Positions 1 to 64,000 of a stretch of 64,000 nucleotides of DNA are shown here, piece by piece. The stretch's first letter is position 1; each line of letters begins with the position of its first letter. The stretch is from Paracoccus salipaludis (GTDB lineage: Bacteria; Pseudomonadota; Alphaproteobacteria; Rhodobacterales; Rhodobacteraceae): NCBI RefSeq assembly GCF_002287065.1, contig NZ_NSJZ01000004.1:124001-188000 (forward strand), read 5' to 3'. The notes below the pieces were generated by a model. The model ran no database searches. It saw only the letters and a program-made list of their open reading frames with translations, and had not been told where the DNA came from. The translations under genes and the position numbers were made by a program.

Positions 1-2
1 AG

Positions 3-1655
3 CTGGCCGAGGCCGGGATGTCCGACCGGGCCGAGATCTTCATCCTGTCCGACAGCCGCGACCCCGACTTCTTCGCGACCGAGACGCTGGCCGTCGCCGC
101 GCTGCGCGACACCTGCCCCCTGCCCGTCTGGTACCGCAGGCGGACCGACAACACGGGCCGCAAGGCGGGCAACATCGCGGAATTCGTGCGCCGGTGGGGC
201 GGGCGCTACGACCAGATGGTGGTGCTGGACGCCGACAGCGTCGTCAGCGGCGACGTCGTGCGACAGATGAGCGCGCGGATGGGCGCCGATCCCGCGCTTG
301 CCCTGATCCAGACCCTGCCGATGCTGGTGGGCGGCCAGACCCTGTTTGCCCGCGTGATCCAGTTCGCGGGCCGGGTCTATGGTCCGCCCATCGGACGCGG
401 CGTCGCCGCGTGGTCGGGCGACAACGGCAACTTCTGGGGCCACAACGCGATGATCCGCGTGCGCGCCTTCGCCGAATGCTGCGGCCTGCCGGAACTTCCC
501 GGCACGCCCCCCTGGGGGGGCACGATCCTGTCGCATGACTTCGTCGAGGCCGCGCTGCTGCGCCGGGCCGGCTGGAAGGTCCGGCTGGACTGGGACCTGC
601 GCGCCAGCTACGAGGGTTCCCCGCCCACCCTGCTGGACATGGCCGTGCGCGAACGCCGCTGGGCGCAGGGGAACCTGCAGCACCTGCGCCTGATCGAGGC
701 GCGCGGCTTCACCGCCGTCAGCCGGGTCCACTTCATGATCGGCGTGCTGGGCTTCCTGATGAGCCCGATCTGGCTGGCGATGATCCTCGTGGGCCTTGCC
801 CTGACCGCCAACGTGATCCTGTCGCGGCCGGAGTATTTCCCCAACAGCTACCAGTTGTTCCCCGACTGGCCGACCTTCGACGCGGCCCGCATGACCTGGC
901 TGTTCGTCGCCGCCATGACGCTGCTGCTGCTGCCCAAGTTCGTGGCGCTGGGACGCGCCTGGCGGCGGCCGCTGGCCTCGGACGTGGGCGGCCGGCCGCG
1001 CATCCTGCTGAGCGCGCTGTTCGAGATCGTGCTGTCGGCGCTGATCGCGCCCGTGCAGATGCTGATCCAGACCCGTCAGATCCTGGAAATCCTGCGCGGC
1101 CGCAACTCGGGCTGGGAAAGCCAGGTCCGCAAGGGCTCGATGCCGCCCTGGGGGCTGGTGCTGCGGCGCCACGCGATCCATGTGGTCTCGGGCGTCGGCA
1201 CGCTGCTGGTGGTCACGATGCTGTCGCCCGGCCATGCGCTGTGGCTGTCACCGATCCTCGCGGGGCTGATCCTGGCGCCCGCGATCTCGCGCTGGACGGC
1301 CTCGCCCGTCTTCGGTCGCTGGGCGCGGATGGCGGGGCTGCTGGTCACGCCCGAAGAGCGTGTGCCTCCGGCGATCGTCGTTGCCAGCACGGCCCATGCC
1401 CGCCGGCTGCGGCATGTCGAGGGCTCCACCCTGGCGCTGGGCCGCGACGCGCAGGCGCGGGCGCGCCATGTCGCCCTGCTGCCGCCCCTCCCCGACCTGC
1501 CCGCGGCCGAGCGGCTGCCCGCCATCGCAGCCGAGGCCAAGATCGGCGCCGCCGCCTCGCAGGCGCAGGCGCTGGGCTTCCTCGACCGCGCCGAGCGCGC
1601 CGCCCTGCTATCGGACCCCCGCCTGCTGGACCGCTGGGCCGCGCTGCCACGATGA
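3..1655 (+). CDS. opgH: Glucans biosynthesis glucosyltransferase H, 5' end cut by the window
   Basis: Inner-membrane family 2 glycosyltransferase that makes the glucose backbone of osmoregulated periplasmic glucans. The frame is open from the first codon, so the N-terminal membrane part lies outside the window; the first ATG at 18 is internal. Visible family motifs are NTGRKAGNI, the DAD metal site (VVLDADS), FWGHNAMIR, ILSHDF and ERRWAQGN, followed by several hydrophobic segments, as in MdoH/OpgH. The stop overlaps the opgC start by ATGA, so the two genes are probably translated together. The family call is firm; the total length is unknown. Confidence 0.93.
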   Translation: MAEAGMSDRAEIFILSDSRDPDFFATETLAVAALRDTCPLPVWYRRRTDNTGRKAGNIAEFVRRWGGRYDQMVVLDADSVVSGDVVRQMSARMGADPALALIQTLPMLVGGQTLFARVIQFAGRVYGPPIGRGVAAWSGDNGNFWGHNAMIRVRAFAECCGLPELPGTPPWGGTILSHDFVEAALLRRAGWKVRLDWDLRASYEGSPPTLLDMAVRERRWAQGNLQHLRLIEARGFTAVSRVHFMIGVLGFLMSPIWLAMILVGLALTANVILSRPEYFPNSYQLFPDWPTFDAARMTWLFVAAMTLLLLPKFVALGRAWRRPLASDVGGRPRILLSALFEIVLSALIAPVQMLIQTRQILEILRGRNSGWESQVRKGSMPPWGLVLRRHAIHVVSGVGTLLVVTMLSPGHALWLSPILAGLILAPAISRWTASPVFGRWARMAGLLVTPEERVPPAIVVASTAHARRLRHVEGSTLALGRDAQARARHVALLPPLPDLPAAERLPAIAAEAKIGAAASQAQALGFLDRAERAALLSDPRLLDRWAALPR

Positions 1656-2767
1656 GCCGGATCGTCTCGCTGGACATGCTGCGCGGTTACGCGCTGGTCT
1701 GCATCATGCTCAATCACATGCCGCGCGGCGCGCTGCGGCAACTGACGCTGACCAACTTCGCCATCTATGACGCGGCCGAGCTGTTCGTGCTGCTGTCGGG
1801 CTTCCTCGTGGGCCTGGTCTGGATGAAGGTCGAGCGCGCGCAGGGCCGCCTGGCCGCGCAATGGCGCTTTGCCCGCCGCGCGGGCCAGGTCTGGCTGGCG
1901 CTCGTGCTGGGCGGCATCCTGCTGGCGCTGCTGTCGCGGGGCCTGCTGGAACTGGGCTTCGCCCACAGCGCGATCTGGAACGAATACGCGCGCTGGATCA
2001 TCGACGTGCCGGTGGGCTATGTCGCCACGCTGGCGCTGATGTGGATGCAGCCGAACCTTCTGGACGTGCTGGCGCTTTACGTCATCCTGCTGGCGCTCGC
2101 GCCCGTGCTGGTGCCGCTGATGCTGCGCTGGCCGGTGGCCTTCTTCGCGGGCTCGGTAGCCCTGTGGCTGGTGTCGGTTCCCCTGAACGCCGCCCTGCCC
2201 AACCAGCGGGTCGAGGGCGGGCTGCTGTTCAACCCCTTCGGCTGGCAGCTTCTGTTCCACAGCGGCGTCGCGATGGGAGCCTTCCGGCACCGTTTCATGC
2301 CGGTGCTGCGCCGCCATGGCCACGAGATCACGCTGATCGCGGCGGCGGTGACGCTCTATTCGCTGGGCATGGTGACGCTGTGGCGGTTCGGCGGGGATGG
2401 CAAGCGGCTGGCCGACATCATGTGGCACGCGGTCGGGACGGTGGACAAATGGTCGCTGGACCTGGTGCGCTACGTGGCGATCATGGCGGCGAGCTGGCTG
2501 GTCGCCGTGCCGCTGGCGGGCCCCTTCGCCTGGATGGCCGCCACCGGGCCCGGGCAGGCGCTGGCGACCATCGGCAAGGGCGGGCTGGTGGCCTTTGTCG
2601 CCTGCGTGCTGCTGTCGGTCCTGGGCGACGCGATGATGGTCAGTCTGCCCGACACGGCCCTGGCGCGGCTGGGCGTGGACCTGTGGACGATCGCGGCCCT
2701 ATGGCTGGCCGCCCATGTCTGGCTGACGATCAAGGCCCGCCGGGACGGGCGGCTCGCAACCGACTGA
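1652..2767 (+). CDS. opgC: OpgC-type membrane succinyltransferase of periplasmic glucans
   Basis: A 371-residue polytopic membrane protein beginning SLDMLRGYALVCIMLNHM, the typical start of the OpgC/acyltransferase-3 type. About ten hydrophobic helices follow. In Rhodobacter OpgC adds succinyl groups to the periplasmic glucans made by OpgH. The start is the ATG overlapping the opgH stop (ATGA). Longer in-frame extension upstream is only opgH read in another frame. The opgH neighbour strongly supports this job over a generic acyltransferase. The next feature is a tRNA on the opposite strand. Confidence 0.88.
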   Translation: MSRIVSLDMLRGYALVCIMLNHMPRGALRQLTLTNFAIYDAAELFVLLSGFLVGLVWMKVERAQGRLAAQWRFARRAGQVWLALVLGGILLALLSRGLLELGFAHSAIWNEYARWIIDVPVGYVATLALMWMQPNLLDVLALYVILLALAPVLVPLMLRWPVAFFAGSVALWLVSVPLNAALPNQRVEGGLLFNPFGWQLLFHSGVAMGAFRHRFMPVLRRHGHEITLIAAAVTLYSLGMVTLWRFGGDGKRLADIMWHAVGTVDKWSLDLVRYVAIMAASWLVAVPLAGPFAWMAATGPGQALATIGKGGLVAFVACVLLSVLGDAMMVSLPDTALARLGVDLWTIAALWLAAHVWLTIKARRDGRLATD

Positions 2768-2780
2768 GATGTCTGGAAAC

Positions 2781-2856
2781 TGGTGGAGCCGAGGGGAATC
2801 GAACCCCTGGCCTCATCATTGCGAACGATGCGCTCTACCAACTGAGCTACGGCCCC
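2781..2856 (-). tRNA. tRNA-Ala (anticodon CGC)
   Basis: The reverse strand folds as a standard 76-nt tRNA. It has a GGGGCCG/CGGCTCC acceptor stem, a GTTCGATTC T-loop arm and a D-arm with AGCTCAGTTGGTAGAGC. The 7-nt anticodon loop TTCGCAA gives CGC (reads GCG). The CCA end is encoded at 2781-2783. It lies tail-to-tail with opgC. Confidence 0.95.
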
Positions 2857-2905
2857 ACAGGCGCGCTATTTGGCGGGTCGGCGGGTGGTTGTCAAGCGGC
2901 CTTTG

Positions 2906-3349
2906 TCAGCCCGCGGCAACCTGACCGCGCACCCAGTCGGCCAGTTGCCCGGCAGGCCGTGCCCCGGTCAGGCGCGCCCGCTCGCGCCCGTCCCGGAACA
3001 GGATGAAGGCGGGGATCCCCTGGATGTTGAAGCGCACGGTCGCGTCGGGATGGCCTTGCGTGTCGATCTTGGCTAGCCGGGCCGTGCCGTGCAGCATGGC
3101 CGCGGCCTTTTCGAATTCCGGTGCCATCATGCGGCAGGGACCGCACCAGGGCGCCCAGAAATCCACCAGCAGCGGCAGAGTGTCACGGCGCGCCGCCTTT
3201 TCCAGCAGTTGCAGATCCAGCGCGACGGGCTTTGCAGGCAGCAGCGCAGCACCGCAGGTGCCGCATTTCGCATTGTCCCCAAGCCGCCCCTCGGGCAGGC
3301 GATTTCCCTGTCCGCAACTCAGGCATGTCAGCGTGTGGCTGTCGGGCAT
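2906..3349 (-). CDS. trxC: Thioredoxin 2 with N-terminal zinc ribbon
   Basis: A 147-residue cytoplasmic disulfide reductase. Residues 9-12 and 29-32 carry the CxxC pairs of the TrxC zinc ribbon (Cys9, 12, 29, 32). The thioredoxin fold follows with the active site WCGPC (Cys69, Cys72) and the cis-proline motif GIPAFILF. Length and domain order match TrxC rather than TrxA. No operon partner is evident: the Excalibur gene upstream on the same strand ends 45 bp away. Confidence 0.93.
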   Translation of the reverse strand: MPDSHTLTCLSCGQGNRLPEGRLGDNAKCGTCGAALLPAKPVALDLQLLEKAARRDTLPLLVDFWAPWCGPCRMMAPEFEKAAAMLHGTARLAKIDTQGHPDATVRFNIQGIPAFILFRDGRERARLTGARPAGQLADWVRGQVAAG

Positions 3350-3394
3350 CTCCGGTTCCTCCGTTCCCCGACAACGCCAGGAAGCGGGGAAAGA

Positions 3395-3697
3395 TCACTC
3401 GCAGGCGACGCCATCCCCGTCACGGTCGAGCTTGGGACGATAACCCGGCTCGCCCCGGCGGATGGGGGCGGCCCCCGCCCGACGCGCCTGCGTGCAGTTG
3501 GCGAACCGGACAGGGGCGCCGCTGTCCAGCAGATAAATGGGCGCGGGCCGGTCGGCTGCTTGCGACGCGCCATGGCAATGATATCCGCCGCGCTTGCGGT
3601 CGTTGTGGCATCCCTCGGCGTTCAGCCCGCCGGGATGCGCCAGGGCAAGCCCCGGAACAAGCGCCAGGGCGCATCCGAGAATCACCGTCCTGACCAT
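3395..3697 (-). CDS. Secreted Excalibur/YHYH-type calcium-binding protein
   Basis: A 100-residue protein with a signal peptide (hydrophobic residues 4-18, cleavage near ALA-HP). Next is a GCHNDRKRGGYHCHG segment rich in His and Cys. The C-terminal Excalibur motif has Asp residues spaced as in DRDGDGVACE, a small Ca-binding loop of secreted proteins. Its job is unknown; similar proteins occur with surface or nuclease-like proteins. The start is ATG 3697. A perfect TTAA-N7-TTAAC box lies 12-27 bp upstream, suggesting CtrA control. Confidence 0.75.
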   Translation of the reverse strand: MVRTVILGCALALVPGLALAHPGGLNAEGCHNDRKRGGYHCHGASQAADRPAPIYLLDSGAPVRFANCTQARRAGAAPIRRGEPGYRPKLDRDGDGVACE

Positions 3698-3708
3698 GTC
3701 CGCACTCC

Positions 3709-3724
3709 GTTAACCATTCGTTAA
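3709..3724 (-). promoter_or_regulatory. CtrA-type box upstream of the Excalibur gene
   Basis: The reverse strand reads TTAA-CGAATGG-TTAAC, an exact match to the alphaproteobacterial CtrA consensus TTAA-N7-TTAAC. A third TTAA half-site sits at 3731-3734 with 6-bp spacing. The box is immediately upstream of the 3697 start, in AT-rich DNA that stands out from its surroundings. Binding is inferred from the motif only. Confidence 0.55.
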
Positions 3725-3753
3725 GAATGATTAACGGACCTGCGGCGACAAGG

Positions 3754-6600
3754 CTATTCCGCCGCTTGCGCGTAGGCCTCGACCGGCGGGCAGGTGCAGA
3801 TCAGGTTGCGGTCGCCATAGGCGTTGTCCACCCGCCCGACCGGTGGCCAGTACTTGTCCACCCGGAAGGCGCCGGGCGGGAAGCAGCCCTGCTCACGCGA
3901 ATAGGGGCGGTCCCAGTCGGCGACCAAGTCCTCGACCGTGTGGGGGGCATGGCGCAGGGGGCTTGCCTCGGCCGGGATGCGGCCTTCGGCCACCTCGGTG
4001 ATCTCGTCCCGGATTGCCAGCATCGCGGTGATGAAGCGGTCGAGCTCGGCCTTTGTCTCGGATTCGGTCGGCTCGACCATCAGCGTGCCCGCCACGGGCC
4101 AGCTCATGGTCGGCGCATGGAAGCCGTTGTCGATAAGGCGCTTGGCGATGTCGTCCACGGTGACGCCATGTTCCGCGAAGACGCGGGTGTCCACGATGCA
4201 TTCATGCGCGACGCGGCCCCGGTTGCCCATGAACAGGACGGGATAGGCCCCGGCCAGGCGGCTGGCGATGTAGTTCGCGTTCAGGATCGCCACGCGGGTG
4301 GCCTGCGTCAGCCCCGCGCCCCCCATCATGCGGATATAGGCCCAGGAGATCAGCAGGATCGAGGCCGACCCCCAGGGCGCGGCCGAGACCGCCCCCGCCC
4401 CCTCGCGCGGGTCGGCGGGCAGGAAGGGGGCAAGGTGCGCCTTGACGCCGATCGGACCCATGCCGGGGCCGCCGCCGCCATGCGGGATGGCAAAGGTCTT
4501 GTGCAGGTTCAGGTGGCTGACGTCGCCGCCGATCTCGCCGGGCTTCACCAGCCCCACCAGCGCGTTCATGTTGGCGCCGTCGATATAGACCTGGCCGCCA
4601 TGCTCATGCGTGATGCGGCAAACGTCGCGCACGGTGTCCTCGAAGACGCCGTGCGTGGACGGATAGGTGATCATCACCGCCGCCAGCTTGTCGCCGGCCT
4701 TGGCCGCCTTGTCCGCGAAATCCTCCAGATCGATGTCGCCGTTCGGGGCCGATTTCACCACCACGACCTTCATCCCGCACATCTGGGCAGTCGCGGGGTT
4801 GGTGCCATGGGCGCTGGTCGGGATCAGGCAGATGTCGCGGTCCTCGCCGCGGGCCTTATGATAGGCGGCGATGGTCAGCAGCCCCGCATATTCCCCCTGC
4901 GCGCCCGAGTTCGGCTGCAGCGAGAAGGCGTCATAGCCCGTGATGGTGCAGAGCTTCTCGGTCAGGTCCCTGAAGACGCGGTGATAGCCCGCCGCCTGCG
5001 CCTCGGGCGCAAAGGGGTGCAGCATGGCGAACTCGGGCCAGGTCAGCGGCATCATCTCGGCCGCCGCGTTCAGCTTCATGGTGCAGGACCCCAGCGGGAT
5101 CATCGCCCGGTCCAGCGCGAGGTCGCGGTCCGACAGGCGGCGCATGTAGCGCATCATCTCGGATTCGGCCCGGTTCATGTGGAAGACCGGATGGGTCAGG
5201 TAGTCGCTTTCCCGCAGCAGGTCATCGGGGATGGCGGGCACGGTCGCCGTTTCGGCCGGATCGGTGATCCCGAAGGCGTCCAGCACCCGCGCGATCACGC
5301 CCGCGTCGGTCGTCTCGTCCACGCTGATGCCCACGCGGTCGCGGCCCACCTTGCGCAGGTTGATCCCGCGCTGCTCGGCGGCGGCGAGGATGCCCGCCTG
5401 CCCCACGCCCACGCGGACCGTGAAGGTGTCGAAGAAGGCCTCCGTCTCGACCTCGGCCCCGGCCGCGCGCAGGGCATCGGCCAGCGTCACCGCGTTCAGA
5501 TGCACCCGCTGGGCGATCGCGCGCAGGCCCACCGGCCCGTGGAAGACGGCATAGAACGAGGCCATGACCGCCAGCAGCGCCTGCGCCGTGCAGACGTTGC
5601 TGGTCGCCTTCTCGCGGCGGATATGCTGTTCGCGCGTTTGCAGCGCCAGGCGATAGGCGGGGCGGCCCGCCGCGTCGATGCTGACGCCCACGATGCGGCC
5701 GGGCATGGCGCGCTTCATCTCGTCGCGACAGGACATGAAGGCGGCGTGCGGGCCGCCATATCCCATCGGCACGCCGAAGCGCTGGGCCGAGCCCACGCAG
5801 ATGTCGGCCCCCATGGCGCCCGGCTCCTTCAGCAGGCACAGCGCCAGAAGGTCGGTCGCGACAATGGCGACCGCGCCCGCCTTGTGCAGCGCCTCGCAGT
5901 CGGCGGTCAGGTCGCGGATGTGCCCGAAGGTGCCGGGATACTGGAAGATCGCGCCGAAGACCTGGGCGGGATCGCAGTTCTCGGGCTTGCTGCGGATGAT
6001 CTCGATCCCCAGCGGCTCGGCCCGCGTCTCGATCACGCTGATCGTCTGCGGGTGCAGGTTCTCGCTGACGAAGAAGGCGCGGGCCTTCGACTTCGCCACG
6101 CGCTGCGCCATGGCCATCGCCTCGGCGGCCGCCGTCGCCTCGTCCAGCAGCGAGGCGTTGGCGACCGGCAGCCCGGTCAGGTCGGCCACCATGGTCTGAT
6201 AGTTCAGCAGCGCCTCGAGCCGGCCCTGTGCGATCTCGGGCTGGTAGGGGGTATAGGCCGTGTACCAGGCGGGGTTCTCGAAGATGTTGCGCTGGATCGC
6301 GGGCGGCGTGACGGTGCCGTAATAGCCCTGCCCGATCAGGCTGGTCATGACCCGGTTCTGGCCCGCGACCTCGCGCATCAGCGACAGCATCTCGCGCTCG
6401 GACAGGGCCGGCCAGTCCAGCGTCGCGTCCTGGCGGATCGACACCGGCACCGTCTGCTCGATCAGCTGGTCAAGGCTGCCCACGCCCACGGCCTTCAGCA
6501 TCTCCTCCATCTCGGAGGGCGAGGGCCCGATGTGGCGGCGGTTGGCGAAATCGTCGGGGTTGTAGGAGGTCGGGTTCCAGCGGGTCATGGGATCGCTCAT
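3754..6600 (-). CDS. gcvP: Glycine dehydrogenase (decarboxylating), P-protein
   Basis: A 948-residue single-chain PLP enzyme of the glycine cleavage system. It decarboxylates glycine and passes aminomethyl to the lipoyl arm of GcvH. The PLP lysine is near residue 701 in [14 protein letters not shown]. Full family length, with both the N-terminal (RHIGPS) and C-terminal halves intact. I chose the ATG at 6600 (MSDPMTRW) over an in-frame TTG two codons upstream. It is the last gene of gcvT-gcvH-gcvP, separated from gcvH by 188 bp holding an inverted repeat. Confidence 0.97.
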
Positions 6601-6706
6601 GTGCAAATGGCCACACCGGGCCGGATTACCTGCATCGGCAGCGCGGCCGTCCGCCGCCCGCGCCTTGTTCTTCTTCGGTCAACCGTCCCGGGCTTCGAAG
6701 CACCCG

Positions 6707-6730
6707 GAAAGCAGTCCGGGGACTGCTTTC
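6707..6730. repeat. Perfect 11-bp inverted repeat between gcvH and gcvP
   Basis: Arms GAAAGCAGTCC and GGACTGCTTTC are separated by 2 bp, so the RNA would fold with a slightly shorter stem. There is no T-run on the reverse strand. The palindrome and the GC-rich tail after it resemble the AAA..GTCC..GGAC..TTT palindromes at 61.6 kb, suggesting one dispersed repeat family. In the transcript it could stabilise ends or attenuate gcvP. Confidence 0.6.
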
Positions 6731-6788
6731 AGTGCCGACGGGGCCGCCGGGCCCGGGCAGGGCAGAGCCCCGGCCCGGCGGCGCAATC

Positions 6789-7148
6789 TCAGCCGGTCAG
6801 CGCCTGATAGGCGGCCTCGTCCATGAAGCTGTCCAGCGACACACCGTCGGCGGGCCTGATGCGGAAGAACCAGGCTGCCATCGCGTCCGCGTTCACGTCC
6901 CCCGGCGCGTCCGCCAGCGCATCGTTGACGGCCGTGATGGTGCCCGCGACGGGCGCCACGATGTCCGAGGCGGCCTTGACCGACTCGATCACCACGATCT
7001 CCTCGCCCTGCGCCACCTCGCGGCCCACCTCGGGCAACTCGATGAACACGACATCGCCCAGTTGCTCGCTGGCGTGGGCGGTGATGCCGACGACGATCTC
7101 GTCGCCCTCGGCGCGCAGCCATTCGTGGTCGGGGGTGTATTTCAGCAT
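6789..7148 (-). CDS. gcvH: Glycine cleavage system H protein
   Basis: A 119-residue lipoyl carrier that shuttles the aminomethyl group between GcvP, GcvT and lipoamide dehydrogenase. The lipoylation site is Lys58 in ESVKAASDI. Length and the YTPDHEWL start are typical. It begins 9 bp after the gcvT stop, so the pair is co-transcribed. Confidence 0.97.
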   Translation of the reverse strand: MLKYTPDHEWLRAEGDEIVVGITAHASEQLGDVVFIELPEVGREVAQGEEIVVIESVKAASDIVAPVAGTITAVNDALADAPGDVNADAMAAWFFRIRPADGVSLDSFMDEAAYQALTG

Positions 7149-7157
7149 GGCCGTCCT

Positions 7158-8258
7158 TCAGCGCTTGTAGGTGGGTTTGACGAAAGGCATGGGCGCGACG
7201 GCGGCCGGCAGGCGCTTGCCGCGCAACTCGGCATAGACCGTGGCGCCCTCGGGGATATCGGCGGGCAGGACGGCCATGGCGACCGGCGCGCCGATCGAGG
7301 GACCGAAGCCGCCCGAGGTCACGCGGCCGATCGGCTCGCCGCCCTCGGCCCCGGCAAAGACCGGCGTGCCCTCGCGGATCGGGGCGCGGCCCTCGGGGCG
7401 CAGCCCGCGGCGGGTGCGTTCGGCGTGGCCCAGTTCCGGCAGGATGACCCCGGCGCCGGGAAAGCCGCCCTCGCGCGCGCCGCCCGCGCGGCGGACCTTG
7501 GGAATCGACCAGCCGAGGCCCGCCTGCGCGGGCGTCACCCCGGCGTCCATGTCATGGCCGTAAAGCGGCAGCCCGGCCTCCAGCCGCAGCGAGTCGCGTG
7601 CGCCGAGGCCGATGGGTGCCACGCCCTCCTGCGCCAGAAGGGCGCGGGCGAAATCGACGGCCCGGCTTTCGTGGATGCTGATCTCGAAACCGTCCTCGCC
7701 GGTATAGCCGGACCGGCTGACCCACAGCGTGCCGCCGTCCCAGGCCAGGTCGGCCGCGTCCATGAAGCGCAGGTCGGCCGCCGCCGGCACCAGCGCGGCC
7801 AGAGCGGCCTCGGCGCCCGGCCCCTGCAGGGCCAGCAGGGCGCGGTCGGTCACGACCTCGGGCGTCAGCCCGGCTTCGGTCATGTGGGCGATGTCCTGTT
7901 CCGCGCAGGCCGCGTTGACGACCAGCAGCAGGTGGTCGCCCTTGGCCGCGACCATCAGGTCGTCGAGGATGCCGCCCTTGTCATTCGTGAACAGGCCGTA
8001 GCGCTGGCGCCCCCGGGCAAGCCCCATGATGTCGGCGGGCACGAGCCGTTCCAGCGCCTGCGCCGCATCCTCGCCGCGCAGGATCACCTGCCCCATATGG
8101 CTGACATCGAACAGGCCGGCGGCCTTGCGGGTATGCAGATGCTCGCCCAGCACGCCCATGGGATACTGGACCGGCATCTCCCATCCGGCGAAGGGCACCA
8201 TCCGTGCGCCGAGTTCGATATGCAGGTCGTAAAGCGGCGTGCGGCGCAGTTCGGTCAT
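7158..8258 (-). CDS. gcvT: Aminomethyltransferase (T-protein)
   Basis: A 366-residue tetrahydrofolate-dependent enzyme releasing ammonia and methylene-THF from the aminomethyl-H-protein. It starts TPLYDLHIELGARMVPFAGWEMPVQYP, the usual GcvT N-terminus. It also carries the substrate-binding stretch FDVSHMGQ. First gene of the operon, with the tandem glycine riboswitch in its leader. Lipoamide dehydrogenase is not nearby. Confidence 0.97.
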   Translation of the reverse strand: MTELRRTPLYDLHIELGARMVPFAGWEMPVQYPMGVLGEHLHTRKAAGLFDVSHMGQVILRGEDAAQALERLVPADIMGLARGRQRYGLFTNDKGGILDDLMVAAKGDHLLLVVNAACAEQDIAHMTEAGLTPEVVTDRALLALQGPGAEAALAALVPAAADLRFMDAADLAWDGGTLWVSRSGYTGEDGFEISIHESRAVDFARALLAQEGVAPIGLGARDSLRLEAGLPLYGHDMDAGVTPAQAGLGWSIPKVRRAGGAREGGFPGAGVILPELGHAERTRRGLRPEGRAPIREGTPVFAGAEGGEPIGRVTSGGFGPSIGAPVAMAVLPADIPEGATVYAELRGKRLPAAVAPMPFVKPTYKR

Positions 8259-8295
8259 GGCATCTCCCCTGGCGGCCAGCGGCCGCGTGTCGATG

Positions 8296-8461
8296 CCCCC
8301 TCTGTCCCTGCCCGCGACCGGGCGCCTGAGATCGTTATCCTTCGGCGGGCTGCCCCGAAGGGAAAGCCACTCTTCAGAGTTCTATGCGGACGCGGTCTTT
8401 CTGCCTGAGAGTTTACCGGGGCGGTTGCTCCTTCGGCCCTGGCCTGCGCCAGCGTCTCCCG
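8296..8461 (-). promoter_or_regulatory. Tandem glycine riboswitch (gcvT leader)
   Basis: The reverse strand shows two consecutive glycine aptamers. The first runs from GGGAGA through GCCGAAGGAGCAA and AACTCTCAGGCAGAAAGACC. The second has ACTCTGAAGAGTGG, GCCGAAGGATAACG, ATCTCAGGC and GGGACAGAGG. These conserved cores match the tandem glycine riboswitch that turns on gcvT operons when glycine is abundant. The second aptamer ends about 40 bp before the gcvT start. I see no strong terminator hairpin between it and gcvT, so control of translation start is plausible. Confidence 0.93.
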
Positions 8462-8517
8462 TCATCCACGACTTTGGTAGCAGCGGACCCCGCGTCCTGG
8501 CAAGGGTCTTCGCGAAA

Positions 8518-8540
8518 GGGCCGGGCGAACCGCCCGGCCC
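8518..8540 (-). terminator. Intrinsic terminator after the L,D-transpeptidase gene
   Basis: Perfect 10-bp GC stem (GGGCCGGGCG / CGCCCGGCCC) with a 3-nt loop, followed on the reverse strand by TTT. It starts 9 bp beyond the stop at 8549 and insulates the gcvT riboswitch leader from upstream transcription. Confidence 0.75.
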
Positions 8541-8548
8541 CCTGTCCG

Positions 8549-9067
8549 TCAGGGATAGATCACGACCGGCACGCCGGGGCGCACCATGGCAAAGATCTCC
8601 TCGATCTCCTGGTCGTTGACGGCGATGCAGCCGGCGGTCCAGTCGCGCGACTTCTGCTGGTTGCCGTAAGGGCCGCGGCCGTGGATCATGATGTCGCCGC
8701 CGGGCTGCTGACCCAGCATCATCGCCCGCGCCTTGTCCGTCGGATCGGGATACGAGATCCCCAGCGACAGGTGATACTGGCTGTTCGGGTTCTGCCGGTC
8801 GATGAAATAGATCCCCTCGGGGGTGCGGCCGTCGCCTTCGTACATCTTGTGGCCGATGGGCTGGAACCCCAGGCCGATGTCATAGGCCTTCAGCACGGTG
8901 CTGCCGCTCAGCAGGAACATCTGCCGGTCGCCCTTCTCGACCACGATCTGGGTCACGGGCGGGCCGTTGTAGCTGCGGAACTTGCTGTGCGGCTGGCTGC
9001 CGCCGCAGGCTGCCAGCAAGACAAGCGCGGTCAGCGCAAGAAGATTGCGGATGGTCGAGATCATCAC
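8549..9067 (-). CDS. Lipoprotein L,D-transpeptidase (YkuD family)
   Basis: A 172-residue envelope enzyme forming 3-3 peptidoglycan cross-links or anchoring proteins. Residues 1-21 form a lipoprotein signal ending in LLAAC (Cys21). The YkuD core has IMIHG (His129) and the catalytic DWTAGCIAV (Cys147), with Thr where many YkuD proteins have Ser before the GC. It has no LysM or other targeting domain. The second transpeptidase at 25.3 kb shares the same motifs. Single-gene unit with its own terminator. Confidence 0.88.
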   Translation of the reverse strand: MMISTIRNLLALTALVLLAACGGSQPHSKFRSYNGPPVTQIVVEKGDRQMFLLSGSTVLKAYDIGLGFQPIGHKMYEGDGRTPEGIYFIDRQNPNSQYHLSLGISYPDPTDKARAMMLGQQPGGDIMIHGRGPYGNQQKSRDWTAGCIAVNDQEIEEIFAMVRPGVPVVIYP

Positions 9068-9170
9068 TGCCCCAGAATCGCTTATTTGCGTCTTATTGAT
9101 CGAGCGTTACCACAACCGGCGGTTTTCCGCCAACTGCGTGTCCCGACAATCATAGACAAATCTTCCGGGG

Positions 9171-10391
9171 CTATTGCGTGAAAGCCGCAGTCAGCTCGAC
9201 ATGGGGGGACCAGCGGAACTGGTCGATCACCTCGATCCGGTCCAGGGCATAGCCGCCCTCCAGCATCACGCGGGCATCGCGGGCGAAGGTCACGGGATCG
9301 CAGCTGACCCAGGCCACGGTGGGCACCCGCGACTGCGCCAGCGCCGCCGCCTGCGCAGGCGCCCCGGCGCGCGGGGGGTCGATCACCACCGCGTCGAAGC
9401 GTGCCAGCTCGTCCGCCAGCAGGGGCCGTCGCGCCAAGTCCCGAACTTCGGTCGTCACCTTCCGCAAACTCGGCGCGGCCCGCCAGCCCGCGTCCAGCGC
9501 GGCCAGAGGCGCGGCCAGCCCCTCGACCGCGTGAACCTCGGCCGTCTCGGCCAAGGGCAGCGAAAAGGTCCCCGCGCCCGCGAAGAGATCGGCGACACGC
9601 CCCGCCCCTCCGACCGTGCGGCGGACAAAGGCCAGCAGCGCCGCCTCGCCCTCCGCCGTCGCCTGCAGGAAGCCGCCGGGCGGCGGCACGACCCGCGCGC
9701 GGCCGAAGGCCACGGCGGGCTGGCGCAGCGCGAGGGTCTCGCCATCCCAGTCGAGCCTTGCCCAGCCCGCACCGCCCGCCAGTTCCGCAAGCTGGGTCAA
9801 CAGCGCCGGGGTCATCGGCTTGCCCCCGCGCACGGCGACATCCAGCCCGGCCGCTGTTTCGGTCACGACCAGCGACAGTTCGGCCGAGCGCGAGCCGCCA
9901 AGGATCACCAGCCGCCGCAAATCCGGCAGCGCCGCCAGGATCGCAGGCCGGACCACGAGGCACTCGGCCACATCCACGATCACCTCCGAGGCGCGCTGGT
10001 GGAACCCGACCAGCGCCCCGGCCTTGGTGCGCCGACCGGACAGCACCGCCCGGCGGCGCGAGCGCGGGGGCGAGACATGAACCGCCCCCACCTCGGCCGC
10101 AATCCCCTGCGCGGCCAGCGCCGCCTGCACCACCTGTGCCTTCCAGCCCGCCACGAAGCCATCGCTGGCGTGCATCAGCGAACAGCCGCCGCACAGCCTG
10201 TAATGCGGACAGGGCGCCTTCACCCGATCCGCCGAGGGCGTGAGGATGCGTGGCGGGGCAATGCGGCCACCCTCGGCCTCGCCCTCGATCTGCTCGCCCG
10301 GCAGCGTCAGGGGGGCCAGCGCACGCTCATCCCCGCGCACCGCAACCCCGTCGCCGCGCCGGCCCAGCCGCTCGATCGTCCAGGGGGTCAT
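9171..10391 (-). CDS. 23S rRNA/tRNA uracil-C5 methyltransferase, RlmD/RlmC/TrmA family
   Basis: A 406-residue SAM-dependent m5U RNA methyltransferase. Cys61, Cys67, Cys70 (CPHYRLCGGC) and Cys144 fit the 4Fe-4S site of RlmD-like enzymes. The SAM motif DLFAGAGTF starts near 268, and the catalytic cysteine is Cys364 in SCDP. The N-terminal TRAM-like region is short. Target site (23S U747, U1939 or tRNA U54) cannot be told from the sequence alone. ATG overlaps the stop of the ABC transporter (ATGA); last gene of the hslO operon. Confidence 0.88.
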   Translation of the reverse strand: MTPWTIERLGRRGDGVAVRGDERALAPLTLPGEQIEGEAEGGRIAPPRILTPSADRVKAPCPHYRLCGGCSLMHASDGFVAGWKAQVVQAALAAQGIAAEVGAVHVSPPRSRRRAVLSGRRTKAGALVGFHQRASEVIVDVAECLVVRPAILAALPDLRRLVILGGSRSAELSLVVTETAAGLDVAVRGGKPMTPALLTQLAELAGGAGWARLDWDGETLALRQPAVAFGRARVVPPPGGFLQATAEGEAALLAFVRRTVGGAGRVADLFAGAGTFSLPLAETAEVHAVEGLAAPLAALDAGWRAAPSLRKVTTEVRDLARRPLLADELARFDAVVIDPPRAGAPAQAAALAQSRVPTVAWVSCDPVTFARDARVMLEGGYALDRIEVIDQFRWSPHVELTAAFTQ

Positions 10392-12241
10392 TCGGCGGCC
10401 TGCGCGTCCTCGGGCTCGGTCCCCAGGAAGCCGCCCGACTGGCGGTTCCAGTAGCGCGCGTAAAGCCCGGCCCGCGCCAGCAGTTCGGCATGGGTGCCCT
10501 GCTCGACGATCCGGCCGTCGTCCATGACCACGATCCGGTCCATCTCGGCGATGGTGGACAGGCGGTGGGCGATGGCCAGCACGGTCTTGCCCTGCATGAT
10601 CCGGTGCAGCGATTCCTGCACCTGCGCCTCGACCTCGCTGTCGAGCGCGCTCGTCGCCTCGTCCAGCACCAGGATCGGCGCATCCTTGATGAAGGCGCGG
10701 GCCAGCGCGATCCGCTGCCGCTGGCCGCCCGACAGCTTGACGCCGCGTTCGCCCAGATGCGCGTCATAGCCCTTGCGCCCCGCCGAATCCTGCAGCCCCA
10801 GGATGAAGTCATGCGCCTCGGCGGCCTTTGCCGCGGCGACCATCTCCTCCTCCGTGGCATCGGGGCGGCCATACAGGATGTTGTCCCGGGCCGAGCGGTT
10901 GAACATCGCCGTTTCCTGCGTGACCATGCCGATGTTGCGGCGCAGGGATTCCTGCGTCACCCCGCGCACGTCCTGCCCGTCCACCCGGACCGCGCCCTTT
11001 TCCACGTCATGCAGGCGCAGCAGCAGCGAGACCAGCGTGGACTTGCCCGCGCCCGAGGCGCCGACGATCCCGATCCGCTCGCCGGGCGCGATCCGCAGCG
11101 ACAGGTCGTCGATCCCGCCGTCGCCGCGACCGTAGGAGAAGCTGACGCCGTCGAAGACGACCTCGCCCCGCAGGCGGCCGAGTTCCACCGCATCGGGCGC
11201 ATCGACCAGGCTGTGCGGCGGCGAGAGGGTCTGCATCCCGTCCTCCACCTCTCCGATCGAGCCCCAGATGCCCATCAGCGCCATGCTGACCCAGCCGGTC
11301 ATCTGCGCCAGCCGCATGGCGATGGCGCCGGCGGCCGCCACGTCGCCGGGCGTGGCCGCCCCGCGCTGCCACATCGCCACCGCGCCGCCGACCAGCACCA
11401 CCGGCAGGATGCCCGAGACGACCGTCAGCGACAGCCGGAACCAGGTGTTCAGGCGGCCGAAGTCGATGGCCCGGTCGCGGAAGGTCTCCATCGCGCCCAG
11501 GGCCGCCTGGTCCTCGTATTCGGCGCTGGCAAACAGCTTGACGGTCTTGATGTTGGTGATCGTGTCGACGACCTGGCCCGTGATCATGGCCCGCGCGCTG
11601 GCGCGCCCCTTGGACTGCGCCCGCACGCGGGGCAGGAAGAAGCGGATCAGCGCCAGATAGACGACCAGCCAGACGACCAGCGCCACGGCGGCCCATGCGT
11701 CGATCGTCACCAGAAACAGCGCCGAGCCCAGGACGGCCGAAAGCGCAAAGGTGCCGGTGTTGACCATCTCGCTGGCGACATCGGTGACGGCACGGGCGGT
11801 CTGCATCTGCTTCTGCGCGATGCGCCCGGCGAAGTCGTTGTCGAAGAAGGTGACGGCATGGCCCATCGTCCAGCGGTGCAGGCGCGACAGGACCAGCGGC
11901 AGGATGTTCGGCCCGATGATGACGTTGGACGAGGCTGCCGACAGCCCCATGATCGCGGGCCGCAGGACCAGGAAGAAGCCGACAAAGGCGGCGATCAGCC
12001 AGCCGTGATCGACCAGCGCCCGCCCGCCCGACTGCGCCACGGCATCGACGACCCAGCCCAGCAGCGTGGCCGAGGCGACCTCGGCCGCCCCCGACAGCGC
12101 CGAGGCGAAGGCCGCGACCCCGAGCCCGCCCCAGGCGCCCGACAGCGCCCAGCGGAAAAAGGCCAGAAGCGTGCGCGGCGGCGGCCCCTCGGCCGGACGG
12201 AAGGCATCGATCAGTCGCTCGAAAGTCCGGTGCAGCATCAT
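10388..12241 (-). CDS. ABC exporter, fused membrane and ATPase domains (MsbA-like)
   Basis: A 617-residue half-transporter. Residues about 30-335 hold six membrane helices. The nucleotide-binding domain (about 360-600) has Walker A GASGAGKS (394-401), signature LSGGQ (503-507), Walker B ILVLDE (523-528) and the H-loop AHRLS. It would work as a homodimer exporting lipids, peptides or drugs; the substrate is not evident. Start chosen at ATG 12241, which overlaps the cca stop; the in-frame extension further upstream is cca read in another frame. Confidence 0.9.
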   Translation of the reverse strand: MMLHRTFERLIDAFRPAEGPPPRTLLAFFRWALSGAWGGLGVAAFASALSGAAEVASATLLGWVVDAVAQSGGRALVDHGWLIAAFVGFFLVLRPAIMGLSAASSNVIIGPNILPLVLSRLHRWTMGHAVTFFDNDFAGRIAQKQMQTARAVTDVASEMVNTGTFALSAVLGSALFLVTIDAWAAVALVVWLVVYLALIRFFLPRVRAQSKGRASARAMITGQVVDTITNIKTVKLFASAEYEDQAALGAMETFRDRAIDFGRLNTWFRLSLTVVSGILPVVLVGGAVAMWQRGAATPGDVAAAGAIAMRLAQMTGWVSMALMGIWGSIGEVEDGMQTLSPPHSLVDAPDAVELGRLRGEVVFDGVSFSYGRGDGGIDDLSLRIAPGERIGIVGASGAGKSTLVSLLLRLHDVEKGAVRVDGQDVRGVTQESLRRNIGMVTQETAMFNRSARDNILYGRPDATEEEMVAAAKAAEAHDFILGLQDSAGRKGYDAHLGERGVKLSGGQRQRIALARAFIKDAPILVLDEATSALDSEVEAQVQESLHRIMQGKTVLAIAHRLSTIAEMDRIVVMDDGRIVEQGTHAELLARAGLYARYWNRQSGGFLGTEPEDAQAAE

Positions 12242-13431
12242 GGCGCATCCCCCGCCAGCACGGCGATATCCACCAGCGCAGGTGCCGGCATCAGAAAGTC
12301 GCCCTCGATCCACGCCGCCTCGGCCGCCTTGAGGCCACGTCCCAGGGCAGGCCCCGACAGCCGGTGCGACAGGTCGGCGGCAGAAATCGGCAGCACCTGC
12401 TTCGCGGCGAAATCGATCTGCTCGCGCCAGTCGGACCTCAGCGCCTCGCCCCGCGACGCGCGCAGCAGGGCAAGTTGCCCCGCCCGGCCGGCCCCCAGCC
12501 GATAAGCCGCCTCGCCCAGCGGCAGGCCCGAGCGCAGTTCCTCCTGCACCCGCGCCTCGGCCCGGGACAGCCGCAGGGCGCCTGCCGTATCCTCCGCCCC
12601 GAGCGCCGCAAGCCGAAGCTCCCAGTCCTTCTTCTTCGTCGAAATATCCCGGGGTCCGGGGCAGCGCCCCGGTCCGGCGCCTCCCTCCGGCGCCACGGCG
12701 CAAAGCGCGGCCAGACCGTCCGCCCTGCCCCCCGGCAGGACCTGCGCCAGAACCCCCGTCGTTTCCATCAGCCGCACCGCCTCCACGGGATCGTCGGCCG
12801 ACAGAAGCTTGCGCATCTCGGCCCCGATCCGCTCGCGCGAGATGCGGGACAGCCCTTGAGCATGGCGGGCACAGGCGGCGACGGCCTCGGCGTCGGCCGC
12901 CCCGGGACGGCCATAGCGGGCATGAAAGCGGAAAAAGCGCAGGATGCGCAGGTAATCCTCGGTGATGCGCCGGTCAGGGTCGCCCACGAAGCGCACCCGC
13001 CGGGCGGAAAGGTCGGGCAGGCCCCCCACCGGGTCCAGCACCTCGCCCGACGGCTCGGCGTAAAGCGCGTTCATGGTGAAATCGCGCCGCGCGGCGTCGT
13101 CCTCGATCCGGTCGGAAAAGGCCACGACGGCGCGGCGGCCGTCCGTTTCGACATCGCGGCGGAAGGTCGTGACCTCGAAGCCACGGCCGTCCGCGACCAC
13201 GGTGACGGTGCCATGCTCGATCCCCGTGGGCACCGGCTTCAGCCCCGCCGCCCGGGCGAGGTCCACCACCTGCCCGGGCCGCGCATCGGTGGCGATGTCG
13301 ATGTCCTCGACCGGCTCGCCCAGCAGGGCATTGCGGACCGCGCCGCCCACGACCAGCGCGCGGTGCGGGGCCAGCGCCCCCAGCACCCGGCGCAGGGACG
13401 GATCGCCCATAATCGCCCTTGGCAGCCTCAT
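12238..13431 (-). CDS. cca: CCA tRNA nucleotidyltransferase
   Basis: A 397-residue class II nucleotidyltransferase. It carries LVVGGAVRNALLG and the catalytic DIDIAT carboxylates (about 42-48). These are followed by RRDFTMNALY, DPVGGLPDL and EDYLRILRFFRFHARYG, as in alphaproteobacterial CCA-adding enzymes. Residues 251-268 are encoded by a repeat copy that is intergenic elsewhere and appear to be an insertion between the neck and body helices. The frame is kept, so the enzyme may still work. It overlaps the Nudix gene upstream and the ABC gene downstream by ATGA. Confidence 0.92.
   Translation of the reverse strand: MRLPRAIMGDPSLRRVLGALAPHRALVVGGAVRNALLGEPVEDIDIATDARPGQVVDLARAAGLKPVPTGIEHGTVTVVADGRGFEVTTFRRDVETDGRRAVVAFSDRIEDDAARRDFTMNALYAEPSGEVLDPVGGLPDLSARRVRFVGDPDRRITEDYLRILRFFRFHARYGRPGAADAEAVAACARHAQGLSRISRERIGAEMRKLLSADDPVEAVRLMETTGVLAQVLPGGRADGLAALCAVAPEGGAGPGRCPGPRDISTKKKDWELRLAALGAEDTAGALRLSRAEARVQEELRSGLPLGEAAYRLGAGRAGQLALLRASRGEALRSDWREQIDFAAKQVLPISAADLSHRLSGPALGRGLKAAEAAWIEGDFLMPAPALVDIAVLAGDAP
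12627..12679 (+). repeat. Dispersed 53-bp repeat inside cca
   Basis: Matches 51 of 53 positions of the copy at 22975-23027 (same strand). It contains AAATATCCCGGGG and the palindromic GGGGCAGCGCCCC core. On the cca strand it is read in frame as residues 251-268, a Gly/Pro/Lys-rich stretch without family counterpart that I can recall. Confidence 0.85.
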
Positions 13432-14018
13432 GCGGACAGCCTTTTCGCCAACGCCAGCAGCACCCGCGCCGTGGCGCCCCAGATGTAGTAGGGCCCCCAG
13501 GGCGCGACGTGATAGGACCGCCAGCCGCCGCGCCAGAGCCGCCGTTCAAGGCGATAGTTCGCCGGATCGGCGACATGGGCGAAGGGCACGGTGAAGGCTT
13601 CCTCCACCTCGCCCGCCTCGGGAACCGGGGTGAAGGGGCCGCGGATCATCGCCAGAACCGGGGTCATGGCGAATCCGGTGACGGTCCGATGCGCCGGCAG
13701 CACGCCCAGCACCTCGACCGCCGAGGGCTCCAGCCCCACCTCCTCGCGCGCTTCGCGCAGGGCGGCGGCGATCTCGTCGGCATCGCCCGGATCGACCTTG
13801 CCGCCCGGCAGGGCGATCTGGCCCGGATGGTGGCGCAGCCCGCTTGCCCGCTTGGTCAGCAGAAGCCGCCCATCCTCGTGAAAGGCCGCAAGAACGCCTG
13901 CCGGCCGCGCTTCAAGCCCCGCCGGGACGGAGCCGTTCTGGTCGAAGTCCGAGGTGGCCCCGGCGGGCACGTCCAGCGCCCGCCTGAGCCTTTCCCGCAC
14001 CTCGGCCGCCTGCAGCAT
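13428..14018 (-). CDS. Nudix hydrolase, probable CoA pyrophosphatase
   Basis: A 196-residue protein with a NudL-type Nudix box near 70-97 (LPGGKVDPGD...ALREAREEVGLEP). That box is typical of enzymes splitting coenzyme A and its derivatives into 3',5'-ADP and phosphopantetheine. Just after the box is VLGVLPAHRT, as in NudL relatives. ATG 14018 overlaps the hslO stop; the longer upstream frame is hslO shadow. It also overlaps cca by ATGA. Confidence 0.85.
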   Translation of the reverse strand: MLQAAEVRERLRRALDVPAGATSDFDQNGSVPAGLEARPAGVLAAFHEDGRLLLTKRASGLRHHPGQIALPGGKVDPGDADEIAAALREAREEVGLEPSAVEVLGVLPAHRTVTGFAMTPVLAMIRGPFTPVPEAGEVEEAFTVPFAHVADPANYRLERRLWRGGWRSYHVAPWGPYYIWGATARVLLALAKRLSA

Positions 14019-15043
14019 CAGCCGCGCCCCTCGGCGTCGGCCGGCAGGGCGTTGCCCTCGGCATCCACGGTCGCCTCGAAGCCCAGCGAGGCCGGGTCGA
14101 ACTCGTAATGCGCGCCGCAGAACTGGCAATCGGCGGTGACGGTGCCCTCGTCCGTCGTCATGTGGCGGATGTCCTTGGCCGAATAGATCGACAGCGTGCC
14201 CCGCACCCGGTCGGCCGAGCAGGAACAGCCGAACTCGACCCGCTGGGGATCGAAGACGCGCGGGGTTTCCTCGTGGAACAGGCGCACCAGCAGGTCGGTC
14301 GGCGCGACCGAGGGGCCGATCAGCTCCATCGGCTCGACCGTGGACAGCAGGTGGTTGGCGCGGCTCCAGTCCTCGGACTGGGCGCCCTGCAGGATGTCGG
14401 CGGCCTCGATCAGCCCCTGCTCGCCCGAGCCGCCCTTGCCCGCATCCATCGGCTGCGCCGGCAGGGTCTGCAGCATGGCGCCGCCCGCGCGCCAGCGTTC
14501 GGCGGCATCCCCGGCCATGCGGCTTTGCCCGTAGGACAGGGTGAAGCTGGTCGGGATCTGCTCGGACTGGGCGAAATAGGTCCCCGCGCAGGCCGACAGC
14601 GAGCCGCTCGCCAGAGGGGTGATCCCCTGATAGGGCAGGTTCCCCGCGCCCTGGTCGATCAGGATGGCGAAATAACCCTCGCCGATCTGCTCGAAGGGCG
14701 GGCGGTCGTCCAGCCGGTCCGCGTCGAAGCTGGCCCAGGCGCGGATGCGCGCCGGGCCGTCCTCCGAAGCAGGCGCATAATAGTCCGCCGCGATGGTGCG
14801 GACGGCGCCGTTGCCGCGCACCTGGATCGACAGCTTCCAGCGCAGCTTGATGGTGGGCCCGATCAGCGCGGTCAGCAGCGCGACCTCGGCCACCAGCGCG
14901 GCCACGGGCGCCGGATAGTCGTGGCGCGACAGGATATGCTCCAGCACGCCGTCCAGCCGGGCCACGCGTCCGCGCACCCCCGAACGGTCAAGCTGGAAGG
15001 GCAGAACGGTATCGTCCCAGGCGATCTGGTTGATGTTGGTCAT
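14018..15043 (-). CDS. hslO: Hsp33 redox-regulated holdase chaperone
   Basis: A 341-residue cytoplasmic chaperone activated by oxidation. The C-terminal zinc switch is complete: Cys273 and Cys275 (CSC), Cys306 and Cys309 (CQFC). The N-terminal fold is normal. First gene of a five-gene unit linked by ATGA overlaps (hslO, Nudix, cca, ABC, RNA methyltransferase), so its control probably sets the whole unit. It is somewhat longer than E. coli Hsp33 because of short tails. Confidence 0.95.
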   Translation of the reverse strand: MTNINQIAWDDTVLPFQLDRSGVRGRVARLDGVLEHILSRHDYPAPVAALVAEVALLTALIGPTIKLRWKLSIQVRGNGAVRTIAADYYAPASEDGPARIRAWASFDADRLDDRPPFEQIGEGYFAILIDQGAGNLPYQGITPLASGSLSACAGTYFAQSEQIPTSFTLSYGQSRMAGDAAERWRAGGAMLQTLPAQPMDAGKGGSGEQGLIEAADILQGAQSEDWSRANHLLSTVEPMELIGPSVAPTDLLVRLFHEETPRVFDPQRVEFGCSCSADRVRGTLSIYSAKDIRHMTTDEGTVTADCQFCGAHYEFDPASLGFEATVDAEGNALPADAEGRG

Positions 15044-15127
15044 GGGGGCCTTTCGGAAATCTGCGCGCCAAGGGTCGCGGCGCGGCGTCGCCTGCCAATA
15101 TAGGCGGCCCCGCGCGTCAACCCAAGG

Positions 15128-16186
15128 TCAGGCCCAGCCGGCCATGTTTTCCGCAATGACGGCCGTCAGGACGGCGATATGGGCGTCGTCGTCGTTCAGG
15201 CAGGGGACATAGGTGAACTGCTGCCCGCCCGCGTGCTCGAAGGCCTCGCGGATCTCGCCGTTGATCTCCTCCAGCGTCTCGATGCAGTCGGCGCTGAAGG
15301 CGGGCGAGATCACCGCGATGTCGGTGATGCCGCGCTTCGCCAGTTCCGCCACATGCTCGACCGTATAGGGCCGCAGCCATTCCTCGGTCCCGAAAACCGA
15401 CTGGAAGGTGGTGTCGATGGAACCCTCGGGCCAGCCCAGCCGCTCGCGCAGAAGGCGCGAGGTCTTCTGGCACTGGCAATGGTAGGGGTCGCCTTCCATC
15501 AGGTAGCGCCTGGGCATCCCGTGGTAGGAGGCCACCAGCTTCTGCGGGCGGCGGCCCTGAAGGGTACGCTCGACCGACTGCGCGAGCGCCTCGATATAGT
15601 CGGGGCGGTCGAAATAGGGCGGGCAGACGCGGGCCGAGGGCTGCCATTTCTGCACCATCAGCGCGCGGAAGAACTGGTCGTTCGCCGTGGCCCAGGTCGC
15701 GCCCGCGTATTGCGGATACATCGGCAGGAAGACGATGCGGTCGCAGCCCGCCTTGACCATCCGGTCCACGGCCGACTGCGTGGACGGGTTGCCGTAGCGC
15801 ATGCAGAAATCGACGATCACCCTGTCGCCCCAGCGTTCCGCGCAGGTCCCGCGCAGCTTGGCGACCTTGGCCTTGGTGATCGTCATCAGCGGGCTTTCGT
15901 TCGCCTCGTTGTTCCAGATGGAACGGTAGTTCTTGCCCGAGGTGAAGGGCCGCTTGCTGAGGATGATCCCCTGCAGCAGCGGCTGCCACTTCCACGCCGG
16001 GTAGTCGATCACCCGCTTGTCCGACAGGAACTCGCTGAGATAGCGGCGCATGGACCAGTAGTCGTGCCCGTCGGGCGTGCCGAGGTTGGCGACAAGGATG
16101 CCGATCTTCGGCTGCGGCAGCGCGGGGTGGTCCTTGGGGGCGTGGCGCGGCTGGCTCAGGTCCTGCGGGCGGGCGTGCTGGTTCAT
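15128..16186 (-). CDS. hemH: Ferrochelatase
   Basis: A 352-residue enzyme inserting Fe2+ into protoporphyrin IX, the last step of haem synthesis. Motifs include KIGILVANLGTPDGHDYWSMRRYLSEFLSD, the catalytic-histidine stretch VASYHGMPRRY and the C-terminal VISPAFSADCIETLEEI. I chose ATG 16186 because AGAGGA lies 5 nt upstream and it overlaps the preceding methyltransferase stop. Confidence 0.96.
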   Translation of the reverse strand: MNQHARPQDLSQPRHAPKDHPALPQPKIGILVANLGTPDGHDYWSMRRYLSEFLSDKRVIDYPAWKWQPLLQGIILSKRPFTSGKNYRSIWNNEANESPLMTITKAKVAKLRGTCAERWGDRVIVDFCMRYGNPSTQSAVDRMVKAGCDRIVFLPMYPQYAGATWATANDQFFRALMVQKWQPSARVCPPYFDRPDYIEALAQSVERTLQGRRPQKLVASYHGMPRRYLMEGDPYHCQCQKTSRLLRERLGWPEGSIDTTFQSVFGTEEWLRPYTVEHVAELAKRGITDIAVISPAFSADCIETLEEINGEIREAFEHAGGQQFTYVPCLNDDDAHIAVLTAVIAENMAGWA

Positions 16187-17019
16187 TGGGTCCTCTGGCT
16201 CAGCGCCGCGGCGAGGCTCGTCTTGGCCGAGCCGGGGCGCAGGGGTTTCTGCTGGTTGTCGGCGGGCGCCCATCCGGTCAGGAACATCAGTTCCAGTTCA
16301 AGCCGGATCCGCGCAGGGTCCTGGGGATCGGGCGCGGTCTCGGCAAGGATCGCGGCTGCGCGCAGCAGCACGTCGCGGCGGGTCGGATGGCGCAGGCGGC
16401 GGTCGAGCGCATTGCCCTCGGCCATCGCGCGCAGGTCGCGGGCAAGGTGGAAGAAGTCGCGGTAGCTGACGTTCTGGGAAATCTGGTCGGCCACAGGCAG
16501 CGCCAGTCCCGCGCGCGCAAGCAGCGCGCCGAGGTCGCGGATTTCCCCCAGCGGCACGATGCGGGGCGACAGGCCGCCGGTGACCTCGACCTCGGCCCGG
16601 GCCAGCGCGGCGCGAAGGGGGGCAAGCGTCTCGCCCCCAGGCAGCACGGCCATGAACAGCCCGTCGGGCACGAGGGCGCGGGCCGACTGGATGACCTGGC
16701 CCACCGGGTCGTCGGCCCAGTGCAGCGCCAGCGCGTGGATCACGAGGTCATGCGCACCCGGCTCAAGGTCCAGCACGGCCCCGTCGGGCACGACCCGCGC
16801 ACCCGGCATCGCGGCGGACCAGAACCCGGGATGGCCGGTCACGACGGCAGGAGCCGTAAACCTTCTGTTAATCCCGGCCAGCCTATCCTGGATCTCGTCC
16901 AGCACCAGCGCGTGCAGCCAGTCCTCGCGTCCCATCCGGGCGGCGCGGGCGCGGTTGCGTTCAAGCGCGGGACGGTCGGTCAGGCGCGGCGGGGCGCTGG
17001 AAGGGGCGGGAACGGACAT
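16183..17019 (-). CDS. SAM-dependent methyltransferase, BioC/NDUFAF5-like
   Basis: A 278-residue protein beginning DRPALERNRARAARMGREDWLHALVLDEIQDRLAGINRRF. That start is typical of the alphaproteobacterial relatives of BioC and of the complex I assembly hydroxylase/methyltransferase NDUFAF5. The Rossmann part includes LVIHALALHWADDPVGQ and the RALVPDGLFMAVLPGG loop. The canonical glycine-rich SAM motif is weak, as in NDUFAF5, so real activity is uncertain. It is coupled to hemH by ATGA. Only 31 bp separate it from the divergent comF start chosen here. Confidence 0.75.
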   Translation of the reverse strand: MSVPAPSSAPPRLTDRPALERNRARAARMGREDWLHALVLDEIQDRLAGINRRFTAPAVVTGHPGFWSAAMPGARVVPDGAVLDLEPGAHDLVIHALALHWADDPVGQVIQSARALVPDGLFMAVLPGGETLAPLRAALARAEVEVTGGLSPRIVPLGEIRDLGALLARAGLALPVADQISQNVSYRDFFHLARDLRAMAEGNALDRRLRHPTRRDVLLRAAAILAETAPDPQDPARIRLELELMFLTGWAPADNQQKPLRPGSAKTSLAAALSQRTQ

Positions 17020-17050
17020 GGGACGTGAACTTAGGGCGTTCGGGGCGGTG

Positions 17051-17803
17051 ATGAAAGCCGCGCGCACGATTCTGTTTCCGCCGCAATGCCTCGATTGCGG
17101 GACGGGCGTGGCCGAGGACGGGGCGCTCTGCCCCGCCTGCTGGGGCGAGGCCGAATTCATCGGCGCCTGCCTCTGCGACACCTGCGGCATCCCCCTGCCC
17201 GGCGACGGCGGAACCGAAGCGGGCCTGACCTGCGACGACTGCCTTGCCCGCCCGCGCCCCTGGACGCAGGGCCGCGCGGCGCTTGTCTATGCGGGCAGCG
17301 GGCGACGGCTGGTGCTGGCGCTGAAGCACGGCGACCGCCCCGACCTCGCCCCCGCGCTGGGGCGCTGGCTCGCGGCGGCGGCCGTGCCGCTGGTTGCGCC
17401 GGACATGGTGGTGGTGCCGGTGCCGCTGCACCCCCGGCGGATGCTCAGGCGCAAATACAACCAGGCGGCGCTGCTGGGGGCGGCGGTCGCGCGCGCCCAC
17501 GGGCTGCTGCTGGAAGCGGCGGCCCTGCGGCGGGTGCGGCACACGCCCATGCAGGACCACGGCTCGGTCGGCGACCGCTTCGCCAATGTCGAGGGCGCGA
17601 TCCGCCTGGCCGTCCGCGCGCGGCCACGCCTGCAGGGGCGGCCGGTGCTGCTGGTCGATGACGTCATGGCCTCGGGCGCGACGCTGGCGGCGGCGGCAGA
17701 TGCGCTGGCCGGGGCGGGCGCGGGCGAGGTGTCGGTTGCGGTGCTGGCGCGGGCGGTCAAGGCAGGCAGGCCGGCCGCCCCGGGGGTCGAGCCGCCGGAA
17801 TGA
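17051..17803 (+). CDS. ComF family phosphoribosyltransferase-like protein
   Basis: A 250-residue protein with paired zinc-binding cysteines (CLDCG, CPAC, CDTC, CDDC in the first 65 residues). A PRTase domain with VLLVDDVMASGAT follows. ComF proteins are linked to DNA uptake and recycling, but the biochemical role outside Bacillus/Haemophilus is poorly defined. ATG 17018 in the same frame is an alternative start; 17051 (MKAARTILFPPQC) fits relatives better. No competence genes are adjacent. Confidence 0.82.
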   Translation: MKAARTILFPPQCLDCGTGVAEDGALCPACWGEAEFIGACLCDTCGIPLPGDGGTEAGLTCDDCLARPRPWTQGRAALVYAGSGRRLVLALKHGDRPDLAPALGRWLAAAAVPLVAPDMVVVPVPLHPRRMLRRKYNQAALLGAAVARAHGLLLEAAALRRVRHTPMQDHGSVGDRFANVEGAIRLAVRARPRLQGRPVLLVDDVMASGATLAAAADALAGAGAGEVSVAVLARAVKAGRPAAPGVEPPE

Positions 17804-17991
17804 GGTCCCCTGCCCGGTTCATCCACGGGGCCCTGCCCGCCATGAGGTCATCCCGTGGCCCTTGCAAAGCCACTGCCCGGGCCGCCCGCCGGCAAGGCCG
17901 CGGCGTGATTTCAGGTCAGGAACGCAGGCGATCGAGATAAGTTATCCTTCAACCTCTTTCCATTCGGCACAGGGATTTGCATCTTTTCTGC

Positions 17992-18420
17992 ATGCTGCGG
18001 ATCAACGACTCCATCTCGCTTGCGGACTGGGAACTGTCCGAGCAATTCACGCGCGCCCAGGGACCGGGGGGACAGAACGTCAACAAGGTCTCGACCGCCG
18101 TCGAGTTGCGCTTCGAGGCCGAGCGCTCGCCCCACCTGCCCGCGCCCGTCAAGGCGCGGCTGCGGCGGCTTGCGGGCCGGCGCTGGACCAGCGACGGGGC
18201 CATCGTGATCCAGGTCCAGGACACCCGCAGCCAGGCCCGCAACCGCGAGATCGCGCGCGAGCGGCTGGCCGAACTGGTCCGCTCGGCCCTGACCGCCCCC
18301 CGCCCCCGCATCGCGACCCGCCCCACGCTGGGCAGCCAGCGCCGCAGGCTTGCCGCCAAGGCGCAGCGCGGCACGGTCAAGGCCCTGCGCGGCTCGGTCG
18401 GCCTGTCGGAGGACGGATGA
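17992..18420 (+). CDS. arfB: Alternative ribosome-rescue factor ArfB (YaeJ)
   Basis: A 142-residue peptidyl-tRNA hydrolase releasing stalled ribosomes. The catalytic GGQ is at residues 26-28 (GPGGQNVNK). The basic C-terminal tail (QRRRLAAKAQRGTVKALRG) enters the mRNA channel of ribosomes stalled on truncated messages. ATG 17992 is used; an in-frame TTG lies 15 bp upstream. The stop overlaps the next Nudix gene by ATGA. Confidence 0.92.
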   Translation: MLRINDSISLADWELSEQFTRAQGPGGQNVNKVSTAVELRFEAERSPHLPAPVKARLRRLAGRRWTSDGAIVIQVQDTRSQARNREIARERLAELVRSALTAPRPRIATRPTLGSQRRRLAAKAQRGTVKALRGSVGLSEDG

Positions 18421-18905
18421 CGCGCCTGCGCCGGGGACTGGCCCGGCTGCTGGGCGCCCGCCCGCCCCTGCTGCAGGTGGGGGCCGTCTGCCTTGATCCC
18501 GCGACGGGCAGGGTCCTTCTGATCACCAGCCGGGGCACGGGCCGCTGGATCATCCCCAAGGGCTGGCCCATGCCCGGCCGTTCGCTGGCCGAGGCCGCCC
18601 TGCAGGAAGCATGGGAGGAAGCGGGCGTCCGCGCCAAGTCGGGCGAGGAGATGGGCAGCTACCATTACGACAAGGACCAGGACCGCGGCTTTGCCGTGCC
18701 GGTCGAGGTGCGGGTCTTCCTGGTCGCGGTCGAAGCGCTGGCCGACGATTTCCCCGAGCGGGGCGAACGCAGGCGGCGCTGGTTCGCCCCCTCGGAAGCC
18801 GCCGGGCTCGTGGCCGAGCCCGAACTGGCCGCCCTGCTGAGGACGCTCGCGTCGCCCCCGTCCCCGGCAGCGTCCCCGCCCGCGCTCCCTCCGGCGCGCG
18901 CCTGA
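18417..18905 (+). CDS. Nudix hydrolase, diphosphoinositol-polyphosphate-hydrolase type
   Basis: A 162-residue protein with WIIPKGWPMPGRSLAEAALQ followed by EAWEEAGV (Nudix box about 48-71), the form seen in DIPP/Aps-type hydrolases. It then has YHYDKDQDRGFAVPVEVRVFLV. An Arg replaces the usual acidic residue in the GxxxxxE part, but the REUXEE-equivalent EAWEEAG is intact. The C-terminus is Ala/Pro-rich. Start ATG 18417 overlaps arfB. The substrate in bacteria is likely a dinucleoside polyphosphate. Confidence 0.82.
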   Translation: MTRLRRGLARLLGARPPLLQVGAVCLDPATGRVLLITSRGTGRWIIPKGWPMPGRSLAEAALQEAWEEAGVRAKSGEEMGSYHYDKDQDRGFAVPVEVRVFLVAVEALADDFPERGERRRRWFAPSEAAGLVAEPELAALLRTLASPPSPAASPPALPPARA

Positions 18906-18912
18906 CCGACGG

Positions 18913-20325
18913 ATGAACACGTTCCGCATCCTCGACAAGGACCTCGACCGCATGGCCAATGCCGAAAGCGCGGGCGTCCATTCGCTGCGCACAGGGCCGC
19001 GGCTGGGTCTGGCGCTGGTCTTCGCCGCGGCCATGGCGCTTGTCGGCGCCATGCTGCCGGGCGCCGCCGCGCCGGGCCTGGTGATCGCGGGCGTGCTGGT
19101 GGCGGCCTTGCTGGCGCTGACCATCGGCGCCAATGACGTGGCGAACGCCCTCGGCCCCGCCGTCGGGGCGGGCGCGGTGTCGATGGGCGCGGGGCTCGCC
19201 CTGGTGGCCCTGGCCGAGATCGCGGGCGCGATGCTGGCGGGCGGGCGCGTCAGCGAAACGCTGTCCACCGGCATCCTGCCCGCCGCACTGATGCTGCGTG
19301 GCCCCGAGCCCGCCGCCGTCATGCTGGCCGCCATGGGAGCCGCCGCCATCTGGATCGCCTTGGCGACCTGGGCGGGTGCGCCCGTCAGCACGACCCATGC
19401 CATCGTCGGCGGCATCGCCGGGGCGGGACTGGCCGTCTATGGGCCGGCGGCACTGAACTGGCGCGGGCTGGCCGGGATCGCCACCGGATGGGTGGCCTCA
19501 CCCGTCCTGGCGGGGCTGACGGGGGCGGCGCTGTTGGCAGTGCTGCGGCGCGCGATCCTTCGCGCACCCGACCGCAACAGGGCGGCCTCGCGCTGGCTGC
19601 CCTGGCTGGTCGGGTTCATGGCCGCCGTGCTTGCGGCCAATGCCCTGTCCCTGGGCGGCGCCCGGCCCGCCATCGTCCTTGGCGCCACCCTGGCCATCAG
19701 CGCCGCCGCGACCGCGGCCGCGCATCTCCGCATGGCAGGTCAACTGGCCGCGGGCCACAACAGCCGCCAGATGCTCGACCGGCTGCTCGGGCCGCCGCTG
19801 GTCCTGGCGGCGGTGCTGATCGGCTTCAGCCACGGATCGAACGACGTGGCCAACGTGGTGGCCCCCCTGGCCGTGCTGGTGCGGTCGGCGGCGATGCTGC
19901 CCGAGGTCCAGCCGACGGCGGTCTGGATGCTGGGACTGGGCGGCGGAGGCATCGCAATCGGCGCGCTGCTGTTCGGGCGCAGGCTCGTCCACATGGTCGG
20001 AAGCCGGATCACCCGGCTGAACACGCCCCGCGCGCTTTGCGTGGCGCTGGCCACCTCGCTGACGGTGCTGGGCGCGACGCGGCTGGGGCTGCCCGTCTCG
20101 ACCACCCATGTCGCGGTGGGGGGCGTCTTCGGCGTCGGCTTTTACCGGGAATGGGAAGAACGGCGGAACCGCCAGGCCCGCCCGCACAAGCCCCTGCCAC
20201 CGGAAGAGCTGCACCGCCGCCGCCTGGTCCGCCGCGCGGCGCTGGTGCGCACCCTGGCGGCCTGGGTCGTGACCATGCCCGCGGCGGGCGTGCTGGCGGC
20301 GGCGCTGGCCTGGGCGCTGGGCTGA
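18913..20325 (+). CDS. Inorganic phosphate permease (PiT family)
   Basis: A 470-residue membrane protein with the two PiT signatures: GANDVANALGPAVGAGAVS near 72 and GSNDVANVVAPLAVL near 305. The inverted-repeat halves are separated by a cytoplasmic loop. It moves phosphate, probably as metal-phosphate with protons. The N-terminal ~30 residues are hydrophilic. There is no PhoU/DUF47 partner beside it. It converges with the small Lrp-type gene with only 6 bp between stops; an 8-bp inverted repeat (GCGCCTTC/GAAGGCGC) covers the junction at 20326-20342. Confidence 0.9.
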   Translation: MNTFRILDKDLDRMANAESAGVHSLRTGPRLGLALVFAAAMALVGAMLPGAAAPGLVIAGVLVAALLALTIGANDVANALGPAVGAGAVSMGAGLALVALAEIAGAMLAGGRVSETLSTGILPAALMLRGPEPAAVMLAAMGAAAIWIALATWAGAPVSTTHAIVGGIAGAGLAVYGPAALNWRGLAGIATGWVASPVLAGLTGAALLAVLRRAILRAPDRNRAASRWLPWLVGFMAAVLAANALSLGGARPAIVLGATLAISAAATAAAHLRMAGQLAAGHNSRQMLDRLLGPPLVLAAVLIGFSHGSNDVANVVAPLAVLVRSAAMLPEVQPTAVWMLGLGGGGIAIGALLFGRRLVHMVGSRITRLNTPRALCVALATSLTVLGATRLGLPVSTTHVAVGGVFGVGFYREWEERRNRQARPHKPLPPEELHRRRLVRRAALVRTLAAWVVTMPAAGVLAAALAWALG

Positions 20326-20331
20326 GCGCCT

Positions 20332-20568
20332 TCAGAAGGCGCGGAAGGTCATCGTCGTCAGCGTTCGGTTGATGCCGGGGATGTCGAACAGCCGTTCCGA
20401 CAGGTAATGGCCCACGTCCTGGTCCTCGGGGACATAGACCTTGGCCAGCAGGTCGTATTCGCCCGAGGTCGAGTAAAGCTCGCTCACGACCTCGCGGTCA
20501 TAGATGGCGTCGGCGACCTCGTAGGTCTTGCCGGGGGTGCAGCGGAACTGGACGAAGACGGGACGCAT
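20332..20568 (-). CDS. Stand-alone Lrp/AsnC ligand-binding (RAM) domain protein
   Basis: A 78-residue protein made only of the effector-binding domain of Lrp/AsnC regulators (VFVQFRCTPGKTYEVADAI...SGEYDLLAKVYVPED). It has no helix-turn-helix. Such proteins form dimers or octamers, bind amino acids, and may modulate full-length Lrp proteins. No full regulator is adjacent. Confidence 0.83.
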   Translation of the reverse strand: MRPVFVQFRCTPGKTYEVADAIYDREVVSELYSTSGEYDLLAKVYVPEDQDVGHYLSERLFDIPGINRTLTTMTFRAF

Positions 20569-20598
20569 GGAAACCTCGCAGGCAGGGCGCGGGCCAGT

Positions 20599-21972
20599 CT
20601 AGCGGGCTTGCGGCGCGCGGGCCAGAGCGGCGCCCTGCGCGCCCGCCCACCGCCAGAAGCGCGACATCAGCAGCCCGGCCGCCGCCATCAGCCCGATCAG
20701 CAGCCCCAGCCACAGGCCGGGCGGCCCGAGCCCCAGCGGAAAGGCCAGCAGCCAGCCCGCGGGCAGGCCGATCAGCCAGTAGCTGACCACCGCCAGCACC
20801 ATGGGCACGCGCGTGTCCTGCACCCCCCGCAGCAGCCCCAGTGCGATGGCCTGCATCGCGTCCGCCAGCTGGAACAGCCCCGCATACAGCATCAGCGAGG
20901 CCGCCAGCGCCACGATCTGCGGCGCGCGCGGGTCGGCGGGGTTGAGGTAAAGCCCGGTCAGCGTCTCGGGGATAGTCAGGAAGGCCGCCATCGGGATCAG
21001 CGCAAAGCCCACCGACAGCAGGATCGCCGCAACGGCGGCCAGCCGCAGGCCCTGCGCGTCGCCCGTCCCGTGCGCCGTCCCCACGCGGATCGTCGCGGCG
21101 TTGGAAATGCCCAGGTGGACCATGAAGGTCAGCCCCGCGATCTGAAGGGCAATGCCATGGGCGGCCAGCGGCTCGGCCCCGAACCAGCCCATCAGGACGT
21201 TGGCGCCGGTGAACATCCCCGTTTCCGCGACCAGCGTCAGTCCGATCGGCAGGCCCAGCGCGAAGACCGACCGGAAGGCCGCCCAGTCGGGCCGCCAGAA
21301 CCGCTGGAACAGGCGGTAGGGCCGCCCCTCGGGCGCCCAGGCGGCGCAGGCGGCCAGGGCCGCAAGCTGCAGCCAGTTCACCGTGAGGCTGGCAATCCCC
21401 GAGCCGCGGACGCCCAGTTCGGGCAGGCCCCAATGACCGAAGATCAGCAGCCAGTTGAACAGCGCGTTGACCGGCAGGCCGATGAGGTTGACCGCCAGGA
21501 CCAGGTTCGGCCGGCCCAGCGCGGCCAGGTAGCTGTTCAGCACCATGCCCGCCAGCACGGCGGGCATCGCCGGGATCATCACCCGCAGCCATTCCTGCCC
21601 CAGGACCGCCACCCGGGGCTCCTGCCCCAGGGCCGACAGGATCGGCCCCGACCACCACAGAAGGGGCACGATCAGCAGGGAATGAAGAACCGACAGCCAC
21701 AGCGCCATGCGGGTGGCCCGCCGCAGCTCGGCCGCGTCGCCGCGGGCGCGGGCATTGGCGATCACCCCCATGACGCCCAGCGCATAGCCGGACCCGAGCA
21801 TGGTCAGGATGAAGAAATACGAGGTCGCCAGCACCAGCGCGGCCAGTTCATCGACGCCATAGCGGCCGATCAGGATCGTGTCCGTCACCCCGATCAGCAT
21901 CCGGCTGACATGGGTGCCGACCAGCGGCAGGCCGAGAAGGAACGTGGCGGTCAGATGCGGGCGCAGGCTCAT
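20599..21972 (-). CDS. MATE family efflux transporter
   Basis: A 457-residue protein with about twelve membrane helices in two homologous halves. Typical MATE stretches are LLGLPLVGTHVSRMLIGVTDTILIGRYG at the start and LIGLPVNALFNWLLIFGHWGLPELGVRGSGIAS in mid-protein. It would export cationic drugs or metabolites using Na+ or H+. The substrate is unknown. It stands alone on the reverse strand, 30 bp upstream of the RAM-domain gene, and could be co-transcribed with it. Confidence 0.9.
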   Translation of the reverse strand: MSLRPHLTATFLLGLPLVGTHVSRMLIGVTDTILIGRYGVDELAALVLATSYFFILTMLGSGYALGVMGVIANARARGDAAELRRATRMALWLSVLHSLLIVPLLWWSGPILSALGQEPRVAVLGQEWLRVMIPAMPAVLAGMVLNSYLAALGRPNLVLAVNLIGLPVNALFNWLLIFGHWGLPELGVRGSGIASLTVNWLQLAALAACAAWAPEGRPYRLFQRFWRPDWAAFRSVFALGLPIGLTLVAETGMFTGANVLMGWFGAEPLAAHGIALQIAGLTFMVHLGISNAATIRVGTAHGTGDAQGLRLAAVAAILLSVGFALIPMAAFLTIPETLTGLYLNPADPRAPQIVALAASLMLYAGLFQLADAMQAIALGLLRGVQDTRVPMVLAVVSYWLIGLPAGWLLAFPLGLGPPGLWLGLLIGLMAAAGLLMSRFWRWAGAQGAALARAPQAR

Positions 21973-22067
21973 GCCCTGCCGTTACCCCCAATCGGGCGGC
22001 GCGGGAAGGCCGCCTCCGGCCCCGCCTGCAAGGCGTCGCGGTGCCGGGCTGGTCTTCCCGGCTCCGG

Positions 22068-22961
22068 TCAGTCCAGACGCGCGGGCAGGTCCATCCCCCG
22101 CAACGCCTCGGCGGCGGGCATCGGGCGCTTGCCCTCGCGCTGCACTTCGGTGATCTCGACCGCGCCGTTGCCGCAGGCGACGACCAGCCCGCCCAGCACC
22201 TCGCCCGGCACGCCCTGCTCCTCGGACAGGCGCGAGCGCAGAAGCTTCAGCCGCTCGCTCCCCGCCACGCACCAGGCGCCGGGAAATGGCGACAGCCCCC
22301 GGATCAGACGGTCCACCTCGGCGGCGGGGCGCGTCCAGTCCACCCGCGCCTCGGCCTTGTCGATCTTGGCGGCATAGGTCACGCCCTCGGCCGCCTGCGG
22401 CACGGCGGGCAGCGGCAGGCGGTCCAGCACATCCACGATCAGCGCGGCACCCATTCCCGACAGCCGGTCGTGCAGGTCGGCGGTGGTGTCCTCCGCCCCG
22501 ATGGGGGTGCGCGCCTCGGCCAGCACCGGCCCGGTGTCCAGCCCCGCCTCCATCTGCATGATGGCGACGCCGGTCTCGGCGTCCCCCGCCATCACCGCGC
22601 GGTGGATCGGCGCGGCCCCCCGCCAGCGCGGCAGCAGCGAGGCGTGGATGTTGAGGCACCCCAGCCTCGGCGCATCCAGCACCGGCTGCGGCAGGATCAG
22701 CCCATAGGCCACCACCACCGCCACATCGGCGCCGAGGGCCGCGAACTCCGCCTGCTCCTCGGCCCCCTTCAGCCGCACGGGGGTCCGCACCGGAATGCCC
22801 AGCGCCTCTGCCGCGGCCTGCACCGGCGAGGGCCGGGGCTTCTGCCCCCGTCCCGCAGCCCTCGGCGGCTGCGAATAAACGCAGACGACCTCGTGGCGCG
22901 CCGCGATGGCCTGCAAGGCAGGAACGGAAAACTCGGGCGTTCCCATGAACACGACGCGCAT
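22068..22961 (-). CDS. fmt: Methionyl-tRNA formyltransferase
   Basis: A 297-residue enzyme formylating initiator Met-tRNA. It starts [16 protein letters not shown] and carries the catalytic segment [25 protein letters not shown] 22961 is the family start. A frame reading further upstream passes into the dispersed repeat, which also supplies the AAGGAAGGGAG Shine-Dalgarno region. Last of the def / def-like / fmt unit. Confidence 0.96.
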
Positions 22962-22974
22962 CACCCGCTCCCTT

Positions 22975-23027
22975 CCTTCTTCTTCGTCCAAATATCCCGG
23001 GGTCCGGGGCAGCGCCCCGGTCCGACG
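22975..23027 (+). repeat. Dispersed 53-bp repeat between def-like gene and fmt
   Basis: 51 of 53 bases match the copy inside cca (12627-12679). Here it fills the 70-bp space between the def-like stop and the fmt start. Its edge provides the purine-rich ribosome-binding region of fmt. Confidence 0.85.
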
Positions 23028-23031
23028 GCCG

Positions 23032-23532
23032 TCACCTGCGCGACAGCTTCGCCGCCTTGGCCACCAGCATCCGCCGCTTCAGGGGCGACAGGCGGTCCAC
23101 GTAGAGCCGACCGTCCAGGTGGTCGATCTGGTGCTGAACGCTGGTCGCCCACAGGCCCACGAAGTCCCGCTCCTCGACCTCGCCCGCCGCGTTGAGAAAC
23201 CGCACTGTCACCGCCCGCGGCCGCTCGATCACCGCAGAGACGCCCGGCAGGTTCGGCGAGGCCTCCTCGTGCGACCGCAGCTTCACCGAGGCGTGCAGCA
23301 CCTCGGGGTTCGCCATCCGCACCGCCTGCCCCCGCGCGTCCGAGGCATCCACGACCGCCAGCCGCAGCATCACCCCGATCTGCGGCGCGGCAAGGCCGAC
23401 GCCCGGCATGGCCTCCATCGTGTCGACCATGTCGTCCCAGATCGCCCGGATCTCGTCCGTGACCGCCTCGACCGGCGCTGCGGGCATGTGCAGCCGCCGG
23501 TCGGCATAGGGGATGAAGGGCCGGACCGCCAT
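23032..23532 (-). CDS. Degenerate peptide deformylase-like protein
   Basis: A 166-residue paralogue of peptide deformylase. Motif 1 is kept (GVGLAAPQ, 44-51). Motif 2, EGCLS in active enzymes, reads EASPN here, so the metal-ligand Cys is lost. Motif 3, HELDH, reads HQIDH (134-138), so the catalytic Glu is Gln. Both metal histidines remain. It starts on the base right after the def stop and precedes fmt. Hydrolysis of formyl-Met is unlikely; binding of peptides or ribosomes is possible. Clean frame and codon use argue that it is a maintained gene rather than a pseudogene. Confidence 0.85.
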
Positions 23533-24051
23533 TCAGGCCCGCGCCATCTCGCGCTTCATCTTGGTCATCCGGCGCGCGATCATCTGCCGCTTCATCGGCC
23601 CGATGTGGTCGATGAAAAGCTTGCCGTTCAGGTGGTCCAGCTCGTGCTGCGCGCAGGTGGCCCAGAGCCCGTCGAAGTCCCGCTCATGCGTCTTGCCGTC
23701 GAGGCCCGTCCAGCGCATCCGCACCTCGGCGGGCCGCGTGACATCGGCATATTGCTCGGGGAAGGACAGGCAGCCCTCCTCATAGGTGTTCAGCGCCTCC
23801 GAGGTGCCCACGATCTCGGGGTCCACCATGACCAGCGGCGCGCGGGGCGCCTGCGCGTCCTTGGTGCAGTCCATGACGAACAGGCGTTGCAGCACGCCGA
23901 CCTGCGGCGCGGCCAGTCCCACGCCCGGCGCGGCATACATGGTGGCCAGCATCTCGTCGGCCAGGGCTTCGATCTCGGGCGTGATCCGGCCCACGGGGGC
24001 GCAGAGCTTCTTCAGCCGGGGATCGGGAAACAGAAGGATGGGGCGCGTCAT
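23533..24051 (-). CDS. def: Peptide deformylase
   Basis: A 172-residue metalloenzyme removing the N-formyl group from nascent proteins. All motifs are intact: GVGLAAPQ (43-50), EGCLS with Cys94, and HELDH with His136, Glu137 and His140. The ATG at 24051 gives the standard start (MTRPILLFPDPRL). First gene of the def / def-like / fmt unit; the divergent C-S lyase begins 78 bp away. Confidence 0.97.
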   Translation of the reverse strand: MTRPILLFPDPRLKKLCAPVGRITPEIEALADEMLATMYAAPGVGLAAPQVGVLQRLFVMDCTKDAQAPRAPLVMVDPEIVGTSEALNTYEEGCLSFPEQYADVTRPAEVRMRWTGLDGKTHERDFDGLWATCAQHELDHLNGKLFIDHIGPMKRQMIARRMTKMKREMARA

Positions 24052-24129
24052 GGCCTTCGCACATAGGACAAGGCTTCCCGCCGCGCAACAAGCCGCTATG
24101 GTCGGGGCGCGCGTGACAGGAGATCCCCG

Positions 24130-25332
24130 ATGAACCGACCCAACCGCTTCGCCGCCCCCGATTTCGATGCTGTCATCGAGCGCCGGGGCACGATGTGCAA
24201 CAAGTGGGACGACATGGCCGGGGTCTTCGGGCTGGACGCCCCCGACGCCCTGCCGATGTGGGTCGCCGACATGGACTTCGCCGCGCCTCCGGCCGTCCGC
24301 CGCGCGCTCGAGGCCACCGTGGCGCATGGGATCTACGGCTATCCGGGCGTGAACCAGCCCTATCTGGACGCGATCCGCTGGTGGATGCAGACCCGCCACG
24401 GCTGGCAGGTGGAACGGGACCACATCCTGTCCGTCCACGGCCTCGTCAACGGCGCGGCGCTGGCGGTGGACGCCTTCACCCAAGCGGGCGACGCGGTGGC
24501 GCTGATGACGCCCGTCTACCACGCCTTCGCCCGCGTCATCAAAGCCTCGGGCCGCACGGTGACGGAACTGCCGCTGGCGGTCCGCGAGGGCCAGTACGCG
24601 CTGGACTGGGAGGGCTGGGAGAGCCGCCTGACGGGGCGCGAGAGGATGCTGATCCTCTGCTCGCCCCACAACCCGGGCGGCCGCGTCTGGACGGCCGGGG
24701 AACTGCGCCAGGTGGCCGAGTTCTGCCGCGCCCGCGACCTGATCCTGGTGTCGGACGAGATCCACCACGATCTCGTCCTGCCGGGCGGCCCCCGCCACAC
24801 GGTCACGGCGCTGGCCGCGCCCGAGATCGCGAACCGGCTGGTGACGCTGACGGCCGCGACCAAGACCTTCAACATCGCGGGCGCCCACCTCGGCAACGCG
24901 ATCATCGCCGACCCTGCATTGCGGGACCGCTACAAGGCGCGGATGATGGCGCTGGGCATCTCGCCCGGCCTTTTCGGCCTGCCGATGGTGACCGCCGCCT
25001 ATTCGCCCGAAGGCGCGGCCTGGGTGGATGCGCTGGTGGACTACATCGCCGGCAACGCCCGCATCTTCGACGAGGCCGTGAACGCCATCCCCGGCGTCCG
25101 GTCCATGCCCCTGCAGGCGACCTATCTCGCCTGGGTGGACTTCACCGGCACCGGGATGGAGCCCGCCGAAATCCACCGCCGCGTCGAGGGGGGCGCCCGG
25201 ATCGCGGCCAACCACGGCGAAAGCTTCGGCCTCGGCGGGGCGGGACACATGCGCTTCAATCTCGCGACGCCCCGCGCGCGGGTGGCCGAGGCCGCCGGGC
25301 GCCTGCGCGAGGCCTTTGCCGACCTGCAATGA
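24130..25332 (+). CDS. PatB/MalY-type PLP aminotransferase, probable cystathionine beta-lyase
   Basis: A 400-residue fold-type I PLP enzyme. It has NKWDDMAGVFG and LPMWVADMDFAAPP at the start, GIYGYPG, SPHNPGGRVW, SDEIHHDLVLPG and the Schiff-base lysine Lys245 in TAATKTFNIAG. These are hallmarks of the MalY/PatB C-S lyases that cleave cystathionine or cysteine conjugates to thiols, pyruvate and ammonia. The stop overlaps the next gene by ATGA. Confidence 0.9.
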   Translation: MNRPNRFAAPDFDAVIERRGTMCNKWDDMAGVFGLDAPDALPMWVADMDFAAPPAVRRALEATVAHGIYGYPGVNQPYLDAIRWWMQTRHGWQVERDHILSVHGLVNGAALAVDAFTQAGDAVALMTPVYHAFARVIKASGRTVTELPLAVREGQYALDWEGWESRLTGRERMLILCSPHNPGGRVWTAGELRQVAEFCRARDLILVSDEIHHDLVLPGGPRHTVTALAAPEIANRLVTLTAATKTFNIAGAHLGNAIIADPALRDRYKARMMALGISPGLFGLPMVTAAYSPEGAAWVDALVDYIAGNARIFDEAVNAIPGVRSMPLQATYLAWVDFTGTGMEPAEIHRRVEGGARIAANHGESFGLGGAGHMRFNLATPRARVAEAAGRLREAFADLQ

Positions 25333-25946
25333 GGCTGCGCCGCATGGCCGCGCTGGGGGCGGTGGTTCTGGGCGGGTGGCTTGCCTGGACCGGCACCATC
25401 CCCCTGCCGGTGCCGCTGCCGCCCACCCTGCCGCTGCCGGTGCCGCCGCCCTCCACGAACATCCCGATCCCGCGCCCGCCGCGCCTGCCCGAGATCCGCA
25501 TCCCCCGGCCGGCGCCCGCGATCACCAGCCCGGTTCAGCGCATCCTGGTCGAGAAATCCGCCCGCCGCATGACCGTCTTCCAGCGCGACGGCAACCCGCG
25601 CGTCATGCCCATCGCACTCGGCTTCGCGCCGGAAGGCGACAAGGTGCAGCAGGGCGACGGCAGGACGCCCGAGGGCATCTTCACCGTGGACCGCCTGAAC
25701 GACCGCAGCAGCTTCACCCTGTCGCTGGGGCTGGACTATCCCCGCCCCGAGGACCGCGCCCGGGCCCGCGCAGAAGGAGTCGATCCGGGCGGCGACATCA
25801 TGATCCACGGCCAGCCCAACCAGGTCGATGAGGGCTTCAAGGTCAGGGGCGACTGGACCGCCGGCTGCATCGCCGTCACCAACCCCGAAATCCGCGAGCT
25901 CTTTGCCCACACGCCCATCGGCACCGAGGTCGAGATCCGGCCCTGA
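25329..25946 (+). CDS. L,D-transpeptidase with proline-rich stalk (YkuD family)
   Basis: A 205-residue protein: one N-terminal membrane/signal segment (about 7-21) and a Pro-rich stalk (about 24-63). The YkuD domain follows with IMIHG (His160) and DWTAGCIAV (Cys180). The stalk probably spans part of the periplasm to reach peptidoglycan. The catalytic motifs match the lipoprotein transpeptidase at 8.5 kb almost word for word, so the two are paralogues with different anchoring. ATG overlaps the C-S lyase stop. Confidence 0.86.
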   Translation: MRLRRMAALGAVVLGGWLAWTGTIPLPVPLPPTLPLPVPPPSTNIPIPRPPRLPEIRIPRPAPAITSPVQRILVEKSARRMTVFQRDGNPRVMPIALGFAPEGDKVQQGDGRTPEGIFTVDRLNDRSSFTLSLGLDYPRPEDRARARAEGVDPGGDIMIHGQPNQVDEGFKVRGDWTAGCIAVTNPEIRELFAHTPIGTEVEIRP

Positions 25947-25947
25947 G

Positions 25948-26011
25948 CCTTCTTCCTGAGCCAAATACCCCGGGGGAGTCACCGCAGGTGACCGGGGGCG
26001 GAGCCCCCTCT
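25948..26011. terminator. Double hairpin between convergent genes, related to the dispersed repeat
   Basis: Two perfect 6-bp hairpins, GTCACC-GCA-GGTGAC (25978-25992) and GGGGGC-GGA-GCCCCC (25994-26008), lie between the L,D-transpeptidase and hrpB stops. The preceding CCTTCTTCCTGAGCCAAATACCCCGGGG resembles the start of the 53-bp repeats. It probably ends transcription from both sides, though T-runs are poor. Confidence 0.5.
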
Positions 26012-26013
26012 TC

Positions 26014-28422
26014 TCACGTCCCCCGCGGCTTGGCCCGCAACGTCGGGTCCGCCGTCGTCGGGTCCTCGGGCCAAGGGTGGCGCGGATAACGCCCGCGCAT
26101 GTCCTTGCGGACATCGGCATAGCCCCCCGTCCAGAACCCCGGCAGGTCGGTCGTGACCGCGACGGGCTTGCCGCCCGGCGACAGCATCTGGATGCGCAGG
26201 GGGCGGCGGCCCGCCATGGGGTGGCGGGTGACGCCGAACAGTTCCTGCAAGCGCGCCTCGATGGTGGGCGTCTCGGCGTCGTAGTCGATGGGGATGCGGC
26301 GGCCCAGCGGCGAGACAAAGGCCGCAGGCGCGGCCTCGTCCAGCCGCCTCTGGCCGTCCCAGCCGATCAGCGCCTTCAACGGCTCGGTCAGGTCCAGCGC
26401 CCGCAGGTCCGAGGCCGTGCGCGCCTTTTCCAGCCACGGCAGCAGCCAGCCGGGATCGGCCAGCAGCGCCGCGTCGCTGACGTCCGGCATCCCGGGCACC
26501 AGGGCGATCCGCGCCCGCAAGCGCCGCGCCGCAGGACTCCAGGGCAGGCCCTGGTCGCGCAGCCCTTCCCAGGCCGCAAGCGCCACCGCTTCGGGGTCCG
26601 GGTCCTCCAGCGCCCGGTCGGACAGGACCAGCGCGCCGAAGCGCTCCTGCCGGCGCGCCAGCACCCGGCCCTCGCGGCGGGACCATTCGACCGGTTCGGC
26701 CGCCTCGATGCGGTCGCCGCAAAGCGCCCTCAGGTCCGCCTCGTCCAGCGCGGCGCCGATCCGCACCCGCGCCTCGCGCGCGTCGCCGTCGAGGTCGGTC
26801 GCCACGATCAGCCTTTGCGACCCGAGCGGATCACCCTCGGCCAAGACCGCACCCTTGCCGCCCGACAGGACATAGCGCGGCGCATCCCCCTTGCGGCGCA
26901 GGCCGACGCGGTCAGGGTAGGCCAGCGCCGCCATCCCGCCCGGGCTCATCGCGGGCGCATCCGGCGCAAGGCGGCGCAGGCGGCGTCCTTCCGCGCGGAT
27001 GCGCTCGATGGTGCCACGGTCGGCGGGCCAAGGGTGGCGCTCGGCATAGGCGCGGGGGTCGCGGATCGCCTCAAGTCGCAGCGAAAGGTCGGCGGGGGCG
27101 CCGCGGATCGGGTCGCGCTCGGCCATCAGCGCGGCAAGCTCCGCCGCCCCGCGGCCGGCCCTCAGCAGCATGTGGCCCAGCCGCGGATGCAGCGGCAGCG
27201 CGGCGAGCGCACGGCCATGCGGGGTGATCCGGCCGTCCTTCAGCGCGCCCAGGTCCTCCAGCAGCGCCCGCGCCTCGGCCAGCGCGGGGGCAGGCGGCGG
27301 GGTCAGGAAGGCCAGCCCCTCCCCGGACCCCCAAGCGGCCAGTTCCAGCGCCAGGCCGGCCAGGTCGGCGGTGGCGATCTCGGGCGAGGCGAAGGCGGGC
27401 AGGCTCCCCTCCTCGGCCCGCGCCCACATCCGGTAGCAGATGCCCGGCGCGACGCGGCCCGCGCGGCCGCGGCGCTGCTCGGCCTCGGCGCGGCTCACGC
27501 GTTCCGTCACCAGCCGCGTCATGCCGGAACCGGGATCGAAGCGCGCCCGCCTTGCGCGGCCCGCATCCACCACCACCCGCACGCCGGGAATCGTCAGCGA
27601 GGTTTCCGCGATGGCTGTCGCCAGCACGATCCGCCGCCGTTCGCCCGGGGGCGCCAGCGCGGCGCGCTGCGCCGAAAGCTCCATGGCGCCGAACAGCGGC
27701 ATGACCTCGGCAGGACCGTCCAGCATCGCGGCCACGCGGCGGATCTCGCCCTCGCCCGGCAGGAAGGCCAGGATCGTGCCGCCGGTGCCGCGCGTCTCCG
27801 CCTCGGCCTGCAGGATCAGCCGGGCGGCCTCGGGGACCAGCCTCGCCCCCGCGGGCAGGGGGCGTTCGAGCCAGCGCGTTTCCACCGGAAAGGCCCGGCC
27901 GAGCGAGCGCACCACGGGCGCGTCGTCCAGCAGCGCCGCCACGGGTTCGGCATCCAGCGTCGCGGACATGACCAGCACCGCCAAGTCGGGCCGCAGCGCC
28001 CCCCGGCTTTCCCAGACCAGCGCCAACCCGAGGTCGGCGTTCAGGCTGCGCTCGTGGAACTCGTCGAAGATCACGCAGCCGACGCCCGGCAGGTCGGGGT
28101 CGGACTGGATCATGCGGGTCAGGATGCCCTCGGTCACGACCTCGATCCGCGCGCCCGGCACGGCCTCGCCCCGGATGCGATAGCCGACCATGGCGCCCAG
28201 GGGCTCGCCCAGAGTCGCGGCCATCCGCTCGGCCGCCGCGCGGGCCGCCAGCCGGCGCGGTTCCAGCATCACGATGCGGCCAGGCACCATGTCCAGCAGC
28301 GCCAAGGGCACCCGCGTCGTCTTGCCCGCGCCGGGGGGAGCGACCAGCACCGCACGGCCGTGACCGGCCAGCGCCGCCCGCAGGTCGGGGATCGCGTCGT
28401 CGATGGGAAGGGCGTCCGTCAT
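26014..28422 (-). CDS. hrpB: ATP-dependent helicase HrpB
   Basis: An 802-residue DEAH-box RNA-helicase-like protein. Walker A is PPGAGKTT (29-36), motif II DEFH (120-123) and motif III SAT near 152. Helicase C follows with TAIAETSLTIPGV and QRRGRAGR. The HrpB-specific C-terminal region includes LSPGGKPVAVTTDLPGFWTGGYADVRKDMRGRYPRHPWPEDP. ATG 28422 is the family start; the frame continues upstream but is not coding there. Cellular role is not established. It is divergent from the Mfd-like gene with about 100 bp between starts. Confidence 0.93.
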   Translation of the reverse strand: MTDALPIDDAIPDLRAALAGHGRAVLVAPPGAGKTTRVPLALLDMVPGRIVMLEPRRLAARAAAERMAATLGEPLGAMVGYRIRGEAVPGARIEVVTEGILTRMIQSDPDLPGVGCVIFDEFHERSLNADLGLALVWESRGALRPDLAVLVMSATLDAEPVAALLDDAPVVRSLGRAFPVETRWLERPLPAGARLVPEAARLILQAEAETRGTGGTILAFLPGEGEIRRVAAMLDGPAEVMPLFGAMELSAQRAALAPPGERRRIVLATAIAETSLTIPGVRVVVDAGRARRARFDPGSGMTRLVTERVSRAEAEQRRGRAGRVAPGICYRMWARAEEGSLPAFASPEIATADLAGLALELAAWGSGEGLAFLTPPPAPALAEARALLEDLGALKDGRITPHGRALAALPLHPRLGHMLLRAGRGAAELAALMAERDPIRGAPADLSLRLEAIRDPRAYAERHPWPADRGTIERIRAEGRRLRRLAPDAPAMSPGGMAALAYPDRVGLRRKGDAPRYVLSGGKGAVLAEGDPLGSQRLIVATDLDGDAREARVRIGAALDEADLRALCGDRIEAAEPVEWSRREGRVLARRQERFGALVLSDRALEDPDPEAVALAAWEGLRDQGLPWSPAARRLRARIALVPGMPDVSDAALLADPGWLLPWLEKARTASDLRALDLTEPLKALIGWDGQRRLDEAAPAAFVSPLGRRIPIDYDAETPTIEARLQELFGVTRHPMAGRRPLRIQMLSPGGKPVAVTTDLPGFWTGGYADVRKDMRGRYPRHPWPEDPTTADPTLRAKPRGT

Positions 28423-28524
28423 GGGCGTGTCGTGGCGCAAAACATCCGGGGGTGCAAACGCGCGCGACGGGAACCCCGCGCGGTTGCCGCTGGTTGACGC
28501 TGGCGCGGACGGGCGAAGGCCCCG

Positions 28525-31500
28525 ATGCCCGACCCGACCCTTCGCCCGAAAGCCATCATGCCTCCATCCCCAAAGTCCGGCCGCGCCGACGGCCGCCTTG
28601 GAAATGCCGAATGCGCCGCCGCCCTGGCGGAACAGATCCCCACGGGCGACATCATCTTCGCCGCCGAATCGGAAACCGACGCCATCGCCGTCGCGCGCGC
28701 GCTGGCTGTCGCCGCACCGGGGACGCAGGTGGTCCTGCTGCCCGAAAGCGATGCGCTGCCGGGGGACAACCTTCCCGCCTCGCCCGCCAACACCGGCCTG
28801 CGGAACGCGGGGCTGTCGCGCCTGCGCGGGCGCGAGAACGGGCCTGTCGCCCTGATCACCACGGCCGACGCGCTGGCGCTGTCCTGGCCGGCGCCGTCCG
28901 AGGTCCCGGCCGAACTGCTGTCGGTGACGGTGGGCACCGCCATCGACCTGCCCGCCCTGCGCGATTCCATCGTGGCGCTGGGCTATGCCGAGGACGACCG
29001 CGTGGACGAGCCGGGCGAGGTCGCCCTGCGCGGACAGGTGCTGGACGTCTTTCCCGCGCAATCCGAAGACCCCGTGCGGATCGAGGTGGCGGACGGCCGG
29101 ATCGCCTGGATCAGCACCTATGACGTGATCGACCAGCGCACGCTGGATGAAATCGAGGCCTGCGCGGTCGCCCCCGTGACCGAGCCCGCCCTGGGCGAGA
29201 CCCGCTGCGCCCTGCCCGACCATCTGCCCGGCGCGCGGCTGGTCCTTTCGCCCGCCGCGGACAAGCGCCGCCGCAACGTCCTGAAGCTGGCCGCCGAGAT
29301 CGGCAGCGCCGCCGCCCTTCGCCGCGTGCTGCCCGACGAGGCCTGGGCGGCCACCATCGAGGGCCGCGAGACCGTGGAACTGGCGCGCGCGGGCGATCCG
29401 CCCCCGCGCTTCGTCGAAAGCCGCGCGCCCGAACGCGCCTTCACCCGCGCCGCCCGCGCCGCCTTCGAGGCGGGCGAGCGGCTGGTCCTTCTGGGCAGCG
29501 AACGCGACCTGCGCTTCCTGTCCCGCCGCGCGGCCAGGCTGCTGGAGCGCACGATCCGCGCCGCCGCGTCATGGGAGGATGTCGCCGGGGCCGAGCCCGG
29601 CAGCCTCCTGTCCCTGCCCATGCCCGCCGAGCGCGGCTTCCGGCGCGACGGCGTCCTGGCCGTCGCCGCCGCCGACCTGCTGGGCAGCCGTGCCCTGCGC
29701 GAGGACGCGGTGGCCTCGGGCCAGACGCTGCTGGACCAGGTGGGCATCCGAATCGGCGACGTGGTGGTCCACGAGGACCACGGCATCGGCGTGGTGGCGG
29801 GCATCGAGCCCCTGCCCGACCTGGGCGAGGGCGACCCGGGCGAGGCGATCCGCCTGACCTATGCGGCAGACGGCGTGCGGCTGGTCCCTGTCCTTCAGGC
29901 GCACCGCATCTGGCGCTACGGGGCCGAGCCCGAGGCGGTGACGCTCGACCGCCTGGACGGGTCGAGCTGGCGCAAGCGCAGGGACGAGGTCGAGGCGGCG
30001 GTGGCGGAAACCGCGCAGGCCCTGTCGGAACTGGCCGAGGCCCGCAAGGGGCAGGCGGCCCCGGTGCTGGAAGGCGATCCCGCCGATTACGAACGCTTCG
30101 CGGCGGGCTTCGCCTTCACCGAAACCCCCGATCAGGCCCGCGCCATCGAGGCGGTGCGCGACGATCTCGCCTCGGGGAAACCGATGGACCGGCTGGTGAT
30201 CGGCGACGTGGGCTATGGCAAGACCGAGGTCGCGCTGCGCGCCGCCGCCATCGCCGTGCTGGAAGGCCGGCAGGTGGCCGTCGCCGCCCCCACGACCGTG
30301 CTGGCCCGCCAACACGTCGAAACCTTCCAGCGCCGCTTCGCCCCCCTTGGCAAGACGGTCGGCGCGCTGCACCGCCTGTCCTCCGCCGCCGAGAAGAAGG
30401 CGGTGAAGGAGGGACTGGCCGACGGCTCGATCGACATCGTGATCGGCACGGGCGCGGTCGCGGGTAAGGGTGTCGCCTACAAGGACCTCGGCCTCGTCAT
30501 CATCGACGAGGAGCAGCGCTTCGGCACCGCCGACAAGGCGAAGCTGCGCGAGATGTCGGCGGGTCACGTCCTGACGCTGACCGCGACGCCCATCCCGCGC
30601 ACGCTGCAATCGGCGCTGGTGGGCCTGCAGCAGTTGTCCGTCATCGCCACGCCCCCCGCGCGCCGCCAGCCCATCCGCACCTCGGTCGCGCCCTTCGACG
30701 CAGGCACCCTGCGCGCCGCCCTGCTGCGCGAGCGCGCCCGGCGCGGCCAGAGCTTCGTCGTCGTCCCCCGGATCGAGGACATGGAGCCGATGGCCGCCGA
30801 GCTGCGCGAGCTTCTGCCCGGCTTCGAGATCCTGCAGGCCCATGGCAAGCTGCCCGCGGCCGAAATCGACGAGGCCATGATCCGCTTCGCCCGGGGCGAG
30901 GGCGACGTGCTGCTGGCCACCAACATCATCGAGGCGGGGCTGGACGTGCCGCAGGCCAACACCATGGTCGTCTGCAAGGCCGACCGCTTCGGCCTGTCGC
31001 AGCTGCACCAGCTTCGGGGTCGCGTGGGCCGGGGCAACCAGCGGGCGCACATGCTGATCTTCACCGAAAGCGGCAAGACCATCCCCGACCTGACGCTCAG
31101 GCGCCTGCAGACGCTGGAAACGCTGAACCGCCTGGGCGCGGGTTTCGAGATCAGCGCCCGCGACCTCGACCTGCGCGGGGCGGGCGACCTGCTGGGCGAG
31201 GAGCAGGCCGGCCACATGAAGCTGATCGGGATCGAGCTTTACCAGCGGCTGCTGGCCGACGCCCTGTCGGCGCGGGGCGGCGCAGGCGAGCGCTGGATTC
31301 CGGACCTCCAGCTTGGCCTGCAAGGCAAGCTGCCCGAAAGCTGGATCGCCGATCCGGACACGCGGCTGGAAATCTATATGCGTCTGGCTCGCATGGATTC
31401 CTCGGAAGCCGTGGACCTGCTGGAAGCAGAGCTCGAGGACCGCTTCGGCGAGATCCCGGCCGAAGCGCGGGTGCTGCTGGAAACCGTCCGCCTGCGCGAG

Positions 31501-31734
31501 GCCGCCCATGCGGCGGGCATCGCCCGCGTGGTCGCGGGCCCGGCGGGCATCGTGCTTTACCCGCGCGAGGGCGTCACCCCCGACGCCGAGGCGCTGGGCT
31601 GCGAGCGCAAGGAGGACTGCCTCGTCCTGCGCGAGGCGATCGAGGACCCGCGCGAAAGGCTCGACCGCACCGCCGGACTGCTGGCGGCGGTGGCCGAGCG
31701 CGCCGAGGAGATGGAGCCCGCGCAGGCCGCCTGA
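28525..31734 (+). CDS. Mfd-like SF2 translocase (transcription-repair coupling factor paralogue)
   Basis: A 1069-residue protein with Mfd architecture. It has a UvrB-like N-terminus and an RNA-polymerase-interacting domain (GDVVVHEDHGIGVVAG). The RecG-like helicase has Walker A GDVGYGKT near 560 and DEEQ near 662, followed by QLRGRVGR and the TRCF C-terminal domain (DPDTRLEIYMRLARMD). It is shorter than canonical Mfd (about 1150). The usual VGTHxLL segment reads IGTGAVAGKGV, a departure from the family. It may be a second, divergent Mfd with the main copy elsewhere. ATG 28525 has a GAAGG site; ATG 28558 is an alternative. Confidence 0.75.
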   Translation: MPDPTLRPKAIMPPSPKSGRADGRLGNAECAAALAEQIPTGDIIFAAESETDAIAVARALAVAAPGTQVVLLPESDALPGDNLPASPANTGLRNAGLSRLRGRENGPVALITTADALALSWPAPSEVPAELLSVTVGTAIDLPALRDSIVALGYAEDDRVDEPGEVALRGQVLDVFPAQSEDPVRIEVADGRIAWISTYDVIDQRTLDEIEACAVAPVTEPALGETRCALPDHLPGARLVLSPAADKRRRNVLKLAAEIGSAAALRRVLPDEAWAATIEGRETVELARAGDPPPRFVESRAPERAFTRAARAAFEAGERLVLLGSERDLRFLSRRAARLLERTIRAAASWEDVAGAEPGSLLSLPMPAERGFRRDGVLAVAAADLLGSRALREDAVASGQTLLDQVGIRIGDVVVHEDHGIGVVAGIEPLPDLGEGDPGEAIRLTYAADGVRLVPVLQAHRIWRYGAEPEAVTLDRLDGSSWRKRRDEVEAAVAETAQALSELAEARKGQAAPVLEGDPADYERFAAGFAFTETPDQARAIEAVRDDLASGKPMDRLVIGDVGYGKTEVALRAAAIAVLEGRQVAVAAPTTVLARQHVETFQRRFAPLGKTVGALHRLSSAAEKKAVKEGLADGSIDIVIGTGAVAGKGVAYKDLGLVIIDEEQRFGTADKAKLREMSAGHVLTLTATPIPRTLQSALVGLQQLSVIATPPARRQPIRTSVAPFDAGTLRAALLRERARRGQSFVVVPRIEDMEPMAAELRELLPGFEILQAHGKLPAAEIDEAMIRFARGEGDVLLATNIIEAGLDVPQANTMVVCKADRFGLSQLHQLRGRVGRGNQRAHMLIFTESGKTIPDLTLRRLQTLETLNRLGAGFEISARDLDLRGAGDLLGEEQAGHMKLIGIELYQRLLADALSARGGAGERWIPDLQLGLQGKLPESWIADPDTRLEIYMRLARMDSSEAVDLLEAELEDRFGEIPAEARVLLETVRLREAAHAAGIARVVAGPAGIVLYPREGVTPDAEALGCERKEDCLVLREAIEDPRERLDRTAGLLAAVAERAEEMEPAQAA

Positions 31735-31856
31735 CGCAAGGGCGCGGCGTCACGCCTGCGCCATGTGCTGAACCCGACGGCCCTGCTGGCCGTTGGGGCC
31801 GGGACCGCCTATGTGACAGGCCGTCCATTCATGCCGTTGATTTCACGGGGGACCGC

Positions 31857-33236
31857 ATGGCCTTGTCCGATACCACTGGCAGTCTGATGCGCGGGCTGGG
31901 GCTGGCCGATCCGGTCATCCGGCTGGGCGTCACGGGTCTCAGCCGGGCGGGCAAGACGGTGTTCATCACCTCGCTGGTGGCGAACCTCCTGGACCGGGGC
32001 CGGATGCCGGGCCTGCGGGCCGCCGCCGACGGCACCATCCGCGCGGCCTGGCTGCAGCCCCAGCCCGACGACACCGTGCCCCGCTTCGAGTTCGAGCGCC
32101 ACCTGGCCGCCCTGACCGGCCCCGACCCCCACTGGCCCGAGGGCACCCGCCACGTCAGCGAACTGCGCCTGTCGCTGCGGGTCCAGCCGCGCGGGCTTCT
32201 GTCGGGGCTCAGGGGCATCCAGAACATCCACCTCGACATCGTGGACTATCCCGGCGAGTGGCTGCTGGACCTGCGCCTGATGGACCGCAGCTTCGCGCAA
32301 TGGTCCGCCGAGACGCTCGACCGGATGGCGGGCCGCCCCGGCGCCGAGGGCTATCTTTCGGGCCTCGGCGGCATCGACGCGCAGGCGCGGTTCGCCGAGC
32401 CGCTGGCCCAGCGGCTGGCCGCCGCCTACACGGCGCATCTGGCCGCCGCCCGCGACGCAGGCTTTTCCGACACCACGCCGGGCCGGTTCCTGCTGCCGGG
32501 GGAAATGGAGGGCTCGCCCGCCCTGACCTTCGCGCCGCTGCCCGAGACCATGGCCGCCTCGCCGCTTTACAAGGAGTTCCGGCGCCGCTTCGACGCCTAC
32601 AAGTCGCGCGTGGTCCGGCCCTTCTTCCGCGACCATTTCGCCCGCATCGACCGGCAGGTTGTGCTGGTGGACGTGCTGGGCGCGATCCACGCGGGTCCCC
32701 GCGCGGTCGAGGACATGCGCCGCGCCATGGCCGACATCCTGTCGGCCTTCCGCCCCGGCCGGGTGGGATGGCTGGCGCAACTGCTGGGCACGCGGCGGGT
32801 GGAACGCATCCTTTTCGCCGCGACCAAGGCCGACCACCTGCACCACCTGCAGCACGCGCGGCTGACGAACATCCTGACCGCCATGCTGCGCGAGGCCCGC
32901 GACCGCGCCGACTTCCAGGGCGCGCGGACCGAAGGACTGGCGCTGGCCGCCCTGCGCACCACGACCGAGGAGATCATCCGCCAAGACGGGCTGGAGCTTC
33001 CGGCGGTGCGCGGCACGCTGATGGACGGGCGGCAGGCGGCCTTCTACCCCGGCGAGCTGCCCGACAACCCCGCAGACCTGCTGCGCCCGGCCGCCGAGGG
33101 CGCATCGCGCTGGCTGGACGCGGACTATGCCGTGATGAACTTCGCCCCTGCGCCGAACACCCTTCGTCCCGGCGACGGCCCGCCCCATATCCGCCTGGAC
33201 CGCGCCGCCGAGTTCCTGATCGGGGACCGGCTGTGA
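31857..33236 (+). CDS. ycjX: YcjX family GTP-binding protein
   Basis: A 459-residue P-loop protein of the DUF463 family. It has GVTGLSRAGKTVFITSL (P-loop near 22-32), LDIVDYPGEWLLDL as the switch-like segment, and FAATKADHL near 321 as the G4-type TKAD motif. YcjX is a stress-linked protein in proteobacteria and nearly always precedes ycjF, as here. An SD (GGGGGA) precedes ATG 31857. The 120 bp before it hold no gene; ACGGCC-CTGCT-GGCCGT there could end mfd-like transcription. Confidence 0.88.
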   Translation: MALSDTTGSLMRGLGLADPVIRLGVTGLSRAGKTVFITSLVANLLDRGRMPGLRAAADGTIRAAWLQPQPDDTVPRFEFERHLAALTGPDPHWPEGTRHVSELRLSLRVQPRGLLSGLRGIQNIHLDIVDYPGEWLLDLRLMDRSFAQWSAETLDRMAGRPGAEGYLSGLGGIDAQARFAEPLAQRLAAAYTAHLAAARDAGFSDTTPGRFLLPGEMEGSPALTFAPLPETMAASPLYKEFRRRFDAYKSRVVRPFFRDHFARIDRQVVLVDVLGAIHAGPRAVEDMRRAMADILSAFRPGRVGWLAQLLGTRRVERILFAATKADHLHHLQHARLTNILTAMLREARDRADFQGARTEGLALAALRTTTEEIIRQDGLELPAVRGTLMDGRQAAFYPGELPDNPADLLRPAAEGASRWLDADYAVMNFAPAPNTLRPGDGPPHIRLDRAAEFLIGDRL

Positions 33237-33311
33237 GCACGAAAGGAGAGGGCGGCATGGAAAGGCTTTCCACACAGGGCTCCCAGAGGCTTGCCCGGTT
33301 CCACGAGGGCC

Positions 33312-34559
33312 ATGATGGCTGACATTCCTCCTCCGCCCCGCCGGGGACCGGTGCTGATCGAATACGGGCCTGCCGCGCCCGATCGCGGGCCGCAATCCGG
33401 GCCCGGACCATCCGCGGACCCGGTGGCGGCTGAGCCGGCGCAGGCCGAGGACGCAAGCCGCGCCGCGTCACGGCCGCAGGATGCCGGTCCGATTGGCGGT
33501 GAGCACCGCGCCCGGCCCACGCCTCCGCCGCCCCGCGCCGACTGGACCGACAGGCCCCCTCCCCCGCGGGATGCCCGCGCGCCGCGCCTGCTGGATGCGC
33601 CCGCCGGACCCTCGCCCGCCGACGCGCCCCCCATCGATGACGGGCTGTCCGCCCCGCTTCCCCGCCCGCGCACGATGGAGATGGTGACGCGGATCGTGGG
33701 GCGCGGCCCCTCGAAGGTGACGCGGTTCTTCCTGAACTCGCTGGCCGCGCTGCTGACCTTCCTTCTGTCCATGGCGGCGCTCGAGTTCTTCGACAGCCTC
33801 ATGGCGCGCTCGCCGGTGCTGGGGTGGGTCGGGGTCGGGCTGTTCGCGGCCTTCACCCTGGCCACCCTGGCGCTGGCTGTGCGCGAATACGCCGCCTGGG
33901 CGCGGCTGGGGCGAATCGACGCGATCCACCGCGAATCAGGCCTTGCGCTGTCCTCGGGTGACCTGGCGCGGGCGAACGCGGCCGTGGACAAGCTGGACGC
34001 GCTTTACGCCCGCCGCCCCGAGATGGCGCGCGCGCGCCAGAACCTCGCCGGGCGCCGCGGCGACAGCTTCGACGCCCGCGTGGTCCTGGCGCTGGCCGAG
34101 GCCGAGCTGCTGGCTCCGCTGGACCAGCAGGCCCGGCGCGAGATCGAGGCCGCCGCCCGCACCGTCGCCGCCGCGACCGCCCTGATCCCGCTGGCGCTGG
34201 CCGACGTGCTGACGGCGCTGGCCGCGAACCTGCGGATGATCCGCCGCATGGCCGAGATCTACGGCGGCCGCGCAGGCGCCGTGGGGGGCTGGCGGCTGGC
34301 CCGGACCGTCGTCACCCACCTGATCGCCACCGGCGCGGTCGCGGCAGGCGACGACCTGATCCACACGATGGCGGGCGGCGGGGTCCTGGCCAAGGTCAGC
34401 CGCCGCTTCGGCGAGGGTGTCGTGAACGGCGCGCTGACCGCCCGCGTGGGCATCGCCGCGATGGAGGTCTGCCGCCCCCTGCCCTTCATCCAGGCGCCGA
34501 AGCCCAAGGTCGGCAACCTGCTGACGCGCGGCCTCAAGGGCCTGTTCGGCAACGACTGA
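33312..34559 (+). CDS. ycjF: YcjF-like membrane protein (DUF697/TIGR01620)
   Basis: A 415-residue protein. Residues 1-115 are Pro/Ala-rich and disordered. Two membrane helices follow (about 135-185: FFLNSLAALLTFLLSMAALEFF and LGWVGVGLFAAFTLATLALAV). The C-terminal DUF697-type helical domain includes AAATALIPLALADVLTALAANLRMIRRMAEIYGGRAG. It is partner of YcjX, 75 bp upstream. ATG 33312 has GAGGG in front; an in-frame TTG lies 21 bp upstream. Confidence 0.85.
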   Translation: MMADIPPPPRRGPVLIEYGPAAPDRGPQSGPGPSADPVAAEPAQAEDASRAASRPQDAGPIGGEHRARPTPPPPRADWTDRPPPPRDARAPRLLDAPAGPSPADAPPIDDGLSAPLPRPRTMEMVTRIVGRGPSKVTRFFLNSLAALLTFLLSMAALEFFDSLMARSPVLGWVGVGLFAAFTLATLALAVREYAAWARLGRIDAIHRESGLALSSGDLARANAAVDKLDALYARRPEMARARQNLAGRRGDSFDARVVLALAEAELLAPLDQQARREIEAAARTVAAATALIPLALADVLTALAANLRMIRRMAEIYGGRAGAVGGWRLARTVVTHLIATGAVAAGDDLIHTMAGGGVLAKVSRRFGEGVVNGALTARVGIAAMEVCRPLPFIQAPKPKVGNLLTRGLKGLFGND

Positions 34560-34659
34560 CGCGCGATCCGGCGCCGGTTCGCCGCAGGCGGATGAAAGCT
34601 CCGTGCATCGCGCCTGCCGCCCCTTTCGCCCGCGCGCCCGAGACACTAGCCTGCAGGTC

Positions 34660-35280
34660 ATGAGATGGAACCTGCCCAACCTGCTGACGCTTCTGCGCCT
34701 GGTCGCCGCCCCCGGGGTGCCGCTGATGTTTCTGTTCATCAGCCGCCCCTTCGCCGATTTCGCGGCGCTGGCGCTGTTCGTGCTGGCGGCGGTGACCGAC
34801 TGGATCGACGGCCACCTGGCGCGCAGTTGGCAGCAGGAAAGCCGCTTCGGCGCGGCGATGGACCCGATCGCGGACAAGGCGATGGTGGTGATCGCGCTGG
34901 TGGTCATCACCGGCTATTCCGGCATGAACCCCTGGCTGATCCTGCCCGCCACCGTGATCCTGTTCCGCGAGGTCTTCGTGGCGGGCCTGCGCGAGTTCCT
35001 GGGTGCCGACGCCGGGCGGCTGAAGGTCACCAGGCTCGCCAAGTGGAAGACCACCGCCCAGATGATCGCCATCGCGACGATGTTCCTGGGAACAGGCGTC
35101 GATTACTATGAAAAGGGCCTGCCGCCCTTGGTGGGCGAAGGGCGGGTCTGGCGGGGCGACTGGTCGGATCTCGCCACGCATCTGGGCCTTGTTCTGATGT
35201 GGTTCGCGGCGATCCTGACCGCGATCACGGGCTGGGACTATTTCCAGAAGGCCAGGCCCTGGCTGAGGGATGTGCGATGA
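34660..35280 (+). CDS. pgsA: CDP-diacylglycerol-glycerol-3-phosphate 3-phosphatidyltransferase
   Basis: A 206-residue inner-membrane enzyme making phosphatidylglycerol phosphate. The CDP-alcohol phosphotransferase motif D-x2-DG-x2-AR-x8-G-x3-D-x3-D is complete at residues 47-72. It starts MRWNLPNLLTLLRL, the normal N-terminus; the open frame upstream is not conserved-looking. The stop overlaps moaD by ATGA. Confidence 0.94.
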   Translation: MRWNLPNLLTLLRLVAAPGVPLMFLFISRPFADFAALALFVLAAVTDWIDGHLARSWQQESRFGAAMDPIADKAMVVIALVVITGYSGMNPWLILPATVILFREVFVAGLREFLGADAGRLKVTRLAKWKTTAQMIAIATMFLGTGVDYYEKGLPPLVGEGRVWRGDWSDLATHLGLVLMWFAAILTAITGWDYFQKARPWLRDVR

Positions 35281-35528
35281 CGCTGGATGTCCTTTACTTC
35301 GCTTGGCTGCGCGAGCGTATCGGCGCCCCGCGCGAACGGGTGGAAACCTCGGCCGCCACCGTGCGCGATCTAGTCGCGGAACTGGTCGCGCGCGGCGACC
35401 GCCATGCGGCGGCGCTGTCGGACCTGGGCGCGGTGCGCGTGGCCGTGGACCAGGCGCTGGCGGATCTGGACGCGCCCTTGGGCGACGCGCGCGAGGTGGC
35501 CTTCTTCCCGCCCATGACGGGCGGCTGA
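35277..35528 (+). CDS. moaD: Molybdopterin synthase small subunit (sulfur carrier)
   Basis: An 83-residue ubiquitin-like protein ending in the Gly-Gly that is thiocarboxylated (FFPPMTGG). It delivers sulfur for molybdopterin synthesis together with MoaE. ATG overlaps the pgsA stop and its own stop overlaps moaE by one base, a tight coupling that sets the 1:1 ratio. Confidence 0.92.
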   Translation: MTLDVLYFAWLRERIGAPRERVETSAATVRDLVAELVARGDRHAAALSDLGAVRVAVDQALADLDAPLGDAREVAFFPPMTGG

Positions 35529-35959
35529 TGCGCGTCATTGTCCAGCCGGGGGTCTTCGACGCCGCCGCCCTGATGCAGGGTTTCGGCGCAGGCGCGGGCG
35601 CGGTCGTGACCTTTACCGGCCTTGTGCGCGGCGACGACGGGCTGGTCGCGCTGGAGATCGAGCATTACCCCGGCATGACCGAGCGCGCCCTGCAGGACCA
35701 CGCGCAGGCAGCGGTCGGGCGCTTCGGCCTGGCCGACGTGCTGGTCGTCCACCGCCACGGCCGCATGGAGGTGGGCGAGCCGATCATGATGGTCGCCACC
35801 GCCGCCCGCCACCGCCGCGCGGCCTTCGACGCGGCGGATTTCCTGATGGACTGGCTGAAATCCCGCGCGCCCTTCTGGAAGCGCGAGATCGGCCCCGAGG
35901 GTCCGCGCGGCTGGGTCTCCGCAAAGGACGAGGACGAGGCGGCGCTGGGCCGCTGGTAA
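35528..35959 (+). CDS. moaE: Molybdopterin synthase catalytic subunit
   Basis: A 143-residue enzyme converting precursor Z to molybdopterin with MoaD as sulfur donor. It carries AVVTFTGLVRG, LEIEHYPGM, HRHGRMEVGEPIM and the catalytic lysines Lys111 and Lys118 in KSRAPFWKRE. It converges directly with the YCII gene (1 bp between stops). Other moa genes are not in the window. Confidence 0.94.
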   Translation: MRVIVQPGVFDAAALMQGFGAGAGAVVTFTGLVRGDDGLVALEIEHYPGMTERALQDHAQAAVGRFGLADVLVVHRHGRMEVGEPIMMVATAARHRRAAFDAADFLMDWLKSRAPFWKREIGPEGPRGWVSAKDEDEAALGRW

Positions 35960-35960
35960 G

Positions 35961-36263
35961 TCACGACCCCGGCAGGATCAGCCCGCCCATCTGGATCGCC
36001 GTGTAGCGGAAGCCGAGGCCGGCGGTCATCACCGGATCCCCCTCGACCAGCCGCAGCGCGGCGGTCTCGCTGTCGGCCCAGACAAGGGCAAGGCCCCAGA
36101 CCCCGTCCGGGTCCAGCACCGGGCCGACCGCGATCGCCTGGCCTTCGTCGGCCATCGCCTGCCACCAGACCGCATGGCGCGACATGGCCCGCTCTTCGGC
36201 GGCGGTCGCGCCGTCGGGAAAGTCGGAACGGGGCGGATGAAGGCGCAAAAGGACGGCGGGCAT
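35961..36263 (-). CDS. YCII-related domain protein
   Basis: A 100-residue alpha/beta-barrel protein of the YciI/DGPF type (HAVWWQAMADEGQAIAVGPVLDPDGVWGLALVWADSETAALRLVEGDPVM). Function is unknown; relatives are small dimeric enzymes or binding proteins. ATG 36263 is preferred because AAGGGGG lies 7 nt upstream; an in-frame ATG at 36281 lacks a site. Confidence 0.75.
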   Translation of the reverse strand: MPAVLLRLHPPRSDFPDGATAAEERAMSRHAVWWQAMADEGQAIAVGPVLDPDGVWGLALVWADSETAALRLVEGDPVMTAGLGFRYTAIQMGGLILPGS

Positions 36264-36458
36264 CGGAAACCCCCTTGGCATCTTTGCGCGACTCTGCGCC
36301 CCTTCGCAGGCCCTGGCAAGCGCGGCGCGGCCCGCGTCCTCGGCAGGGGCCGCCCGCGCGGAAAGGTCCGTGACGGGGCATTGCCGTCATGCGGCCTTTC
36401 GTTGCAATCCGCCGCCCCGCCCCGCATATAGGCGGCGATCAGCGAAAGGCATCCGCCC

Positions 36459-37418
36459 ATGACCTATCTCGAGTTCGAAAAGCCGCTGTCCGACCTGGAA
36501 GGCAAGGCCGAGGAGCTGCGCGCCCTTGCCCGCAGGGGCGAGGGTGTCGATCTCGAGAAAGAGGCGGCGGCGCTGGACCGCAAGGCGCAGGACATGCTGC
36601 GCGACCTTTACCGCAACCTCGATCCCTGGCGGAAGACGCTGGTCGCGCGCCACCCTGACCGGCCGCATTGCAAGGATTATGTCGAAACGCTGTTCACCGA
36701 ATGGACGCCGCTGGCCGGTGACCGCACCTTCGGCGACGACCACGCGGTAATGGGCGGCCTTGCGCGCTTCCGCGACCAGGCCGTCGTGGTGATCGGGCAC
36801 GAGAAGGGCAACGACACCCGTTCCCGGATCCAGCGCAACTTCGGCATGGCCCGCCCCGAGGGCTATCGCAAGGCGATCCGGCTGATGGACATGGCCGACC
36901 GTTTCCGCCTGCCCGTGGTGACCCTGGTGGACACCCCCGGCGCCTATCCCGGCAAGGGCGCCGAGGAACGCGGGCAGTCCGAGGCCATCGCCCGCTCGAC
37001 CGAGAAATGCCTGCAGATCGGCGTGCCGCTGGTGTCGGTCATCATCGGCGAGGGCGGGTCCGGCGGCGCGGTGGCCTTTGCCACGGCCGACCGTGTCGCG
37101 ATGCTCGAGCATTCGATCTATTCGGTGATCTCGCCCGAAGGCTGCGCCTCGATCCTGTGGAAGGACGCCGAGAAGATGCGCGAGGCGGCCGAGGCATTGA
37201 AGCTGACCGCGCAGGACCTCAAAAAGCTGGGCGTCATCGATTCCATCATCCCCGAACCCCTGGGAGGTGCCCAGCGCGAGCGCGACGAAGCGATCCGCGC
37301 CGTCGGCGACGAGGTCGCGCGCCTGTTGAGCGAGCTGCAGGGCCGCAAGCCCGCCGAGCTGATCCGCGATCGGCGGCAGAAATATCTGGACATGGGCGCC
37401 CGCGGCCTGGCCGCCTGA
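36459..37418 (+). CDS. accA: Acetyl-CoA carboxylase carboxyltransferase alpha subunit
   Basis: A 319-residue subunit that with AccD transfers carboxyl from biotin to acetyl-CoA for fatty acid synthesis. It shows [56 protein letters not shown] and [15 protein letters not shown]. Monocistronic as far as visible. The 270 bp after it, up to fliP, hold no convincing gene or terminator. Confidence 0.97.
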
Positions 37419-37688
37419 GCGGCGGGTCGAGGAAGCGCGGGCAGGCCGAAGGCCCCGCGCCGCGCCCCTCGTCCTCTGCGGGCCGGCATGAAACCCGCAG
37501 GCTCGGTGGTCCCGTCACGGCGTGCGGCCTTCGCCGGCCCTGGTTGGCAGGATCAGTGCGCGACCTGACTTTCAGTTCCAGACCAACTCGGCTCGCCATT
37601 CCGGCATCCGGCCACTCCGGCACCTGCCCCACCTGCGGGTTCGAGGCCCCCAAGGCCTCGTGCCGGAGGCTCGTGCCTCACGGGGGCA

Positions 37689-38630
37689 TCATCCTCCACC
37701 CTGGTAGCCCCGCACCAGCGCTGCGGCGATCAGCCCCCAGCCATCGACCGCCACGAAGAAGGCCAGCTTGAACGGTAGCGCCACAACCGTGGGCGGCACC
37801 ATCATCATCCCCATCGACATCAGGATCGCCGAGACGACCAGGTCGATGATCAGGAAAGGCAGCGAGACAAGAAAGCCGATGGCAAAGGCGCGCTCGATCT
37901 CGGTCAGCATGAAGGCCGGCACAAGAAGCGACAGCGGCGCCGTCCCGGGGTCCGGCACGTCGCCCTGATCTGCGTCCGGCGCGCCCAGTTCCGGCTGCAA
38001 GGTTTCGGGGCGCGGCGCCACCTCGGCCAAGGCGGCCATCGTGTCCAGGTCGGTGCGTTCGGACATGAAGCGGCGGAAGGGCTCGATCCCCCGTTCAAAG
38101 GCGATGTCCAGCGCGATGTCGCCGCGCGTCAGCGGCGCTCCCGCGACATTCCAGGCGTCCCGCAGCACCGGGTCCATGACATACCAGCTGAGAAACAGGG
38201 CGAGGCTGACGATCAACATGTTGGGTGGCGACTGCTGCAGCCCGATCGCCTGGCGCATGATCGACAGCACCGTGACGACAAAGGGAAAGCAGGTCACCAT
38301 GATCGCAAACCCGGGCGCGAGCGACAGCAGCGTAAGCCCCGCCACGAGGATCACGGCATTCTGGCTGACCCCGCCTGCAGCCTGCGCGGCAAGGCCCGCA
38401 AGATCCTGTGCCGCCGCGCTGTCCGGCAGGGTTGCGGCCAGGGCGCAAAGGATCGTCCCGGCAATCCGGCCAAGCCGGGGGAAGGGGCTGGTCCTTCCGG
38501 GCTCCGGCACGCTCCCTGTCGGGCCGGTTGCGCGCTCGCAGCAGCGCTCCGGCATGATCGCCACGGCAACTCGCTGCCTTTCCCCGCGCCCCGCGCAGCC
38601 CGGAGCGCCTCGGCCGTGCTTTGCCGTCAT
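37689..38630 (-). CDS. fliP: Flagellar export gate protein FliP
   Basis: Core membrane component of the flagellar type III export gate (FliPQR). It has TCFPFVVTVLSIMRQAIGLQQSPPNMLIVSLALFLSWYVM and the C-terminal helices IGFLVSLPFLIIDLVVSAILMSMGMMMVPP. ATG 38630 overlaps the fliN stop (ATGA) and gives 313 residues. That places about 55 residues before the cleavable signal-like helix (IAGTILCALAATLPDSAAA), so ATG 38555 is a real alternative. Last of the leftward fliF-fliH-fliN-fliP operon. Confidence 0.92.
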   Translation of the reverse strand: MTAKHGRGAPGCAGRGERQRVAVAIMPERCCERATGPTGSVPEPGRTSPFPRLGRIAGTILCALAATLPDSAAAQDLAGLAAQAAGGVSQNAVILVAGLTLLSLAPGFAIMVTCFPFVVTVLSIMRQAIGLQQSPPNMLIVSLALFLSWYVMDPVLRDAWNVAGAPLTRGDIALDIAFERGIEPFRRFMSERTDLDTMAALAEVAPRPETLQPELGAPDADQGDVPDPGTAPLSLLVPAFMLTEIERAFAIGFLVSLPFLIIDLVVSAILMSMGMMMVPPTVVALPFKLAFFVAVDGWGLIAAALVRGYQGGG

Positions 38631-38878
38631 GGGGCCGCCGGGCCCAGGATGCGCACGGCCAGACGGCCTTCGCCGCCATGCTCGACAAGCTCGCCACGGG
38701 CGACCACCTTGTCGCCGATGCAGATCTCGACCCCGTCCGCCGCGTCCTGGTCCAGCGGCAGCACGTCCTCGGCCTGCAGCCGGGCGAGGTCGGCCACCGA
38801 CATCCGGGTGCGGCCGATGCGGATCGCGATCTCGACCTGGATCTGTTCGGTCGGGATCAGGCTTTGTGCCAACTCCAT
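38627..38878 (-). CDS. fliN: Flagellar motor switch protein FliN (short form)
   Basis: An 83-residue protein consisting of a single SpoA domain (VEIAIRIGRTRMSVADLARLQAEDVLPLD...VEICIGDKVVARGELVEHGG). It builds the lower C-ring with FliG and FliM. It lacks the acidic N-terminal extension found in many FliN proteins. It starts 1 bp after the fliH stop and overlaps fliP by ATGA. Confidence 0.9.
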   Translation of the reverse strand: MELAQSLIPTEQIQVEIAIRIGRTRMSVADLARLQAEDVLPLDQDAADGVEICIGDKVVARGELVEHGGEGRLAVRILGPAAP

Positions 38879-38879
38879 G

Positions 38880-39440
38880 TCACTCCATCTCCATCATTTC
38901 GCAGACGAGGTCGCGCAACTGCCCGGCCGCCTGCGCGACACTCCAGGTTGCAAGCCCTCCCAGCATCTCGGCCTCGACGGTGCCCTCCGGGCCCGAGGGG
39001 TCGATCCCGATCGCCTCGATTCCCGTGGCTGCAAGGCAGGCGGAAACGAAAGCCGCCATGTCCGGACCGCAGCGGATCGTCGCGGCAAGCGGCGTGACCG
39101 AGGCCGCGAGCTGCCGCAGTTCGGCCAGCAGCGCCGCTTCCAGCCGTCCGCGTGCCACCGCGGGGATGATCCCGTCCAGAAGCGCCCCGATCAGCGGCGC
39201 GATCGCGTGCAACTGGTCCTCAGCCGAGGCGGCCCGTGCGGCGCTTTCGGCCGCCAGCCGTTCGGACAGTGCGACCAGGGCGCCGCAGATCTGGCCAAGG
39301 CGCTGCGCCTCGGCCTCCTGCCGGCCTTGGGCCAACCCTTCGGCGAAGGCGGCCTCCAGGTCGGACTGGGCGAAGACGGGAGGCGGCGCAGGCTTCTCGG
39401 CGCCAAGGTCGAAGCGTTCCAGCTGAAGGAGAGCGCCCAT
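38880..39440 (-). CDS. fliH: FliH-like flagellar export ATPase regulator
   Basis: A 186-residue soluble protein with a helical, Ala/Glu/Gln-rich middle (about 25-75) and a C-terminal globular part. Identity is inferred mainly from position between fliF and fliN and from the helical architecture; sequence similarity to enteric FliH is weak by eye. FliH links the FliI ATPase to the C-ring. The fliF stop overlaps its start by one base. FliI is not in the window. Confidence 0.65.
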   Translation of the reverse strand: MGALLQLERFDLGAEKPAPPPVFAQSDLEAAFAEGLAQGRQEAEAQRLGQICGALVALSERLAAESAARAASAEDQLHAIAPLIGALLDGIIPAVARGRLEAALLAELRQLAASVTPLAATIRCGPDMAAFVSACLAATGIEAIGIDPSGPEGTVEAEMLGGLATWSVAQAAGQLRDLVCEMMEME

Positions 39441-41020
39441 CAGGCTTCCTCCTTCTGGCCGATCCAGCCCGACAGGATGCGCATGCTTTCGTCCTGCCGT
39501 TCGCGCATCAGCTCGCGCAGGCGCGCCACGGGATCGGGAAGCGCCGCGGGCGGGGTGACTTCGAACTCAGGAGTTGTGTCCACCAAGCCTGACAGTCCCG
39601 CCGCAGGAGCGGCTTCGGGCGGCGCCAGGGCCGGCGCCAGGATCTCGGCCGTCCCTGCGCCCGAGCCGTCCAGCAAGGCTTGCTCGGCCCTGGCGGAACG
39701 TCCCCGCAGGACCGGGCGCATCACCACCAGCGCCACGGCCAGCGCGAAGAACCCGATCAGCGCCAGCCGGGCAAGGTCGTTCAGCGGCAGCTGCGCCAGC
39801 AGCCCGCGGGGCTCGGCCGCCGTGCCCTCGGCGCCCAGGGCCGAGAAGGGCAGCGACTTGACGGTGATGACGTCGCCCCGTGCCTCGTCGAAGCCCACGG
39901 CCGAGGCGACAAGCTCGCGCAGCGCCTCAAGCTCGGGCTCGCTGCGGGGGACGAGCGCCTCGGTGCCGTCGGCGGCCTTCTCGACCGTGCCGTTCACCAG
40001 CACGGCCACCGTCAGCCGCCGCGTCGCGCCGGGCTGGCGCAGGACCTCGCGCGTGACGCGGCTCACCTCATAGTTCTGGCGCTGCCGGGTTTCGGAGCTG
40101 GACGTCCGGCTCTGCTCGCCCTGCGCGCCCGTTCCCTCGGGCAGGTTCGAGGAGGCCGTGACCGCCGCCTGCTCGCCGTTGGTGGACTGGTCGGTCGTTT
40201 CCTCGTTCTCCTGCGAGACCAGGGCGCGGGCATTGGGATCGAAGGTCTGCTCGGACAGCTGCTCGGTCTCGGTCACGAGGTCGAGGTTCAGTTCCACGAT
40301 CGCGTTGCCGGGGCCGACATGGGGTTCCAGGATGCGCTCGACGTTGCGCTTCATCTCGGCCGCGCGGTCGGTGGCGACGGTTTCCTCGCCGGTCGAGACG
40401 ATGCCGCGCGCGCTGTCGATCACCTTGACCCGCTCGGGTTCAAGGCCCGGCACCGCCGAGGACACCAGGAACTGCAGCGACTGCGCCTGCCTGGCGTCCA
40501 GGGCCTCCCCGTTCATGGTCACCGTCACCGAGGCTGCACCGCCCGCGTCCCGCCGGTAACCCCGCGTCGAGGGCGGCGCGACATGCACCCGCGCCGCCTT
40601 GACGCCCGGAACCGTCAGGATCGTCCGGGCAAGCTCGCCTTCCTTTGCGCGCCAGTAAGCCGCGTCGAACATCTGCGAGGTCGTGCCGAAGCCCGACATG
40701 CCGTCCAGGATCTCGTAACCCGCGCCACCCGCCGAGGGCAGGCCCATACCTGCCAGCGTCATCCGCAGCCGGTCGCGCTCGGCTTCGGCGACCCAGATCG
40801 CGTCGCCGCGGATTTCGGACGGAACGCCGGTCTTGTCGAGCTCGGCCATCACCTCGCCCGCCCGCGCCGGATCAAGGCCGGAATACAGCAGCGCCATCGG
40901 CGTCCGGCTGGCCAACCAGGCAAAACCTGCGACCGCCAGGAAGGTCAGCAGGAACGCCGCCCCGATCAGCTGCTTCTGGCTGCTGCTGCGGTCGTCCCAG
41001 TATTCGGCAAGCTTCTGCAT
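39440..41020 (-). CDS. fliF: Flagellar MS-ring protein FliF
   Basis: A 526-residue inner-membrane ring protein. TM1 is near 18-42 (LIGAAFLLTFLAVAGFAWLA) and TM2 near 410-430 (LARLALIGFFALAVALVVM). Periplasmic ring-building domains are typical (ALLYSGLDPARAGEVMAELDKTGVP, VKAARVHVAPPSTRGYRRD). The cytoplasmic C-terminus (PVARLRELMRERQDESMRILSGWI) contacts FliG. First gene of the leftward operon, driven from the divergent region at 41.02-41.13 kb. Confidence 0.95.
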   Translation of the reverse strand: MQKLAEYWDDRSSSQKQLIGAAFLLTFLAVAGFAWLASRTPMALLYSGLDPARAGEVMAELDKTGVPSEIRGDAIWVAEAERDRLRMTLAGMGLPSAGGAGYEILDGMSGFGTTSQMFDAAYWRAKEGELARTILTVPGVKAARVHVAPPSTRGYRRDAGGAASVTVTMNGEALDARQAQSLQFLVSSAVPGLEPERVKVIDSARGIVSTGEETVATDRAAEMKRNVERILEPHVGPGNAIVELNLDLVTETEQLSEQTFDPNARALVSQENEETTDQSTNGEQAAVTASSNLPEGTGAQGEQSRTSSSETRQRQNYEVSRVTREVLRQPGATRRLTVAVLVNGTVEKAADGTEALVPRSEPELEALRELVASAVGFDEARGDVITVKSLPFSALGAEGTAAEPRGLLAQLPLNDLARLALIGFFALAVALVVMRPVLRGRSARAEQALLDGSGAGTAEILAPALAPPEAAPAAGLSGLVDTTPEFEVTPPAALPDPVARLRELMRERQDESMRILSGWIGQKEEA

Positions 41021-41075
41021 TCCGCCCTCTCGAATCGTTCTCGAATCGACGGAACCGGTGATGGCACGGGGCCGA

Positions 41076-41090
41076 TTAAGATTTGGTTAG
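41076..41090 (+). promoter_or_regulatory. CtrA-like box in the fliF/fliL divergent promoter region
   Basis: TTAA-GATTTGG-TTAG, one base off the TTAA-N7-TTAA consensus. It is about 55 bp upstream of fliF and 41 bp upstream of fliL in a 111-bp intergenic region, so one site could control both flagellar operons. CtrA controls motility in many Rhodobacterales. I could not assign -35/-10 or sigma-28/sigma-54 elements with confidence. Confidence 0.45.
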
Positions 41091-41131
41091 CCCCCTGCTG
41101 CTACTCCGGTCCCATCAGGACGGAGAATCAG

Positions 41132-41614
41132 ATGACGGACATCAGCGAACCGCTTGACGCGCCCCCCCCAAGGCCGCTGCTGAAGCGGCTGCTTCCGGTG
41201 CTGCTGCCCGTTCTGGCGCTGGCCGCGGGACTGGGCTCGACCGTCACCGGTCTCTGGTCGCCGCTTTCGATGCTGCGCCCGGCCGCGCCCGCCCCGATGG
41301 AAGCGCAACAGCCTGCGGCCGCGACCTTTCTCGACGTGCCCCGCCTTGTGCTGACGCTGCCGGGCGAGCGGACACAGACCCTGGCGCTGGCCATCACGCT
41401 CGAGGTCGAACCCGCATCTCTTTCTCAGGCGCGCATGCTGATGCCGCGCATCACCGACAGCTACAACGGCTTCCTGTCGCAGATCGACGCGGCCGCCTTC
41501 AGCCGGCGCGGCATCCTGGAAATCCTGCGGGGAGAACTGGCGACCCGCACCCGCTTCATCCTGGGCGACACGGCGCTCCGGGACCTTCTCATCACCGAGT
41601 TCCGCATCCAATGA
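41132..41614 (+). CDS. fliL: Flagellar basal body-associated protein FliL
   Basis: A 160-residue single-pass inner-membrane protein. The cytoplasmic tail is followed by a TM helix (about 18-36) and a periplasmic FliL domain ending ILRGELATRTRFILGDTALRDLLITEFRIQ. FliL rings surround and stabilise the MotAB stator. It heads the rightward operon and overlaps the next gene by ATGA. Confidence 0.88.
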   Translation: MTDISEPLDAPPPRPLLKRLLPVLLPVLALAAGLGSTVTGLWSPLSMLRPAAPAPMEAQQPAAATFLDVPRLVLTLPGERTQTLALAITLEVEPASLSQARMLMPRITDSYNGFLSQIDAAAFSRRGILEILRGELATRTRFILGDTALRDLLITEFRIQ

Positions 41615-41952
41615 CCCTTTCCCTCATCCTGCAAGGCGCGCTGGTGGTCGCGGGGCTGGCCGTGGCCGGGTTCTGCCACCTGCTCGCGCGACGGCTGCGC
41701 AAGCTGAACGACCTGGAAACCGGCCTCGGCGGCGCGATCGCCGTCATGGCGGCCGAGATCGCACGGCTGGAGGCCGCGCTGGCCGCCGCCCAGGCGGGCG
41801 CCACCACAGCGACCGACGGTCTTGCGCGCGAGATCGAGAAGGCCAAGTCCGAACGCGCCTATTGGGCGCTGCAGCAGCAGTTCCTGCCGCAGGCGGCGGC
41901 GCCGGCCCGTCCGCTGCGCCGCCGGCGCCTCAAGGAGGCCGGCCATGCCTGA
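41611..41952 (+). CDS. Uncharacterised flagellar-operon membrane protein
   Basis: A 113-residue protein I do not recognise. One N-terminal membrane helix (about 4-22) is followed by an Ala/Glu-rich predicted coiled coil (LNDLETGLGGAIAVMAAEIARLEAALAAAQ) and a basic tail (PLRRRRLKE). It is translationally coupled to fliL (ATGA) and overlaps motE by 8 bp, so it almost certainly acts in motor assembly or export. Single-pass plus coiled-coil layout resembles stator or export accessory factors. Confidence 0.7.
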   Translation: MTLSLILQGALVVAGLAVAGFCHLLARRLRKLNDLETGLGGAIAVMAAEIARLEAALAAAQAGATTATDGLAREIEKAKSERAYWALQQQFLPQAAAPARPLRRRRLKEAGHA

Positions 41953-42484
41953 CCGCATCTTCTGGACGGGCGGCGCCATCGCGCTGGTTGCGGCTCTGGC
42001 CATCGCGCAGGGCGACCGGCTTGCCCGCCTGCTGACCGCCGAGGCCGCCCCGACCGGGCTGCTCGACGGCTGCACCGACGTCCCCGAGGCCGTGGCCCTA
42101 GCCGAGACGCTGCGGCTGCGCGGCATCGCCGTGGACCGGGCGCTGGCCGACCTTGCCCGCCGCAAGGAGGAGATCGCCGCCGCCGAGGCGCAGATCGTCT
42201 CGCGCCTGACCGCGCTGAAGAAGGCCAAGGCCGCACTGGGCGAGACCAGGGCCGGTCGGGACGCGGGCCGCAACGAAGGGATCGAGCGGCTGATCGCTGT
42301 CTACGACGCTATGAAACCTGCCGAGGCCGCGACGATCATCGCGACCCTGCCACCCGATTTCGCGGCCGAAATCCTGACGCGCGTCCAGCCCGACGCGGGC
42401 GCGCGCATCATTTCCCAGATCGACCCGGGGCAGGCCGCGGTCCTGACCGCTCACATGGGCGCGCGCCGCCTGACCGGAGACTGA
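41945..42484 (+). CDS. motE: MotE-like protein with MgtE N-type domain
   Basis: A 179-residue protein: N-terminal signal/membrane segment (about 6-22), a central helical region (about 60-100), and a C-terminal MgtE-N-like domain. The last holds YDAMKPAEAATIIATLPPDFAAEILTRVQPDAGARIISQIDPGQAAVL. This matches MotE, a periplasmic chaperone for motor proteins in rhizobia, and related flagellar-locus proteins. motA starts 5 bp downstream. MotC, the rhizobial partner, is not visible here. Confidence 0.75.
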   Translation: MPDRIFWTGGAIALVAALAIAQGDRLARLLTAEAAPTGLLDGCTDVPEAVALAETLRLRGIAVDRALADLARRKEEIAAAEAQIVSRLTALKKAKAALGETRAGRDAGRNEGIERLIAVYDAMKPAEAATIIATLPPDFAAEILTRVQPDAGARIISQIDPGQAAVLTAHMGARRLTGD

Positions 42485-42488
42485 GCCC

Positions 42489-43355
42489 ATGTTCGGCATC
42501 ATCGGCATCGTCCTTACCTTCGCCATGGTCTTCGGCGGCTACATCCTCGCCGGCGGCAAGATGGCCGTGATCACCCATTCGCTGCCCTTCGAGATGATGA
42601 TGATCGGCGGCGCGGCGGTGGGATCCTACCTGCTGTCGAACGACGGCGCGACGCTCAAGCACACGGTCCCCGGCATCCTCCGCGCCTTCAAGGGGCCGCG
42701 CTGGCACGAGGCGGACAACACGCAGATGCTGTGCCTGCTGTTCCAGCTGCTCAAGCTCGCGCGCTCGAACCCCGTCGCGCTGGAGGAGCATGTCGAGAAC
42801 CCGCACGGCTCCGCGATCTTCCAGGCCTATCCCGCGATCCTCGCCGACGGGAACGCGGTGACGCTGATCACCGACACGCTCCGCTCGGCCAGCCTCAACT
42901 ACGATGACCCCTATCAGGTCGAGGACATGCTGGCCCGCCGCATCGCCCTGATGAAGGAGGAGGCGATGCATGTCCCGCACGCGCTGCAGAACATGGCCGA
43001 TGCCCTGCCCGCCCTGGGGATCGTCGCGGCCGTTCTGGGCGTGATCAAGACCATGGGCGCGATCGACCAGCCGCCCGAGGTGCTGGGCGGCATGATCGGC
43101 GGCGCGCTCGTCGGCACCTTCTTGGGCGTGTTCCTCGCCTACGGGCTGGTCGCGCCCCTGTCGCAGCGGCTGGCCGCGGTGATGAAGCAGGACCTCGCCT
43201 TCTACGAGGTCATCAAGTCGGTGCTGATCGCGGGCCTGCACCAGCACGCCACGAACCTCTGCGTCGAGGTGGGCCGCCAAGCCGCGCCCGAGCACCTGCG
43301 CCCGAGCTTCACCGAGGTCGAAAGCGCGCTGCGCGAGATGAAGAAGGCCGCATGA
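42489..43355 (+). CDS. motA: Flagellar motor stator protein MotA
   Basis: A 288-residue stator subunit with four membrane helices: residues about 4-22, 31-48, 170-190 and 200-222. ALPALGIVAAVLGVIKTMGAIDQPPEVLGGMIGGALVGTFLGVFLAYG is the proton-path region. The cytoplasmic loop contacts FliG. MotB is not adjacent, so the partner must lie elsewhere. It overlaps the following small gene by ATGA. Confidence 0.95.
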   Translation: MFGIIGIVLTFAMVFGGYILAGGKMAVITHSLPFEMMMIGGAAVGSYLLSNDGATLKHTVPGILRAFKGPRWHEADNTQMLCLLFQLLKLARSNPVALEEHVENPHGSAIFQAYPAILADGNAVTLITDTLRSASLNYDDPYQVEDMLARRIALMKEEAMHVPHALQNMADALPALGIVAAVLGVIKTMGAIDQPPEVLGGMIGGALVGTFLGVFLAYGLVAPLSQRLAAVMKQDLAFYEVIKSVLIAGLHQHATNLCVEVGRQAAPEHLRPSFTEVESALREMKKAA

Positions 43356-43624
43356 TGCTGGCGGCCCTTGCCCTTGCCGCCGCCCAGGCGCTCAGCCCCG
43401 CCGCGACCGCCTTTGTCGATGACGCGACCGCGCGCCTGCTGGCCGGAGAGGAGCTTGCCCCCGACTTTCCCGTCCGGTTGCAGGCCCTGCCCCCCGACCA
43501 GCGGCTGATGGTGATCGTCTACCTGCGCCGCGCGGGCTTCCTGTCCGACGTGGTGATGCCGGTGGACTGGGTGATCTCGCCCGCCAGCCCCGCCCTCGAG
43601 CCCGAGCCCGAGGACCACGAATGA
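43352..43624 (+). CDS. Small uncharacterised secreted or periplasmic protein in the flagellar operon
   Basis: A 90-residue protein not recognised. It has a hydrophobic, signal-like N-terminus (MMLAALALAAAQALSPAATA), a middle segment (RLQALPPDQRLMVIVYLRRAGFL) and an acidic tail (EPEPEDHE). It sits between motA and flhA with ATGA overlaps on both sides, so expression is tied to the stator and the export gate. A role in stator or rod export is conceivable but unproven. Confidence 0.65.
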   Translation: MMLAALALAAAQALSPAATAFVDDATARLLAGEELAPDFPVRLQALPPDQRLMVIVYLRRAGFLSDVVMPVDWVISPASPALEPEPEDHE

Positions 43625-45699
43625 GCGCCGTTGCACCCGCCGAAGGGCACGGGGCCTCGGCCAAGCCGCTCGCCATCACGGGCGTGCTGGTGCTGGTGGT
43701 GATGTCGATGGTGATCCCGATCCCGGCGGCTCTGCTGGATGCCGGGATCGCGCTGTCGATCGCCACGTCGGTGCTGATCCTCGTCATGGCCAGCGTCGTC
43801 CACAAGCCCACCGACTTCCAGGCATTCCCGGTGATGCTGCTGCTGTCGCTGGTGATCCGGCTGTCGCTGAACGTTTCCTCGACGCGGCTTATCCTGACCG
43901 AAGGGCATACCGGCCCCGATGCCGCGGGCGAGGTCATCAACGGCTTCGCCCAGTTCGTGGCGGGCGGCTCGCTGATGGTCGGGATCACGGTCTTCGCGGT
44001 CATCTCGATCGTGAACTTCATGGTCATCACCAAGGGCTCGGGGCGGATGGCCGAGGTCTCGGCGCGCTTCGCGCTCGACTCGCTGCCGGGCAAGCAGCTG
44101 GCGATCGACGGCGACCTGAACTCGGGCGCCATCACCCATGACGAGGCCAAGCGCCGCCGGGCTCAGGACGGGCGCGAGATCAGCTTCTACGGCTCGCTCG
44201 ACGGCGCGTCCAAGTTCGTCAAGGGCGACGCCATCGCGGGGCTGCTGATCACGGCGGCCAACTTCTTCGTGGGCCTTGGCGTGGGCCTGATCGCCCACCG
44301 GATGCCCGCGTCCGAGGCGCTGTCCACCTATTCGCAGCTGACCATCGGCGACGGGCTGGTGACGCAGGTGCCGGCGCTCATCACCTCGATGGCGGCGGCG
44401 CTGCTGCTGTCGCGCGGGGGCTCGACGGAATCGACGGCGGACCTGTTGTCCCAGCAACTGGCGCAGAACTGGCACGCCCCGGCACTTGCCGCGGGCGCCA
44501 TGGCCGTCTTGGGCTTCGTGCCTGGGATGCCCACGCTGATGTTCCTGGCCATCGCGGCACTCGCGGGCTGGTTCGCCTGGCGCAACGCCACCCGTCCTCC
44601 TGCGGCGCCCGAGGAGAACAAGGCCGCCTCCCTGCCCGCGCCGGAAGCCCGTGCGCGCATCGGCGATGTCCTGGACACGGACGAGATCTGCGTGGAAATC
44701 GGCGCGGACCTCATCGCGGCCGCGCTCGACCCCGCGCGGGGCCTCGGCGGGCGGATCAACAACCTGCGCATCCACATCGCCCGCAGCTTCGGCATCATCC
44801 TGCCCGAGGTGCGGATCACCGATGCGGTCGGGATGGGGGGCGGCGACTATGTCATCCGCGTCCACGGCGTCGTGCGCGCGCGCGGGCGCCTGAACCCGCA
44901 CCAGATCCTCGCGCTGGGGTCCGAAGACACCCTGGCCGGCATCCCCGGCGAGCGGACGCGCGAGCCTGTCTATGACAGCCCTGCCCGTTGGATCGACCCT
45001 TCGCACCAGGACGAGGCCGCCATCGCGGGCGCCAGCGTCGTGACGCCGATGGAGGTCCTGTCGACCCACCTGATGGAGACCGTGAAGTCCCAGATGCCCG
45101 CGCTGCTGACGCTGGGCTCGATGCAGCGGCTGATGCAGGAACTTCGCTCGCTGTCGGACGAGGCGCGGGCCCAGGCCTATCAGCGTGTGTTCGACAGCAT
45201 GGTCCCCGACAAGGTCGCGCCCGAGCATCTTCTGTCCGTGCTGCGACTGCTGCTGGAAGACCGCATCTCGATCCGCAACCTCGCGCTGATCGTCGAGGCG
45301 GTCCACGAAAGCCGCTCGCCCGACCCCGAGGCTGCCGCCGAATTCGTCCGCCGCCGGTTGCGCGGCCAGATCACCGAGGCCCTGACGGACCCGGAGGGGC
45401 AGCTGGATGTCCTGCAACTGCATCCGGGATGGGAGGCCGAGTTCCTCCGCGCCGAGGCAGAGCCCGGCCGCACGGCCGGCGCCGTGACCCCGCCGCTGAT
45501 GCAGCGCCTGACCGAGAAGCTGCGCCAGGCTGCGGCCGGCCTGCCGCCCGAAGCCCAGCCCGCCCTGGTCGTCCCTGACCATCGCCGCCGGCTGGTTCGC
45601 GCGGTGGCCGCGGGCGCGGGCCTTTCCTGGCCGATCCTCGGCATCGACGAGGTCGATCCCCAGGCCCGCATCCGGCTGGTGGGCTCGGTGGAGCCATGA
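43621..45699 (+). CDS. flhA: Flagellar export gate protein FlhA
   Basis: A 692-residue type III export component. The N-terminal half has about eight helices with VVHKPTDFQAFPVMLLLSLVIRLSLNVSSTRLIL and the FHIPEP-like cytoplasmic loop RFALDSLPGKQLAIDGDLNSG. The C-terminal ring domain (about 350-690) selects substrates. Full length, with standard motifs. It overlaps fliR downstream by ATGA. Confidence 0.96.
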   Translation: MSAVAPAEGHGASAKPLAITGVLVLVVMSMVIPIPAALLDAGIALSIATSVLILVMASVVHKPTDFQAFPVMLLLSLVIRLSLNVSSTRLILTEGHTGPDAAGEVINGFAQFVAGGSLMVGITVFAVISIVNFMVITKGSGRMAEVSARFALDSLPGKQLAIDGDLNSGAITHDEAKRRRAQDGREISFYGSLDGASKFVKGDAIAGLLITAANFFVGLGVGLIAHRMPASEALSTYSQLTIGDGLVTQVPALITSMAAALLLSRGGSTESTADLLSQQLAQNWHAPALAAGAMAVLGFVPGMPTLMFLAIAALAGWFAWRNATRPPAAPEENKAASLPAPEARARIGDVLDTDEICVEIGADLIAAALDPARGLGGRINNLRIHIARSFGIILPEVRITDAVGMGGGDYVIRVHGVVRARGRLNPHQILALGSEDTLAGIPGERTREPVYDSPARWIDPSHQDEAAIAGASVVTPMEVLSTHLMETVKSQMPALLTLGSMQRLMQELRSLSDEARAQAYQRVFDSMVPDKVAPEHLLSVLRLLLEDRISIRNLALIVEAVHESRSPDPEAAAEFVRRRLRGQITEALTDPEGQLDVLQLHPGWEAEFLRAEAEPGRTAGAVTPPLMQRLTEKLRQAAAGLPPEAQPALVVPDHRRRLVRAVAAGAGLSWPILGIDEVDPQARIRLVGSVEP

Positions 45700-46442
45700 C
45701 GCTGGCTCCGCAGCTTCTTCCCTGGCTGATGCCGCTGCTGCTGGTCTATGCCCGCATCCAGGCCTGCCTGCTGGCGATGCCCGGCTTGGGCGAGCGCATG
45801 ATTCCCATTCGGGTCCGCGTGGCCGCCGCGATGGCGCTGACGCCGCTTTACGCGGGCGCCGCGCGGCCTGCATCGCTGCCCGCGCCGCTGCAACTCGCGG
45901 GCCTGGTCGCGGCCGAGATCGTCGCGGGGCTGGCACTGGGCCTCATGGTGCGGGTGGTCGCAATGGCGCTCGACATGGCCTCGACGACCTTGGCGCAAAG
46001 CGCCTCGATGTCGGCGATGCTGGGCATCTCCGAGGACATGCCGCCCCATCCGATCGGCAACCTCATGCACATGGCGGGCATGGCGCTGCTGATGGCGCTG
46101 GGCCTGCCGGTTCTGGTCTGCCGGCTCCTGACCGACAGCTTCGCGCTGAAGCCCGCAGGGCTCTGGCCCGAGATCGGGCAGGTTTGGCCTGCCTTCTTGG
46201 CGCTGGTCGTGCAGGGCTTCACCCTCGCGCTGCTGATCGCCTCGCCCTTCGTGCTGGGCGGGCTTCTGTTCCAGATGCTCTCGGGCGTGGTCTCGCGGGT
46301 CATGCCGGCCATGCCCGTTGTCTTCGTGGCCGCACCCGCCGCCATCCTGCTGGCGCTGGTGGCGCTTGCGCTGCTGACACCGGGGCTGCTGGCGATCTGG
46401 GCCGACGCCGTCCTGTCGATCGACCTGCCGGGGCTGCGATGA
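45696..46442 (+). CDS. fliR: Flagellar export gate protein FliR
   Basis: A 248-residue membrane protein with five to six helices. LVAAEIVAGLALGLMVRVVAMALDMASTTLAQSASM is the diagnostic stretch. It forms the export channel with FliP and FliQ; fliQ is not in this window. Coupled to flhA and flhB by ATGA overlaps. Confidence 0.93.
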   Translation: MTLAPQLLPWLMPLLLVYARIQACLLAMPGLGERMIPIRVRVAAAMALTPLYAGAARPASLPAPLQLAGLVAAEIVAGLALGLMVRVVAMALDMASTTLAQSASMSAMLGISEDMPPHPIGNLMHMAGMALLMALGLPVLVCRLLTDSFALKPAGLWPEIGQVWPAFLALVVQGFTLALLIASPFVLGGLLFQMLSGVVSRVMPAMPVVFVAAPAAILLALVALALLTPGLLAIWADAVLSIDLPGLR

Positions 46443-47533
46443 GCGGCGGCGAGGACAAGGACGACCGCCAGCACGAGCCGAGCGAGCAGAAGCTGCGTAA
46501 GGCCCGCGAGCAGGGCGACGTGCCGCGATCCGCCGAGGCCACGACGGCTCTGACCTACCTGGGCGTCTTCGGGGCCTTCGCCATGGGCATGGCGGTGGTG
46601 GTGCCGGCGTGGCTCGGCCTGGCCGAGCGGCTGCTGGGGGCCGAAACCCTGCCCGACGGCGCCGAGAGCGTCGCACGCTCGCTGGGACTTCTGTCGGGGG
46701 GGGCGGTGCTGGGCGTGGCACTGGTTCCGGCCGCGCTGGTCGTGGCGGGGCTGCTGGCGCAGCGCGGGCTTGTCGTCACGCCCTCGCGGCTGGCTCCCGA
46801 TCTGAAAAGGATCGATCCCTTCAGGAACGCGGGCCAGAAGTTCGGCAAGACCGGGCTGGTAAGCTTTGCCATCTCGCTGGCCAAGCTTTGCGGCGTCACG
46901 CTGGGGGGCGTGCTGCTGTTTTCCACTCTGGGCCGGACCGTGGCGCAGGCGGCAAGCATGGGCGCCACGGCCTGGATCGGGGCCCTGCCGGTCCTGATCC
47001 GCCAGGTTCTGCTGCTGGCGCTGTCGGTGGCGGCGGTCTTCGCGGGCATCGACCTGCTGTGGAAGCATTTCGATTTCCGCCGGCGCAACCGCATGACCCG
47101 GAAAGAGGTCGAGGATGAACACAAGGACAGCGAGGGCGATCCCCATCTCAAGGCCGCGCGCCGGCAGAAGGCGGTCGATCTGGCCCTGGGCTCGATGCTG
47201 GCGGATGTCGAACGTGCCGACGTGGTGATCGTGAACCCGACCCATTACGCGGTCGCGCTGGAATGGAAGCGGGGCAGCGGCCGGGCCCCGGTGTGCCTGG
47301 CCAAGGGCGTGGACGAGGTGGCCGCCCGCATCCGCCAGCGCGCCCGCGACCACAAGGTCCCGATCTGGTCCGACCCGCCCTGTGCCCGCGCGCTGCACGC
47401 CGGGGTCAGGATCGGCGACGAGATCCCGTGCACCGAGTTCGGCCCCGTCGCCGCCGCCATCCGCTTTGCCGAGGCCATGCGGGCCAAGGCGCGGCGCGGC
47501 TATGACGGCGCCCTCGAGGGAGCCGCGCGATGA
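46439..47533 (+). CDS. flhB: Flagellar export switch protein FlhB
   Basis: A 364-residue protein with four membrane helices and a cytoplasmic autocleavage domain. It starts with the usual charged segment EPSEQKLRKAREQGDVPRS. The cleavage site NPTH is at 266-269. Cleavage switches export from rod/hook to filament substrates. Start ATG overlaps the fliR stop. Confidence 0.95.
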   Translation: MSGGEDKDDRQHEPSEQKLRKAREQGDVPRSAEATTALTYLGVFGAFAMGMAVVVPAWLGLAERLLGAETLPDGAESVARSLGLLSGGAVLGVALVPAALVVAGLLAQRGLVVTPSRLAPDLKRIDPFRNAGQKFGKTGLVSFAISLAKLCGVTLGGVLLFSTLGRTVAQAASMGATAWIGALPVLIRQVLLLALSVAAVFAGIDLLWKHFDFRRRNRMTRKEVEDEHKDSEGDPHLKAARRQKAVDLALGSMLADVERADVVIVNPTHYAVALEWKRGSGRAPVCLAKGVDEVAARIRQRARDHKVPIWSDPPCARALHAGVRIGDEIPCTEFGPVAAAIRFAEAMRAKARRGYDGALEGAAR

Positions 47534-47778
47534 TGTCCACGGGAAAGCCCTGCCCCGGTTTCGTCGCGGGCCGAAAGGGAAAGCCCCGTGGAACAAGGGG
47601 AGCTTGCGGGCGCGGACCTGACCGCGCCGGCCGGACGGGGGCGCCCGACCGGTCCGCTGCGGGAACCGGCCGGACCCCGAGGGCCAGACCGGCAGCGCGC
47701 TATTCACCCTGGGTCATGAGCCGCGGGCCCGCCACGGTTGCGCGAGTTCGGCCGCTTGCCACGGGGCGCGGGAAATGA
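47530..47778 (+). CDS. Doubtful small frame between flhB and fliJ
   Basis: An 82-codon frame whose start overlaps the flhB stop and whose stop overlaps the fliJ start, both by ATGA, like most junctions in this operon. Against it: the product is Gly/Arg/Pro-rich with no fold signature, and many codons (GGA, CGA, ACA, AGA, TCA) are unlike the neighbours. Another frame (an ESPAPVSSRAERESPVEQGE-type product) is equally open until just before fliJ. It may be non-coding or a decayed gene. Confidence 0.25.
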   Translation: MMSTGKPCPGFVAGRKGKPRGTRGACGRGPDRAGRTGAPDRSAAGTGRTPRARPAARYSPWVMSRGPATVARVRPLATGRGK

Positions 47779-48158
47779 GCCGCAAGGCCGATCAGCTCGG
47801 CAAGCTCGCGCGGATCGCGCGCCTCAAGGCCGATGCCGACCTGCGGCGCTATTCGGCCTATCGCGCCCATGCAGACGCGATGCAGCGGCAGGTCGAGGGC
47901 ATCCGGACCGAACTTGCCGAGGCGATCGCTGCACCGGTTTCGGACGGCCTCGACCAGTGGCGGCTGACCACCGCCCTGATTGCCTACCGCGCCCGAGAGG
48001 TGCAGCGCAGCGAAACGGCGCTGGCACGGATGAAGCCGGGACTCGACGCGGCCCATCGCGCCGCCGTTCTGGCCTTCGGACGGGCCGAGGCGCTGCTGCA
48101 GGTGCAACGGGAAATCCTGGCGCAGGAGAAGACCGAGGCAGAGCGCAGGCGATGGTGA
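47775..48158 (+). CDS. fliJ: FliJ-like flagellar export protein
   Basis: A 127-residue, almost entirely helical protein with charged heptad-like repeats and no membrane segment. It fits the coiled-coil FliJ stalk of the FliI ATPase by size, composition and position after flhB. Direct sequence similarity is weak, so the name rests on context. Last gene of the rightward flagellar operon visible here. Confidence 0.6.
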   Translation: MSRKADQLGKLARIARLKADADLRRYSAYRAHADAMQRQVEGIRTELAEAIAAPVSDGLDQWRLTTALIAYRAREVQRSETALARMKPGLDAAHRAAVLAFGRAEALLQVQREILAQEKTEAERRRW

Positions 48159-48679
48159 CACGCACTTCGGCCCTGATCCTGGACAGGATCCCCTGCCCTT
48201 GCCTCCTGCCATGCCGTCTGTGCCCGAGCCGTCGTCAGACCGCGCCCGTTTCACCCGCCGAGCGGCATCCGTCTTGAGGCCGCCTGCGGACCGGACGGCT
48301 GCCCTGACGGGGGCTTCGGGACACAGTGCCCGGCCTTGCAGCCGATCAGGCCAAGACCACGCTGCATGGCCAAAGGCTTTCGCGATAAGGGTGGAACTTC
48401 GGCCTGCGCCCCGGGATCAGGCGCGCGCTGCACCGGGATCACCATGGCGCTTCATGACGCGGCCGACATCACGGTGGCCCGGCGCTGAAGCACCCTGCTT
48501 TCTCCCGGACCATCCTGAAAAGTGCGTCCCGGGAAGAACCATCCCGGGAGAGGGCAGTCCGGCCTGACACCGCTCTCTGTCGCGCCGCGGCGGCGAGTGT
48601 CCACGCGCCTTCGGCAGCGCCGGCCGCGAGCCCGGGTTCGTCGGCCCGGCGATGGAATGTTTCCGGAGCGGTCCTTCCG
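48159..48679. other. 521-bp non-coding stretch after the flagellar operon
   Basis: No frame here has convincing codon use or protein features on either strand. The only structure noted is TCCCGGGA repeated 7 bp apart at about 48526-48548, which could form an 8-bp hairpin but has no T-run. It may hold the operon's end signal and the unused tail upstream of the convergent rimI. Confidence 0.5.
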
Positions 48680-49090
48680 TCAGGCTGGCTGCGCCAGCCC
48701 ATGCCGCATCACCACGGCGTCGATGCCGGGGGCATAATAGGCCGGGCGGCGCCCGACGCTGTCCCAGCCTGTCCGGTGATAAAGCCCCAGGGCGGCCTTG
48801 TTGTCCGATGCGACCTCGAGAAAGGCCGCCTCGGCGCCCTCGGCGGCGCAATGCGCAAGGAAACGCTCGACCAGCGCGCGACCCTGACCCGAGCGGCGCG
48901 CCTCGGGCGCGACGGCAAGGGTCAGAAGTTCGCCCTCGCCCCCTGCGACCCGGCCGAGAAGAAAGCCCATCGGCGCCGTCAGCAGGACGCAGCCGGGCGC
49001 CGAGAGCAGTCCTGCGAACTCGGCGGCAGTCCAGGGGCGGGGCGTCACGAAGCACCGGCCGTGCAGCGCGGCGAGTTGCTCGGGGCTCAT
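48680..49090 (-). CDS. rimI: Ribosomal protein S18 alanine N-acetyltransferase, GNAT family
   Basis: A 136-residue GNAT enzyme with LLTLAVAPEARRSGQGRALVERFL (acetyl-CoA loop) and ASDNKAALGLYHRTGWDSVGRRPAYY. The last segment is the RimI/RimJ-type ending. The ATG overlaps the tsaB stop, and tsaB-rimI adjacency is common, which supports the RimI call over a generic acetyltransferase. Confidence 0.88.
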   Translation of the reverse strand: MSPEQLAALHGRCFVTPRPWTAAEFAGLLSAPGCVLLTAPMGFLLGRVAGGEGELLTLAVAPEARRSGQGRALVERFLAHCAAEGAEAAFLEVASDNKAALGLYHRTGWDSVGRRPAYYAPGIDAVVMRHGLAQPA

Positions 49091-50187
49091 CGAAGGATCA
49101 CGGGCGGCGGGTCGCGTGGCGGCGCGGCATCGGCCGGACGCAGGTAAAGCGGTGCAGGGCGCGGACCCGAGGCCGCAAAGCCCGGGAAAGCCTGCAAGCT
49201 GCCGTCCGCAATGCTTGCGGCGCCCGAAGTCATGCGCTCATGCGCGGCCAGCGCGACGGCGACCGCCACGGGCCAGAGGGGGGTGCAGACAGGCGGGCCG
49301 GACGGGAGGCCGTCGATGTGGCCAAGCCTGGGACCGGGCGCGAAGGAGCAGCCCGCGCCGTCCTCTTTCTTGCCTGCCGGGACGTGGGACAGGGCAGCCT
49401 CGGCGAAGGGCAGAGCTTTGCCCCTGTCCGCCCTTGTGTCCGCGCCCTGGCGCTCGGGTCCGGGGGGATTGGCCACGGCCTCGTGGATTGCGCCGGGAGA
49501 AAGCGCGGGCCCGTCTTCCGCCGTCCTGCCGGGCGGCTGAGACTCGCCCGCCTGTCCGTCCTTCCCAAGGCCCGGGCGGGGCCATGCCGTCCCCAGCACG
49601 TCGTGATCAGCAGTGCCGCCCAGTGAAGAATCCGGGGATAGGGCATTCCCTTCCGGCATGGTCGCGGCAGGTTCAGGCCCCGCCGCGCGTTCTGCCGCCG
49701 CACAGGTCTTTCCGGGCGCCGGTCCGCCTTCTGCAGGGCCGGAGGGGCCTGCCTGCCCAAGCGCGATCATGGCCTTTTGCGGCCCCGCGCCGTCCTGCGG
49801 CAGGCCGAAGTCCTCCCACACGACCTCGTCGCCGCGCAGTGGGACCACCGCGCGGCAGGGGCGGGGCGCGCCACAGGCGGCGGCCTCGGTCGCGCTGATC
49901 CCGATCGCCGGGATGCCCAGCGACAGTGCCAGGCCGCGCGCCGCCGCCACGGAAATGCGCACGCCCGTGAAATTGCCCGGCCCGATGCCCACGCCGATAG
50001 CGTCGAGGTCGGACCAGGCCAGCCCCGCCTGCGCCATCACCTCGCCGATCAGGGGAAACAGCCGCTCGGCCTGACCCTTGGTCATGGCTTCGGCGCGTTC
50101 GGCCAGAACCCGGTCGCCGCAAACGACAGCGGCCGCGCAATGCGCGGCCGACGTGTCCAAGCCAAGCACCCGAAGAGGGTCAGGCAA
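49087..50187 (-). CDS. tsaB: tRNA threonylcarbamoyladenosine protein TsaB with large insertion
   Basis: TsaB pairs with TsaD to add threonylcarbamoyl to A37 of ANN-reading tRNAs. The N-terminal ASKHA part is normal: LRVLGLDTSAAHCAAAVV and GVGIGPGNFTGVRISVAAARGLALSLGIP. The C-terminus is also normal (PAPLYLRPADAAPPRDPPPVI). Between them, residues about 145-288 are a Gly/Pro/Ala-rich low-complexity stretch absent from usual TsaB proteins of about 200-230 residues; total length is 366. The frame is intact. It overlaps nfu upstream by 8 bp and rimI by ATGA. Confidence 0.88.
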   Translation of the reverse strand: MPDPLRVLGLDTSAAHCAAAVVCGDRVLAERAEAMTKGQAERLFPLIGEVMAQAGLAWSDLDAIGVGIGPGNFTGVRISVAAARGLALSLGIPAIGISATEAAACGAPRPCRAVVPLRGDEVVWEDFGLPQDGAGPQKAMIALGQAGPSGPAEGGPAPGKTCAAAERAAGPEPAATMPEGNALSPDSSLGGTADHDVLGTAWPRPGLGKDGQAGESQPPGRTAEDGPALSPGAIHEAVANPPGPERQGADTRADRGKALPFAEAALSHVPAGKKEDGAGCSFAPGPRLGHIDGLPSGPPVCTPLWPVAVAVALAAHERMTSGAASIADGSLQAFPGFAASGPRPAPLYLRPADAAPPRDPPPVILR

Positions 50188-50743
50188 CGGGACGCACCTC
50201 GACGACTTCGGGGATATAGTGGCGCAGCAGGTTCTCGATCCCCATCTTCAGCGTCAGGGTCGAGGACGGGCAGCCCGCGCAGGCCCCCTGCATGTGCAGG
50301 TAGACCACGCCCCGGTCGAAACCGTGGAAGGTGATGTCACCGCCGTCCTGGGCAACCGCCGGCCGGACGCGGGTATCCAGCAGTTCCTTGATCTGGCTGA
50401 CGATGTCCGCGTCGGGGCCGTCATGGGCGGCATGCGCGCTGGCCTGGGTCGCGGCCGCGCCCGGCATCACGGCCTCGCCGGACTGGTAATGGTCCATGAT
50501 CGCGCCAAGGATGGACGGCTTGATCTGGTCCCAGATCGCCGCGTCGGACTTGGTCACGGTCACGAAGTCAGACCCCAGGAACACGCCCGCGACGCCGGGC
50601 ACCGCGAAGATGCGGCGCGCGAGGGGGCTGGCCGCCGCGCCCTCGGAGGTCGGGAAATCGGCGGTGCCGCTGCCCAGCACGGTCTCGCCGGGCAGGAACT
50701 TGAGCGTGGCGGGGTTCGGCGTGGTTTCGGTCTGAATGAACAT
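50180..50743 (-). CDS. NfuA/Nfu-type iron-sulfur scaffold protein
   Basis: A 187-residue protein. The N-terminal Nfu domain (MFIQTETTPNPATLKFLPG) is the form found in alphaproteobacteria and mitochondria. The C-terminal NifU domain carries the cluster-binding CAGC. It delivers 4Fe-4S clusters to target proteins. ATG 50743 matches family starts; the frame extends a little upstream. It is first in nfu-tsaB-rimI. Confidence 0.93.
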   Translation of the reverse strand: MFIQTETTPNPATLKFLPGETVLGSGTADFPTSEGAAASPLARRIFAVPGVAGVFLGSDFVTVTKSDAAIWDQIKPSILGAIMDHYQSGEAVMPGAAATQASAHAAHDGPDADIVSQIKELLDTRVRPAVAQDGGDITFHGFDRGVVYLHMQGACAGCPSSTLTLKMGIENLLRHYIPEVVEVRPVA

Positions 50744-50815
50744 CGGATGCTCCTCGGTCAGGCCCGATATGGTCCCGGCGGCCCCCAAGTCAAGGCTGGC
50801 GGCCTTGTCCCCGCC

Positions 50816-51271
50816 TCAGGTGATCTTCTCCAGCCGCTCGCGCGAGATGTCGCCCGGCACGATGGTCAGCGGACAGGGCAGGGAGGTCAGTTCGCGCATC
50901 AGCCGCGTGACCAGAGGGCCGGGCCCGCCGCTGTCCGAGGCCGCCGCCAGCACCACCACGGCGATCTCGGGATCGTCGCTGATCTGGGCGATCAGCTCGG
51001 CCCCGGGGTCGCCTTCGCGCACGACCAGCTCCGGCTCGACGCCGGGGCGGTCACGCATCCACTTTGCGAACACCTCGAACTGCTGCTCGATCCGTTCGCG
51101 GGCCTCGGCGCGCATGACATCGGCCACGCCGAAGCCGTGCTGGATCTCGCTGGCCGGGATAACCGCCAGCACCTGCACCGCGCCGCCCGTGTTGGCCGCC
51201 CTGAGCGCGGCATAGCGGATCGCGTTCAGGCACTCCTTGCTGTCGTCCAGCACGACAAGAAACTTGCGCAT
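50816..51271 (-). CDS. Universal stress protein (UspA family)
   Basis: A 151-residue protein starting MRKFLVVLDDSKECLNAIRYAALRA, a clear Usp fold. The usual ATP-binding G-x2-G-x9-G-S/T signature is not obvious (VVLAAASDSGGPGPLVTRLM), so it may be a non-ATP-binding type. Followed 72 bp later by nfu on the same strand. Confidence 0.85.
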   Translation of the reverse strand: MRKFLVVLDDSKECLNAIRYAALRAANTGGAVQVLAVIPASEIQHGFGVADVMRAEARERIEQQFEVFAKWMRDRPGVEPELVVREGDPGAELIAQISDDPEIAVVVLAAASDSGGPGPLVTRLMRELTSLPCPLTIVPGDISRERLEKIT

Positions 51272-51440
51272 CGTCCGTCCCTTCGGTGCCGTCGGCCAAT
51301 TCCTGCCGGTCAGAGTCGCAAAACTGCATCAGCTTCTCAACCCCCGAACGGGAGGGGGGTTTGCTGCACTTGCAATGCCCCCCCACTATGTTAACCGCGA
51401 TCAGGGTCCCCAGCATGACCAACCAAAGGTGGCAGGGCAA

Positions 51441-52187
51441 GTGACGGTCCAACACGACTGGAACAGCGAAAAGATCGGTCTTGCCCCGTTCCTGGCCCCC
51501 CTGCCGGGCGACGGGAGCCTGATCGCGTCCCCGCCTGTCCGCCGTGCGCCAGGTGCGGGGATAACCCTCGGCAAGCGGCTGTTCGACGTGGCGCTGGCAC
51601 TGCTGCTGCTGGTGCCCTTGTCGGTCCTGATGCTTGCGGTCGCCGGGCTTCTGCTGGTCTTCGAGGGCCGGCCTATCCTCTATGTCTCGGAACGGATGCG
51701 TGCGCCCGGCCAGCCCTTCCAGCTGATCAAGTTCCGCACCATGACCGCGGTCGAGAAGGACGCCGGCGCGACGGGCGCGCACAAGGCCTGGCGGATCACG
51801 CGCCTGGGCTGCGTCCTGCGCCGCACCCGCATCGACGAGCTGCCGCAGCTGTTCAACATCCTCAAGGGCGACATGAGCTTTGTCGGCCCCCGCCCGCCCC
51901 TTCGCGAGTATGTCGAGCGCTTTCCCCGCCGCTATACCCAGGTGCTGCGGACGCGGCCGGGCGTCACGGGCCTCGCCACGCTGATCTATCACGCGCATGA
52001 GGACCGGATCATGGCGCGCTGCCATTCGCCCGAAGCGACCGAGGCCGCCTATTACCGGCGCTGCCTGCCGACCAAGCTGCGGCTGGACCTGATCTACCAG
52101 CAGCGCCGGACGCTGGGACTGGACCTGTGGATCATCTTCAACACCGTGATGACGGTCATCATTCCCGGCTGGAAGCGGCGTCGCTGA
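51441..52187 (+). CDS. Polyprenyl-phosphate sugar-1-phosphate transferase
   Basis: A 248-residue bacterial sugar transferase starting exopolysaccharide or glycan assembly on a lipid carrier. One N-terminal membrane helix (about 46-68) is followed by [37 protein letters not shown] and [11 protein letters not shown] 51441 is the likely start: a 9-codon frame from ATG 51415 ends in TGA overlapping this GTG, suggesting coupled re-initiation. A hairpin (AACCCCC/GGGGGTT, 51339-51361) lies in the leader. No other polysaccharide genes are adjacent. The last 29 bp overlap the convergent truA. Confidence 0.88.
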
Positions 52188-52956
52188 ACGGGTCCGCCGG
52201 GTAGTCCACCCCCACGAGATAAAGCCCCTGCGGCGGGCAGACCGGCCCGCAGGCGGCACGGTCGCGCGCATCGAGCGCGTCACGCACCCGCCCGGGCGCC
52301 CAAGCCCCTGCCCCCACGCGTTCCAGCGTGCCCACGATGGACCGGACCTGGTTGTGCAGGAAGGACCGCGCGGACAGGTGGAAGCGGTATTCCGCGCCAT
52401 GGGGAACCGCGATCTCCTCGATGGCGATGCGGTCCAGCGTCTTCACCGGGCTGGCCGCCTGGCACATGGTCGAGCGGAAGGTGGTGAAGTCGTGCCGCCC
52501 GACGAGGTGCGCCGCCCCCTGCCGCATCGCCTCGACGTCCAGCGGGTGGACAACCTGCCAGACGCGGCCCCGGTCGTGGGTCGCAGGCGCCCGGCGGGAC
52601 AGCAGGCGGAACAGATAGCACCGCCCCTGCGCCGAGAAGCGGGCGTGGAAGTCGTCGCCCACCCGCGCCGCGGCCAGCACCGCCACGGGCGCGGGCTTCA
52701 GGTGCCAGTTCAGCGCCTCGGACAGCCGGAAGGGGTCCCAGTCGCGCGTCAGGTCCGCATGGGCCACCTGCCCCGTCGCATGGACCCCGGCATCGGTCCG
52801 CCCCGCCGCCGCGATCCGCGCGCCCGCGCGGAAGCCGGGGTCGAGCGCCGCCAGCGCGCGTTCGACCGCGCCCTGGACCGAGGGCAGCTCGGCCTGCGCC
52901 TGCCAGCCGGCGAAGGGCCCGCCGTCATATTCGATCTTCAGCGCGAAGCGCGGCAT
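52159..52956 (-). CDS. truA: tRNA pseudouridine(38-40) synthase TruA
   Basis: A 265-residue enzyme modifying the anticodon stem-loop. It starts [19 protein letters not shown], has the catalytic Asp in [17 protein letters not shown] (about 46-62) and the [14 protein letters not shown] motif. The C-terminal ten residues extend past the usual end and overlap the convergent sugar transferase by 29 bp. Confidence 0.96.
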
Positions 52957-52960
52957 GGGA

Positions 52961-53923
52961 CTAGCGGCGACGGAGGTTCTCGGGGATGCGGAACAGCTCG
53001 TCCGCGGTCTGCTCGGCGCGGTCCTCCAGCAGGGCGCCCTCGGGCGGGCGGACGCCCTCGCGCGCGAGGCGGTCGCGCAGGACCTGGATCTCGATGTCCA
53101 TGTCGGTGCGCCCGCCCTCGTGCAGCCGCTGGGTCACGGCCTGGAAGCCGGCCTCGAGGTCGCCCAGCAGGGCTTCGTACTGAGCCCGCGCCTCTTGGTC
53201 GCGGGTGCGGGAATAAAGATCGACGAACTTGACCGTCGCGTCGCGCGCCCCGATCAGGTAGACGCCCAGATAGCGGCGGGCCGCGGCCAGCGCGTTGGGG
53301 TTCTGCTCGACCCCGTCGAACAGGTGGCGCGCGGTCGCGGCGAACATCCCCACCCGCGCCTCAAGCCGCCGGTCGCCCACACGCTTGATCGCGTCGGTGA
53401 TGCCTGCCAGGTGCTTTTCGGCCTCTTCGACCATGCGGGCGGCGCGGTCCTGCTGGAAGCTGTCCACGCCTTCCATGCCCTTGTCGCTCATGGGGTCGGG
53501 GCCGAAGGTCAGCCAGTGCAGGATCGAGCCCGTGAAGCCGATGGCGAGCGCGCCCCCCAGCGCCCCCGGCTCGGCCGCGCCCACGGCAAGGCCAAGGCCG
53601 GTCAGCACGCCGCCGAACAGCTTGCGCGGGATCGCCGGGCGGCGGGCCACGCGGCGCGCGTCATAGGCGGCCTCGGCCTGCAGGCCTTCGCGCGTCATCC
53701 ACATCGCGCCCGCCGTGATGCCGAAGCCCGCGAGGCTGGTCGCCATCACCACAGGGTCGCTCTGGAAGAAGGCCGTCAGCAGGAACGGCGAGGCCATGAA
53801 GGTGATCCACTTGGTCCGCCCTTCATGCGGATGCCGCACCTCGCCCGGCGCCGGGCGCGCGGGCGGGCCGTTGTCCGCGCGGTCTGCGTTGGGGGAATAC
53901 TTGCCACCGAACCGTTTCGCCAT
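52961..53923 (-). CDS. XpaC-like (5-bromo-4-chloroindolyl phosphate hydrolysis) family protein
   Basis: A 320-residue protein with a disordered N-terminus (1-35) and two to three membrane helices (about 40-70 and 105-135). A C-terminal helical domain follows ([20 protein letters not shown]...[34 protein letters not shown]), as in XpaC proteins. XpaC genes usually pair with telA (toxic anion resistance); no telA is visible. Despite the family name, phosphatase activity is unproven. It ends 4 bp before truA. Confidence 0.78.
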
Positions 53924-53933
53924 GATCCCGCCC

Positions 53934-54017
53934 TCAGCCCGCGCCGAAGAGCGAGGCGTAAAGCGTCACCCCCATCAGAAGGAAGAAGGACAGGCGCTGC
54001 ACGGCGGGACGGGACAT
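53934..54017 (-). CDS. Possible 27-residue membrane peptide upstream of the XpaC-like gene
   Basis: Reads MSRPAVQRLSFFLLMGVTLY and then ends ASLFGAG: a basic N-terminus followed by a single hydrophobic helix. It stops 10 bp before the XpaC-like start on the same strand. Upstream purines (GAAAGA) give a weak ribosome site. Size and hydrophobicity fit a small membrane protein. It is too short for statistical support. Confidence 0.4.
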   Translation of the reverse strand: MSRPAVQRLSFFLLMGVTLYASLFGAG

Positions 54018-54246
54018 GGGCGTGGTCTTTCGGCGGATCGGGCGTTGCGGCGGTGGCCGCCCTTGCGGTCGCACGGGGGTGGCCGCACGGTCAACCCCGC
54101 AACGGCCCGCCCGTTCCGGACGCGGCGCGGGAAAGGCGCGGGATGTGCCTGGGGTTCCATGGCCGGAACATCCCGGCCGCGCCAGCGGTTATGGCCGGCG
54201 GGTCGCTTCATGGCGGCCCGGACAGACCGTGACCCAGAGGTGCCCC

Positions 54247-54774
54247 GTGTTCTGGCGCACAGTCCTTGTTGCAGCCTTCGCCTGTTTCTTCCTTGCCGTG
54301 CCCGACGTGGACCTGCTGCTTCTGTCGCTGCTGCACCACCGCTCGATCCTGACCCATTCGGCTCTGCCCGCCGTGATCCCTTTCCTTTTCCGCCGCAGGA
54401 TCGGCCTGATGCCCACGGCCGGGGCCCTGATCGGGCTTCATGTCCACCTGATCTGCGACGCGCTGTCACCGGCCGTGGGCTTCGGGCAGGTCTGGCTGCC
54501 GGCGCCCTTCAAGACACCGCTCGGTGCGCTCAGCCCCCTGTGGCTGATCGTGAACGCCGGCTTCTGCTTCGCCTCGGCGCAGGCGATCTGCCGCCGCCGG
54601 ATGCCCGGCCTGTCCGGAGCGGTCATGGTGGCACTGACGGGCGGCGTGATCGGGGTTCTTTACGGACTGCTCAACGAAAGGTCGGTCCTGTCCGCCGCCG
54701 TCTGCCTGATCTTTCCCGGTTTCCTGGCCCTAGCGATCCGGCAACGGCTCCGCAAGGCTCCCTCGGGCGCCTAG
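54247..54774 (+). CDS. YdjM-like inner-membrane protein (metal-dependent hydrolase type)
   Basis: A 175-residue polytopic protein. It keeps DVDLLLLSLLHHRSILTHSAL and GLHVHLICDALSP. The Asp/His-rich pattern recalls YdjM/DUF457 membrane-bound metal-dependent hydrolases. About four helices. GTG 54247 is preferred (AGAGG just upstream); the frame is open for 77 more codons upstream but those encode Arg/Gly-rich sequence unlike a protein N-terminus. Function unknown. tRNA-Gly follows on the other strand. Confidence 0.6.
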   Translation: MFWRTVLVAAFACFFLAVPDVDLLLLSLLHHRSILTHSALPAVIPFLFRRRIGLMPTAGALIGLHVHLICDALSPAVGFGQVWLPAPFKTPLGALSPLWLIVNAGFCFASAQAICRRRMPGLSGAVMVALTGGVIGVLYGLLNERSVLSAAVCLIFPGFLALAIRQRLRKAPSGA

Positions 54775-54817
54775 GGGCGGCCTGTCCTGCATGCCGCTGT
54801 CGGCCGAAGGGAAGGAT

Positions 54818-54891
54818 TGGAGCGGGTGATGGGAATCGAACCCACGTATTCAGCTTGGAAGGCTGCTGCTCTACCATTGAGCTACACCCGC
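54818..54891 (-). tRNA. tRNA-Gly (anticodon TCC)
   Basis: The reverse strand folds as a 74-nt tRNA. It has a GCGGGTG/CACCCGC acceptor, D-arm AGCTCAATGGTAGAGC, and anticodon loop CTTCCAA giving TCC. The T-arm is GTGGGTTCGATTCCCAT, with discriminator T and encoded CCA at 54818-54820. Confidence 0.95.
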
Positions 54892-54976
54892 ATGAGGCGC
54901 AGCTTTACCCAAGCGGGCCTGCCTGCGCAAGCGGGCCGCGCTTGACCGGCGCAAGGGACAAGGGCAGTCAGGGGGG

Positions 54977-56425
54977 ATGATCGACATCCGCCCCGTCGTC
55001 CAGGCGATCTCCAAGCTTTCGGTCGCCATGGGCGGGCTGATGCTGCTGCCGGCCGCCGTGGACTGGAGCGTGGGCGACCCGAACTGGCGCGCCTTCGCGG
55101 CGGCCGCTGCCGGGACGGTCGTTCTGGGCCTGATGACCATGCTGGCGACCCGTGGCGAAAGCGGGCGGCTGCAGATCGAGCAGGCCTTTCTTCTGACCAC
55201 GGGCCTCTGGGCGGCCCTGCCGGTGCTTGGCGCCTTGCCCTTCATGCTGGGGGCGCCGGGGGCAAGCTGGACCGACGCGATGTTCGAATCGATGTCGGGC
55301 ATGACCACGACCGGGGCGACGGCCTTCCAGAAGCTCGACAGCCTGCCGCTGGGCACGCATCTGTGGCGCGGGATCCTGCAATGGTCGGGGGGCCTGGGGA
55401 TCGTCGTCGTGGCGATGGCCTTCCTGCCGATCATGCGGGTGGGTGGGATGCAGTTCTTCCGGTCGGAAGGCTTCGACACCATGGGCAAGGTCATGCCGCG
55501 GGCGGGCCAGATCGCGGCCGAGATGGCCCAGCTTTACCTGGGCATCACCACCGCCTGCGCGCTGACCTATGCCGCGCTGGGGATGAGCGGCTTCGACGCG
55601 GTGATGCACGCGCTGACGACCTGTTCCACCGGCGGCTTCGGGCGCTATGACGCAAGCTTCGCGCCCTTTGCCGGCCCGCTCGAATACGCGGCCTCGTTCT
55701 TCACGATCGTCGCCTCGATCCCCTTCGTGCGGATGCTGCAGCTTGCCCATGGAGACCCCGTGCCGATCTGGCGCGACAGCCAGATCCGCACCTACCTGGG
55801 CATCATCGTCGCGCTGTGCGTGCTGATCATCGCCTACCAGGCACTCAGGGGCACGGCCGCCCTTTCGTTCGACCTACTGCGCGAGGTCGTCTTCAACGTC
55901 GTCACTATCATCTCGGGCACGGGCTTCGCTTCGGCCGACGTGACCCAATGGGGTCACCTGCCCTTCGTGCTGCTGGTGCTGGCGGGGCTGATCGGGGGCT
56001 GCACGGGATCGACCGCCTGTTCGATCAAGGTCTTCCGCTACCAGGTGCTGTTCGAGGCGCTGCGCGGCCAACTGGTGCAGATGCATTCGCCCCATCGCGT
56101 CCGGCCGCTGCGGCTGCAGGGGCGCAGGCTGGACGCCGAGGTGGTGAACTCGGTCATGGCCTTCTTCACGCTGTTCGTGCTGACCTTTGGGGCGCTGATC
56201 GTGGCCCTGGCGCTGAGCGGGCTGCATTCCCGGACCGCCCTGACCGCCGCCTGGACCGCCATCGCCAACGTGGGCCCAATGTGGGGCCCCGAGGTGACCG
56301 CCAACGGCAGCGTCGCCGCTTTCCCCGAGACCTCGAAGTGGCTGATGATCCTGGGGATGTACCTCGGCCGGCTGGAACTGATCACCGTCCTGGTGGTGCT
56401 GCTGCCGCGATTCTGGCGGCAGTAG
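54977..56425 (+). CDS. trkH: TrkH-type potassium uptake protein
   Basis: A 482-residue membrane protein with four M1-P-M2 repeats. Filter-like segments are visible: MSGMTTTGAT, CSTGGFGRY, SGTGFASAD and an ANVGPMWGP-type fourth repeat. It forms the K+ channel of the Trk system, gated by TrkA, which is not adjacent. A GGGGGG tract precedes the ATG. It abuts the next gene tail-to-tail with no space between stops. Confidence 0.92.
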   Translation: MIDIRPVVQAISKLSVAMGGLMLLPAAVDWSVGDPNWRAFAAAAAGTVVLGLMTMLATRGESGRLQIEQAFLLTTGLWAALPVLGALPFMLGAPGASWTDAMFESMSGMTTTGATAFQKLDSLPLGTHLWRGILQWSGGLGIVVVAMAFLPIMRVGGMQFFRSEGFDTMGKVMPRAGQIAAEMAQLYLGITTACALTYAALGMSGFDAVMHALTTCSTGGFGRYDASFAPFAGPLEYAASFFTIVASIPFVRMLQLAHGDPVPIWRDSQIRTYLGIIVALCVLIIAYQALRGTAALSFDLLREVVFNVVTIISGTGFASADVTQWGHLPFVLLVLAGLIGGCTGSTACSIKVFRYQVLFEALRGQLVQMHSPHRVRPLRLQGRRLDAEVVNSVMAFFTLFVLTFGALIVALALSGLHSRTALTAAWTAIANVGPMWGPEVTANGSVAAFPETSKWLMILGMYLGRLELITVLVVLLPRFWRQ

Positions 56426-57814
56426 TCAGGCGGGATCGGCGGCGGTCTCGGCGGGGCCTTCCGCCTGGGGCGCGGGTTCCGGCGCGGGGGTCGCCCGCAG
56501 GCTGTCGAGGACCTCGGCCGCGACATGCGGCTGGTCCCCGGCGTCCATCACCGGCCAGATCAGCACCACGCCCTGAACCCGGCCATCGACGACCCGCGCC
56601 TCGGCCTGGCCGATATGGGTGTCGTTGCGCCCGATCAGCGAGGCGCGGCCCTGCGTCACCTGCCGCTCGGGCGAGGGCACCCAGCCCAGCGCGGTGACAA
56701 GGCCGGTGAAGTCCAGCATCTCCTGCTGGCCGCCCGGCGCGCCGTAAAGGATCAGCGCCGCGCCGGATTCGTCCTTCGGCCCGTAGATCGACAGCCCCTG
56801 TTCGTTGCGGTCGAACTGCAGCCGGTCCATCGGCACCATCAGCGACAGGCCCGACTGCGGGTCGTCCAGTTGCGTCAGGTTCATCCCGGCGCGCCATTCC
56901 TCGCGCCGGTCGATCAGCGCCCGCATGGTTTCGGCGGCATCCGGGGAGGCCCGCAGCGCCAGCACCTCGGCGGCGATGGCCGCGCGGGTCTGCGGGCCGT
57001 CCTTGCCGTCGATCCCGCCGTTGTAATGACCCGCCCAGCGCAGGGCGCGCTGGACGTCCTCCAGCGGCGGCATCTCGGCGCCGGGGCCGGGCGCGGGCAG
57101 TTCGATGGCGCCCGCAGGCTCCAGCGGCTGACCCAGGTCGTCGGGCGGCAGGACGGATGCGAAGCGGCCCACCCGCTCGGCCCGGCGGAAGGCGCCCAGC
57201 CAGGCCTCGGCCACGGCGGCGGGCATTGGACCCAGCGCGATGGCCAAGCCCCCGTCCGGCTGCTGGAACAGGCCCGCCTCGGGGAAATCTTCGCGCCAGG
57301 TCGCCAGCGCCGCATCCGCCGCTTCGCGCGTGTCGAAACGCTGCAGGCGCAGGTAGTCGCCGGGCGGCGGCGCAATGACAGGCTCGGCGGCCGTGCCAGG
57401 CGCAGGGCTTGCGGTTGCATCGGCCGTGTCCGCACCCTGCGGCGCGGAGGTGGTCAAGGCCCCTGCCGCCGGACCCGCCCCGTCAGGCTGAGCGCCGGCG
57501 GTCCCGGCCACGGCAGCCGTCACCGGCTGCGCGCCCTCGGGCACCGGCACGATGAAGCTGTCGCCGGGGATCTCGCCCGCCGCGCTGAGCCGCGCGAGTT
57601 CCGCCTCGGCCTCCTCGCGCTCCATCGGCCCAAGGCCGATGCCGGTCCAGCCGCCGGGCAGCGGGAAGCGCATCACCTCGGGGTAGCGGCCGGCCCAGCG
57701 GGCGGTCATCGCCTCGGCGGCTGCGGCGCGCTGCGCCTCGACCCGCAGCACCACGGGCTCGGCCAGCGCCGCCCCCGGCAGCATCGCGCAGATCAGAAAG
57801 GCCAAGCCCCGCAT
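56426..57814 (-). CDS. Secreted protein with two SPOR-like repeats and a peptidoglycan-binding domain
   Basis: A 462-residue exported protein with signal peptide 1-18 (ending ALA-EP). Two related repeats occur near 22-75 ([20 protein letters not shown]...GIGLGPM) and 153-205 ([20 protein letters not shown]...AIALGPM). They resemble SPOR modules. An Ala/Pro/Gly-rich linker is followed by a PG_binding_1 domain near 252-285 ([24 protein letters not shown]), then a C-terminal domain of unknown role ([22 protein letters not shown] onward). It probably binds glycan strands in the periplasm. Confidence 0.75.
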
Positions 57815-57910
57815 CGGTCACATCCCTTGCCCCGTGGGCCGATTGACCCGGCCCGGACCGCACCCTATGAGCGGCCTGCATTCGCGTCAGTTATGCGAAA
57901 GGACGCCGGG

Positions 57911-58858
57911 ATGACCAGCCCCGAACAGGCCGACCGGCCACGCTGTTTCCAGGACGTGATCCTGCGCCTGCAGAGCTATTGGGCGGCCACCGGCTGCGCG
58001 ATCCTGCAGCCCTACGACATGGAGGTGGGCGCGGGCACCTTCCACCCGGCGACCACGCTGCGGTCCCTGGGCACCCGCCCCTGGGCCGCCGCCTACGTGC
58101 AGCCCTCGCGCCGCCCGACCGACGGGCGCTACGGCGAGAACCCGAACCGGCTGCAGCATTACTACCAGTACCAGGTCATCATCAAACCCTCGCCCCCGAA
58201 CCTGCAGGAGCTTTACCTGGGCTCGCTGAAGGCGATCGGGCTGGACCCGCTGGTCCACGATGTCCGCTTCGTCGAGGACGACTGGGAATCCCCCACCCTC
58301 GGCGCCTGGGGCCTTGGGTGGGAGGTCTGGTGCGACGGCATGGAGGTCAGCCAGTTCACCTATTTCCAGCAGGTCGGCGGCCACGACTGCCGCCCCGTCT
58401 CGGGCGAGCTGACCTACGGCCTGGAACGGCTGGCGATGTATGTGCTGGGGGTGGAACATGTCATGGACATGCCCTTCAACGCCCCCGACGCGCCGATCCC
58501 GCTGACCTACGGCGACGTCTTCCGCCAGACCGAGCGCGAATATTCCCGCTGGAACTTCGAGGTTGCCGACACCGAGATGCTGTTCCAGCACTTCAAGGAC
58601 GCCGAGGCCGAATGCGCCCGCATCCTGGATGCCCCCGCGCAGGACAGCGCCGGGCGGCAGATCCCGATGGCGCACCCCGCCTATGACCAGGCGATCAAGG
58701 CCAGCCACATCTTCAACCTGCTGGACGCCCGCGGCGTCATCAGCGTCACCGAGCGGCAGGCCTATATCGGCCGCGTGCGGGCGCTGGCCAAGGCCTGCGC
58801 CGACCTGTTCGCGACCACCGAGGCCGCGACGGGCACCAACGCGGGGGATGCCGCGTGA
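57911..58858 (+). CDS. glyQ: Glycyl-tRNA synthetase alpha subunit
   Basis: A 315-residue catalytic subunit of the bacterial (alpha-beta)2 GlyRS. It has [56 protein letters not shown] and WELGWEVW-like [27 protein letters not shown] lies before ATG 57911; an upstream in-frame ATG (57893) is less likely. The stop overlaps the next gene (GTGA). Confidence 0.97.
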
Positions 58859-59337
58859 CCAGCGGAAAGATCATGGCGTCCATGCTGGTGCTGGTGGCGG
58901 TGCTTGCGGGCGTCGCCGTCTGGTACCTGCAGGTCTACGGCTTCTACGAGGACGTGGACGAGATCACCGGCGCCTCGCAGATGATGGTGACGCTGCCCGA
59001 CGGCGCGACCCGGCCCGTGACGGTCGGAGAGTTCAAGGCCATCGACGCGGAGTCCTCGCCGATCCGCTGGCGCGCCTGCTTCACGCTGGACCCGGCCGAG
59101 GTCGCGGACGCCGCGCCCTTCCCGGCGGCCACGCCCCTGAACGGGCCGAACTGGTTCCAGTGCTATTCGGCAAAGGCCCTGACCGCCGACCTCGAGGCGG
59201 GGAACGCCCGCGCGATCCTCGGCCAGGCGGAAGTCCATCCCGACGTGGACCGCATCATCGCCGTCTATCCCGACGGCCGCGCCTTTGGCTGGCACCAGTT
59301 GAACGACAAGACCCCGGAACGCGGAGTGATGGACTGA
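58855..59337 (+). CDS. Small membrane-anchored protein between glyQ and glyS (DUF6446-type)
   Basis: A 160-residue protein with an N-terminal membrane helix (about 6-27: [24 protein letters not shown]) and an exported domain. It contains RWRACFTL and [11 protein letters not shown] (two cysteines) and ends with [14 protein letters not shown]. It is conserved between glyQ and glyS in Rhodobacterales as I recall, but its function is unknown. The GTG start overlaps the glyQ stop; its stop overlaps the glyS ATG by one base. Confidence 0.8.
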
Positions 59338-61559
59338 TGGACCTGCTGATCGAGCTGTTTTCCGAGGAAATCCCCGCCCGGATGCAGCCCCGCGCACGCG
59401 AGGACCTCAAGCGGCTCATCACCGACGGGCTGGTGGACGCGGGCCTGACCTATGCCTCGGCCGGGGCCTTTTCCACGCCCCGCCGCCTCGCGCTGGCTGT
59501 CGAGGGGCTGACGGCCGAGTCGAAGCCCGTGCGCGAGGAGCGCAAGGGCCCCCGCACCGACGCGCCCGAGAAGGCCATCGAGGGCTTCCTGCGCTCGACC
59601 GGCCTGACGCTGGACCAGCTGGAACGCCGCGCCGAGAAGAAGGGCGAGGTCTTCTTCGCCGTCATCGAAAAGCCGGGCCGCAAGGCTGCCGACATCGTGG
59701 CCGAGGTGCTGGACGCCACCATCCGCGACTTCCCCTGGCCCAAGTCGATGCGCTGGGGTTCGGGCTCGCTGCGCTGGGTCCGCCCGCTGCATTCGATCAT
59801 CGCGATCCTGTCGGACGAGGGCGGCGCGCAGGTCGTGCCGCTGACCGTGGACGGAATCGAGGCCGGCGACACGACGCGCGGCCACCGCTTCATGGCCCCC
59901 GACGCCTTCCGCGTGACGGGCTTCGACGACTATGCCGCCAAGCTGCGCCGGGCCAGGGTCATGCTCGACCCCGCCGAGCGCGAAGCCGCGATCCGGCAGG
60001 AGGCCGCGAACCTCGCCTTCGCGCGCGGGTGGGAGATCATGCCCGACGAGGGCCTGATGACAGAGCTTGCCGGGCTGGTGGAATGGCCCGTGCCGCTGAT
60101 GGGCGTGATCGAGCAGCGGTTCCTCGACCTGCCGCCCGAGGTGCTGCAAACCTCGATGAAGGAACACCAGAAGTTCCTGTCGGCCCGCAACCCGAAGACA
60201 GGCCGGATCGAGGGCTATGTGACCGTCGCCAACATCGAGACGCCCGACCACGGCGCGACGATCCTGGCCGGCAACCAGCGCGTCCTGGCCGCCCGCCTGT
60301 CCGACGCCGCCTTCTTCTGGGAAAACGACCTGCGCGAGGCTCGCGCGGGGATGGAGTCGTGGAAGGAGGGCCTGAAGGCCGTGACCTTCCACGCCAAGCT
60401 GGGTTCGCAGGCCGACCGGGTGGAACGCATCGCCGCGCTGGCCCGCGAGATCGCTCCCGCCGTGAACGCGGACCAAGATCAGGTGGAGCAGGCCGCGAGA
60501 ATCGCCAAGCTGGACCTGCGCTCGGCCATGGTCGGCGAGTTCCCCGAGTTGCAGGGCACGATGGGCCGCTATTACGCGCAGGCCGCCGGGCTGCCGGATG
60601 CGGTGGCGGACGCCGCCCGCGACCACTATTCGCCGCTGGGGCCCTCGGACGAGGTGCCCAGCGCGCCGGTCTCGGTCGCCGTGGCGCTGGCCGACAAGCT
60701 GGACACGCTGACCGGCTTCTGGGCCATCGACGAGAAACCCACAGGGAGCAAGGATCCCTTCGCCCTGCGCAGGGCGGCGCTGGGGGTGATCCGGCTGGTG
60801 CTGGGGAATGGGGTGCGCCTCAATCTGTCCAAGACTGTAGGTTCACAAATTGCATTTTTATTCAGTCAGCTCCAGATGCGTGGGTTCGAGGAGCAAGTGG
60901 TCAGCCTCGATGCTCTGCCGGACGATATCGCAACTGACGCTCGTATGCGCATCGAGGCACGAATGGTGCCTTCCGATCCAGAAAGCGGCGTTCAAGGTCT
61001 TGGTAGGCATGAGAAGTGGGGTGCGCAAACGACCTCCGACCTCCTCTCCTTCCTCCACGACCGCCTCAAGGTCCATCTCCGCGATCAGGGCATCCGCCAT
61101 GACGTGATCGACGCGGTGCTGGCGATGCCCGGGTCGGACGACCTCACGCTGGTCGTGCGCCGCGCGACCGCTCTGAACGGGATGCTGGCATCCGAGGACG
61201 GCCCGAACCTGCTGCAGGGGCTCAAGCGCGCCGCCAACATCCTGGCGCAGGCCGAGGAAAAGGACGGCGTCGAATATTCCTTCGGCGCGGACCCGAAGTT
61301 CGCGGAAACCGACGAGGAACGCGCGCTGTTTGCCGCGCTGGACGCCGCCGAGCCGAAGATCGCCGCCGCCATGCAGGCCGAGGATTTCCCCGCCGCCATG
61401 TCCGCCATCGCCGCCCTGCGCGCGCCCATCGACGCCTTCTTCGAGGCGGTGCAGGTCAACACCGACAACCAGGTGGTCCGCCGCAACCGCCTGAACCTTC
61501 TGTCCCGCATCCGCGAGGCCGGCCGCCTGATCGCGGATTTCGGCAAGGTCGAGGGGTGA
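59337..61559 (+). CDS. glyS: Glycyl-tRNA synthetase beta subunit
   Basis: A 740-residue tRNA-binding subunit of GlyRS. It has [17 protein letters not shown] at the start, GRYYAQAAG and DKLDTLTGFWAIDEKPTGSKDPFALRRAALGVIRL in the HD-like core, and a C-terminal anticodon-binding domain. Residues about 501-564 (60838-61028) come from DNA of about 54 percent GC with rarer codons, unlike the rest, yet the frame is kept. A recombined or inserted segment in a variable loop is likely. Confidence 0.95.
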   Translation: MDLLIELFSEEIPARMQPRAREDLKRLITDGLVDAGLTYASAGAFSTPRRLALAVEGLTAESKPVREERKGPRTDAPEKAIEGFLRSTGLTLDQLERRAEKKGEVFFAVIEKPGRKAADIVAEVLDATIRDFPWPKSMRWGSGSLRWVRPLHSIIAILSDEGGAQVVPLTVDGIEAGDTTRGHRFMAPDAFRVTGFDDYAAKLRRARVMLDPAEREAAIRQEAANLAFARGWEIMPDEGLMTELAGLVEWPVPLMGVIEQRFLDLPPEVLQTSMKEHQKFLSARNPKTGRIEGYVTVANIETPDHGATILAGNQRVLAARLSDAAFFWENDLREARAGMESWKEGLKAVTFHAKLGSQADRVERIAALAREIAPAVNADQDQVEQAARIAKLDLRSAMVGEFPELQGTMGRYYAQAAGLPDAVADAARDHYSPLGPSDEVPSAPVSVAVALADKLDTLTGFWAIDEKPTGSKDPFALRRAALGVIRLVLGNGVRLNLSKTVGSQIAFLFSQLQMRGFEEQVVSLDALPDDIATDARMRIEARMVPSDPESGVQGLGRHEKWGAQTTSDLLSFLHDRLKVHLRDQGIRHDVIDAVLAMPGSDDLTLVVRRATALNGMLASEDGPNLLQGLKRAANILAQAEEKDGVEYSFGADPKFAETDEERALFAALDAAEPKIAAAMQAEDFPAAMSAIAALRAPIDAFFEAVQVNTDNQVVRRNRLNLLSRIREAGRLIADFGKVEG

Positions 61560-61560
61560 G

Positions 61561-61760
61561 GAACGTCCGCAAACGGTCCGATGGACCGTTTGCAGTTCCG
61601 AAGGCCGGAAGCGAAAGCGAAGGGCCGGACCGGATCAGGAAAAGGTCCGGTGGACCTTTCCCCCGGCGAACGTCCGAAGCGAAGCCGAGGGGCCGGCAGG
61701 ACGGCCGCAAACGGTCCGGTGGACGGTTTGCAGTCCCGGAGGCCCGGAGCGCAGGCCAAG
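61561..61760. repeat. Three palindromic repeat units between glyS and kynU
   Basis: Unit 1: GCAAACGGTCC-GAT-GGACCGTTTGC (61569-61593, perfect). Unit 2: AAAGGTCC-GGT-GGACCTTT (61641-61659, perfect). Unit 3: GCAAACGGTCC-GGT-GGACGGTTTGC (61707-61731, one mismatch). Each is followed by a related GGCCGGAAGCGAAGC-like tail, giving an irregular tandem with 66-72 bp spacing. The first hairpin may also end glyS transcription. Confidence 0.85.
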
Positions 61761-62070
61761 ATCGGGGCGGATCGGCATGGGCCCGGAGGGCTTTCCTTCG
61801 CACCCACGCCGCCGACGCCATGCCGCGCCCGGACCGACTTTCCTGCCGGTGTTCCGCTGGACCCGGATGGCGGCAAGGACGCCATGACGGATTTTTCCCG
61901 ATTTGCCTTGCGTTCCGCGGATCAGCAGCCCCGAGGCTATCGAGAAGCCGTGGGGGCAGGCAGGTGCGGCATCGGGTCGCAATCCCCCTGCCCTGCCCCT
62001 GCGATCGCAGCGGTTCCTTGATCTTGCGGCCGCCGGTTGCGCTAATAGCCTCGGGCCAAGGGAGAGCCTC
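61761..62070. other. Leader region upstream of kynU, no gene seen
   Basis: About 310 bp with open frames on both strands but no recognisable protein or strong codon signal. A GGGAGAG ribosome site lies directly before the kynU start. Promoter elements for kynU must be here, but I could not pick -35/-10 boxes with confidence. Confidence 0.5.
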
Positions 62071-63258
62071 ATGACCGACTTCGCCGCCACGCGCGACGCC
62101 TTCCGCCTGCCGGAGGGAATCACCTATCTCGACGGCAACTCGCTGGGGCCGATGCCGCGCCATGCCGCCGACCGGGTGGCGGCGATGATGCGGGACCAGT
62201 GGTCGGAAATGCTCATCACCGGCTGGAACCGGGCGGGCTGGTATGTCCAGCCGCGCCGCGTGGGCGACCGGATCGCGCGGCTGATCGGCGCGGGCGAGGG
62301 GCAGGTCGTCATGGGCGACACGCTGTCGATCAAGGTCTTCCAGGCGCTGTCGGCGGCGCTGCGGCTGCGACCCGGGCGGCGCGTGATCCTGTCGGACAGC
62401 GGCAACTTCCCTTCGGACCTCTACGTCGCGCAGGGGCTGGCCGAGACGGTCGGGGCCGAGCTGCGCGTGGTCGCCCCCGAGGACGTGGCGGCGCACACCA
62501 CCCCCGACCTTGCCGTCCTGATGCTGACCGAGGTCGATTACCGCACCGGGCGGCGTCACGACATGGCCGCCCTGACGGCCGCCGCGCATGAGGCGGGGGC
62601 GCTGGCTGTCTGGGACCTTGCCCATTCGGCGGGGGCGGTGGACGTGGACCTGCTGGGCACGGGCGCGGATTTCGCGGTGGGCTGCACCTACAAGTATCTC
62701 AATGGCGGGCCGGGCGCGCCGGCCTTCATCTGGGTCCATCCCGACCATGCCGAGGCCGCCCGCCCCTGCCTGCAGGGCTGGATGGGCCATGTCCAGCCCT
62801 TCGCCTTCGACGCCGCCTATGCCCCCGCGCCCGGGATCGAACGGATGCGGGTCGGCACGCCCCCGGTCATCGCGCTGGCGGCGCTGGACGCGGCGCTGGT
62901 CATATGGGAGGGCGTGGACATGGCCACGCTCCGCGCCCGCTCGATCGAACTGTCGGAAGCCTTCATCGCGGGCGTCGAGGCCGCCTGTCCCGAACTGACG
63001 CTGCATTCCCCGCGCGATCCGGCCCGGCGCGGCAGCCAGGTGGGCTTCCGCCACCCCCAGGCCTATGCCGTGATGCAGGCGCTGATCGCCGAAGGGGTGG
63101 TGGGCGACTTCCGCGCGCCCGACGTGCTGCGCTTCGGCTTCGCGCCGCTTTACAACGACATGGAGGACGTGGACCGCGCGGTTGCGGTGCTGGCGGGGAT
63201 CCTGCGCCGGGGCCTCTGGGACCGGCCCGAGCATCACCGCCGGGCGGCGGTGACCTGA
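62071..63258 (+). CDS. kynU: Kynureninase
   Basis: A 395-residue PLP enzyme splitting kynurenine to anthranilate and alanine. It has ITYLDGNSLGPMP, LILSDSGNFPSDLY-like VILSDSGNFPSDLYVAQG, WDLAHSAGAVDVDL and the Schiff-base lysine Lys208 in GCTYKYLNGGPGAPAF. It ends VVGDFRAPDVLRFGFAPLYN. ATG 62071 matches family starts. The rest of the kynurenine pathway (tryptophan dioxygenase, kynurenine formamidase) is not in the window. Confidence 0.95.
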   Translation: MTDFAATRDAFRLPEGITYLDGNSLGPMPRHAADRVAAMMRDQWSEMLITGWNRAGWYVQPRRVGDRIARLIGAGEGQVVMGDTLSIKVFQALSAALRLRPGRRVILSDSGNFPSDLYVAQGLAETVGAELRVVAPEDVAAHTTPDLAVLMLTEVDYRTGRRHDMAALTAAAHEAGALAVWDLAHSAGAVDVDLLGTGADFAVGCTYKYLNGGPGAPAFIWVHPDHAEAARPCLQGWMGHVQPFAFDAAYAPAPGIERMRVGTPPVIALAALDAALVIWEGVDMATLRARSIELSEAFIAGVEAACPELTLHSPRDPARRGSQVGFRHPQAYAVMQALIAEGVVGDFRAPDVLRFGFAPLYNDMEDVDRAVAVLAGILRRGLWDRPEHHRRAAVT

Positions 63259-63328
63259 CATGGCGGCCCCGGCTTTCCCTGCGGCATCACTGCAACCCTG
63301 AGACCCACGTGGCCCCCGGAGGCTCCGC

Positions 63329-64000
63329 TTGACCGTTCGCCCGCTTCTGACCGTCTGCGCGATCGTCCTGGGGAACGGCGCCTCATGGGCCGACGACGCC
63401 CCCATCGCCGTCGAGATCGTTCCCGTCGAGGAACGCCCGCTCACCTTCGAGATCAAGCTGACCGGCACCATTGCCGCGCAGGACAGCATCGACCTGTCCT
63501 TCCCGGCCGGGGGCAGGATCACCAGCATCCTCGTTCAGGCGGGCGACCGGGTCACGGGAGGCTATGCGCTGGCGCGCAGCGACAATGTCCAGCAGCAGCA
63601 GGCGCTGGTGCAGGCGCTGGCGGGGGTCGAGGCCGCCGAGGCCGCCGAGCAGCAGGCCGCGCAGGCGGCCACGCGCACCGCCGGGCTGCTGCAACGGGGA
63701 GTGGGCACGCGCGCCGCCGCCGATGCCGCCGACCAGGCGCTGGCCGCGGCGCGGGGACAGCTGGAAAGCGCCCTCACCAGCCTCAGGCAGGCGCGGCGCG
63801 CCGTGCTCGACACCGTGATCCGCGCGCCGCAGACGGCGGTGGTGACCGCGCGCTGGGCCGAGCCGGGGCAGGTCGTGGGCGCGGCCCAGCCGATCCTGAC
63901 GCTGGCGGCGCTGACGAGGCTGGAGGCGGTGTTCCAAGTTCCCGACACCCCGCAGCTTGAGCGCGCGGCGGGCGTGCGCGTGTCGCTGGCACCGCTGGAG
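63329..64000 (+). CDS. RND efflux periplasmic adaptor subunit (HlyD/MFP family), 3' end cut
   Basis: Open to the window edge for 224 codons. A signal-like N-terminus (ending ASWADDAP) is followed by the lipoyl/barrel segment LTGTIAAQDSIDLSFPAGGRITSILVQAGDRVTGGYALARSD. A long coiled-coil hairpin rich in Gln/Ala comes next (about 90-145), then DTVIRAPQTAVVTARWAEPGQVVGAAQPILTLAAL. This is the order of MexA/AcrA-type adaptors. The start is TTG with GGAGG 6 nt upstream; no ATG fits. The transporter presumably follows outside the window. Confidence 0.85.
   Translation, partial: MTVRPLLTVCAIVLGNGASWADDAPIAVEIVPVEERPLTFEIKLTGTIAAQDSIDLSFPAGGRITSILVQAGDRVTGGYALARSDNVQQQQALVQALAGVEAAEAAEQQAAQAATRTAGLLQRGVGTRAAADAADQALAAARGQLESALTSLRQARRAVLDTVIRAPQTAVVTARWAEPGQVVGAAQPILTLAALTRLEAVFQVPDTPQLERAAGVRVSLAPLE

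Follow-up and report, generated by a model that had tools for sequence, protein, structure and literature searches.

A deformylase homolog with a fixed, rewritten active site beside def and fmt in Rhodobacteraceae

The locus between def and fmt

The window analyzed here, a stretch of 64,000 nucleotides from Paracoccus salipaludis, hosts a deformylase homolog (Def3) with an intact canonical peptide deformylase gene, def (encoding Def1), on one side and fmt on the other (Table 1). This is the placement that had been proposed in an earlier sequence-only reading of the same DNA. In the window, the TGA that ends def is followed directly by the ATG that starts Def3 (junction TGAATG), and fmt starts 70 nt downstream of Def3. 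The intergenic stretch before fmt has an unremarkable RNA fold (z 0.77). It also holds, beside a GC-rich palindrome, one copy (22990-23009, minus strand) of a 20-base element, CCCCGGACCCCGGGATATTT, whose second copy in the window lies at 12642-12661 on the same strand; 0.02 copies are expected in the window when up to three mismatches are allowed. The element may be a genome repeat or a terminator.

Table 1. Coordinates of the genes, motifs and helix at the Def3 locus of the window
Feature	Position	Strand	Basis
fmt, methionyl-tRNA formyltransferase	22068..22961	-	TIGR00460, 276.5 bits (cut-off 201.5)
Def3, deformylase homolog with rewritten active site	23032..23532	-	166 amino acids, ATG start, PF01327
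Def3 basic C-terminal helix, residues 150-165, candidate ribosome-docking element	23038..23085	-	Model
Def3 motif III, HQIDH replacing HExDH, residues 134-138	23119..23133	-	Read in DNA: CAC CAG ATC GAC CAC
Def3 motif II, EASPN replacing EGCLS, residues 90-94	23251..23265	-	Read in DNA: GAG GCC TCG CCG AAC
Def3 motif I, GVGLAAPQ, intact, residues 44-51	23380..23403	-	Gln51 1.00 in 153 non-redundant Def3
Def1, canonical peptide deformylase, EGCLS and HELDH intact	23533..24051	-	PF01327, 175 bits; motifs

Both sequence profiles and the predicted fold assign Def3 to the peptide deformylase (PDF) family. The protein matches PF01327 over residues 4-153 (E 5e-39, 133.7 bits, cut-off 22.8) and the NCBI equivalog TIGR00079 'peptide deformylase' with 126.1 bits (cut-off 103.95). 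Since TIGR00079 is also matched by all 20 Def3 proteins that were scanned (E <= 0.001), and the window protein exceeds its cut-off, Def3 is probably annotated as an active enzyme in databases. Among named relatives, a Paracoccus MAG is the closest (92% identity). When the whole genome of the window was searched with Def3 (E <= 0.001), two deformylase genes and no third were returned. The genome thus shows no Def2, the other paralog of the family, while a congener (G023, locus L003) has all three.

The DNA confirmed the substitutions that had been read in the two catalytic motifs. Compared with EGCLS, motif II of Def3 has Ser for Cys, Pro for Leu and Asn for Ser, while motif III has changed from HELDH to HQIDH. 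Among the hallmarks of an active deformylase, Def3 therefore has motif I but neither the Cys of motif II nor the catalytic Glu of motif III. Motif I, with its Gln, and both His are intact, which leaves two of the three metal ligands in place.

The arrangement seen in the window is common among relatives, as the gene order is Def1, Def2 (where present), Def3 and fmt in most loci. Apparent orders such as Def3 before Def1, together with large negative gaps, are no rearrangements but an artifact of sorting by the start of the open frame. Measured to the profile start, the median gap is -1 between Def1 and Def3 (94 junctions) and -4 between Def2 and Def3 (108 junctions), and this overlap or abutment makes translational coupling of Def3 with the upstream def likely. 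Def3 is thus coupled as a gene with Def1, which is intact in 204 of 207 Def3 loci. In one further locus (L091) Def1 is cut by the contig end, and in an 83%-complete MAG (L158) it matches only as far as residue 114, next to a complete Def3. In Paracoccus thiocyanatus (L063) Def3 is kept with EASPN and HQIDH, Def1 is on another contig and fmt lies about 2.5 kb away, which indicates that the coupling of Def3 and Def1 is not obligatory and that Def3 can persist away from the def cluster. The status of Def1 in these loci implies that the essential activity is not needed from Def3, with L158 as a possible exception.

Def1 of the window has a Tyr at the equivalent of E. coli Arg97, as do 77% of the 191 Rhodobacteraceae Def1, with Phe in another 21%. 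According to the accessible text of PMC12690207, a Tyr at this position lowers the actinonin susceptibility of Vibrio cholerae Def2. By analogy, intrinsic tolerance to actinonin is predicted.

Fixation and distribution of the rewritten site

The sequence-only reading had left it to be checked whether the altered motifs are conserved in relatives or show random decay. We found no random decay, and the EASPN- and HQIDH-type states are fixed. Motif II reads E[AG][SP]P[NC] in all 207 Def3 copies (187 distinct), a set in which a few genomes are present twice (for example L001/L002 and L033/L199) and from which two fragments below the score limit (L261 and L262) were excluded. EASPN accounts for 175 copies, EGSPN for 21, EASPC for seven, EGSPC for three and EAPPN for one. 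HQ opens motif III in all 206 readable copies; the remaining one is truncated by the end of its contig. None of the 207 copies has the ligand Cys of motif II, and none of the 206 has HE at motif III. The Def3 profiles were built from a starting set defined by motifs (160 Def3 of 421 aligned rows); because membership was decided by the profile over the whole length, reverted copies would have counted, and there are none among the 207. One copy, that of L169, is divergent, with HQANH and a changed motif I. In a minority of Def3 (L145, L149, L158, L161, L164 and L166) a Cys lies two positions after the lost ligand (EASPC or EGSPC), which indicates that a thiol can return beside the Def3 site. The presence of the same gene in independent genomes rules out a sequencing or assembly artifact.

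In 153 non-redundant copies, conservation at the rewritten site is 0.99 for Ser, 1.00 for Pro, 0.95 for Asn and 1.00 for Gln and for each of the two His. We compared these copies position by position with 191 Def1, up to position 164. At six positions each protein is at least 95% conserved but has its own residue: from Def1 to Def3, Ala to Met at 42, Cys to Ser at 92, Leu to Pro at 93, Ser to Asn at 94, Cys to Ser at 131 and Glu to Gln at 135. Five of the six are in the catalytic site or line it. Gln51, Glu90, Arg104, His134 and His138 are at 1.00 in both Def1 and Def3.

To describe the distribution of Def3, we searched 295 Rhodobacteraceae genomes, nearly one per genus, and 287 of them had a deformylase match of any kind. 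By score, about 251 of the 295 genera (approximately 85%) carry Def3, 36 are without it and eight have no deformylase match at all. The best match was at Def3 level (E <= 3e-59) in 218 of the 295, an assignment made by score, with not all of the loci read. The 72 weaker genomes were searched again with the Def3 profile and returned 31 Def3, the two fragments (L261 and L262), 36 genomes lacking Def3 and three with no match; five others had already been without a match in the first search. The absence was read in all 36 loci, some of which belong to incomplete MAGs, and def is still present with fmt in 34 of them. Def3 is dispensable, as these 36 genera do without it.

In the search of the order, a Def3-level match is present in 61 of 61 genomes, which are nearly complete and all belong to the Rhodobacteraceae. 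In the search of the class (385 genomes), 38 pass E 1e-45, of which five are Rhodobacteraceae, each with Def3, and 33 lie outside the family. Among the best 25 of these 33 matches (L036-L060), none has the Def3 motifs and all 25 are canonical. In the named collection, the matches listed (at least 80 loci) are from Rhodobacteraceae, save three MAGs named to class or phylum. So far, Def3 has been seen only in Rhodobacteraceae. A phage or mobile origin was considered and rejected: all 149 matching records of the phage collection are below 60% identity, and, again judged by identity, one of 1,000 plasmid records exceeds 60% (a 1.58 Mb replicon of Pseudorhodobacter turbinis).

One internal stop was flagged in each of eight Def3 matches. 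In the five that were checked (all but G192, G070 and G198), four stops affect the C terminus only, and that of L261 lies near residue 64. In this 80%-complete MAG (G157) both Def3 and Def2 are in pieces with stops inside, by either decay or assembly error.

Predicted structure, selection and descent

The AlphaFold2 models of Def3 and Def1 have pLDDT values of 97.4 and 96.3, respectively. Predicted Def3 superposes on E. coli PDF (1xen, 1bsj and 2w3t) with a TM score of 0.94-0.95, an rmsd of 1.0-1.2 A and 39% identity (Foldseek), and is predicted to have the full deformylase fold. Its tail is helical in the model, as in type 1 PDFs. According to the accessible text of PMC12690207, L149, K150, R153, K157, K160 and R163 of the C-terminal helix of E. 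coli PDF contact uL22 and 23S rRNA. By motif anchoring, positions in the Def3 helix correspond to the E. coli numbering plus two. Lys or Arg occupies Def3 positions 152, 159 and 162 (E. coli K150, K157 and K160) in 99%, 100% and 99% of the 153 copies, respectively. The equivalent of R163 (Def3 165) is less well kept (Arg 40%, Lys 12%, gaps 24%), and 91% of Def3 have Met at that of R153, where Def1 lacks Arg too (Met 66%, Leu 30%). The net charge of the tail is +8 in Def1 (243 copies), +7 in Def3 (206 copies) and -0.5 in Def2 (116 copies), and the Def3 tail is approximately five residues shorter than that of Def1. At the level of sequence, the basic helix of Def3 is retained, which by itself is no proof of ribosome binding. 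The retained helix nevertheless favors the ribosome-associated role that had been listed among the possibilities for this protein.

The opposite combination is found in Def2, where the site is mostly alive and the charge of the tail is lost, whereas in Def3 the site is rewritten and the helix kept. Def2 forms a second, fast-evolving deformylase clade of the Rhodobacteraceae, mostly with GRGLAAPQ (for example L006, L009, L012 and L015). It keeps the Cys and mostly HExDH, and has lost the basic C-terminal tail. The catalytic Glu is lost in four of 116 Def2 copies from three genomes, as HLADH (L068 and L090) or HKLDH (L150/L222).

Def3 is under strong purifying selection. In 57 loci with Def1, Def3 and Fmt, which come from 60 of the 61 genomes of the order search (G294 left out) and were not picked by Def3 similarity, although all carry Def3, Def1 and Fmt both have a mean pairwise identity of 0.693, against 0.641 in Def3, whose identity is above that of Def1 in 20% of the pairs. 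In the 41 loci with three deformylases, the means are 0.704 for Def1, 0.491 for Def2 and 0.645 for Def3. An earlier comparison (Def1 0.681, Def3 0.671) relied on loci that were mostly the best Def3 matches, which favored Def3. For Def3 and Def1 (2,952 pairs, 84 loci), the median dN/dS amounts to 0.253 and 0.289, respectively, and for Fmt (2,092 pairs) and Def2 (639 pairs) to 0.276 and 0.565, in a set that is rich in Paracoccus and selected by Def3, with dS near saturation. By these comparisons, Def3 is maintained close to Def1 and Fmt, if somewhat less strictly, and Def2 is the loose copy.

In a tree of 96 rows, the 31 Def3 rows form one side of one branch (SH-aLRT 99), with a stem of 0.81 changes per site, and they do so again when the motif columns are removed (SH-aLRT 99). 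On this sequence evidence, Def3 is one clade. We mapped its presence on a tree of Def1 and Fmt with 81 rows, of which 40 have Def3 (10 hand-picked, and two from the same genome), 33 lack it and eight are outgroup. Rows lacking Def3 are scattered over the tree and more frequent towards its base; the pattern fits 15 changes, of which at least five are forced by the starred branches. Such counts cannot separate gain from loss. The first-branching Def3 proteins (L166, L162 and L167) belong to genomes that are likewise placed near the base of the Def1 and Fmt tree (there as L265, L162 and L264). An old gain followed by repeated losses would be the simplest reading of this pattern, with modest support.

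Possible roles and relation to known systems

The Leu91 backbone NH of PDF contacts the formyl oxygen, and the change from Leu91 to Pro removes this NH. In the accessible text of PMC7683392, Cys90 is needed for the activity of Salmonella PDF, and overexpressed C90S does not rescue growth under zinc stress; according to that of PMC11194573, E133A inactivates B. subtilis DefA. By analogy with these mutants, Def3 has most likely lost deformylase activity. The sequence-only reading, which expected both catalysis and metal binding to fail, is likely to be right about catalysis, but the claim on metal binding is too strong, because both His ligands are invariant.

The reading that we prefer, tentatively and at somewhat less than an even chance, is that Def3 docks at the ribosome and binds N-termini without hydrolysis, thereby modulating Def1. 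In this scenario, def would have been duplicated in an ancestor of the Rhodobacteraceae and the catalytic site rewritten once (in E. coli numbering, by motif anchoring, Cys90 to Ser, Leu91 to Pro, Ser92 to Asn, Cys129 to Ser and Glu133 to Gln), with the fold, the motif I Gln, both His and the positively charged C-terminal helix retained throughout. Def3 would dock at the exit-tunnel site of Def1 and bind or shield the N-terminus of the nascent chain, leaving the formyl group in place, and would so adjust the speed of Def1 or its choice of chains. The near-isosteric changes of Cys to Ser and Glu to Gln, together with the invariant His and motif I Gln, make the site look kept for binding rather than abandoned. 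Since Def3 is kept nearly as carefully as Def1 despite its altered site, its task at the ribosome is probably not enzymatic, or is another one than that of Def1. Against a modulator of Def1 stand the dispensability of Def3, the break in L261, the arrangements in L063 and L158, the shorter tail and the weak equivalent of R163. A more specific version, which we consider doubtful, is a three-way split in which Def1 has site and helix, Def2 the site only, and Def3 the helix and a reader of formyl-Met or the N-terminus that brakes Def1. Def3 at the tunnel exit would then decide when, or whether, Def1 deformylates.

The pocket of Def3 appears as conserved as an active site, and a new reaction would fit this equally well. 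Def3 could be an enzyme whose Ser/His/His/Gln/Asn site, perhaps with another metal or no metal at all, works on N-terminal substrates, formylated or not, which we regard as rather unlikely. The near invariance of the rewritten site in the 153 non-redundant copies is what a working site would show, and Def3 has in common with Def1 L127 and T130 (E. coli 125 and 128), which presumably line the methionine pocket. The accessible text of PMC12690207 places residue 125 of E. coli PDF in the P1' pocket. On the other hand, the general base is neutralized and the Leu that contacts the formyl group is now Pro; one copy lacks the Ser (EAPPN), and no novel catalytic triad is evident in the sequence. The tolerated absence of Def3 would also suit a moonlighting or regulatory partner outside the ribosome, such as a binder of a kinase or stress factor. 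There is precedent in B. subtilis, where, in the accessible part of PMC11194573, the enzymatically dead variant DefA E133A still gives full protection from H2O2, and inhibition of the kinase PtkA by DefA does not depend on its activity. We judge this unlikely for Def3, as the signature of a ribosome-docking helix and the position between def and fmt point to translation.

The replacement of the equivalents of both Cys90 and Cys129 by Ser in 99% of Def3 raises the possibility of a thiol-free deformylase of low activity, resistant to NO or peroxide stress, with a metal held by Ser/His/His. In the accessible text of PMC7683392, Cys90 of Salmonella PDF is a target of S-nitrosylation and the change of Cys130 to Ser leaves approximately half of the activity; in that of PMC12690207, activity under oxidative stress is suggested as a possibility for type 3 PDFs. 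However, the same Salmonella study finds Cys90 required, with no rescue by C90S (PMC7683392, accessible text), the fixed change of Glu to Gln removes a general base in a way that thiol protection does not need, and six of 160 sequences have a Cys beside the site (EASPC five times, EGSPC once), so that we consider this explanation very unlikely. Lost catalytic residues, the 36 genera read without Def3 and the stop in L261 could also be seen as signs of a decaying duplicate, a pseudogene in progress. The fixed motif states and a dN/dS no higher than that of working genes make this extremely improbable. Two further candidates were set aside. Def3 as a decoy for hydroxamates such as actinonin is thought unlikely, because these compounds act through chelation of the metal, and its ligands have changed in Def3, and the link of def point mutations with formaldehyde in Methylorubrum (PMC7916467, as accessible) offers no handle on Def3.

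Deformylation is, to our knowledge, generally taken as a constitutive, unregulated and essential step. A conserved Def3 without catalytic Cys and Glu would imply a layer of control on the processing of formyl-Met, or a new activity of the fold. If the three-way split were true, Def3 would act as a pseudoenzyme devoted to braking the step with which the maturation of bacterial proteins begins.

The clustering itself is already in print. In the accessible text of Lamberioux et al. 2025 (PMC12690207), PDF genes are clustered in 98.1% of Rhodobacterales reference species and three are grouped in 62.5%, and the rationale of this clustering is termed elusive. The clustered accessory PDFs described there are the same gene cluster as the Def3 locus. 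That work treats variant accessory and type 3 PDFs generally, and its accessible parts mention neither the fixed rewritten copy nor the helix contrast. In the literature searched, which mostly lies outside subscription journals, preprints and supplements, we found no description of an inactive clustered deformylase of Rhodobacteraceae, and hence none of Def3 as a pseudoenzyme. Def3 offers a concrete handle on these elusive clustered genes.

Among known systems, type 3 PDFs of S. aureus, S. pneumoniae and trypanosomatids resemble Def3 in being motif-substituted proteins with little or no activity that accompany an active PDF (PMC12690207, accessible text). Their changes are in motifs I and II, whereas those of Def3 are in II and III. 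We therefore did not assign Def3, whose motif I is intact in the window, to type 3, a distinction drawn by motifs. B. subtilis DefA with PtkA is a minor PDF with a cellular role independent of catalysis, which E133A retains (PMC11194573, as far as accessible), but DefA is naturally active and from a different organism, while Def3 is naturally without the catalytic Glu and Cys. With E. coli PDF (1xen, 1bsj and 2w3t), predicted Def3 has the fold in common and differs in lacking the metal-ligand Cys and the catalytic Glu.
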